This document shows, piece after piece, positions 1-31,181 of a stretch of DNA of 31,181 bases. The notes under the pieces are model-generated. The model made no database searches. It saw only the letters and a program-made list of their open reading frames with translations, and was not told the origin of the DNA. How positions within the stretch are numbered: position 1 is the stretch's first letter; each line of letters starts with the position of its first letter. A program made the translations under genes and the position numbers. This DNA is from a virus. The DNA lies in IMG/VR virus record IMGVR_UViG_3300047444_000294, positions 1-31,181 of that record, one strand, 5' to 3'.

Positions 1-591
1 ATCGAGCAAGACGCGCTCGGCAATTTTCAAATCGTAATTCGCGCCGGTTTCCGCGCCCCAACTCAGAAGGCCGAGGTGATGGTCCCCTAGATTGTATACC
101 GTCAGCAGATCCGCGTCGCATTGCTCTGGCGCAGGCGGAAGTTCGGCCCGGCCTCTATATCCGTCAAACGTCGCCTTGATCGCGTCGATTAGGTCTGCGG
201 TTTTTTCCGAATCCTTCGAGGTCTTCACCCATTGCGCGACGATGCGATTATCAGCATCGAGCAACGCCGATACGCCCTTGATCGCGTGGTTTTCTGGGAC
301 TTTGAACCGTTCGCCCGGTTCGCGCTTCTGTTGGATGAAGGTCTTTTGCAGCGTCCCGTCAGCGTCAAGTTGGCTTGAAACCTTCGAGACTTCAAAGCCC
401 GGCAGAACTGGCGCAAATCCCAAAAGACCATGACCCGCAAGGATCTTGACCCTGCTTTGCAGTGTCGTCCTGGGAATGTCCAGCCGTCGCGCGGCGGCGC
501 ATTTGTTGATTGACCCGTCTGGGTTTCGTGTTGCCTCAATCGCGGCGAGGGTTTCGGCTATCTGTTCGTCGGAAAGCTGTTGACCTGACAT
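1..591 (-). CDS. HTH plus phosphoesterase-like phage protein, 3' end cut off by the window
   Basis: The first 197 codons are open with no stop before the window edge, so the C-terminus is missing. ATG at 591 is preceded by AGAGGGG, a fair ribosome binding site. Residues about 25-50 (SINKCAAARRLDIPRTTLQS) look like a helix-turn-helix: polar helix, turn at LDIP, then an R-T-T-L recognition helix. After a linker, residues 164-190 read TVYNLGDHHLGLLSWG, where the GDHH motif resembles the first metal-binding motif of calcineurin-like phosphoesterases (GDxH). I infer a DNA-binding protein with a metallophosphoesterase or nuclease domain; the remaining metal motifs would lie beyond the window. It is downstream of the lysis genes with a 51-base gap. 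The existence of the gene is secure, the enzymatic call is tentative. Confidence 0.75.
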   Translation of the reverse strand, partial: MSGQQLSDEQIAETLAAIEATRNPDGSINKCAAARRLDIPRTTLQSRVKILAGHGLLGFAPVLPGFEVSKVSSQLDADGTLQKTFIQQKREPGERFKVPENHAIKGVSALLDADNRIVAQWVKTSKDSEKTADLIDAIKATFDGYRGRAELPPAPEQCDADLLTVYNLGDHHLGLLSWGAETGANYDLKIAERVLLD

Positions 592-642
592 TGTGCGGCC
601 CCTCTCAGGGTGCGGGCGGAAAGCCCTGGTCGCGGGATATGC

Positions 643-1023
643 TTATCGGGGCGGGCGGGGAGACCCTTCAAGGATTCGGTCGAGACGCTGCCCTAATGCG
701 TTGACCGCGCCGACGACTTCTTTGATGGCGCCTAACAGCCGTTCTTCCGTGCGCTCCAGCATCGGCAATGAGACGTAATTTTGCGCGACGGCGAGCTTGT
801 GGTCAGCGAGATCCTTCTTGACCGCCTCGACCGCCGCCCTGTTGGATTCGACATCCGAGCGCGTATCGTCGGTCGTTTGTTTGACGAGCGCCGCAGATAT
901 GGCCTCGGTGCGGGCCGATTCCTGCCGCGTAAACCAAAATGATACGACGGCGAGAACGAACGCCGCGCCCGCGATCCATTCGCCATAGGTAAAAGGCCCG
1001 GCGCCCAAGTCAGGTGCAGACAT
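643..1023 (-). CDS. Membrane-anchored coiled-coil protein of the lysis region
   Basis: This is a 126-aa protein with one membrane segment at about residues 16-31 (WIAGAAFVLAVVSFWF), followed by a long charged helical region to residue 118 rich in A, E, K, D and L with coiled-coil spacing. The topology (short N-terminus, one TM helix, long helical tail) is that of inner-membrane spanins (Rz-like) and of small phage holin-accessory proteins. Position just after the holin and endolysin genes supports a lysis role. I see no outer-membrane lipoprotein partner nested in it, so a spanin call is not proven. GGGG lies upstream of the ATG at 1023. The C-terminus ends in a short proline/arginine tail (SPRPPR). 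Confidence 0.8.
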   Translation of the reverse strand: MSAPDLGAGPFTYGEWIAGAAFVLAVVSFWFTRQESARTEAISAALVKQTTDDTRSDVESNRAAVEAVKKDLADHKLAVAQNYVSLPMLERTEERLLGAIKEVVGAVNALGQRLDRILEGSPRPPR

Positions 1024-1032
1024 ATCCGGCCC

Positions 1033-1089
1033 CTACTTTGCGCTAGGATGGAAAATTGACGGGTCGGGAATATGCTCTTGCACAGCCAT
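1033..1089 (-). CDS. Possible 18-aa peptide gene between holin and coiled-coil gene
   Basis: A mini-ORF starts with ATG at 1089 after AGGAAACCCA (good Shine-Dalgarno position) and ends with TAG at 1035-1033. It encodes MAVQEHIPDPSIFHPSAK. It fills the otherwise empty 130-base gap between the holin stop (1154) and the next start (1023), and its stop is 9 bases from that start. The ribosome site and tight packing argue for translation, either as a real micro-protein or as a leader peptide coupling the next gene. It has no membrane segment or recognisable motif. Eighteen codons are too few for confidence. Confidence 0.4.
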   Translation of the reverse strand: MAVQEHIPDPSIFHPSAK

Positions 1090-1121
1090 TGGGTTTCCTA
1101 ATCGATCCAAGGGTTAGAGAT

Positions 1122-1146
1122 GCGCCGGCCCTGCGAAGATCGGCGC
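1122..1146 (-). other. GC-rich hairpin after the holin gene
   Basis: A 6-bp perfect stem (GCGCCG with CGGCGC) encloses a 13-base loop just 8 bases after the holin stop codon. There is no T-run after it on the minus strand, so it is unlikely to be a strong intrinsic terminator; it could stabilise the upstream message or reduce readthrough. Confidence 0.35.
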
Positions 1147-1153
1147 GTCTCGC

Positions 1154-1690
1154 TTATTTTTTCTTGATGGGAAGCGTGTCGAGCGCGACGCCGGAATACC
1201 GCTCATAAGTGCGCAGGCCAGCGAGGCCGACCCAAACCGGCACCGACCAAGCAAAAAAGCTATCCGGCAAAGGCGTCACATGCGCGATGTAGGCGACCAT
1301 TTGATAGATGGCAGGGACCGGCAAAAGCAGCCATCCGGCGCTGGGCCGCCAACCGCCGTAAAAAAACTTGAGCCACGCCGGGCCATCGACCGTCAACTCG
1401 TCCTTGTTCTGATCGACCTGCAATTGCGCCCATGCGATAGCGTTCTTTTGCGCATCCTCAAGCGTCGCCAGTTTACCGGCCGCGTTCGGATCGGCGGAAA
1501 CCGTGGCCGCGACAACGGCGGGCGGCGCATCGGGCGCGAGGCCAAACGCCTGCGCGATCTGCGGGACGAGCGATGCGGCGATATTGCCGACGACCGCGCC
1601 AACAGGGCCGCCGAGCAATCCACCAAGCGCCGGAAGGCCCTTTTGCAGCAGTGAACCGGCAAGGGCTTCAAGGTCTTTCGGGTCGAACAT
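1154..1690 (-). CDS. Holin, 3TM family (GWRP motif)
   Basis: The product has 178 aa. The N-terminal 45 residues are a glycine/alanine/leucine-rich amphipathic region (GGLLGGPVGAVVGNIAASL), followed by a polar linker. Residues 113-138 contain the GWRPSAGWLLLPVPAIYQ segment, whose GGWRP entry into a membrane helix is characteristic of the 3TM phage holin family; a further hydrophobic stretch (FFAWSVPVWVGLAGL) lies at about 145-159, and the tail is basic (PIKKK). Such holins permeabilise the inner membrane at a set time and release the endolysin. ATG at 1690 follows GGAGCTTGACCC, with the Shine-Dalgarno inside the end of the endolysin gene, 3 bases after its stop. Strong fit to a holin; timing regulation is not visible. 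Confidence 0.85.
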   Translation of the reverse strand: MFDPKDLEALAGSLLQKGLPALGGLLGGPVGAVVGNIAASLVPQIAQAFGLAPDAPPAVVAATVSADPNAAGKLATLEDAQKNAIAWAQLQVDQNKDELTVDGPAWLKFFYGGWRPSAGWLLLPVPAIYQMVAYIAHVTPLPDSFFAWSVPVWVGLAGLRTYERYSGVALDTLPIKKK

Positions 1691-1693
1691 GGG

Positions 1694-2476
1694 TCAAGCT
1701 CCGTTGGCCGCGGCCGTCAACGCGGCGGCGGTTTTCTGATGGCGGCGGATGGCGAAGACCAGCGCGACGACGCAGCCAACAGCGGCGGCAACCAGCGCGA
1801 CGATGACGATAGACGGGATGGGGCTTTGCGCTGCTGGATGCAGGCTGGCAGTCGCAGCGGCGGCGGTAGTGGCGGGCGCGACTGCGACCTTGGCCTTGAC
1901 GACAGCTTTCTGTGTCTCCGCGGCAGCGCCAGCGATCAGCGCGCCCTTGAGATCGGATAATGCGTGTTTCGCCTTGGCGAGATAGGCGGTGCGCGAGGCC
2001 AGCCCATTTTCTCCGCCATTGACACGAAGGGTGACTGCGCGGATGTCGTCGCGGTCAGCAGATGCGTTCAGGTTGCGATCTTTCCAGTATTGCGCCGCCG
2101 TGGTCGCCGCCCAAGGGAACGCCGCCATCTTTGCGGGTTGCGAGACGAAATCGACGCCGAACACCTTGGCGAGTCGGGTGTAATTCGCGCGCCCTGTGTT
2201 CTGGATCAGCCCGCGCCCTTTGAATGCCGGGCCGTCGCCGGCAATGATGTTTCCAAGGTCTTTACGCCCCTCATAGGCCCGGCCCGATGCAAGCTCGGTC
2301 GTGGTCGTGATGCCGGCCGACTCGTGCGCGCATTGGGCGATGAAATGCGCCAGCCGCAAGTTGCTATAAAGCTCCCCGCGAGCCATGCAATCAAGCATCG
2401 ATGCGGCGAACCCGGAGCGGATTGCCGCTTTGCTGTTCGGAGCGACCGCGAGCAGGATTTTCTCAAAGTCGGTCAT
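1694..2476 (-). CDS. Endolysin, glycoside hydrolase family 19, with C-terminal membrane anchor
   Basis: The 260-aa product carries a GH19 (chitinase/lysozyme-type) catalytic domain at residues 1-180. The catalytic region is visible as AHFIAQCAHESAG (Glu52 the likely proton donor), followed by YEGRKDLGN, GDGPAFKGRGLIQNTGRANY and NGGENG, all typical of phage GH19 peptidoglycan hydrolases. An alanine/valine/threonine-rich linker (180-220) leads to a hydrophobic helix at 222-243 (SIVIVALVAAAVGCVVALVF) and a basic tail (RRHQK). There is no N-terminal signal or SAR segment. A C-terminal anchor is unusual for an endolysin and suggests tethering to the inner membrane. I chose ATG 2476 because it overlaps the stop of the preceding gene (ATGA); an upstream ATG at 2506 would add residues with no family match. 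Confidence 0.92.
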   Translation of the reverse strand: MTDFEKILLAVAPNSKAAIRSGFAASMLDCMARGELYSNLRLAHFIAQCAHESAGITTTTELASGRAYEGRKDLGNIIAGDGPAFKGRGLIQNTGRANYTRLAKVFGVDFVSQPAKMAAFPWAATTAAQYWKDRNLNASADRDDIRAVTLRVNGGENGLASRTAYLAKAKHALSDLKGALIAGAAAETQKAVVKAKVAVAPATTAAAATASLHPAAQSPIPSIVIVALVAAAVGCVVALVFAIRRHQKTAAALTAAANGA

Positions 2477-2628
2477 GAGCGGAGGTCCCTCGACCATTGC
2501 GTGCATCCGGCGATGGCGCTAGCGGCCGGCAAAAACGCCAGTTGAAGCGAGAGGACCATCCCGGCGACGATGACGGCGCCCACAATGACTGGTGCGAGGA
2601 GGACAAGCAGAAGCAGCCGCGTAAGCAT
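2473..2628 (-). CDS. Small membrane protein of the lysis cassette (51 aa)
   Basis: A short gene with ATG at 2628 and GAAAGG 9 bases upstream, ending in an ATGA overlap with the endolysin start. The product is MLTRLLLLVLLAPVIVGAVI followed by a second hydrophobic stretch (MVLSLQLAFLPAASAIAG), one cysteine and a polar tail (TQWSRDLRS). It could be a small holin, antiholin or other membrane lysis accessory; the IAGC sequence resembles a lipobox but stands about 40 residues in, far from a normal signal-peptide position. Coupling to the endolysin gene supports a lysis role, but the exact function is unknown. Confidence 0.75.
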   Translation of the reverse strand: MLTRLLLLVLLAPVIVGAVIVAGMVLSLQLAFLPAASAIAGCTQWSRDLRS

Positions 2629-2669
2629 GGGAATGCCTTTCGGGAAAGTGTTGCTGTTTCGGATATGGA

Positions 2670-3041
2670 TTAGGGCGCCGCAATCGTCGCGGCGTCAGGA
2701 ACCGATGCGCGGATCTTGAGAACGCCAGCCACTACGATTTCGCTAGATCCGTCTGTATCGGTGACGCGCACTTGGTGATAAATTCCGGCAGTGACCACGG
2801 GAAGGCCGGCTGTGTCCGCAGACGAGAGATTGACCGCCATCTTCCACAACTGCGAAGTCCCGTCTTGCGTGAACGCGCCAGTCTTTTTGATAAACGCCGT
2901 CTCGGCGGATGACGCCGCCGCAATGATGTAAACCCCGCTTGGCGCGGTCAAAACGGCCGGCGTCGTTCCTGTGGCGTAAATCGGGATTTCTAGATCGATT
3001 GTGTCGCCCTGGTAAATCGGGCGGGATGCAAGATCAGTCAT
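2670..3041 (-). CDS. Beta-rich phage structural protein, Ig/BppU-like
   Basis: The 123-aa product begins MTDLASRPIYQGDTIDLEIP and continues with alternating short beta-type segments ending in GIYHQVRVTDTDGSSEIVVAGVLKI. The pattern of an N-terminal QGDT, a dTagLP turn and a final tDxDG-V-xG-xLxI strand pair is common in small head-fibre and baseplate-upper proteins of phages. I infer an accessory tail or fibre-attached protein. ATG at 3041 overlaps the previous stop by one base (TGATG); an in-frame TTG at 3044 is less likely. It is the last structural gene before the lysis cassette. Confidence 0.75.
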   Translation of the reverse strand: MTDLASRPIYQGDTIDLEIPIYATGTTPAVLTAPSGVYIIAAASSAETAFIKKTGAFTQDGTSQLWKMAVNLSSADTAGLPVVTAGIYHQVRVTDTDGSSEIVVAGVLKIRASVPDAATIAAP

Positions 3042-4384
3042 CAACTTGCCTTTCTTTCCCCGAATAATCCGGGCGTCGTGATGGTTTTTGAATAGGCGCC
3101 ATTGACGGAAACAACCGGGTCAAGGCGCATGCCTTTGGTCGATACGTCCCGCGACCATATGCCGGGAATGACAACCAGCCGAGATTGCGGCAGGATTTCC
3201 AGGCCAGAGATAACGGCAATATCCAGCGCTTCCGTCCCCGCCAGGACGCCTTCAGCCGGAACATCGCCCGAAAGCGATGCTGTGTCGGGTTGTTCGCTTG
3301 CATCTAGTGCGCCGGATGTTGCCACATCACCCGAAAGCGATGCGTCATCTTGCCCCTCGGTCGCAGCAAGATAACCATCCGAATCGACCGTTCCCGCGAA
3401 GCTGGCTGCATCTTCCGCCTCAGTCGCGGCTATGATGCCGGACGGAGATCCCCCAACCATCCCGGCTGTAGACGCCACGTCGGGAGCCTCATTAGCAGCC
3501 AGTGCGCCTTCTGTAGCGGTTATGCCCGCCAGCGACGCTGTGTCTGCGGCTTCCGTTACCGCCAATAAACCGGAAGACGCAATAACCCCGGAAAATGCCG
3601 CAGAATCCCCCGTTTCAGTCGCCGCGAGCGCGCCCGTCGTCACTGTGCCAGCAGAGAACAGTAGCGATGCAACCGGGGAAAAAATTGCGTTGAAAGAACT
3701 CGCGCTTATTGCATCTTCGTAGATAGCCAGCATCTCTGCCGGAGTGACGACGCGGTTATATATTTGAAAGTCAGCAATCGATCCGTTGAAATTGAAGCCA
3801 TTGCTTGTGGCACCAATAATCATAGCGCCTGAAAACGAAAATGATGCCGACTGCACGCCAGACCCAAATTGCACGCCGTTGTAATAAATCGCCCAATTCG
3901 ACCCGTTAAAACTGACAGCGACATGCTGCCATACGCCAGCTTTTACAATAGCACCGCCCGTATTATTGCCAATAGCTGTAACACCCTGCTTATTTAGGGT
4001 GAGTCCTCCGCTAATTGTAATAAACTGTGGGGCGGAATTTGATACTGTATGCCCTATGATCGTACCAGTAGCTGTTCCGGTCGTAGTTGGGTTAATCCAC
4101 GCGGAATATGTAAAGGTAGAGATATTTAAGGCGGTAGGAAGGACAACTCCAGAGCCAAGATTGCCGGCGCCAGTGTAGCTAGGCGTCGTAATGCACGGCC
4201 CTATAGGGCTGTCGCCAAGGACCAGATTATGCGACGTGACTTGCGAAAGCGTGCCGGTGTTCTGCTTGCCGCTTGAGTCGAGGGTGCTTCCGCCCTCAAA
4301 CAGATAGCGCCCCACCAACCCCGTCGCGACGCCGCTAGAGGGTTTGAGCGCGGATTTGTCCGGGCTAAATGGCCGGGGGCGCAT
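3041..4384 (-). CDS. LamG/concanavalin-A-like adhesion protein with seven-fold repeat
   Basis: The 447-aa product has two parts. Residues 22-222 form a laminin-G-type (ConA-like) jelly-roll: GLVGRYLFEGGSTLDSSG at its start, then FTYSAWINPT, WQHVAVSFNGSNWAIYYNG and a closing GSIADFQIYNRVVTPAEM, the classic order of LamG_3 domains that bind glycans. Residues about 251-397 hold seven units of roughly 21 residues with the form G-x-L-A-A-T-E-x-x-D-x-A-S-x-S-G-x-V. The last 50 residues look globular again. I infer a virion-attached adhesion protein that contacts surface polysaccharide. ATG 4384 sits in a TGATG overlap with the preceding gene; GTG at 4387 is an alternative. Confidence 0.85.
   Translation of the reverse strand: MRPRPFSPDKSALKPSSGVATGLVGRYLFEGGSTLDSSGKQNTGTLSQVTSHNLVLGDSPIGPCITTPSYTGAGNLGSGVVLPTALNISTFTYSAWINPTTTGTATGTIIGHTVSNSAPQFITISGGLTLNKQGVTAIGNNTGGAIVKAGVWQHVAVSFNGSNWAIYYNGVQFGSGVQSASFSFSGAMIIGATSNGFNFNGSIADFQIYNRVVTPAEMLAIYEDAISASSFNAIFSPVASLLFSAGTVTTGALAATETGDSAAFSGVIASSGLLAVTEAADTASLAGITATEGALAANEAPDVASTAGMVGGSPSGIIAATEAEDAASFAGTVDSDGYLAATEGQDDASLSGDVATSGALDASEQPDTASLSGDVPAEGVLAGTEALDIAVISGLEILPQSRLVVIPGIWSRDVSTKGMRLDPVVSVNGAYSKTITTPGLFGERKAS
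3194..3634 (-). repeat. Seven degenerate about 63-bp repeats inside the LamG gene
   Basis: The encoded units begin GALAATETGD, GLLAVTEAAD, GALAANEAPD, GIIAATEAED, GYLAATEGQD, GALDASEQPD and GVLAGTEALD, spaced 20-23 residues apart. Each has a conserved Glu followed three residues later by Asp, and most then have an (A/S)G turn. At DNA level they are diverged, so they are not recent duplications. Confidence 0.85.
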
Positions 4385-4860
4385 CACGCTACCGAGCGGT
4401 TATAGGTGCGGTATTTGATGGTGTTGCCAGACGACGCCAGCGCGACGCCCGCCTGATTGTAAATCACGAACCTGAAGCTGCCGGGCGGAATCACGATGCG
4501 CGACAAGGTTCCGACAATCGCCGCCGCTCCGGTCGGGAAACTGATGTTGCCGACCCAACATGTCGCGCTCGGAACCTTGGCCGCACCCGTGCCGCTGGCA
4601 AGTTGGCCGTCGCCGTAGGTCGAGCCATCCTCGTTCAGCGGGTAGATGTAGACGCCTAGGAAATTCGGCGCCGCAGCGGTAACTGAACCGAGCGCTACCG
4701 AAATATCCGCGAACATATCGAGCGCGGTCCCGTTCGCGATGTCTGCGACGCTTGACAGCACGGATGACCCGTTCGCCAGCGAATTGACATCGGCGGCGTT
4801 GACGGCCGTGCCCCACGACAGGCCCTGACCAGAGCCTGCAATCCATTTTTCCGTAGCCAT
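4384..4860 (-). CDS. Unknown phage structural protein (158 aa)
   Basis: The protein is rich in Ala, Gly, Ser and Val with short beta-type stretches and a central FLGVYIYPLNEDGSTYGDGQ segment. It has no signal peptide or membrane helix. It lies between repeat-rich adhesion proteins at the distal end of the tail operon, and overlaps the next gene by one base (TGATG). This composition fits a virion surface protein such as a fibre-associated or decoration protein. I do not recognise a named family. ATG 4860 follows GGGGATAATAAG. Confidence 0.75.
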   Translation of the reverse strand: MATEKWIAGSGQGLSWGTAVNAADVNSLANGSSVLSSVADIANGTALDMFADISVALGSVTAAAPNFLGVYIYPLNEDGSTYGDGQLASGTGAAKVPSATCWVGNISFPTGAAAIVGTLSRIVIPPGSFRFVIYNQAGVALASSGNTIKYRTYNRSVA

Positions 4861-4887
4861 ATCTTATTATCCCCGCTCAAGCGTTCA

Positions 4888-5313
4888 TCAGGCGTGGGTG
4901 ATCGTTCCGGCAGTGATTGTCACCGTCTCGCCGGCCGATATGGTCGAGGCAGCAAGAACAATGTCTTTTCCAGACGCCGTTCCTTCTGCCGTCCCGCCGA
5001 CCGTCAAGCCAGGGATAATCACCGTCCCGGCATTGTTGCGAAATTCGGCCAGAGCCGCCGTTCCAGACGCAGACGCGGCGACCGAAAGGGGAACTCCCGC
5101 CAGCGTCAAGGTCTGCGACGCCTCGGTAAACGCGGGGTTTTGCAGGGTGATGGTCGCCAGTACGCCGGTTGCGCCGGACAAGGACGATGTGCCGATGACC
5201 AGCGTACCCGCCGATCCGGCGCCAGAGCCAGCAACGAAGGTTTTTGAATTCACAGCGTCATTGACGACGGTCATGCGGTTGTCTTTTACGGCGTTGATAT
5301 AGGTGAAGGTCAT
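4888..5313 (-). CDS. Unknown beta-rich phage structural protein (141 aa)
   Basis: The protein begins MTFTYINAVKDNRMTVVNDA and is otherwise dominated by Ala, Gly, Thr, Ser and Val, with a likely beta-sandwich C-terminus (SAGETVTITAGTITHA). The short N-terminal helix region (VKDNRMTVVNDAVN) followed by low-complexity beta strands is common in phage-encoded proteins next to fibre genes. There is no membrane segment. AAGGGG is 11 bases before the ATG at 5313. The function is unknown; a fibre or tail-surface accessory is the best guess from position. Confidence 0.72.
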   Translation of the reverse strand: MTFTYINAVKDNRMTVVNDAVNSKTFVAGSGAGSAGTLVIGTSSLSGATGVLATITLQNPAFTEASQTLTLAGVPLSVAASASGTAALAEFRNNAGTVIIPGLTVGGTAEGTASGKDIVLAASTISAGETVTITAGTITHA

Positions 5314-5373
5314 AGGTCATCATCCCCTTGATTATGGGTGGAGGTTTGTCGAGTTTTTGGAGGTTGGTTAAGT

Positions 5374-7089
5374 CTAAACCTTGATGTCGCTTAACTTTTT
5401 ATCCATGTAGACAGCTTGGATTTTATCGATCGTAGTCCCACACGCGGCGGCTAGTACATCGCCATAATCTGATCCATCAAGATAAATAAGCTTTTTGATC
5501 ACGGCCGAATTGTCGTCGTTTCCGATCAACACGCCTTGAATAACGTGTTTACCGTTGGATACATGCAGCCAGTCTTTTTTCCACCTTCCGGTGAACGCCC
5601 CCCAAGGCGTGATCACTTGATACGTTGGCGGATCGGGATAAGGTGGCGTCGTTTTCTTTTCGGAGAAAGTCTTGCCATTCGACCAATAGGGGAATTGGTG
5701 CAGGAAGTAGCTTGTGTTTGTGCCGAAATCAGATGGGTCGCTCCAAGGAAGAGTGACGTTGACATCTAGATATGACAAGGCGGATGAGCCTGTATAAGTC
5801 GTAGTGTCCGACCCAGGATCGCCATTGTTCCAAGAAACGCTAATTGCATCAATAACGGCGTTCGTCGCGCTCGTGACCGAGTCGAGTTTCGTTTTCAGGA
5901 TATCGTATTTGCCATTCTGCGAGAAATCGAGCCGCGCCACCGTCACAGCGCCGCCGCCCGAAATCGCATAAGAAGTCTCGTGCGTGAATTTTACGGGACC
6001 GCCTGGGATTGGCTGTTCTAATTTTTGGGAGTCGAATTCAATAACCGTTTCAACGGGGGGTGTCGAAAAACCGCCCCCGGAATCAAGAGCGCCGCCTGGG
6101 CTAAGGGTATAAGTGCTCGTGACCGTTAATGGCGGTGCGCCGACCGTTGGGCCAGAACCGCTCGTCGTTGTGGTGATGGAGCCAGCCGCCATCGCGGCGT
6201 TCTGGCCCGACGAAAAGGAGGCAGGCGGAATGGTCGATAAAGAGGCGCGCGAACTGAAACCGCTGCCGCTGGTGGCCTCGAAAGCAAGAAATGCCGATGG
6301 GACGCCGGGAACCGTACCGGGCGCAAGCTTTAGCTGTGTGACCTGTACCTCGTCGGACGACCCGCCGCCTGTGGTGTCCCGATAGATCGTGTGGGGCGTG
6401 GCAATATCCGCCATCGGGACCGCCGCGACCTTGCCGCCGTCGTAGAGCACCATGAGGAACAGGCCCCACGATATATCGACGATGTTTTGAAACGGATCGA
6501 GCCTCCAAGGCGGATTGATGTCCGTCCCGTCCGAGGATGTGTCTGGAGGGTCGAGATCGGAGTCGTAGGCAGAATTTTCGGTATTGTCTAAATCGGTGTT
6601 GCCTTCGCCGTCATCCGATGCGTCTGACCCATCCGGCCATTTCAGTTGAAACACGGTTTCCTGATATTGTCGTCTTGGATCGATGACCGAAAAGCGATCC
6701 ACCCGCTGCACCTTGTACCAAGTCCCAGGGTCGTCTTTCCTGAAAACCTTGATCGTGTGCGTCTGAAGATGCTTCGGCGGATCGTCGCTGTTGAGTAGGC
6801 TTGTAATCGCCTCTTGGAAGCTATCCCGCTCGTCCGTCGTATCATAGGAATCGATGCGCTCAACATCGATGGTTGACGACGGGTCATCGATCCCTGTCAC
6901 GGTGACCTTGTGGGTTTTCCGCGAAAGGTTTTGGCTGGTGTTGTCGAATGTATGCTCGGATTCCTGATAGCTGTCATGTGCATCAATGAACGAGATAACA
7001 TCTACAACCGGCCCGTCGATATAGGTGTCCGGATCGTCCGGCTTGGAGAACCGGCGAACCGAGGTTTTGCGGGCGCTTTCGGTAGGCAT
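5374..7089 (-). CDS. Large tail-associated protein with triple DDP repeat
   Basis: The 571-aa product opens with three related units of about 39 residues (about 10-48, 60-98, 111-149). Each has a DDP motif, then a V-x-x-(V/I)-D-x-(I/Y) strand, an aspartate pair and a final (Y/F)QE. An acidic linker (SDASDDGEGNTDLDN) follows, then a long beta-rich region with Ser/Thr/Gly-rich loops to the end. No enzymatic motif is visible. Position after the tail-tip and fibre genes suggests a large virion surface or baseplate-attached protein. Start ATG 7089 overlaps the previous stop (TGATG). I do not recognise a named family. Confidence 0.8.
   Translation of the reverse strand: MPTESARKTSVRRFSKPDDPDTYIDGPVVDVISFIDAHDSYQESEHTFDNTSQNLSRKTHKVTVTGIDDPSSTIDVERIDSYDTTDERDSFQEAITSLLNSDDPPKHLQTHTIKVFRKDDPGTWYKVQRVDRFSVIDPRRQYQETVFQLKWPDGSDASDDGEGNTDLDNTENSAYDSDLDPPDTSSDGTDINPPWRLDPFQNIVDISWGLFLMVLYDGGKVAAVPMADIATPHTIYRDTTGGGSSDEVQVTQLKLAPGTVPGVPSAFLAFEATSGSGFSSRASLSTIPPASFSSGQNAAMAAGSITTTTSGSGPTVGAPPLTVTSTYTLSPGGALDSGGGFSTPPVETVIEFDSQKLEQPIPGGPVKFTHETSYAISGGGAVTVARLDFSQNGKYDILKTKLDSVTSATNAVIDAISVSWNNGDPGSDTTTYTGSSALSYLDVNVTLPWSDPSDFGTNTSYFLHQFPYWSNGKTFSEKKTTPPYPDPPTYQVITPWGAFTGRWKKDWLHVSNGKHVIQGVLIGNDDNSAVIKKLIYLDGSDYGDVLAAACGTTIDKIQAVYMDKKLSDIKV
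6643..7062 (-). repeat. Three tandem protein repeats at the N-terminus of the 571-aa gene
   Basis: Units at residues 10-48, 60-98 and 111-149 align over their full length around DDP, a central V-D, a following D, and Q-E near the end (SYQE, SFQE, QYQE). The spacing is 50-51 residues. The DNA has diverged, so this is an old internal duplication. Confidence 0.85.
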
Positions 7090-8063
7090 CAGAGCGCCGC
7101 CGACCGCGCGAATTCGTAAAATGTGCCGCTGTTGCCGTCGAATTTGACGATAAACGCCTTGCCGGAAACGGTTCCGGTGGCGAGCGTTCCCTCCGATTTG
7201 AAATTGGTGCCAAATGTGATGGTGTAGGAGGTCGTTCCGGATGTCGTGACGATCAGGGAGATTGTCTTATTGGTGGGCGACGGGGCGTTAAGCGTGATAT
7301 TCCCGGTCGGAACGACCGTCATCACGTCGGAAACGCCATCATAGTCAACCGCCCCCGTGGTCGCGGACAGGTCGTTTCCGGTAAGCGATGGGCCTGGGAG
7401 ATCCGCCCAACTCGCATCGCCATCGGTCGAGGAATTCTTGATCGGGATCTGGCCTGCCGTGCCGCCCGTAGGCAATTGCAGCGGGGTCAGCCATTGCCCG
7501 ACGCCAGATGATAGCCACGCAACGAATTTACCGCTCGCGCCGCCCGTTGGGAGGCCCGTCACCGTTGACCATACGGTGTCAAAATCGGTCCCGCTGGCCT
7601 TGACGAGCGCCTGCCCAGTCGTCCCGCCAGTTGGGAGGACGCCGCTCGGAAATGTGACCATGACGCGGTAATAATTGTGGCCCGATCCGTCATTGGCGGC
7701 TGGATCGAAGGTTGTTCCCGACGTATGCGCGAAAATAACCGCATAGAGCGTGCTGTTGTGCTGCACCACGTCGTTGACGGCATAGACGGTCGAGGCCGTC
7801 CAATCGCCTTGGAAATCCCACTCGCCAACCGGAAGCGGGAACGGCCCCCAAGTGGACGCATCGGACATCGTGAAAAGAAGCGTTCCCGCAGTAGGCTGCG
7901 AGATCGACGCGACGCCGACGCCTTCCGCGAGCGCGAGGCCGTTTATCGCCGCTTGCAGCGTGTAAAGGTCTTCGTCGAAGTATGCCGCCGACAGCGGCGC
8001 GCCGGTGCCGGTCCAGCGGCCAGAGCCGTCCGTCGTCACGTAATGAGGAACCGTGACCGTCAT
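7089..8063 (-). CDS. Tail fibre-like protein
   Basis: The 324-aa product has an N-terminal helical tail-attachment region (YFDEDLYTLQAAINGLALAE), a short carbohydrate-binding-type segment (DWTASTVYAVNDVVQHNSTL, about residues 87-106), and then several copies of a fibre motif: LPTGGTTGQALVKASGTDFD, LPTGGASGKFVAWLSSG and LPTGGTAGQIPIKNSSTDGD. This PTGGT-GQ-L-K-x-S-x-TD-x-D-x-x-W repeat is typical of phage tail fibres. The C-terminus is beta-rich. It probably forms a trimeric fibre contacting the host. ATG 8063 has a good AAAGGAAATCGC ribosome site. Confidence 0.85.
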   Translation of the reverse strand: MTVTVPHYVTTDGSGRWTGTGAPLSAAYFDEDLYTLQAAINGLALAEGVGVASISQPTAGTLLFTMSDASTWGPFPLPVGEWDFQGDWTASTVYAVNDVVQHNSTLYAVIFAHTSGTTFDPAANDGSGHNYYRVMVTFPSGVLPTGGTTGQALVKASGTDFDTVWSTVTGLPTGGASGKFVAWLSSGVGQWLTPLQLPTGGTAGQIPIKNSSTDGDASWADLPGPSLTGNDLSATTGAVDYDGVSDVMTVVPTGNITLNAPSPTNKTISLIVTTSGTTSYTITFGTNFKSEGTLATGTVSGKAFIVKFDGNSGTFYEFARSAAL

Positions 8064-8098
8064 GCGATTTCCTTTGGATTGTCAGGCGAAAAGCGGGC

Positions 8099-8305
8099 TT
8101 ATGCCGACTGCTTTTCCTTGGGTCTTTTAATCATGTAGACCGTGGTATCTACCGAATAGGAGGCATGGAAAGCCTTAGTCGCGCCGACCAGGCCCCACCG
8201 CGCCCGAACTGGCGCGCTGCTCTGCGAAAACCCAGCCTGCCGCGCTAGCGTCGGCGGCGTAACGTCGCGCGTCTGGAACGGCCGGACGAATTGTTCAAAG
8301 CCCAT
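8099..8305 (-). CDS. Small unknown protein between tail-tip and fibre genes (68 aa)
   Basis: The ATG at 8305 follows GGAGCCTAAGCG, a strong ribosome site, and lies 3 bases after the tail-tip gene. The sequence (MGFEQFVRPFQTRDVTPPTL near the start, ending RPKEKQSA) is soluble and basic at its end, with no motif I recognise. Tight packing and the strong ribosome site make it a real gene; its role is probably structural or assembly-related. Confidence 0.7.
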   Translation of the reverse strand: MGFEQFVRPFQTRDVTPPTLARQAGFSQSSAPVRARWGLVGATKAFHASYSVDTTVYMIKRPKEKQSA

Positions 8306-8308
8306 CGC

Positions 8309-10933
8309 TTAGGCTCCAAGATCAATCTGTTTCGGGATTTGCAGTTTGGTGGTCGCGACGTTGTAGACCGTCGTGAACCCGGCACCTGTCAGAGCGCTGA
8401 GTTGCAAGTCGAGATAAATCGAATTTCCCGCCTGCGCCAAAACCGAGTCAATCGTGACGTTCCCGTATGCCGCCATCTGCTGCTGCATCCTGACTTGCGC
8501 ATTGGCGTCGCTGGGCGCGGTTCGCTGTTGCAGAGCCGCCTCGGCCTTGATGGTCGGGAGCGCTGCGTTGATCGCTGCCTCTTGGGCAGCAATGGAGCCA
8601 ACAACTGATTGGCTCAAAATGATCTGCTCTGCGGTAAGCGGGAACACCAGGCCATCATCATTCGGGTTGTCGAGCGGCGGACCATAGCCAACGTCCGATG
8701 AGGAAATGACCACAGTTGAGTCGGTCATTTGCTGGACGCCGGACGCAAACACGCCGGATTCCGCATAAACGCCAGTGCCGGCTACCGAGGAGACTGTCCC
8801 GCTCGTACCCACCGCGCAGCCGATTTTGATCTTGGTAAGGAACGCCCCGGAATCGCCGTTGCCGGTGAGGGAATAGGACGTGATTTTCCCCGTCGCGGTC
8901 CCGCCCGGAAGGCGCGGATCTTCAATCGTCGCGTTCATCCTGCAGGATAGGCCGACGCCCATCGAAAAGGGCGCTTCCCATCCGATTTCAACGCATCTTG
9001 ACCGCTTGCGAAGGTGGGCGCGGGCTTTCATAAGCGCCGCCTCAACCGTCTGAATTCCGCGCGAGGTCGGGAAATAGGACCGGCGTAGGACGTTTCCGAC
9101 CAATCCCCCAGCCGGGATGGAGATCGACGGGCCGCCAGATCCGAGGCTTTTCCAATGTATTGAACCATCCGTGACTTGATCGCCCGCATTGGCGGACCAA
9201 GCCGGGGGAACCTGCAGGGCCGAGTCGCCAGCCTGAACCGCGATTTGAAACGACCCGGCCGGCAGCGAATAGCCAAGCGATGTCCATTGCGCCGTTCCGT
9301 CATTGGTCGCGACGCCCCAAGTTGACGAAAATGCCGGCTTGGTCAGATATTGCGTCGTTCCGCCGATGGTGCATTGTTGATAGGACAGATTGTTATCTGC
9401 CCTAATAATCATGCCCTCGGAGACTTGCGCGCCCGTCGTGCGATAGGGGACAACCGGAGGCAAAAGGGCCGAGTAATAAATCCATGTCGGGGTCGTCGGC
9501 GCGATGATGGTTCCGAGCGCCGCGGAGGTCGCAGGCTTCCAGTCGCCAATGGTGGGCAAGCTTTCGCCAATGCAGGCCCACACAGCCGAGCCGTCCGAAG
9601 TCGTGACGCCGGGAACGTCCGAAAACGTCGGTTCCGTGGTCCCGCAAACGCCCGGCGTGGTGATGACCTGGTAGGACGTACCTCCCGGCAATGTCGGGTT
9701 ATTCGGAAGGCAAATCTGCCCCAAGGCGACCGATTGCCCGGCCAGGATCGTCCACGCCCGCGCGTCGATCATGGGCAAGCCCAAATCAACCGTGCTGATC
9801 TTGATGACTTCCGAATCCTGCTGAACCGTAGCGTCGGTCAAAACCGGCTGAAGGTCGCTCTGCAACAGAAAGGTGAGATATTCGGTGCGCGGCCGATCAG
9901 CCTTATATTGGAGATCGAGCGAGGCGGTGATTGACCACTTGGGAACCCACAAATAGGTTTCGCGAATGCCCCCGTTCGGATCGCCTTCGCCGTCGATGAT
10001 TCCGCCGTTTTTGATTTCCTGCGTCAGTAGGATCTTGATGCAAGGCGCGGAAAAATAGGGCTGGCTCTGCGAGACGGAGAGAGACATGGTGTCGCCCTCG
10101 GCGTGCTGCTTGGCGACATTGTGCCAGCTATACGATGTCGAGATGGTTTGCGCGTTGGCAATGCCGTGAATATCGAGGAAACTGGATGCCTGCGCGGTCC
10201 ACCCGCCGCCGATGTCCTGGCCCGCCTTTGGCCATTCGTTCATCAGCGATTGGCCGGTGTAGGTTTCAAAAGTCCACGGGCCGAGCTTGATGCTGCCGCC
10301 CGATGATGTCTGTGACCAAACCCCCGTCAGATTGAGTCGAATGGCGTCGTATGGTGGCTGATCGATATGAAATTCGAGGCTGTCATAAAACGCATAGTCG
10401 CCGTCGAAAACGACGGTTCCATCTTCGCCTTGCAGGATGTCAGAGACCGTCCACGCGAGCGACGTGCGGTCAACGTGCGGCGTGGCGGACCAGCCCTCAA
10501 GGATGGCGTCAAGGTCTGATCGGTGCGCGTCGTCCAGCAAAACCGGGTCATAATAGGGCGCAACTTTAAGCGATTCAGCGAGTATCTGCTTGAGCGAGAC
10601 ATAGGCCGGCGCCCGCGCGATCAGTTGGATTTTGAGCGTCTGCGCGAAAAGGTCGGAGGGAATACCGACAAGGCGGCCGAAAAACAACGGGACGACGGCC
10701 GATCCATTCCACCACGAAAACCACAGCCATTGCTTGCGGCCGGATGAAAGAAGCCCAACGTTCGGGTTTTTGATGATCATGCTGAGAGTCGGGATTTTCC
10801 CCTCTTCGTGCAGCAATTCGAAGCCAAAAACGTCATCGTCCATCGTGTAGCAGGCCGAGGAAAACGCGACCGTGCTATCTGCTACCCACGAGGCATAGAA
10901 CGGGCCTCCCGAGCCGGGACCGGTGCCGCTCAT
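8309..10933 (-). CDS. Tail-tip / baseplate hub-type protein
   Basis: The 874-aa product is in the hub position downstream of the tape measure. The N-terminal 120 residues (FELLHEEGKIPTLSMIIKNP, then WFSWWNG and FFGRLVGIPS) look like a hub domain that docks to the tail tube. Residues 391-600 contain three copies of a module ending in DGxxxW (TSDGSAVWACIG, TNDGTAQWTSLG, TDGSIHWKSLG), also seen in the major tail protein. The C-terminus contains a helical segment (about 770-815) and ends IPKQIDLGA. I infer the central tail-tip protein carrying surface-exposed binding modules. It shares one base with the preceding gene (TAATG). Confidence 0.82.
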   Translation of the reverse strand: MSGTGPGSGGPFYASWVADSTVAFSSACYTMDDDVFGFELLHEEGKIPTLSMIIKNPNVGLLSSGRKQWLWFSWWNGSAVVPLFFGRLVGIPSDLFAQTLKIQLIARAPAYVSLKQILAESLKVAPYYDPVLLDDAHRSDLDAILEGWSATPHVDRTSLAWTVSDILQGEDGTVVFDGDYAFYDSLEFHIDQPPYDAIRLNLTGVWSQTSSGGSIKLGPWTFETYTGQSLMNEWPKAGQDIGGGWTAQASSFLDIHGIANAQTISTSYSWHNVAKQHAEGDTMSLSVSQSQPYFSAPCIKILLTQEIKNGGIIDGEGDPNGGIRETYLWVPKWSITASLDLQYKADRPRTEYLTFLLQSDLQPVLTDATVQQDSEVIKISTVDLGLPMIDARAWTILAGQSVALGQICLPNNPTLPGGTSYQVITTPGVCGTTEPTFSDVPGVTTSDGSAVWACIGESLPTIGDWKPATSAALGTIIAPTTPTWIYYSALLPPVVPYRTTGAQVSEGMIIRADNNLSYQQCTIGGTTQYLTKPAFSSTWGVATNDGTAQWTSLGYSLPAGSFQIAVQAGDSALQVPPAWSANAGDQVTDGSIHWKSLGSGGPSISIPAGGLVGNVLRRSYFPTSRGIQTVEAALMKARAHLRKRSRCVEIGWEAPFSMGVGLSCRMNATIEDPRLPGGTATGKITSYSLTGNGDSGAFLTKIKIGCAVGTSGTVSSVAGTGVYAESGVFASGVQQMTDSTVVISSSDVGYGPPLDNPNDDGLVFPLTAEQIILSQSVVGSIAAQEAAINAALPTIKAEAALQQRTAPSDANAQVRMQQQMAAYGNVTIDSVLAQAGNSIYLDLQLSALTGAGFTTVYNVATTKLQIPKQIDLGA

Positions 10934-11379
10934 TAGATTTCCTCAAGGTCGAGATGCCACTCGACCGAGGCTTTATATTCATCCATTTGCGTCTGAGGCG
11001 TAACGACGCGCATCGTCAATTGTGGCCGATAGAACGTGAATGCTCCTTCGGTATAGGAAGACCCGGAAACGACGGTTCTCTGCGGCGTTCCGCCTTCTGT
11101 CAGATAGGATAATTCAGCAACGCACGAGACTGTCACCGTCTGGCCCGGCCATATGCCGTCAATCGCAGGAGCGCGCTGGTCAGTGCATGAAATCCGCGAG
11201 GAATACTTGCGAAACTGCGAAACGGACAGATCGACCGACGCGCCATTGATGGTCCGGCGCAATTGTTGCGCCTGCTGGATTGGCTCAAGCGTCTGCGTCA
11301 GGCCGCGCGCCGAGTACAGCGGGACGCCCATCGTCGATAGCACAAGTAGCGTTGTTTGGCCGGGCGGGAGCGTAGCCAT
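10933..11379 (-). CDS. Probable distal-tail or tail-tip accessory protein (148 aa)
   Basis: The ATG at 11379 directly follows the tape-measure stop. The protein begins MATLPPGQTTLLVLSTMGVP and has conserved-looking segments SARGLTQTLEPI, FRKYSSRISCTDQ and DGIWPGQTVTVSCVAELSYL, suggesting a beta-sandwich. In siphophages the gene between tape measure and hub usually encodes the distal tail protein or a tail-tip component. I cannot assign a named family from sequence alone. No membrane segment or signal is present. Confidence 0.78.
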   Translation of the reverse strand: MATLPPGQTTLLVLSTMGVPLYSARGLTQTLEPIQQAQQLRRTINGASVDLSVSQFRKYSSRISCTDQRAPAIDGIWPGQTVTVSCVAELSYLTEGGTPQRTVVSGSSYTEGAFTFYRPQLTMRVVTPQTQMDEYKASVEWHLDLEEI

Positions 11380-14300
11380 TTACGAATCCCAACTTGATTT
11401 ATATTTGGTGGTTGACGCCATCCGGTCAGCGACGGCTTCGCGCTTCAGTTTGTCTACGTCGGATCGGAGTCCGGACAATTCTGTGCTTGTGCCGCCTGGT
11501 GATACGTACGTGAAATCAACCACGCCGGCATGGGGCCGCGACCCGTCAGACACGCCCCCAGCGAAAGCGGGCGCCATCGCCATTTGCGGCATTGCCATGC
11601 CGCCGAGGCCCGCCATTTGCAGACCGCCACCGCCCGGGGCGACAAGCGCGGCGGCAAATTGCTGCATCTTGCCGATCAGGCCATCAAAGGCGCTGGCAGT
11701 TGATTTGACCGATCCGGAAAGGTTGAGCGCATCGTCTTCGAATCCGCCCTTTTTGCTTCCGCCAGAATTATCGTAATCCTGACGCCACATCGGGCTGACG
11801 GTTCCGTCATTCCGGAAACGCTCTTTCCGTAAAGCATTCTTGTCCAATCCATGATCTTCAATATCCCCGCGAGCGCCATTCGGATCGGCTACGCCATAGC
11901 GTTCGATGTCGAGTTGCTTTTGCGATAGCCCGCGATCTTTGATGGCTTTGCGAGTGCCGTGCGGGTCGGCTACGCCATAGCGTTTCCGGTCGAGCGCATC
12001 CTGCGACATGAAGCCCTTGTCTTCATCGTCGCCATAATGAATGTCGCCTTGGTAGTCGCGTTTGTCCGCTCCGATAAGGGGGGATGCGCCGCCAAAATTA
12101 TTGCGCTTGTCAAATTGGTGCTTCGCTTCCCACGATTCGCTTCCGTCGTCCTTCTCGGCCTTTGGCGCCTTATTAAATCCGTGACCGGAAATATGGTCGC
12201 CTTCGCCCGGGCCATTAAAGCCTTTGGGGCGCGACTTCCCGTTGCCGAATAGCGACGCGATAGCGTCCCATATTCCCCCACCGCCGTTTACCGACTGGAA
12301 GCCCTGGCCGGAGATGCTGGGGGACGACGACGCAGCCGCCGGTGCCCCGCTGCTCGGGAAAAGAGATGCTGCCCATCCGGGGAGTCCGGCCGCCTTCGGC
12401 GGTTGCGGCTTTACGGCCTCTTCGGCGTGGGCGGAACTGAACAGTTCGTTCCATACCTTCTTGATAACATCAGCTACGGGGTCTTTCGCGTTCTCTCTTT
12501 GCTTGCGAACGTGCTCGATTGCGGCGGGGGAAAGAGGCTTGGCGTCTCCCGATGGGCTGAAGATATCGGGTCCACCCCCGCGCAATTTGTCCGATGCCGC
12601 GACCATGCGGTCGAGTGCGTCCGCCGCGCCGACTGCGATATCGCGGATGGTCCTTAACGCGCCCTCAAACAGCTTGAACGCGAGCGAGTTCTTCTCAAGG
12701 TCCGCGATCTTCGCTTTGGCTGTCTCTATCGCGCCAACGATGGCGGCTTTAAATTCATCCGCGTGCGTTACAAGCTTGTAGAGAGCAAATCCGATCAGGC
12801 CGATGGCGATGACGATGGCGGCAAATGCCGGATTTGTCGCCATACCAACCAGCACGGGGATAATCACCGATCTGACAAGGGTCGCCAGAAGGATGCTGAA
12901 CCCGTTGATCGCAAAGCCCATAAAGGTTAGGACAGAGGTGAAAATGGGAAGCAGGCCCGTCACGTGAAGACCGAGGCCGATAATCACAGCCTCCAGGCCA
13001 GAGACGTGTATTTTTCCAAGGCTGATGACCGAGAGGAAGCCCGCAAATCCGGTTGCCAGAACGGTAACTGCCAGCGTTAGCTGCGCCGCGCTTCCTTCTA
13101 GGCCCTCGAATAGCCCCTTGAATGATGGGAAGGCTTCATCCAAAGCCGTGCGGATATTGCGCGCCCCGGCGACGAACGCCGCCCGGACATTAACCCACGC
13201 TTTGACTGCAGCCGGACGCAGTGCGCCAAAAGCGCCGCCTTCCGCCGCGCCCTCAGTACCCAATAGCGACTTATCCGAGAGCATCGCCTTGATCGATCCA
13301 AACGCCGAGCGGCCAAGCGCGGTGATTGACTCAAACATGGCGCCGGCCGCCGCGCGGATCGGGCCGATGGACTTGGCGAGGCCCGGCGCGAGTGCTTCCG
13401 CCCCTCTGAGGATTTCCGACCAGAAGGGAATGACTGCAAGCGCCAACGTTCCGAATGTTCCGCTGAACAGCAGCGCGAAGGCTAGGACGCCCACGCCAAT
13501 TGCCAGCCAGGTTGTACCGGAAACTTGTTTTAGGCGCTCCATGACGGCGGAGAATCCATCCTCAAGCGCAGTGAACGCCCCGGAGAGACTTGGGAAGGCG
13601 GAAATTGCCGCATCCTTCATGCTGGCATAGGCGGAGCCTGCCAAGGCGACGATGCGCGCGAAAGCAGACTCAGCAACCGCGATGATGCTGTTGAATGCTT
13701 CGGTGGCAACGGTTTTCCAGCCCTGAAATGATGAAAGGTCATTCGCGGACAGCAGCGCCTTGAAGTTTTCCCATCCGGCTTTTGCCGCAGCGATCCCAGC
13801 GCCAAACGCGGTCGAAAGCCCCATCCCCGCCGCGCTGATGGCGTCATGCATCAGCGTCAGAGACGGCATCACGTCGCCCTTGACGAAATCGACAATATCG
13901 AGACGATGCGCCTCGATAAAATCTGAAATCGCGTCTTGGCGTCCGGTTGTCGCCGGCAGGAACAGCATTCCGAGTTGATGGCCGATAGCGCCCACGGTCG
14001 CGCCAATGATAGCCTTCTGTTCGTTCAGGTTGCCCTTAAGCCGATTTAGCGAATCCTCATTTGCCTTAGCAATTTCCTTGTCGGTATCGGTGACGGACAA
14101 GCCGAGTTTATTGTAAACTTCTTCCGTCGAGCGGATTTCTTGGCCCAAGCCTTCGATTTTCGAGGCGAAATCCTTGCCGAACTTCTTCTCTAGATCGTCG
14201 GTGAGTGCCTTTTTGCGCGGGTCTTTGTCGTCGATATTCGCAAGCGTCTCGCCAAGATTGCGCAGAACCGTCAGATAGTCGCCGCCTGCCGCCGCGAGGC

Positions 14301-14892
14301 TGCGGAAGTTGACGCTTGTTTTTCCGGCATCCTCGCCCTTCGCGCTGCCGCGCAAAACGCCGATGCCGGTAGCCGCGTCGAAAGACTTGGAGGCAGTCCC
14401 GATGTCGGACAGGCTACGGAAATAGGTTTTTGCGCCTTTTCCAGCCGCGTCGAATTGGGTCTTGATCTTGCCAAGGGCTGTTGAAAGTTCCGCCTCGCCA
14501 ATGCCAGCGGACGACGCGGCAAAGCGCAGGCGCTGCAATTCTTCGGTGGATGTCCCGAGTTTTTTGGCCGACTCCACCAGCTTGTTGGTGGAGGATTCCG
14601 ATGCGGCGCCAATGGCGTGCATCGCCGCCGCAATCCCGGCGAACGCCCCTCCTGCCAGAACAAAATTCCCGGTCAGGGACTTTCCAAATGTCCCCGCGAG
14701 CGCTGCGAGATCAGAAAGCGCGTCCTTGATCCGCTCAAGGCCGGTCGCCATACCCACGGCATCAATGGCGTTGGCCGATTTGCCGATCTGGTCGAATGCC
14801 TTCTTTCCGGCCGTGCCGATCTCAAGCAGCGACGCCTTGATCTGGTCGCCGCCGTCAAGAACGATCTTTTGCGTGAAGGTGTCGCCTGCCAT
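11380..14892 (-). CDS. Tape measure protein
   Basis: This is the longest gene in the tail block and encodes 1170 aa. It starts with a helical region (AGDTFTQKIVLDGGDQIKAS, then KKLGTSTEELQRLRFAASSA at about 108-127, a sequence typical of tape measures). Several hydrophobic stretches follow at about residues 455-490, 600-620 and 635-720. The C-terminal 300 residues are polar, Pro/Gly-rich and hold a 27-residue repeat. The protein sets tail length and helps DNA entry; with the usual scale of about 1.5 angstrom per residue, a tail near 175 nm is expected (inference). The gene follows the preceding stop directly with no gap. Confidence 0.93.
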   Translation of the reverse strand: MAGDTFTQKIVLDGGDQIKASLLEIGTAGKKAFDQIGKSANAIDAVGMATGLERIKDALSDLAALAGTFGKSLTGNFVLAGGAFAGIAAAMHAIGAASESSTNKLVESAKKLGTSTEELQRLRFAASSAGIGEAELSTALGKIKTQFDAAGKGAKTYFRSLSDIGTASKSFDAATGIGVLRGSAKGEDAGKTSVNFRSLAAAGGDYLTVLRNLGETLANIDDKDPRKKALTDDLEKKFGKDFASKIEGLGQEIRSTEEVYNKLGLSVTDTDKEIAKANEDSLNRLKGNLNEQKAIIGATVGAIGHQLGMLFLPATTGRQDAISDFIEAHRLDIVDFVKGDVMPSLTLMHDAISAAGMGLSTAFGAGIAAAKAGWENFKALLSANDLSSFQGWKTVATEAFNSIIAVAESAFARIVALAGSAYASMKDAAISAFPSLSGAFTALEDGFSAVMERLKQVSGTTWLAIGVGVLAFALLFSGTFGTLALAVIPFWSEILRGAEALAPGLAKSIGPIRAAAGAMFESITALGRSAFGSIKAMLSDKSLLGTEGAAEGGAFGALRPAAVKAWVNVRAAFVAGARNIRTALDEAFPSFKGLFEGLEGSAAQLTLAVTVLATGFAGFLSVISLGKIHVSGLEAVIIGLGLHVTGLLPIFTSVLTFMGFAINGFSILLATLVRSVIIPVLVGMATNPAFAAIVIAIGLIGFALYKLVTHADEFKAAIVGAIETAKAKIADLEKNSLAFKLFEGALRTIRDIAVGAADALDRMVAASDKLRGGGPDIFSPSGDAKPLSPAAIEHVRKQRENAKDPVADVIKKVWNELFSSAHAEEAVKPQPPKAAGLPGWAASLFPSSGAPAAASSSPSISGQGFQSVNGGGGIWDAIASLFGNGKSRPKGFNGPGEGDHISGHGFNKAPKAEKDDGSESWEAKHQFDKRNNFGGASPLIGADKRDYQGDIHYGDDEDKGFMSQDALDRKRYGVADPHGTRKAIKDRGLSQKQLDIERYGVADPNGARGDIEDHGLDKNALRKERFRNDGTVSPMWRQDYDNSGGSKKGGFEDDALNLSGSVKSTASAFDGLIGKMQQFAAALVAPGGGGLQMAGLGGMAMPQMAMAPAFAGGVSDGSRPHAGVVDFTYVSPGGTSTELSGLRSDVDKLKREAVADRMASTTKYKSSWDS
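11820..12000 (-). repeat. 27-codon tandem repeat in the tape measure C-terminus
   Basis: Two units share RYGVADPxGxRxxIxDxGL with an 81-base period; the 17-mer TCGGCTACGCCATAGCG (plus strand) is identical at 11966-11982 and 11885-11901. A third, decayed unit (RKERFRNDG) follows. This is the only clear near-identical tandem repeat at DNA level in the window, so the duplication is relatively recent. Confidence 0.85.
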
Positions 14893-15534
14893 TTACAGCC
14901 CTCCCGCATATTTCGAGTAAAATTCAGGAATCATCGCCTCGGCGTCCTTGCATATTCCAAGGATGTTCAGCCGCTTGCCGATGGTCGTTTGGTTCAATCC
15001 GATGAACAGCGGGATTTTCTCTCCGCCGCCTGCGCGCAAATGGGCAACCGTCAGGCGCTTCGAGCGCGATGGATTAGACTTCAGAGCCGATTCAGGAGGG
15101 ACGCCGTCTACATAACCAAAGAGCATTGGGAATTTGCCGGTTTTCACATAAACCAGCGGGCCGATTTCCTCAGTATAGCGTTTAGCCGTCATCCGCTTGG
15201 CGCCGAGCATTTTCGGAACGCCGGGAAGGGGTATCCACAACAGTGGATCTCCTTGGGAATGAAATCCATATTCGAAGGTAATGGCCATCGGGATCCGCAC
15301 CCGCGCCAAGATCGAATATGAGCCGCCAAGCCCCTTCGGCGTGACCGTCGAAACCGTCATCGCATCGGAGAAATCGCGCGAGAAGCCAGCCGATGCGATG
15401 TTTGCTTTCCCTTGTGAAAGGATCATGTCGGCAGCGTCAGCCATCGCCGCCGCCGCCGCATTGGAGATCAGTTCCCCCATCGCCTCAATATTGATGATCG
15501 GGCCGCGATCATTTTTCTCGAAGCGGAATTCCAT
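14893..15534 (-). CDS. Minor tail protein upstream of tape measure (possibly DUF6441)
   Basis: The 213-aa protein begins with a basic/acidic mix (MEFRFEKNDRGPIINIEAMG), an Ala-rich helix (SNAAAAAMADAADMIL), then RVRIPMAITFEYGFHSQGDP and LWIPLPGVPKMLGAKRMTAK. Its position between the tail assembly chaperones and the tape measure, and this arrangement of an N-terminal helix followed by WIPLP, fit the uncharacterised DUF6441-type phage proteins; I rate that family name as tentative. A tail completion or structural role is inferred. It begins 7 bases after the chaperone T reading frame and abuts the tape measure gene. Confidence 0.8.
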   Translation of the reverse strand: MEFRFEKNDRGPIINIEAMGELISNAAAAAMADAADMILSQGKANIASAGFSRDFSDAMTVSTVTPKGLGGSYSILARVRIPMAITFEYGFHSQGDPLLWIPLPGVPKMLGAKRMTAKRYTEEIGPLVYVKTGKFPMLFGYVDGVPPESALKSNPSRSKRLTVAHLRAGGGEKIPLFIGLNQTTIGKRLNILGICKDAEAMIPEFYSKYAGGL

Positions 15535-15541
15535 CAGCGTG

Positions 15542-15898
15542 TCATTCCTGCAAAAGCCTCATCTGCTTTTCTACCTCACGCGGTTCGCCACGGGCGGCGA
15601 GCGTGTTAAACGCCAGCGATTCCGCTGCGTGTCTTCGCCTGCGCTTTTCGCCAGCGGCCAGCACGACGCCAATCTGGCGTGGCGTCATTTTCCACACGTC
15701 ATCGGGCGGATAATTTAGGCCAACTAGAGCATCAAACGCCGTCAAGAGATCCCCGAGGCCAGAACGCGGAGGCCCCGCAATCTGCGGCTGAGACGAGCGG
15801 CTTTTCTCGAATTCCCGCTTGCGCTCGTAATAGCCTATGGATTCGAGGAAGGGGTCTGGAGTTTCGTCAGGAACTCCCCCAACGGGGCGCCCAACTTC
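15542..15898 (-). CDS. Tail assembly chaperone T domain, made by -1 frameshift
   Basis: This frame is open from 15898 to the stop at 15544-15542 and lies -1 to the upstream chaperone gene. After slippage at TTTCCCG it adds 118 residues (EVGRPVGGVPDETPDPFLES at the start) to the first 105 residues of the G product, giving a 223-aa G-T fusion. The added domain (YYERKREFEKSR, then FDALVGLNYPPDDVWKMTPR and AAGEKRRRRHAAES) has the basic helical character of T domains. A TTG at 15745 is the only likely independent start, with no good ribosome site, so expression by frameshift is preferred. In lambda the equivalent gpGT binds the tape measure during tail assembly. Confidence 0.85.
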   Translation of the reverse strand, partial: EVGRPVGGVPDETPDPFLESIGYYERKREFEKSRSSQPQIAGPPRSGLGDLLTAFDALVGLNYPPDDVWKMTPRQIGVVLAAGEKRRRRHAAESLAFNTLAARGEPREVEKQMRLLQE

Positions 15899-16212
15899 GG
15901 GAAACTGAGCAGAAGGATCTCCGCAATGGCCTCGATTTGCTCTTCGGCTACCAATTCCAGATTGATCTTTTCCCTGAAGTCCGCGTCGCCCGACTTTTTG
16001 CAGCCCTCGGAGATGATTTTCCTCGCGTCTTTGGCGATAGCAAATAGCGTCGCTGGCTTTTGAATGTCGCCAGTGTCGATGAGTTCGGCAAATTTTGGAT
16101 TTGCTTCGGCCAGATCGGAGATGAAGTCCAGAGGAAGGCCCCAGATTTTCAGCTTGAATCCGCTGAAGTTGAGTTCTTTTCCGGTCTTTCTAGCGTCGCG
16201 AATATCCGTCAT
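15835..16212 (-). CDS. Tail assembly chaperone G
   Basis: The 125-aa protein is mostly helical and acidic (MTDIRDARKTGKELNFSGFK, then IWGLPLDFISDLAEANPKFA). It sits between the major tail protein and the tape measure, the standard position of the G/GT chaperones in siphophages. Codons 104-105 (TTC CCG) lie within a -1 slippery heptamer; without slippage translation ends 20 codons later at TAG 15837-15835. The unshifted product and the rarer fusion together guide tail tube polymerisation around the tape measure. ATG 16212 follows GGGAGCAAAAC and the hairpin behind the major tail gene. Confidence 0.9.
   Translation of the reverse strand: MTDIRDARKTGKELNFSGFKLKIWGLPLDFISDLAEANPKFAELIDTGDIQKPATLFAIAKDARKIISEGCKKSGDADFREKINLELVAEEQIEAIAEILLLSFPKLGAPLGEFLTKLQTPSSNP
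15898..15904 (-). promoter_or_regulatory. Programmed -1 ribosomal frameshift site TTTCCCG
   Basis: The minus-strand heptamer T TTC CCG is in phase with the G frame (T third base of codon 103, TTC codon 104, CCG codon 105), the canonical X-XXY-YYZ arrangement. Slipping by -1 gives TTT CCC and continues in the open T frame at GAA. The overlap between the G stop and the T frame is 64 bases. Confidence 0.88.
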
Positions 16213-16232
16213 GTTTTGCTCCCGATAAAGGA

Positions 16233-16259
16233 GACGACGCGGGGTTAATCCGCGCCGTC
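16233..16259 (-). terminator. Hairpin after the major tail protein gene (weak terminator or stabiliser)
   Basis: A 10-bp stem (GACGGCGCGG with CCGCGTCGTC, one G-U pair) has the loop ATTAACC and is followed by TCCTTTAT and the ribosome site of the next gene. The T-run is poor, so partial termination or 3'-end protection of the tail-protein message is more likely than full stop. It closely resembles the hairpin behind the capsid gene. Confidence 0.65.
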
Positions 16260-16269
16260 AGGTTGAAAC

Positions 16270-16980
16270 TCAGGCGATTTCAGCGCCGTAGTACATATTG
16301 AAGTTGTCGTTCGGGACGCCGAAGGTATCGGCCTTCAGGCTCATCTTGGCCTGCTGCGCGCTGATCCAGTCGATTTTGTCGGGGAGCAACTGGAAGCGAG
16401 GGACGATCACCTGAAAATGTTTGCCATAAGCCCCGGCGCCGACGAACTGCACGGCAAGATTAGCCGGCTGCGCGCCCCCGAACTTGACCAGGCGGTTGGG
16501 AGACGTTCCGCTGATCGTGCCGAACGCCATCAGCGCGAGGTTTTCGATGGTGTACTCTTCCAGCGTGAATTCCAACTCGCCCTTACGCTTGGTCAGAAAC
16601 GTAATGTCGGTATTGGTCGCGCCGGTCTGCGAGGTCTGATGATCCTCGCGCGTGTCGGTGAGTTTGGTCGAAAGCGCCGACACGTTGCCGACGCCGGCAA
16701 ACGCGATGCTCGACCAGATGGCCGTTCCGGCGCCGTCAGCGATGCCGGTTCCAGCGCCCTTCGGCCCGCCCGTCGAACCGGACGTTCCGGCGGTCGTGCA
16801 GACGTACACATTGAGCGGCAGCGCTGGTGCGACGGCGGTAGCGTCAAACGTGATCACCTGATCGCCAATGGCGTAGGCGGTCGCGGACGTCCAATATTGG
16901 ATCAGCGGGGCGGTAGTGATGACGCCGACGACGCCTTTTCCGAGATAGTAGTTCTGTGGACCGAGAGGGGTAGCGGTCAT
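16270..16980 (-). CDS. Major tail (tube) protein
   Basis: The 236-aa protein starts MTATPLGPQNYYLGKGVVGV and has an inserted module at about residues 29-95: YWTSATAYAIGDQVITF, NVYVCTTAGTSGSTGGP and DGAGTAIWSS. This resembles carbohydrate-binding or Ig-like modules displayed on tail tubes. The remaining core (LTDTREDHQTSQTGATNTDI, ELEFTLEEYTIENLALMAFG) has the beta pattern of tail tube proteins. Position after the tail terminator gene and before the chaperones confirms the call. The gene is isolated from its neighbours by an upstream terminator and a downstream hairpin, and has an ATGGAGCCTCAAAC ribosome region shared with the capsid gene. The tube oligomerises in hexameric rings to form the tail. 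Confidence 0.88.
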   Translation of the reverse strand: MTATPLGPQNYYLGKGVVGVITTAPLIQYWTSATAYAIGDQVITFDATAVAPALPLNVYVCTTAGTSGSTGGPKGAGTGIADGAGTAIWSSIAFAGVGNVSALSTKLTDTREDHQTSQTGATNTDITFLTKRKGELEFTLEEYTIENLALMAFGTISGTSPNRLVKFGGAQPANLAVQFVGAGAYGKHFQVIVPRFQLLPDKIDWISAQQAKMSLKADTFGVPNDNFNMYYGAEIA

Positions 16981-17081
16981 GTTTGAGGCTCCATTTACAG
17001 GAATGGCGCGTCATCACGACGGGCCGGTATCAGCGCGCTTTACAGCGGGCCGAATGACCTTGCCGAAGGGTCGGTTGGCAC
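16981..17081 (-). promoter_or_regulatory. 5' leader of major tail gene, related to the capsid leader
   Basis: On the minus strand this leader contains CGACCCTT, GGCAAGGTCATT, CGGCCCGC, GTGAT, CGCGCC and ATGGAGCCT in that order; the same blocks occur in the capsid leader. GACC-C-TT and AAGGTC can pair around a four-base loop. A 25-base segment containing TGTAAAGCGCGC is extra compared with the capsid leader. No confident promoter hexamers are seen. Confidence 0.65.
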
Positions 17082-17105
17082 AAAAAAACCGCCTAGATGG
17101 GCGGT
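17082..17105 (-). terminator. Intrinsic terminator before the major tail gene
   Basis: The minus strand reads ACCGCC, loop CATCTA, GGCGGT followed by a run of seven T. It lies 26 bases after the stop of the tail completion gene and should end the upstream head operon transcript. Confidence 0.88.
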
Positions 17106-17130
17106 CATTTTGGATTTCAGAAATTCGGCG

Positions 17131-17604
17131 CTAGGCGCTCAAATCCACGTTAAGCAGCGGATAGGCGAAAGTGATCGAAACTGCCATTTCGCCCTCTACG
17201 CCGGACGCCATGGTGAGAGCCGTAGCGCAGCCCTCATATCGAATGTCGCCGCTTTGCGTGACGAGATCGCGCAGGCTTCCAGGAACGGGCGGGCTGTTGT
17301 CATCGGCAGCTATCGCCTTGAGGACTTCAAGACGTAGGCCGTTCAGATCCGGCCCGACATTTTCCGGCGCGTCGCTCAAAGAGATGAAAATCTCAGGCGT
17401 CATTTTGACGGCCGTCGTTAAGAGCGTGCGAAAGGCGATTTCGGGGATCTTCTCGTCGCGGCTTTCGTGGGCGTCGAACAAGAACAGCGCCGGGCGCAAT
17501 GCCGTCGATGGGTTGAGCGGACGGTTGCGGTAAACCGCCGCAAAGCTCTGAACCCCTTGCAGGATTTCAAACAGGCGGGAAAGGATTGCTTCGCGCCGGT
17601 CCAT
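17131..17604 (-). CDS. Tail terminator / completion protein
   Basis: The 157-aa product begins MDRREAILSRLFEILQGVQS and has the segments RPALFLFDAHESRDEKIPEI and LNGLRLEVLKAIAADD, then DIRYEGCATAL and a C-terminal VSITFAYPLLNVDLSA strand. This alpha-beta layout and the gene position just before the major tail gene match the tail terminator group (lambda gpU-like), which caps the tail tube and joins it to the head. ATG 17604 overlaps the previous stop by one base; a TTG at 17607 is the alternative. Confidence 0.8.
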   Translation of the reverse strand: MDRREAILSRLFEILQGVQSFAAVYRNRPLNPSTALRPALFLFDAHESRDEKIPEIAFRTLLTTAVKMTPEIFISLSDAPENVGPDLNGLRLEVLKAIAADDNSPPVPGSLRDLVTQSGDIRYEGCATALTMASGVEGEMAVSITFAYPLLNVDLSA

Positions 17605-17993
17605 CAAATCCCCATCATCACAAAAAGTATTTCGCCCAACGTATGCCAGTTTGGGACCGGCCTGAGTTGGTCAGCCACGACGCGGAAAGACGGGTCCGGC
17701 TTGTCGTGAACCGAAAGGATGCGAAAGGAGCTGCCGTTAAATGTGATCGACACATCGACCATCTGCGCGGGAGAAACGTTCAGCGCCGCGAGATCGGAAT
17801 TCAGCACGGTGCAACAGGGCTTGACCGCTGAAACTTCCAGCGATTTTTCCTTGAACAGCATCGAAACAGACGAGCGGTCCACAGCCGCCAGCGAGACGCT
17901 TGCCCGCGTGGTTGGGTGGCGGAATGTCAGCGCAAGCCCGGTATCGGCGTAAAGTTTCGCCATTCCGCGCGCGATTATCCCTTGCACGTCCAT
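17604..17993 (-). CDS. Head closure / head-tail joining protein
   Basis: The 129-aa product starts with a helix (MDVQGIIARGMAKLYADTGL) and then a beta-barrel-like series (LTFRHPTTRASVSLAAVDRS, VDVSITFNGSSFRILSVHDK). The small size, order (connector, this gene, tail terminator) and TAATG overlap with the connector gene fit a head-closure (stopper) protein that seals the connector after packaging. No catalytic motif is present. The family cannot be named with certainty. Confidence 0.75.
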   Translation of the reverse strand: MDVQGIIARGMAKLYADTGLALTFRHPTTRASVSLAAVDRSSVSMLFKEKSLEVSAVKPCCTVLNSDLAALNVSPAQMVDVSITFNGSSFRILSVHDKPDPSFRVVADQLRPVPNWHTLGEILFVMMGI

Positions 17994-18688
17994 TATTCGA
18001 CAGCCCGAAAGACGTAGGGGTTAAGCCTTTCAGCTATATCGTGCGGCAATCCGCCCTTCATGGCAGGCGTCGCATATTCGACTTGCGCCACGCCAAAGAG
18101 CGTTTCCTTTGAGACGTTCGGGTCGCGCTTGACCGCAGTCAGGCCGAGGCGAACGAGGTCGATGCACGCGGATTCAATGGCGCCTGGTAGTGTGATCGTT
18201 CCGGTATCGCCGGGGAGGACATAGCCGGTCGTGAATGAAATCACGATCTTGCGATAGGTCCAGAACACACGCATGTCGTTGGACAGCCGGAAAACCCGCA
18301 GGCCGTCTAATTCCCAATCGGTGTCTTGAACCAGCGTGATCATGTTTCCGCTGCCGGCGTCGCGCACTTGCAGCGAGTCAATCGTGACAATCGGACCCAA
18401 GTCGTCCAGCACAATCGGATGCGGCTCGCGATAGAGAACGCCCGGAACCAGCGGATCATAAAGATTGTAGGACGTGTACGCCGGGCGAATCGTCTGTTGA
18501 AGCTGCCTCTTGCCGAACGCCTGCGCGCCGGCCGCCCGCTGGCAATAGGTGGCGATGCGGTTTGACGCCTCATTGATCAGCGCGCCAACCAGCGCCGACT
18601 GCGCCGAGGTCACATCCGAAAACCGCGCCTGAAAATTGGCGAAGGTCGTCAATGCCGTCGAGTTGGCTGGCGTCAGGACGGTCAGCAT
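17993..18688 (-). CDS. Head-tail connector (adaptor, gp6-like)
   Basis: The 231-aa product has an N-terminal helical bundle (LVGALINEASNRIATYCQRA) typical of gp6-like connector adaptors, a loop-rich beta section (REPHPIVLDDLGPIVTIDSL, LDGLRVFRLSNDMRVFWTYR) and a C-terminal helical part (LPGAIESACIDLVRLGLTAV). It forms a ring below the portal. It overlaps the previous 53-aa gene by one base (TGATG) and the next by one base (TAATG), so the connector genes are translated in a coupled chain. Confidence 0.88.
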   Translation of the reverse strand: MLTVLTPANSTALTTFANFQARFSDVTSAQSALVGALINEASNRIATYCQRAAGAQAFGKRQLQQTIRPAYTSYNLYDPLVPGVLYREPHPIVLDDLGPIVTIDSLQVRDAGSGNMITLVQDTDWELDGLRVFRLSNDMRVFWTYRKIVISFTTGYVLPGDTGTITLPGAIESACIDLVRLGLTAVKRDPNVSKETLFGVAQVEYATPAMKGGLPHDIAERLNPYVFRAVE

Positions 18689-18849
18689 CAGGCGCGCTCA
18701 CTCTTGCCGCGCTTGGGCTTTTCGGGAGCAGGTTCAGCCATCCCAGCGGCAATGCGGGCTTTCGCCACGTCGTCCGGCAGATCGATCACAGCGCCGTGAT
18801 CGTAGGAGAAATCGAGGCCCGCCCATGCGACAAGATTGATGACCAGCAT
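18688..18849 (-). CDS. Small protein between capsid and connector genes (53 aa)
   Basis: ATG 18849 follows a perfect ribosome site (CCGGAGGCTTAC). The product begins MLVINLVAWAGLDFSYDHGA, continues VIDLPDDVAKARIAAGMAEP and ends with a basic tail (KPKRGKSERA). The middle segment resembles short phage proteins found between capsid and connector genes. It is the first gene after the hairpin that closes the capsid cassette, and its stop is coupled to the connector start. The function is unknown. Confidence 0.85.
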   Translation of the reverse strand: MLVINLVAWAGLDFSYDHGAVIDLPDDVAKARIAAGMAEPAPEKPKRGKSERA

Positions 18850-18870
18850 GTAAGCCTCCGGTTCATAAAG

Positions 18871-18899
18871 AAAGGTCGGCGGGGGTTAGCCCACCGACC
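18871..18899 (-). terminator. Hairpin terminator after the major capsid gene
   Basis: On the minus strand GGTCGGTGGG and CCCGCCGACC form a 10-bp stem (one U-G pair) around a CTAACC loop, followed by TTTCTTTAT. It lies 12 bases after the capsid stop codon. The broken T-run suggests partial readthrough into the connector genes, which have no other visible promoter. Confidence 0.75.
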
Positions 18900-18910
18900 T
18901 AAGTTATTGA

Positions 18911-20134
18911 TTACGTGGCAGAATTGGCGTAGTAGGCAATCGGATGCGTGCCGGCATCGACGAGGGCGCCGTCGAATCTCTGCCACAACATAAATCCGAC
19001 CTGCGCATAATCGGCGTAGCGTTCGGTCAGTCGCATGGCGACCGCGCCGTTAACCCTGCGAATGTAATAATTCTTGAAATCGCCAAACAGCACCGACTTG
19101 GCGTTCGCCGCCATGCTCGCAACCTGTTGGTTGATGACGTACGGATACCCGTTGATGGTGTCTGGGTCGTTAGAGGCGAGGCCAGCGAGCCACAAGGGGC
19201 GGCCGTAGCTGTCCTTGAGCTTCTTGATGACCTTTAGCGAACTGTCGTTCATCATGAAACGGGCGTTGGCGCGATAGGCCGGATCGACCGAATGTTCCAG
19301 ATCGATCAAATCGTCGTAGATGATCGAGGTAGCCTGGCCGGTCAGGCCAGCCTTGCCGGAAACGGCATCGATCACGACACCGCGAGGCTTGCTGGAACCG
19401 TCGCCCGTCGTGAAGTGGGTATTGGTGATGCGCGCGATTCGGGTCGCCAGCTTGTTGGCAATGAACGCGTCGAGATCGAACGCCGAATCCTGCAACAGTT
19501 GCAGGGAGACGAGAACGGCCTTGGACGAGTACATGTAGGCGCCGAGCGTCACCTGACCGAAGGTGATGTCCTGCGTCGCGACCTGGGTGTTTTCCGAGAT
19601 GATCGCGCCGACGTTGCCGGTGTCATTGTCGGTTGGGATCGGAAGCGACTGGCCGGAATCGGTGTCGAGGACTTCAGAAACCGAAAGCATACCGCCGAAG
19701 GCAAGCTGCGCATCGATCAATTTGCGGTAGAAGCCAGTCGGGACGGTGTATCCGCCGCCCGTGGTCGTGCCGATGCTCTGCGCATTCTGGATCGACTTGC
19801 GGATCGCAGCGCGCTCGCCGTCCGTCAGGGCTGCGTTAGCGCCGAAACGCATCGACTTGTTGAAGGCGCTGTTTTCGATCTCGGCTTCGTTTTCAGCCTG
19901 ATCGGTCGAAATGCCGGCCGAGCGGGCGCGATTGCCGATGACGACCGACATTTCGGCGTCGAGCAGTTCGGCGCGTTCGAGACGGTCAATCTGCGCCTTG
20001 ATCTCGTCGCCCTTTTCCATCAGGGCGTCGAACTGGGCATTGTCTTCGTTGGAGGGGTTTGCCTTGTCAACGAGCGCGCGAGCGTCCGCAACAAGCTGTG
20101 CGCGCTCAGCGCGCAAGTCTTTGGCAATAGCCAT
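18911..20134 (-). CDS. Major capsid protein, HK97 fold
   Basis: The 407-aa product has an N-terminal scaffold-like delta region (1 to about 110) that is helical and charged (DLRAERAQLVADARALVDKA, DEIKAQIDRLERAELLDAEM). The HK97 core follows: GTTTGGGYTVPTGFYRKLID, LPIPTDNDTGNVGAIISENT, FGQVTLGAYMYSSKAVLVSL, LLQDSAFDLDAFIANKLATR, then GSSKPRGVV and a C-terminal LFGDFKNYYIRRVNGAVAMR. The delta domain is expected to be removed by the protease encoded upstream. The gene has its own leader and lies between two terminator hairpins, consistent with a separately controlled, highly expressed unit. ATGGAGCCTAACCAAA precedes the ATG. Confidence 0.95.
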   Translation of the reverse strand: MAIAKDLRAERAQLVADARALVDKANPSNEDNAQFDALMEKGDEIKAQIDRLERAELLDAEMSVVIGNRARSAGISTDQAENEAEIENSAFNKSMRFGANAALTDGERAAIRKSIQNAQSIGTTTGGGYTVPTGFYRKLIDAQLAFGGMLSVSEVLDTDSGQSLPIPTDNDTGNVGAIISENTQVATQDITFGQVTLGAYMYSSKAVLVSLQLLQDSAFDLDAFIANKLATRIARITNTHFTTGDGSSKPRGVVIDAVSGKAGLTGQATSIIYDDLIDLEHSVDPAYRANARFMMNDSSLKVIKKLKDSYGRPLWLAGLASNDPDTINGYPYVINQQVASMAANAKSVLFGDFKNYYIRRVNGAVAMRLTERYADYAQVGFMLWQRFDGALVDAGTHPIAYYANSAT

Positions 20135-20210
20135 TTTGGTTAGGCTCCATCTAGGGATGGGCGCGCAATCACTGCGGGCCGATGACCTTGCCCAAGGGTC
20201 GTTGGGGCAT
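20135..20210 (-). promoter_or_regulatory. 5' leader of major capsid gene
   Basis: The leader carries CGACCCTT, GGCAAGGTCAT, CGGCCCGC, GTGAT, GCGCGCCC and ATGGAGCCT in the same order as the major tail leader. GACC-C-TT and AAGGTC can form a small hairpin with a GGGC loop. The upstream flank (20250-20277) contains GGCCCGCTTTGAAGCGCGCC, similar to the segment that is extra in the tail leader. No confident promoter was found. Confidence 0.65.
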
Positions 20211-20241
20211 AAAAAAACCGCCCAAATGGACGGCTTTTTTA
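20211..20241 (-). terminator. Intrinsic terminator before the major capsid gene
   Basis: The minus strand has AAAAAAGCCGTCC, loop ATTT, GGGCGG and T7. The A and T runs extend the stem, making it a likely bidirectional terminator. It should end transcripts that have passed through terminase, portal, protease and HTH genes. Confidence 0.88.
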
Positions 20242-20283
20242 GAGGTTGGCGCGCTTCAAAGCGGGCCAGAATCTGGCAATGCT

Positions 20284-20577
20284 CTACTCTGAGCGCGCCG
20301 ATTCAAATTCGCGATATTGACGCTCTGGCGTCCATTCGTCCTCTTGTTGGAACCGGGTGAGTGACGGTCCAATCATGCGGGTGACATCGGCCCTGATCGC
20401 GTCCATCTTTGCAGACCGATCCGCTCGCGCCTTAGCACGTTCATCCTTCAAGCAGATTTGGCGAATAGTTTCCCTCGTCACGCCGAATTTCTGTCCGATA
20501 GCGTGAAGCGTCATGCCGGAAGTGCGAAGCCGGACGATTTCCTGATTACGCTCTATGAAACAAGCCAGGAACACCAT
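20284..20577 (-). CDS. Small HTH protein resembling sigma70 region 4
   Basis: The 97-aa product carries at residues 8-42 a helix-turn-helix with the sequence TLHAIGQKFGVTRETIRQIC. This is close to sigma70 region 4.2, whose consensus is TL-x-x-IG-x-x-FGVTRERIRQI. The remainder is charged (DERAKARADRSAKM) and ends EWTPERQYREFESARSE. It lacks other sigma domains, so it could be an anti-sigma-like or regulator protein that contacts promoter DNA, or a packaging-related DNA-binding protein. ATG 20577 sits in a TGATG overlap with the protease gene and follows GAGG. Its place between protease and capsid genes is not a standard position for a regulator. Confidence 0.85.
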   Translation of the reverse strand: MVFLACFIERNQEIVRLRTSGMTLHAIGQKFGVTRETIRQICLKDERAKARADRSAKMDAIRADVTRMIGPSLTRFQQEDEWTPERQYREFESARSE

Positions 20578-21314
20578 CACGCAACCTCAGCAATTCTCAG
20601 ACGCATCCGCATCCGGGAAATTGAATTCTTTTTCTCGTCCGGCTCGTTTTCTTCGTCCGGGTCTTTCTGGTCCGGTTCTTCCTCGGAATCCGGGTCAATG
20701 GCGTCGATGAGGCCGGCGTCTTTGGCTCCTTGCGCGGTGAACCAAGTCCCATCAACGGGGCCGTCCATCATCTTGACGCAGTCTTCTGCGGACATGCCGC
20801 TTTTCGCCACATAGACCGACAATATTTCGCCATCTATCTTGTCAAGCGTATCGGCCATATCGCGCATGTCGTGCTTGTTGCCCTGAACGCCGCCCCAAGC
20901 GTTGTGGACCATCATGAACGAATGCTGCGCCATGATGACCTTGTCGCCCGCCATTGCGATGTAAGACGCAGCGGAAGCGGCGAGGCCATCAACAATGGTC
21001 GTAACATTGGCTGGATGCGCCCTCAGCGCGTTATAAATGGAGAATCCATCGAACACGTCCCCCCCTGGGGAATTGATCCAGCATGTGATATTGGGCGTTT
21101 TCACAGACGAAAGCTGCGCCTTGAAGGCGCTCGCCGTAACGCCCCAATCTCCGATTTCATCGTCAAGCAGAATCTCGGTGGTATCGGGCTTGGACGCCGA
21201 TGCGCGAAACACCGCCTGCTTGGGGGCAGCGTCCTTTGGTGCGGCATCCCTTGGGGCGCGGTTTTTAAATTGCGCCAACCAGTTTTTGCGAACAGCGTCA
21301 AGCGATTTGTTCAT
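20577..21314 (-). CDS. Prohead maturation protease, ClpP-like (S14/U35 type)
   Basis: The 245-aa product has the ClpP fold signature: CWINSPGGDVFDGFSIYNAL (about 78-97), the nucleophile region VDGLAASAASYIAMAG with Ser114 in the ClpP position, and HSFMMVHNAWGG with His137. Asp in DGPVDGTWFTAQGA completes the likely triad. The C-terminus is very acidic (about 207-230), then basic. It cleaves the capsid delta domain during head maturation. It overlaps the portal gene by 4 bases (ATGA) and the HTH gene by 1. Confidence 0.93.
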   Translation of the reverse strand: MNKSLDAVRKNWLAQFKNRAPRDAAPKDAAPKQAVFRASASKPDTTEILLDDEIGDWGVTASAFKAQLSSVKTPNITCWINSPGGDVFDGFSIYNALRAHPANVTTIVDGLAASAASYIAMAGDKVIMAQHSFMMVHNAWGGVQGNKHDMRDMADTLDKIDGEILSVYVAKSGMSAEDCVKMMDGPVDGTWFTAQGAKDAGLIDAIDPDSEEEPDQKDPDEENEPDEKKNSISRMRMRLRIAEVA

Positions 21315-22600
21315 GGTTTCTTTTCCGATGCGGTCGCAGGGTCAGCGCCGGGCGCCTTGGGCTGCTGTCCCGCCATCGTGAGGGGAACGCAGGCCGAGTT
21401 AATGAAAAGCTGGTCGCCGCCTTCCATCGCCGGAAGGTTCTGGAATTTGCGAAGCTCGTTCGGCGTCAGGCCGCCATTTTGGATCATGGTCGCGTAAAAC
21501 GATCCGCGCGCCGTGGCGTCCATCGCAAGCAATGCGTCGCGGTTGAATTCCGCGTAGACGTTGCGGTCTTTCTTGAACAGCTTGCGGTTGAATTCGTTTT
21601 CGATGCGCGCAAGCAACGGCTGCAAGGTCGTCATCAGAAAGCCGAGCATCATCTGTTCGATGCCGCTGCCCCACGAGGTTGCCTTGTCCGTCTCGCCAAC
21701 CATGTGCGGCGGGACGCCGAAGATCCGGCAAATGTCCGCGACCTGGAAGCGCCGCTGCTCCATCGTCTCGGCGTCAGCCGGCGTGATCTGCATCGGTGTC
21801 CACTTCATCCCCTTGTCGAGGAAGACGGTCTTCCCGGTGTTGGCGAGTCCGGAATATGCCTGCTCAAACTGAGCCTTAACGCGGCGCACTGCGACGACTG
21901 GATCAGCGCCCCACCCATCCTCAGCCTGCACCACGCCAGATGGCCGAATACCGTTAGAGTGCATCCGAGAAGACGATTCCTCCATCGCAAGCGAGAGGCC
22001 GATGGCTTGCCGTGACGCGGAAATCATCGACAGGCCAGCCACGCCGTCAAAGCCCATGCCGGCAATATGCAACATATTATCTTGATCGACGGTTTCATGA
22101 CCATCGGCAAGCTGGATCGTGTAGACTTGACGCCCGGTTTCGGTCTTGTGGGTCGTGACAGCGTTGCGCGGAACCGGAAAGAAGCCCGTGACGCGCGCGG
22201 CGCCGTCATATTCGATCACCGAATAATGGTTTCCGCCCAAAAGCAGATCAACCGCGACCAATTCGCGCCAGCAAAACCCGCTCATGATGTCGTTGGGATT
22301 ATCATGCAACAGTGGGTAAACCCTATTGCGATCAGCGACTTTGCGGCCTTCTTTGTCCTTTTCGTAGACCATCAGCGGGAGAGACGCGATCAGGCCCGAA
22401 ATCAGCGAAACGCAACGGAAAACCGTCGTCGAGCGCAGCGCGGATTGCTCATTGACAACCGGGCCGGCAAGGGTCGGGCCGCCGCCTAAAACCGTCATCA
22501 GCCAGTCGGCCGGGTTCGCCAGCGACGTTGACGGGTTTTCGGGTGATCCAGCTTGCGCGTCCGTCGCCGGGGCCTTTTCCTTGCGTGAAAAAGGCCACAT
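21311..22600 (-). CDS. Portal protein, HK97 family
   Basis: The 429-aa product starts MWPFSRKEKAPATD and contains VVNEQSALRSTTVFRCVSLI (N-terminal clip region), LLLGGNHYSVIEYDGAARVT, then FQVADICRIFGVPPHMVGET and NGGLTPNELRKFQNLPAMEG, all hallmark segments of HK97-type portals. The portal forms the dodecameric ring through which DNA is packaged. I place the start at ATG 22600, which shares one base with the terminase stop (TGATG); a GTG at 22615 would add five residues. Confidence 0.94.
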   Translation of the reverse strand: MWPFSRKEKAPATDAQAGSPENPSTSLANPADWLMTVLGGGPTLAGPVVNEQSALRSTTVFRCVSLISGLIASLPLMVYEKDKEGRKVADRNRVYPLLHDNPNDIMSGFCWRELVAVDLLLGGNHYSVIEYDGAARVTGFFPVPRNAVTTHKTETGRQVYTIQLADGHETVDQDNMLHIAGMGFDGVAGLSMISASRQAIGLSLAMEESSSRMHSNGIRPSGVVQAEDGWGADPVVAVRRVKAQFEQAYSGLANTGKTVFLDKGMKWTPMQITPADAETMEQRRFQVADICRIFGVPPHMVGETDKATSWGSGIEQMMLGFLMTTLQPLLARIENEFNRKLFKKDRNVYAEFNRDALLAMDATARGSFYATMIQNGGLTPNELRKFQNLPAMEGGDQLFINSACVPLTMAGQQPKAPGADPATASEKKP

Positions 22601-24300
22601 CAGGCGACGCCCCACAGTTCGGAATAGTCAAAGATCGTCGGACGGCTGCGCGGTTCGGGGTTCATCGACATCAGAGCCGCAGCATCGAACAAAGCCATCA
22701 ACGGGTCGATCTTGGCGACGCCGGACGCCTGTTTGGTGATCATCGCGGCGTTTCCCTTCAATTCGATTTTGGCGTTGCCTACGCACCATGCCATGAGGTC
22801 TTGGCCGCCATGTTTCATCGTGCCATCAGCCAGCTTGCGCTCGGTGGTCTTGATCGCGCCTTGCAGTTTGTAGCCCTGCGACACCGCGACCACGCGCTCG
22901 TCGCCTATTCCCGCTTCAGCAAGGGCGTCAATAACCGATCCCACGCCATAAGGATCAAGGCCAACGGATGCATTTCCAGCCAAAATTCCAGCATCTTCAA
23001 GCCTCTGCACATGCGCCACGACGGCGGCGATGTCGTCGCCAAGATCGTTAATGATCGTCAGGTCTCCGGCCTTGGCGAAGTCATTCATCTGCGCGGCAAT
23101 CGCCTTGCGCTTTTCCAGAACTGAGCGATGGCAGAAGGAATGCGTCCAGCACAACCAGCGTTTTGATCCCTTTTCGCGACCGATCACCGCCAGGCCAAAA
23201 AGATCGTCGAGGCCGCCTCCATCGACGCCGACGACCGCAACCTCGGAACGGGCGATCAGGCCATCGAGGGTCAGGCCCTCTTCTGCCGCGTCTTCCCAAA
23301 AATCAGCGCCAGCCCATCGGTCGGAGCGAAGCGACATTCCTATTTCGACGTTCAAGTGCTTTGCGAGAAAGCCCCGCAAACTCTCTTCGCCGGCGTTCTG
23401 CGCCTTGCCTAATTCATCGACTAACCATTCCCGATCCACCGAAAGTCCGATGTTGGGATTGGTGACGTGGAGATACTCGGTTTCGAGATAGGACTTATTC
23501 GAAACCATCTCTTCGGGAAATTCGTAAATGACCGGCAGCGACCGCTTGTCGGTGATCTTGCCGTCTCGCACGTCGCGGTAGTAATTCAGTTTCTGCCGGA
23601 AGATGCCGCTCGGAGGCTCGTCTGATTGCGTCGAGAGGTAGACGACGAATCCCTCTGGCCTCGATACAAGACCGCCCGTCGCCTCACGCAGCATGTTCTC
23701 AGCGTTAGCCCGCTTTCCGAACAGCCAAAGCTCGTCAATCAAGACGCCGGTGGCTTTCTTTCCCGAAACCGTATCGTTATCCGCCGCCACGACTTTGAGC
23801 GTGGCTCCGGTCCCGCGATGGGTGATCGTCTTTAAGTGATCCTGAACGTGCAGCAGATCTGACAATTCGTCGTCGGCCTTGACCATGTCGCGGGCCGGGT
23901 AATACGAATTGTTTGCGACTTCGAGCGTAGGCGCCACGATCAGGAATTCCGCGCTCTTTCGCCAGTTGCGCAGAAGCGCCGTCAGCATGATCCCGGCCGC
24001 CGTAGTGGATTTGGAATTCTTTTTGCTTATCAGCATGAAGAATTCGCGGATCAACCGTCGGCCGGTTTCGTGGTCATAGGCCCCGAAGATGGCAGAGGCG
24101 AAATCTTGAACCCATTCCCGCGACGATTCACCGATGACCGGGCTACCAGGCGCATCCACAATCTTGAGCGCGTTGAACGCTTCCATCGCCGCGCTCGCCT
24201 CAGCGGGGAACAGCGGCGCGAACGGGATTAGGCTTTTTCCCGCAATGATCCGATCCCGCCAGTCAAGGCAGGCGGTTGACCATTCTGGGATGTGGGTCAT
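22600..24300 (-). CDS. terL: Terminase large subunit
   Basis: The 566-aa product has the packaging ATPase: Walker A SKKNSKST (residues 92-99) of the HK97-like type, Walker B VLIDE (186-190) and the coupling motif at VVYLSTQSDEP. The C-terminal nuclease has acidic residues in VVGVDGGGLDD (D360), GLDPYGVGSV and KIDPLMALFDAA. It cuts concatemeric DNA and drives it into the prohead. The start overlaps the small terminase stop (ATGA) and the stop overlaps the portal start. Confidence 0.95.
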   Translation of the reverse strand: MTHIPEWSTACLDWRDRIIAGKSLIPFAPLFPAEASAAMEAFNALKIVDAPGSPVIGESSREWVQDFASAIFGAYDHETGRRLIREFFMLISKKNSKSTTAAGIMLTALLRNWRKSAEFLIVAPTLEVANNSYYPARDMVKADDELSDLLHVQDHLKTITHRGTGATLKVVAADNDTVSGKKATGVLIDELWLFGKRANAENMLREATGGLVSRPEGFVVYLSTQSDEPPSGIFRQKLNYYRDVRDGKITDKRSLPVIYEFPEEMVSNKSYLETEYLHVTNPNIGLSVDREWLVDELGKAQNAGEESLRGFLAKHLNVEIGMSLRSDRWAGADFWEDAAEEGLTLDGLIARSEVAVVGVDGGGLDDLFGLAVIGREKGSKRWLCWTHSFCHRSVLEKRKAIAAQMNDFAKAGDLTIINDLGDDIAAVVAHVQRLEDAGILAGNASVGLDPYGVGSVIDALAEAGIGDERVVAVSQGYKLQGAIKTTERKLADGTMKHGGQDLMAWCVGNAKIELKGNAAMITKQASGVAKIDPLMALFDAAALMSMNPEPRSRPTIFDYSELWGVA

Positions 24301-24689
24301 TGAACCATTTTGCTAACCAGTGACGGAGGCGACGATGGGGCCGAGAACTTGCCGCCGCCAGACATGAGGGCTTCAGCGGATTGTTTGGCTTGAGCCTTTT
24401 TGCCTTCCGGCGATCCGGCCATTTCCTCTTTATCGGCCCGCACGAACACTTCCTTCGCAGCCGCGACGCGCGAACTGTCAGAAGGCGAGATTTCCATGAT
24501 CTGCCTCAACGTGCAGAGCGCAAGTTCTTTGAGGTCGGACGCCTTGATCGGCTCGGACGGGATAGCAGCCGCGACGACTTTGGCAGCGGCAACGCCCAAC
24601 GGCTCCCCGATCTCAACAGCGCCAGGGATGCGTTTACGGCCAGCGCCAGAGCGAGGCCCGCCACGACCGACACCCGTTGATTTGGTCAA
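24297..24689 (-). CDS. terS: Terminase small subunit
   Basis: The 130-aa product begins with a basic glycine-rich segment (GVGRGGPRSGAGRKRIPGAV), a common start of small terminases, followed by a helical core (LKELALCTLRQIMEI, SRVAAAKEVFVRADKEEMAG) and a Ser/Pro tail. It would recognise the packaging site and recruit the large subunit. The start is TTG at 24689, placed 8 bases after AAGG; no ATG or GTG suits the N-terminal motif. A non-ATG start may keep its level low. It overlaps terL by 4 bases. Confidence 0.85.
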   Translation of the reverse strand: MTKSTGVGRGGPRSGAGRKRIPGAVEIGEPLGVAAAKVVAAAIPSEPIKASDLKELALCTLRQIMEISPSDSSRVAAAKEVFVRADKEEMAGSPEGKKAQAKQSAEALMSGGGKFSAPSSPPSLVSKMVQ

Positions 24690-24869
24690 TTGGGAGCCTT
24701 TTGATTACAGCCGATTTCAAAGGGCCGTTTGATTTTGGGGTTCACGAGGAAAAAAACTACGCATTGGAGAAGGGCCGGTCTATAGCGCGGCCGATTTCTC
24801 GACTTTTGACCACCCCCGCCCTCTTGCCTTTGCGAGGGGTGGTAGACGGGAGAGCCTAGCGTGGGGTTG
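24690..24869. other. Non-coding gap before terS, candidate cos/packaging region
   Basis: This 180-base gap has no convincing gene. It contains the 20-bp dyad at 24773-24792, an inverted repeat of CCACCCC (24810-24816) and GGGGTGG (24836-24842), and an A7 tract near 24750. Phages with an HNH-terminase pair, such as HK97, have their cohesive-end site at this location. The role is inferred from position and symmetry. Confidence 0.5.
24773..24792. repeat. 20-bp imperfect dyad (GGCCG..CTATAG..CGGCC)
   Basis: The outer GGCCG/CGGCC and central CTATAG are perfectly symmetric, and only the dinucleotides between them (GT and CG) break the symmetry. A near-symmetric site with a palindromic centre is what a dimeric nuclease would cut with staggered ends. 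Confidence 0.6.
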
Positions 24870-25082
24870 TTATAGCCGTTCCATGTCATCTAACTCGTCA
24901 ATGACACGCTGTAGCCGCTCTATCTCATCCAGTGCGTCAGGAAGCGCATCGCGAGCGATTAGTGAGTAACGAATGCGCGCCTCATAAGCGTCTGCCGTAG
25001 ACGGGAAGCAACTCATTCCCATTTCTGAGGCAGCGTGCAGCGACCTAAGCGCAGCGATACGCTCTGGCGTCCATTCTCTCAT
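24870..25082 (-). CDS. Unknown small protein between HNH and terminase (70 aa)
   Basis: ATG 25082 follows GAGGGTGAC, one base after the HNH gene, so I prefer it to an ATG at 25100. The product begins MREWTPERIAALRSLHAASE, contains two cysteine/serine segments (MGMSCFPS) and ends with a helix rich in Leu, Asp and Glu (DALDEIERLQRVIDELDDME) that could form a coiled coil. The EWTPER motif also occurs at the C-terminus of the sigma-4-like HTH protein. The function is unknown. Confidence 0.75.
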   Translation of the reverse strand: MREWTPERIAALRSLHAASEMGMSCFPSTADAYEARIRYSLIARDALPDALDEIERLQRVIDELDDMERL

Positions 25083-25083
25083 G

Positions 25084-25386
25084 TCACCCTCTATGCCCAC
25101 GCCTCACACCCATGTGGTCTTCCTTGGCCTTGTTATCGCATGTGCGACACATGGCGCGGAGATTGGTCAGCGTATCGCTTCCACCATTGCGCCGGCTGAT
25201 GATGTGATCGGCAATGGTTGCCTTGTCACCGCATACCTGACAGGCGAAACCATCCCGCTTGAGGCATGACATGCGAAGGGACTGCCATTCGCTTGTGCCG
25301 TAATAGGCTTCAGCTTTCTTGACGAAGGCGACAGAGGTTTGTTTGGCTGCTGTTAGCCTTGATCCTATCGCCTTCAGCCTTCCCAT
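25084..25386 (-). CDS. HNH endonuclease, packaging-associated
   Basis: The 100-aa product has CQVCG (Cys49, Cys52), ADHIISRRNGGSDTLTNL (His61, Asn75) and CRTCD (Cys80, Cys83). This is the order of a zinc-stabilised beta-beta-alpha-metal HNH nuclease. The small size and place close to the terminase genes match the HNH proteins of HK97-like phages that assist terminase in cutting at cos. The N-terminus is basic (GRLKAIGSRLTAAKQ). It begins 2 bases after the preceding gene. Confidence 0.92.
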   Translation of the reverse strand: MGRLKAIGSRLTAAKQTSVAFVKKAEAYYGTSEWQSLRMSCLKRDGFACQVCGDKATIADHIISRRNGGSDTLTNLRAMCRTCDNKAKEDHMGVRRGHRG

Positions 25387-25388
25387 GA

Positions 25389-25643
25389 TTAGGCGACGAC
25401 GGCCGGAACAGAAGCATCAGGCGCGACATAAGCCGGATCGAACGCTTTGGCGTTAGCCAATGCAGTCTGATGGATGGTAAGCGCCGACTGGCCGGCAGCG
25501 ATCAATGCAATGAGGCTGTCAATCTCAGCCTGCGTGTCGGTGATGAACGCATCGGCGGCGGCCTTGATAGCGGCCGGCGAAGACGCGGCGTAGGCAGTGA
25601 CGGTCTGAATCACGGCGGCGATCTGGTCAGTGGTGACGCTCAT
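25389..25643 (-). CDS. Unknown alanine-rich helical protein (84 aa)
   Basis: Begins MSVTTDQIAAVIQTVTAYAA and is helical with high Ala/Ile/Thr, including TQAEIDSLIALIAAGQSALT. There is no membrane segment or signal. The start overlaps the stop of the small membrane gene (ATGA). Such short Ala-rich proteins with regularly spaced hydrophobic residues are frequent in phage genomes, and I cannot assign a role. Confidence 0.75.
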   Translation of the reverse strand: MSVTTDQIAAVIQTVTAYAASSPAAIKAAADAFITDTQAEIDSLIALIAAGQSALTIHQTALANAKAFDPAYVAPDASVPAVVA

Positions 25644-25798
25644 TTTGATTGTCCTTCAGGCGGAGGAGGCGCAGGAAGTCCGCGCCCATTCAATGGCTGA
25701 TGCGGTTGGTTCGTGTAGTCGTAACTATCTAAAAGAGCAGCGACGGTCAGGATGACGCCGACCGCGAAAAGAGCGAGAGAGAAAACAGCTAGCGCCAT
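25640..25798 (-). CDS. Small membrane protein (52 aa)
   Basis: The product starts MALAVFSLALFAVGVILTVA, one membrane helix from residue 2 to 22, followed by DSYDYTNQPHQPLNG and a proline-rich tail (LPAPPPPEGQSK). ATG 25798 directly follows the stop of the upstream overlapping frame (TGAATG). It is too short to be shown by usual gene-calling cut-offs, but coupling on both sides and coding-like sequence support it. The function is unknown. Confidence 0.75.
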   Translation of the reverse strand: MALAVFSLALFAVGVILTVAALLDSYDYTNQPHQPLNGRGLPAPPPPEGQSK

Positions 25799-25918
25799 TC
25801 ATTTACCCGCCTTAGTTCGCATGGGTTTGATGGTCGGGTATGTGTCGCCGTCATATTGGATGAGGCAATATCGACCATCCTTTGGGGATGAACATGAACT
25901 CACCCGAAGGGAGTTCAT
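25799..25918 (-). CDS. Possible 39-aa overlapping gene or frameshifted tail of the upstream gene
   Basis: This frame is +1 to the 48-aa gene at 25851-25997 and encodes MNSLRVSSC, then SSPKDGRYCLIQYDGDTYPT and IKPMRTKAGK. The second half looks strongly coding. The first 22 codons overlap the other gene and may simply be shadow; no strong ribosome site precedes ATG 25918. It may be a separate overlapping gene, or the true C-terminus of the 48-aa gene if a one-base frameshift or sequencing error lies near 25870-25885. Confidence 0.45.
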   Translation of the reverse strand: MNSLRVSSCSSPKDGRYCLIQYDGDTYPTIKPMRTKAGK

Positions 25919-25997
25919 AACAGATGGCATTCGGGATGTCGGCATCAGGATAGCGAACCCATCCGAAGGACGATGGGAACCCCATGCGCGGGTTCAT
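25851..25997 (-). CDS. Unknown 48-aa protein
   Basis: ATG 25997 overlaps the preceding stop (ATGA). The product contains SSFGWVRYPDADIPNAICYE and LPSGEFMFIPKGWSILPHPI. The composition looks coding through about residue 40. It ends while another coding-looking frame begins, as described for the overlapping gene. The function is unknown. Confidence 0.65.
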   Translation of the reverse strand: MNPRMGFPSSFGWVRYPDADIPNAICYELPSGEFMFIPKGWSILPHPI

Positions 25998-26218
25998 TCG
26001 ACGGTTCTTAGACGCGGAGATGGAACACGGGGACGCGGCGCATCGGATGAAAGATCAGCGCGCCCGCATGTAAGCCAATGAATGTCTTGTGGGCCGTATG
26101 GCCCAACGCGATGCGCCGAACGCTCGCCTGTCACTATGTTCTCAAGATAACGCCATGCGCCCTTATTGCCAACATGACGCCATGCGAAAAGGGACTTTAT
26201 GAAGCGGATAGCGTTCAT
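25994..26218 (-). CDS. Unknown small protein (74 aa)
   Basis: ATG 26218 overlaps the previous stop (ATGA) and follows GAGG. The product MNAIRFIKSLFAWRHVGNKG continues AWRYLENIVTGERSAHRVGP and YGPQDIHWLTCG. The pattern of W-x-Y-x-E-N-x-V-T-G and PxDxxWL is seen in short phage proteins of unknown role. The last 20 residues are low-complexity (PRPRVPSPR). Confidence 0.75.
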   Translation of the reverse strand: MNAIRFIKSLFAWRHVGNKGAWRYLENIVTGERSAHRVGPYGPQDIHWLTCGRADLSSDAPRPRVPSPRLRTVE

Positions 26219-26496
26219 TCGACTGACCTCAGAATGCGACGCGGGCCAAGTTCGCCCTTCTTGGCATCCGCAACGCAATGGAGCTTCGCGGCGTGTTGAT
26301 GCAGATCAAGCGCGGCTTCGAGCGATGCGATGGCGGATTGAATTCCCTTGCGCGACTGCGGCAGAAGATCGGGCCAACGGTTTTTGATGAGATCGCGGCA
26401 AGCAGCCAGTGGGATCTCGATCTTTGCGGGAACCGGGACGCTTTTGTCGATCTCGCGCATATGAGCGGCTGCATCGTAAACGATTTCCGAGGACAT
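26215..26496 (-). CDS. Unknown helical protein (93 aa)
   Basis: ATG 26496 follows GAAAGGTCTGAGT two bases after the previous stop, so I prefer it to the ATG at 26532. The sequence (MSSEIVYDAAAHMREIDKSV, then LAACRDLIKNRWPDLLPQSR) is helical and ends with a basic tail. No motif is recognised. Confidence 0.75.
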   Translation of the reverse strand: MSSEIVYDAAAHMREIDKSVPVPAKIEIPLAACRDLIKNRWPDLLPQSRKGIQSAIASLEAALDLHQHAAKLHCVADAKKGELGPRRILRSVE

Positions 26497-26498
26497 AC

Positions 26499-26735
26499 TC
26501 AGACCTTTCGCGGAGCGCCGTCGATGGGCCACAAAGCAATCGGCGTAGGCGGCGCATAAGGCTTGCCGCGCGATATGACGGAGCGGATTTCGCTTTCCGC
26601 GAGCATAAGCGCCATCGATGCGTTGAAATCGAATGATGGACGCATTGCGGAGAGATCGACCGCCATCTTGGACAACGCTCGGCGCAGATCACACAAATGC
26701 GCCTCTGCGATCATCGCGCGCGGGTCCATCACCAT
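26499..26735 (-). CDS. Unknown small protein (78 aa)
   Basis: Starts MVMDPRAMIAEAHLCDLRRA and ends PIALWPIDGAPRKV. The start codon ATGGTGATG overlaps the previous stop, so initiation may be at 26735 or 26729. A helical middle (SMALMLAESEIRSVISRG) is the only notable feature. The function is unknown. Confidence 0.72.
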   Translation of the reverse strand: MVMDPRAMIAEAHLCDLRRALSKMAVDLSAMRPSFDFNASMALMLAESEIRSVISRGKPYAPPTPIALWPIDGAPRKV

Positions 26736-26950
26736 TTCACATCGCCGGGAAGATCGACACGCGCCGGCTTCGGATCGGATTTGCTATGATACGCCACCAC
26801 ATCGCGAACATTGAGCAGCGCCGTCAGCAGCTTCGTGTCATCCACGCTTGGGAATATGCCCATTGATAGCTCAATAAGCTTTGCCGCCCGCGTTAGACCG
26901 TCCTTAGCCGCATATTGGCGCATGGCGTCGTTATTCGCTTCATGCGACAT
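26729..26950 (-). CDS. First gene of the post-promoter run, unknown (73 aa)
   Basis: ATG 26950 has GGAG 8 bases upstream, so the much longer frame beginning at 27124 (which passes through the terminator and promoter) is rejected. The product is MSHEANNDAMRQYAAKDGLT, then RAAKLIELSMGIFPSVDDTK and LLTALLNVRDVV, a helical soluble protein. It is the first gene after the 27008-27036 promoter. The function is unknown. Confidence 0.75.
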   Translation of the reverse strand: MSHEANNDAMRQYAAKDGLTRAAKLIELSMGIFPSVDDTKLLTALLNVRDVVAYHSKSDPKPARVDLPGDVKW

Positions 26951-27007
26951 AGCCGATGCTCCGTGACAGATACCGCCGACGGGCGCGCTCGCCTCGCCAA
27001 TTGTGAA

Positions 27008-27036
27008 ATTATCGGTAACACCGGGCGGAAATGCAA
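27008..27036 (-). promoter_or_regulatory. Sigma70-like promoter
   Basis: The minus strand has TTGCAT and GATAAT separated by exactly 17 bases. The -10 matches five of six positions, the -35 only the TTG. The -35 overlaps the tail of the terminator, so it is well placed to restart transcription for the small-gene and terminase operon. Confidence 0.6.
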
Positions 27037-27062
27037 AAGCCCCGAACCAGTGGCCGGGGTTT
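27031..27062 (-). terminator. Intrinsic terminator ending the early block
   Basis: The stem is AAACCCCG with CGGGGCTT around the loop GCCACTGGTT, followed by TTTTGCATTT on the minus strand. It lies 78 bases after the stop of the 179-aa gene. An inner CCA/TGG can extend pairing. Confidence 0.8.
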
Positions 27063-27139
27063 CGTGCGCCTGCACATGGGCGCGGGCGCAATTGTAATCG
27101 TGGATTAGTGACAAGCGTTGCCATAAAGCCAAAGGAATG

Positions 27140-27679
27140 TCAAGTGCCAAACGGCGAAGATCGCGCCGACATCGCGCCAATTTCCACAGCCAGAGCCGCG
27201 CCGCCAATGACGCCATCCCGAATGCTCGCCTTGGGCAATTCGATACGATCCACAAGTAGCATTTCGACAGCCAGCCATGCGCCGGGGCTTGTCTGGAGCA
27301 CCACGTTAAGTCGGATCGATGCTAGACGCTCTGTCCAGCCCTTTACGGTGGCGTCTGACGGCCCTTGACCGTTTCCGCCTTCCGATACCCTCAGATCGGT
27401 AGGAACGCCCTTGGCGGCCCTCCAGCGCCGCAGCAAATCGGCAAAGGCGTTTCCGCCGTCGTAAATCTCACGCCGCAGTTTGTGATCCTCGCAAAAGCGG
27501 CCCCACGGGCTTTCACGCTGCTGGCTGCGGCTTCCGAGGCGATGGGGCTGCGCGAGAACGACGCTCATCACAGCATCATTGCGCTCGCGTACGATTTCGT
27601 TTTGCGCGACCACTGTCGGCCTTTGCGGGCGGCCGTTCGGCTCGCGTTGGCATTTCTTGCGTTTGCGTCCAGCTGTCAT
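27140..27679 (-). CDS. Unknown basic protein, last gene of early block (179 aa)
   Basis: The N-terminus is strongly basic (MTAGRKRKKCQREPNGRPQR), suggesting nucleic-acid binding. A conserved-looking segment SPWGRFCEDHKLRREIYDGG and FADLLRRWRAAKGVPTDLRV follow, then a hydrophobic C-terminal helix (AWLAVEMLLVDRIEL, RDGVIGGAALAVEIGA). The ATG directly abuts the stop of the preceding gene. No family is recognised; a DNA-related regulatory role is possible from the charge and position next to the terminator. Confidence 0.75.
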   Translation of the reverse strand: MTAGRKRKKCQREPNGRPQRPTVVAQNEIVRERNDAVMSVVLAQPHRLGSRSQQRESPWGRFCEDHKLRREIYDGGNAFADLLRRWRAAKGVPTDLRVSEGGNGQGPSDATVKGWTERLASIRLNVVLQTSPGAWLAVEMLLVDRIELPKASIRDGVIGGAALAVEIGAMSARSSPFGT

Positions 27680-27904
27680 CTACGGCCCCCTATGGTTCAA
27701 TTTCGCCAACCCGCGCACCTGCCTCGCCGCCGCCCACGGACTATCGGGCGGCGACATCGGATAGGGCCCGGTGATCGGATGTGCGTATTCGCCGCGCCAC
27801 GCGATCCCCCATCGGTCGCATTGGCGCTTCACCCACTCGGCGTAGGACTCGGCATGGAGGGCGCCGATGCGCTTGGTGGATTGCTCGATTGCGGAGGGCG
27901 TCAT
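27680..27904 (-). CDS. Unknown small protein downstream of methyltransferase (74 aa)
   Basis: ATG 27904 overlaps the methyltransferase stop (ATGA); a longer frame from 27958 would run inside that gene and is rejected. The product has STKRIGALHAESYAEWVKRQ, CDRWGIAWRGEYAHPIT and PPDSPWAAARQVRGLA. It is soluble, Trp/Arg-rich and unassigned. Confidence 0.78.
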   Translation of the reverse strand: MTPSAIEQSTKRIGALHAESYAEWVKRQCDRWGIAWRGEYAHPITGPYPMSPPDSPWAAARQVRGLAKLNHRGP

Positions 27905-29490
27905 GCCATCCCCCTTGCAAGGCGCTCGCCAATCCAGCGCACAACCGGAACGGCCCATGAATTTCCAAGCTGCTTGTATCGCGGCCCGTCTGCTTGCATC
28001 TTTCCCTTGGCGTCCGGCGTCAAAGTATGCCCGTCAGGAAATCCCTGGAGACGTTCGCATTCCGTGGGCGTCAGTCGCCGCACCGCCCATTGCTGCGCGA
28101 CATACGACCGGCTCGACCCGCCCGACGCCGCGCGAATGTTCGCCGTGTCGTGCGGCCCCTCGAATTGCGCACCGCCCTCGCGTCCGCGAAGGTCGAAGGC
28201 TTGGGCGATGTAGCATTGCTGCTTCATGCCCGGCTCTGCGGCGAGAGCTCCCACCGTCTGTCCATCCTCGCCAAAGATGCGGACCTCGTCGCGCGTGTTC
28301 TGTACGAAAGCAACGGCCTGTACTTCCGCGCGAGCCTCAAGCGTGTAGGCGTGATCTTGTTGGACGCCGACGCCATCCGGGCCGCTGTCGGGATTTTCGC
28401 GCAACGCGCCCGCCTGGATCGCAAAAGCGACCGGCTGGATATACCCGCTCAACATCGTTTGCGACCCACTGACGCCGCGCGACCCATGCGTGTTCGGGCC
28501 GCTTTCCGCGCACATCGAGCCGACAACATGATCAACAGCGATAGTGACCGGAACAATCGGCGTTCCCCTGCCCGTCCCGTCCTCGCTGGCGTCGAAGCCT
28601 TCGCCGCGGAGGGAATGCGCGATATAGGTGTCGTTATCCAGATCGCCGCGCCATCCGCCGTCCTTCTTGGCGCCGAGCGTGTTGGCGACCGGCTGGGCGA
28701 CGAACAGCCCGCACCCGCCGTCAATGTGCTGGTTTTCAAGCCCCTGCTTGTCGCCGAAATGCGCGTTGAGCGTCGGCGCTATGTCTGCGCAATGCCCCCC
28801 GAAACCGACTCCAGCGCCTGCTTGAGCAGCGGCGGAAGCGCCTTGCCGCGTTTCTCGGCGCGGCGGAGTATTCCCGCGCAGGCCTTGGCGCTCAAATAAT
28901 ACCGCTGCGGGATCGGCCCCGTTTCCAAAATCTGCGACAACGAACACACGCTTGCGGCGTTGTGCCAATCCGAAGTATTGAGCATCGAGAACCCGCCATG
29001 CAAGCCGTGCCCTTGGCCCCTCAACCATACCCTCGTTGGGCCATCCTTCCCCTGTTGGACAACGCAGGGCATCATCTGCCCCGACAAGCGCGCCCATGAA
29101 ACAGCCGAAGGCGTTGTCTGGCGTGTTGAGCACTCCGGGGACATTTTCCCAGAGGACGTTCCGCAATCCATTAAATCTAACAAGTTCATGCGCTAAAGCC
29201 ACAAATGCGAGAGAAAGGTTGCCGCGGGCGTCGTCGAGCGAAAGGCGGTTGCCAGCGATGGAAAAGGCTTGGCACGGAGTTCCACCGCACAGCAGATCAA
29301 CGCGTCCAATGGTTTGAACGTCGATCTTGGTGAAGTCGCCGAAATTAGGAACATTGGGGAAGCGGTGCGCCAGCAGTCGCGCCGCAGCCTTGTCGATTTC
29401 GCAGAAGCCGACAGCCTCAAATCCAAGCGGCTCCCATGCGACGGATGCCGCCTCGATGCCAGAGCAGACGGAAAGGAAGCGCATCGTCAT
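27901..29490 (-). CDS. DNA (cytosine-5) methyltransferase
   Basis: The 529-aa product has the C5-methyltransferase motifs in order: I (FLSVCSGIEAASVAWEPLGF, AdoMet binding), IV with the catalytic Cys73 in GGTPCQAFSIAGNR, VI ENVPG (115-119), VIII QRRKRVFVV (177-185), IX RLTPTECERLQGFPDGHT, and X GNSWAVPVV. About 260 residues between VIII and IX form the target recognition region, longer than in most small bacterial enzymes and rich in Gly and Asp. No restriction nuclease is next to it, so it probably protects phage DNA from host enzymes or acts in regulation. It overlaps the DUF1376 gene by 4 bases. Confidence 0.94.
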   Translation of the reverse strand: MTMRFLSVCSGIEAASVAWEPLGFEAVGFCEIDKAAARLLAHRFPNVPNFGDFTKIDVQTIGRVDLLCGGTPCQAFSIAGNRLSLDDARGNLSLAFVALAHELVRFNGLRNVLWENVPGVLNTPDNAFGCFMGALVGADDALRCPTGEGWPNEGMVEGPRARLAWRVLDAQYFGLAQRRKRVFVVADFGNGADPAAVLFERQGLRGNTPPRRETRQGASAAAQAGAGVGFGGHCADIAPTLNAHFGDKQGLENQHIDGGCGLFVAQPVANTLGAKKDGGWRGDLDNDTYIAHSLRGEGFDASEDGTGRGTPIVPVTIAVDHVVGSMCAESGPNTHGSRGVSGSQTMLSGYIQPVAFAIQAGALRENPDSGPDGVGVQQDHAYTLEARAEVQAVAFVQNTRDEVRIFGEDGQTVGALAAEPGMKQQCYIAQAFDLRGREGGAQFEGPHDTANIRAASGGSSRSYVAQQWAVRRLTPTECERLQGFPDGHTLTPDAKGKMQADGPRYKQLGNSWAVPVVRWIGERLARGMA

Positions 29491-30395
29491 GCCGCATCCT
29501 CCCGGCTAGAGGGGGGATATTCGGAGGGGAAGGTCCAGCCACCCTTGGCGTCAACGGGGCATGATTTCCCGGTCGTCTGGCGCTTGTGATCCTGCCAGGC
29601 CTCTAGCTGTTTCGATCCGGCTGGCGCGTAGAAGCTGGATGAGACGAGCGCGAGGGCAGGCGCCTGCTGCTGGAAGCCCTCAAATCTGCGCTGCGATAGG
29701 AACCGGCAGGCATGAACGGTCGAGTAGGTGGGGTTGGTGCGGCAATAGGCCCGATACGGCTCTACGGCCTCCGTAGCCGATTTGCGATCTTCGGGAGAAA
29801 GCTTGCCCCATGCGGCCAAAGCTTCCTTTCGGCTCATGATTGGCGTGGTGGGATAGGCTTTCCAGAAAGAAAGAAATTCATCCGAAGGCTTCGAAGTGGT
29901 CTGGGGCGGCGAAGCCGTTTCGGACAAAGAACTTTCTCTTAACTGGTTATTGGTATCTGGTATCTGGTTAGGTAGGCTTTCGCTAGGCTTTTGACAGCCA
30001 ATCGCTTGTGGCGTTCCGTTAGCATCGCTGTTAGCATCGCTAGGGGTAGGTTTAAGCTTTTTCAATGCCTTAGCACGTCCGCCAGCACGTCCGGCATCAG
30101 CCAATTTTTGCGCCTTGCTAGAAGCAATTTCAAACTCCAGCTTCAGGCGTTTTTGAGTTATGGCTTTTCCGTCATCGGACATAAATTCCATGATAGACGG
30201 CGCGATCTTCCGCCACTTATCGAGCGACAGGCGAGCAACTCTGGCAATGCGTATTTCATCGTTCGGAAGGGTTCCGCCAGCGCGCCACATCGCCATGAGG
30301 ATCAAAAGGTAAGCGCCGTGCTCTGTTGTCGTCAGGTGAGACGTGTCGGCCATATAGGCGTCTGTCCAAAGAAGCATCGCGGGAATATCGGTCAT
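29487..30395 (-). CDS. DUF1376-like phage replication protein
   Basis: The 302-aa product begins MTDIPAMLLWTDAYMADTSH, continues TTTEHGAYLLILMAMWRAGG and IARVARLSLDKWRKIAPSIM, the winged-helix pattern of DUF1376 proteins found near phage replication genes. A basic and Asn/Ser-rich linker (about 125-175) joins a C-terminal domain (FLSFWKAYPTTPIMSRKEAL, AWGKLSPEDRKSATEAVEPY, HACRFLSQRRFEGF). It may load a helicase or assist initiation with the DnaA-like protein encoded just upstream. Both ends overlap neighbours with ATGA. Confidence 0.85.
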   Translation of the reverse strand: MTDIPAMLLWTDAYMADTSHLTTTEHGAYLLILMAMWRAGGTLPNDEIRIARVARLSLDKWRKIAPSIMEFMSDDGKAITQKRLKLEFEIASSKAQKLADAGRAGGRAKALKKLKPTPSDANSDANGTPQAIGCQKPSESLPNQIPDTNNQLRESSLSETASPPQTTSKPSDEFLSFWKAYPTTPIMSRKEALAAWGKLSPEDRKSATEAVEPYRAYCRTNPTYSTVHACRFLSQRRFEGFQQQAPALALVSSSFYAPAGSKQLEAWQDHKRQTTGKSCPVDAKGGWTFPSEYPPSSREDAA

Positions 30396-30913
30396 GGCCC
30401 GACCGTCCCGGCGTCAATGCGCGCCTGGTGCCGCTTGATGGCGCTGTGAACGGTCGTGTGGTCCTTGCCTCCGAAGAATTTACCGATCTGCCCAAGGCTC
30501 CATGTCGTGTATTTCGACATTTCCCACATGGCATGATGCCGAGCGCGGACGATCTTGGCTTTGCGCTGATCCCCTTTGATCTGCTCGATTGTGAGATCGT
30601 ATAAATCGGCCTTGGCGCGCAGGATCAGCCATGCGCGGTCATGCGAGAGCGATGGGGGGCCCATAGGGGAAGGATAGATCGTGCGGCAGTCGCGTAACCA
30701 TTGGCTCTTACGGGCGCGCCAAGGCCAGCGTGGCAACTCATCGTCAGATAATGGATCGGCCTGCACTATGATGCGCGTGAACGCCAGGATTACGGCCTCG
30801 CGGGTCGAGATCGGCGCGGGTGGCAGAGGGGCGACGGGAACATCCTCAACGCGCGGCGGCGGAGCAAATCCCAACCGCGCCCGGCGAGCTTGGTACTCGG
30901 ATAACGCTTGCAT
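30392..30913 (-). CDS. DnaA domain IV-like DNA-binding protein
   Basis: The 173-aa product has a proline-rich N-terminus (FAPPPRVEDVPVAPLPPAPI) and a C-terminal helix-turn-helix matching DnaA domain IV: RARHHAMWEMSKYTTWSLGQ, then IGKFFGGKDHTTVHSAIKRH, where KDHTTV is the DnaA box-contacting signature. The ATPase part of DnaA is absent. It may bind DnaA-box-like sites at the phage origin or compete with host DnaA. It starts 5 bases after the upstream gene and overlaps the DUF1376 gene. Confidence 0.88.
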   Translation of the reverse strand: MQALSEYQARRARLGFAPPPRVEDVPVAPLPPAPISTREAVILAFTRIIVQADPLSDDELPRWPWRARKSQWLRDCRTIYPSPMGPPSLSHDRAWLILRAKADLYDLTIEQIKGDQRKAKIVRARHHAMWEMSKYTTWSLGQIGKFFGGKDHTTVHSAIKRHQARIDAGTVGP

Positions 30914-30918
30914 AACGC

Positions 30919-31181
30919 CTACTCCCTCTCACAAAGCGCGGCCGGCGATCCGACGCGGGAAAACATCGCGTCTGGCTGGATCTGGTGCAGGATTGAATTT
31001 GGCTTGGGCGGGGCAGGGACGGGCTTTTGATAGGACTTAGCCAATTCCTTAAGGAACCCCTTGTGGTCGCCTTTTGGCGCGTATTCCTTGAGAGCATGGG
31101 GGGCCGCGTCTGGAACCGGCCTCCCACTTGCTTTGGGGCCGAGGATTCCTTCCCGGCGAAACTTGGCGACGACGCGCGCAA
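30919..31181 (-). CDS. Unknown protein, 5' end cut off by the window
   Basis: Eighty-six codons are visible, ending at TAG 30921-30919, and the start lies beyond the window. The visible part has RVVAKFRREGILGPKASGRP, EYAPKGDHKGFLKELAKSYQ and a proline-rich KPVPAPPKPN stretch. It reads as a basic, partly helical protein and is coupled to the DnaA-like gene. Two other frames in this stretch are weaker by composition. No family is recognised. Confidence 0.65.
   Translation of the reverse strand, partial: ARVVAKFRREGILGPKASGRPVPDAAPHALKEYAPKGDHKGFLKELAKSYQKPVPAPPKPNSILHQIQPDAMFSRVGSPAALCERE

Follow-up and report, generated by a model that had tools for sequence, protein, structure and literature searches.

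The window, as the whole 31,181-nt stretch of viral DNA analysed in the present study is called here, carries on its minus strand the gene of an HK97-type major capsid (head) protein (18911..20134; phrog_10, 2e-73) and the gene of a major tail protein, MTP (16270..16980; phrog_807, 3e-11). Each gene is preceded by a leader element, located at 20142..20204 (-) for the capsid gene and at 16986..17076 (-) for MTP and matched by the covariance model R1 with 74.7 and 56.9 bits, respectively. As was found by the covariance-model search, the window holds exactly two copies of the element. An earlier note on this DNA had proposed that the two genes share a leader, and a comparison of the window with itself bore this out: the strongest repeat within the whole 31 kb was that of 20154-20243 with 17026-17114 (78% over 91 nt, E 7e-12), the terminators included. 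Intrinsic terminators ending in T7 lie 5' of the capsid leader (20211..20241, -) and of the MTP leader (17080..17106, -), and hairpins with TAACC in the loop stand 3' of the capsid gene (18873..18900, -; 11 pairs) and of the MTP gene (16233..16259, -; 10 pairs). The sequence blocks, terminators and hairpins listed in that note were all found on the minus strand at the positions it had claimed.

A 98-aa helix-turn-helix protein is encoded in an unusual location (20284-20580, -), with the maturation protease on one side and the capsid leader on the other; it shows a weak likeness to the PHROGs of sigma factors and late transcription activators (E 1e-5 to 1e-4). An imperfect inverted repeat (23986-24072; 71% over 90 nt, E 2e-5) lies within the large ORF 22600-24300, which is probably the terminase gene. 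The single ORF 3041-4387 (-) contains a diverged direct repeat (3240-3370 and 3498-3628; 62% over 135 nt), which suggests internal protein repeats. The 173-aa protein encoded at 30392-30913 (-) belongs to a family present in six of the 13 element-bearing phages and had no PHROG match.

The element is about 65 nt long and comprises two hairpins and a Shine-Dalgarno (SD) sequence at its 3' end. Hairpin 1 of the capsid leader (20184..20200, -) reads GACC-C-UU-GGGC-AAGGUC, with a bulged C and the apical loop GGGC at 20193-20190, and its stem covaries in relatives. Hairpin 2 (20160..20180, -) reads GGC-C-CGCA-GUGAU-UGCG-C-GCC, with a C.C mismatch and a GNRA(N) loop. In the MTP leader, the respective structures are GACC-C-UU-CGGC-AAGGUC (17056..17072, -; apical loop CGGC at 17065-17062) and GGC-C-CGUC-GUGAU-GACG-C-GCC (17005..17025, -). 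In the family, the stem of hairpin 1 covaries freely and includes a bulged C and two U-A pairs, and its loop is NGGC. Hairpin 2, which is conserved in sequence as well as in structure, has a four-pair inner stem, the C.C mismatch and a three-pair outer stem; its loops (GUGAU, GUGA, GUAA, GCGA, GAGAU and GUGAC) fit GNRA, some of them with one base added, and its outer stem GGC/GCC becomes GCC/GGC or GAC/GUC in the wider set, both sides switching together.

The GUGAU loop was considered as a match to AUCAC near the anti-SD at the 3' end of 16S rRNA. The loops GUAA, GCGA and GAGAU do not fit this match, whereas they do conform to GNRA(N). Some leaders contain tandem copies of hairpin 2; besides an extra hairpin-2-like copy with a GUAA tetraloop in the MTP leader (17032..17051, -), which was read from the sequence and is absent from the earlier note, such copies occur in L360, L135 (584-661) and L104 (4615-4750). 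In L119 (11824-11886, -), the reverse complement of hairpin 2, GGC-G-CGUC-AUCAC-GACG-G-GCC, follows a normal hairpin 1 and precedes the SD, which gives the appearance of an inversion in situ, and the same element is found in L207 (Kaistia dalseonensis). This arrangement would test the importance of the GNRA loop.

The model R1 was built from 28 sequences, in which 98.9% of cells are paired and 45 two-sided changes were counted against 11 in shuffles (0/500); this covariation was lost when the partner strand was slid. The alignment obtained with R1 and subsequent searches comprises 75 copies, with two-sided changes at 10 of the 13 pairs and in 132 cells against 28 in shuffles (0/500); it was fitted to the covariance model and hence leans towards it. 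A selection-free test employed a DNA pattern which left four stem positions of hairpin 2 open. These positions were complementary at 35/35 viral places with an SD and an ORF, versus 8/119 (about 1/16) of genome matches, most of which are chance matches in GC-rich coding DNA. The two hairpins covary beyond the shuffled and slid controls, and the blocks are clearly conserved in relatives beyond background; a lack of such conservation had been set beforehand as a refutation test. Both hairpins were recovered unprompted by RNAalifold, which also proposed a third helix, UCC/GGA, over the SD, at positions that hardly vary. Folded as single sequences, the MTP leader favoured the structure (z -2.2) and the capsid leader did not (z -0.47); the covarying fold was not the one of minimum energy. 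Roughly one in three aligned copies has no canonical hairpin 1, so a lone hairpin 2 may be enough.

The SD terminates nearly all copies, the start codon follows 2-8 nt further on in most of them, and the strand and the spacing to the downstream gene are fixed across copies. Three records (L110, L115 and L122) keep GATGGA and have no GGAG-type SD. The SD region of the capsid gene (20142..20148, -) includes GGAG (20148-20145) and an overlapping GCCU (20145-20142) complementary to the hairpin-1 loop; that of MTP (16986..16992, -) includes GGAG (16992-16989) and an overlapping GCCU (16989-16986) that would pair with the loop over three pairs. Complementarity of this loop to the bases immediately 3' of the SD recurs in the family: GCC follows the SD in 42 of the 46 copies with an NGGC loop and in one of the 20 without it (p 9e-12, a value that overstates the independent evidence, as the counts come from related copies). 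Divergent loops have matched partners as well, namely GGAC/GUCC in L095, GGGAC/GUCCC in L132, GGACC/GGUCC in L092 and GGGAGAC/GUUUCCC in L128. These exceptions are hard to explain otherwise than by a pseudoknot; a permutation test on the loop complementarity alone gave a modest result (5/500). Judging by the sequences, the hairpin-1 loop and the post-SD bases look like the two sides of a pseudoknot, which is less firm than the covarying hairpins. The suggestion of the earlier note that the leaders could be a cis-acting RNA gains support from this complementarity and from the compensatory changes in the two hairpins.

It seems fairly probable that each leader is a conserved pseudoknotted cis-acting RNA controlling ribosome loading on the adjacent gene. 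Control of translation initiation is suggested because the conserved structure includes the SD together with its 3' flank, and pairing of the SD exceeds that at 206 control starts (median unpaired 0.25 vs 0.34, p 0.0017). The element would be transcribed within the late polycistronic mRNA, where hairpins 1 and 2 would stand just 5' of the SD, and pairing of the hairpin-1 loop with the post-SD bases would make the ribosome-binding site part of the fold. The element is put by phages mainly before genes for products needed in large numbers, and the likely net effect would be a high or well-timed output of the tagged genes relative to their operon neighbours. The action on translation, with the direction and size of its effect, is what we infer; for the direction, only the identity of the chosen genes serves as a guide, and pairing of the SD could bring about repression rather than enhancement.

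The main rival, which appears unlikely, is that the element serves as a site of mRNA processing or 5' stabilisation: a nuclease would cut just 5' of it, and the folded end would make the capsid or tail segment of the mRNA more abundant by shielding it. The intergenic position of the element on the operon mRNA suits such a site, as do the other hairpins that the window and its relatives have upstream and in some cases also 3' of the gene, an arrangement resembling that of segmental decay. However, conservation extends to the SD and beyond it, and the hairpin-1 loop matches the post-SD bases, which would be needless for a pure 5' cap; besides, a conserved cleavage region upstream of the element was not found.

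The earlier note had described a cassette of terminator, leader, gene and hairpin. The cassette is present at both genes of the window, but it is not general: a terminator stands upstream of only three of 55 copies and downstream of five, and the 3' hairpins vary even among close relatives. An unrelated hairpin replaces that of the capsid gene in most relatives, and the MTP hairpin is retained in L010 only, among the relatives with the MTP 3' end read; the MTP genes of L003, L004, L005, L007 and L009 have neither the upstream terminator nor the 3' hairpin. These counts bear on the possibility that the element works in antitermination, as an RNA of the put or nut type modifying RNA polymerase in cis. 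Its length of about 65 nt and two hairpins resemble HK022 putRNA (PMC9378689), and terminators lie near both window copies. However, the window terminators are upstream of the element, and the copies go with the starts of virion genes and carry the SD, rather than following promoters, which makes antitermination very improbable.

The other proposal of that note, a class of promoters that a phage-modified polymerase would read, could draw on the terminator immediately 5' of each window leader and on the small helix-turn-helix protein that precedes the capsid leader and weakly resembles late transcription activators. It failed on several counts and is extremely improbable. No motif exceeded 0.39 bits in the 60-nt stretches that precede 55 copies, a sigma-70-like site was found at neither window leader, and many copies overlap the stop codon of the upstream gene; the compensatory changes in two stems and the varying loop length also speak against a promoter.

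Among the genes identified downstream of the element, all encode virion proteins. Matches to PHROG head or tail families were obtained for 35 of 40 downstream proteins, which fall into families and are not all independent; the remaining five had no informative match, and none belonged to another functional class. Major head proteins of several unrelated families (PHROGs 10/617, 1005, 264, 283 and 334) and tail tube or major tail proteins (PHROGs 158, 584, 807, 1407, 185 and 290, the last corresponding to Pfam Phage_tube_2, a tail tube family) are accompanied by a sheath (165), scaffolds (3927 and 673), one virion structural protein of 563, one portal and one tail fibre. The targets are thus virion proteins, mostly high-copy ones, in agreement with the idea that genes needed in the greatest amounts are chosen. 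An operator, whose hairpins (e.g. at the GNRA(N) loop) would be bound by a phage or host protein that switches translation of virion genes, would suit the conservation of hairpin 2, its tandem copies in some leaders and a host range confined to Alphaproteobacteria in the samples searched. However, no phage protein common to the carriers was found: no family occurs in more than seven of the 13 near-whole records, and the widest-shared ones are the head-tail adaptor and the terminase. Sharing of the element by unrelated capsid, tube and sheath genes does not fit autoregulation by one product, and the real matches in host genomes stand only before virion genes, so a host regulon is not seen. An operator is therefore rather improbable.

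From a single operon, phages produce capsid and tail-tube subunits by the hundred but only a dozen portals, a difference often ascribed to promoter strength or SD quality. With a discrete portable RNA before high-copy virion genes in unrelated phages, this dosage question becomes directly testable. The element might also be used as an expression part for Hyphomicrobiales and as a marker for virion genes in prophages.

The same leaders precede the capsid gene, MTP or both in nine close relatives of the window phage (about 90-92% capsid identity), and wherever the contig covers both starts, the leader is found at both. The open-stem pattern of hairpin 2 matched 54 viral contigs, most of them with the same layout. 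The 75 aligned copies belong mostly to phage contigs and Hyphomicrobiales prophages, and the near-whole records have 1-3 copies each. The element was found in 14 of 397 Hyphomicrobiales genomes (two of the 14 chance-like), in two of 24 genomes of a second alphaproteobacterial order, in four of 385 genomes of a class-wide sample (two chance-like, one being the centre genome) and, in a phylum-wide sample (n=398), in the centre genome only; carriers include Sinorhizobium medicae, Brucella endophytica and Kaistia dalseonensis. The element family is widespread across many unrelated phages of root-nodule-type bacteria. The covariance-model matches L363, L364, L368 and L369 lie in coding sequence and are chance-like. 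A blastn search of the INPHARED named phages with two consensus queries gave no real copy; its match in Burkholderia phage BgManors32 lies inside a CDS on the opposite strand. In L114, a phage-borne tRNA-Thr (CGT; 5916-5991, -) is located just 5' of one copy of the element, and the second copy is likewise preceded by a tRNA-like stretch.

The RNA family is new to the Rfam 15 catalogue. At the curated gathering score, Rfam 15 had no matches in the window and 17 element-bearing loci, and the E-value mode over the leaders gave terminator look-alikes only, which agrees with the statement of the earlier note that no named RNA family could be matched. The literature on structured leaders of phages, covered with most subscription journals outside the scope, contained nothing on the element. 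It is possible, rather than probable, that the element serves as an RNA dosage tag of unrelated alphaproteobacterial tailed phages (long-tailed, contractile-tailed and probably short-tailed), that is, as a pseudoknotted ribosome-loading element passed between phages, which would mark bulk virion genes and act on the ribosome directly, without a dedicated protein.

In the operators of ribosomal proteins and the leader of T4 gene 32, a pseudoknot near the ribosome-binding site governs initiation, mostly autogenously and for one gene or family. The element resembles them in having an RNA pseudoknot near this site, but it precedes many unrelated genes in unrelated phages. Cluster K mycobacteriophages possess start-associated sequences (SAS), 13-bp motifs GGGATAGGAGCCC at the start site with the SD inside, which are found on non-structural genes in 11-19 copies per genome and are suspected of a role in translation; about half have an extra upstream module with inverted repeats (extended SAS, ESAS), for which RNA pairing has little support, according to the authors (PMC3203893). 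Like SAS and ESAS, the element is a short phage motif that includes the SD and precedes a subset of genes. Unlike SAS, it ends in GATGGAGCCY and not in GGGATAGGAGCCC, and it differs from both in its strong pairing support, virion-gene targets and 1-3 copies. The put RNA of phage HK022, about 70 nt long and with two stem-loops, is present more than once per phage, lies 3' of early promoters and targets RNA polymerase (PMC9378689). The element has a similar length, two stem-loops and multiple copies per phage, but it includes the SD and stands at late virion genes by their start codons, rather than downstream of a promoter with terminators beyond.
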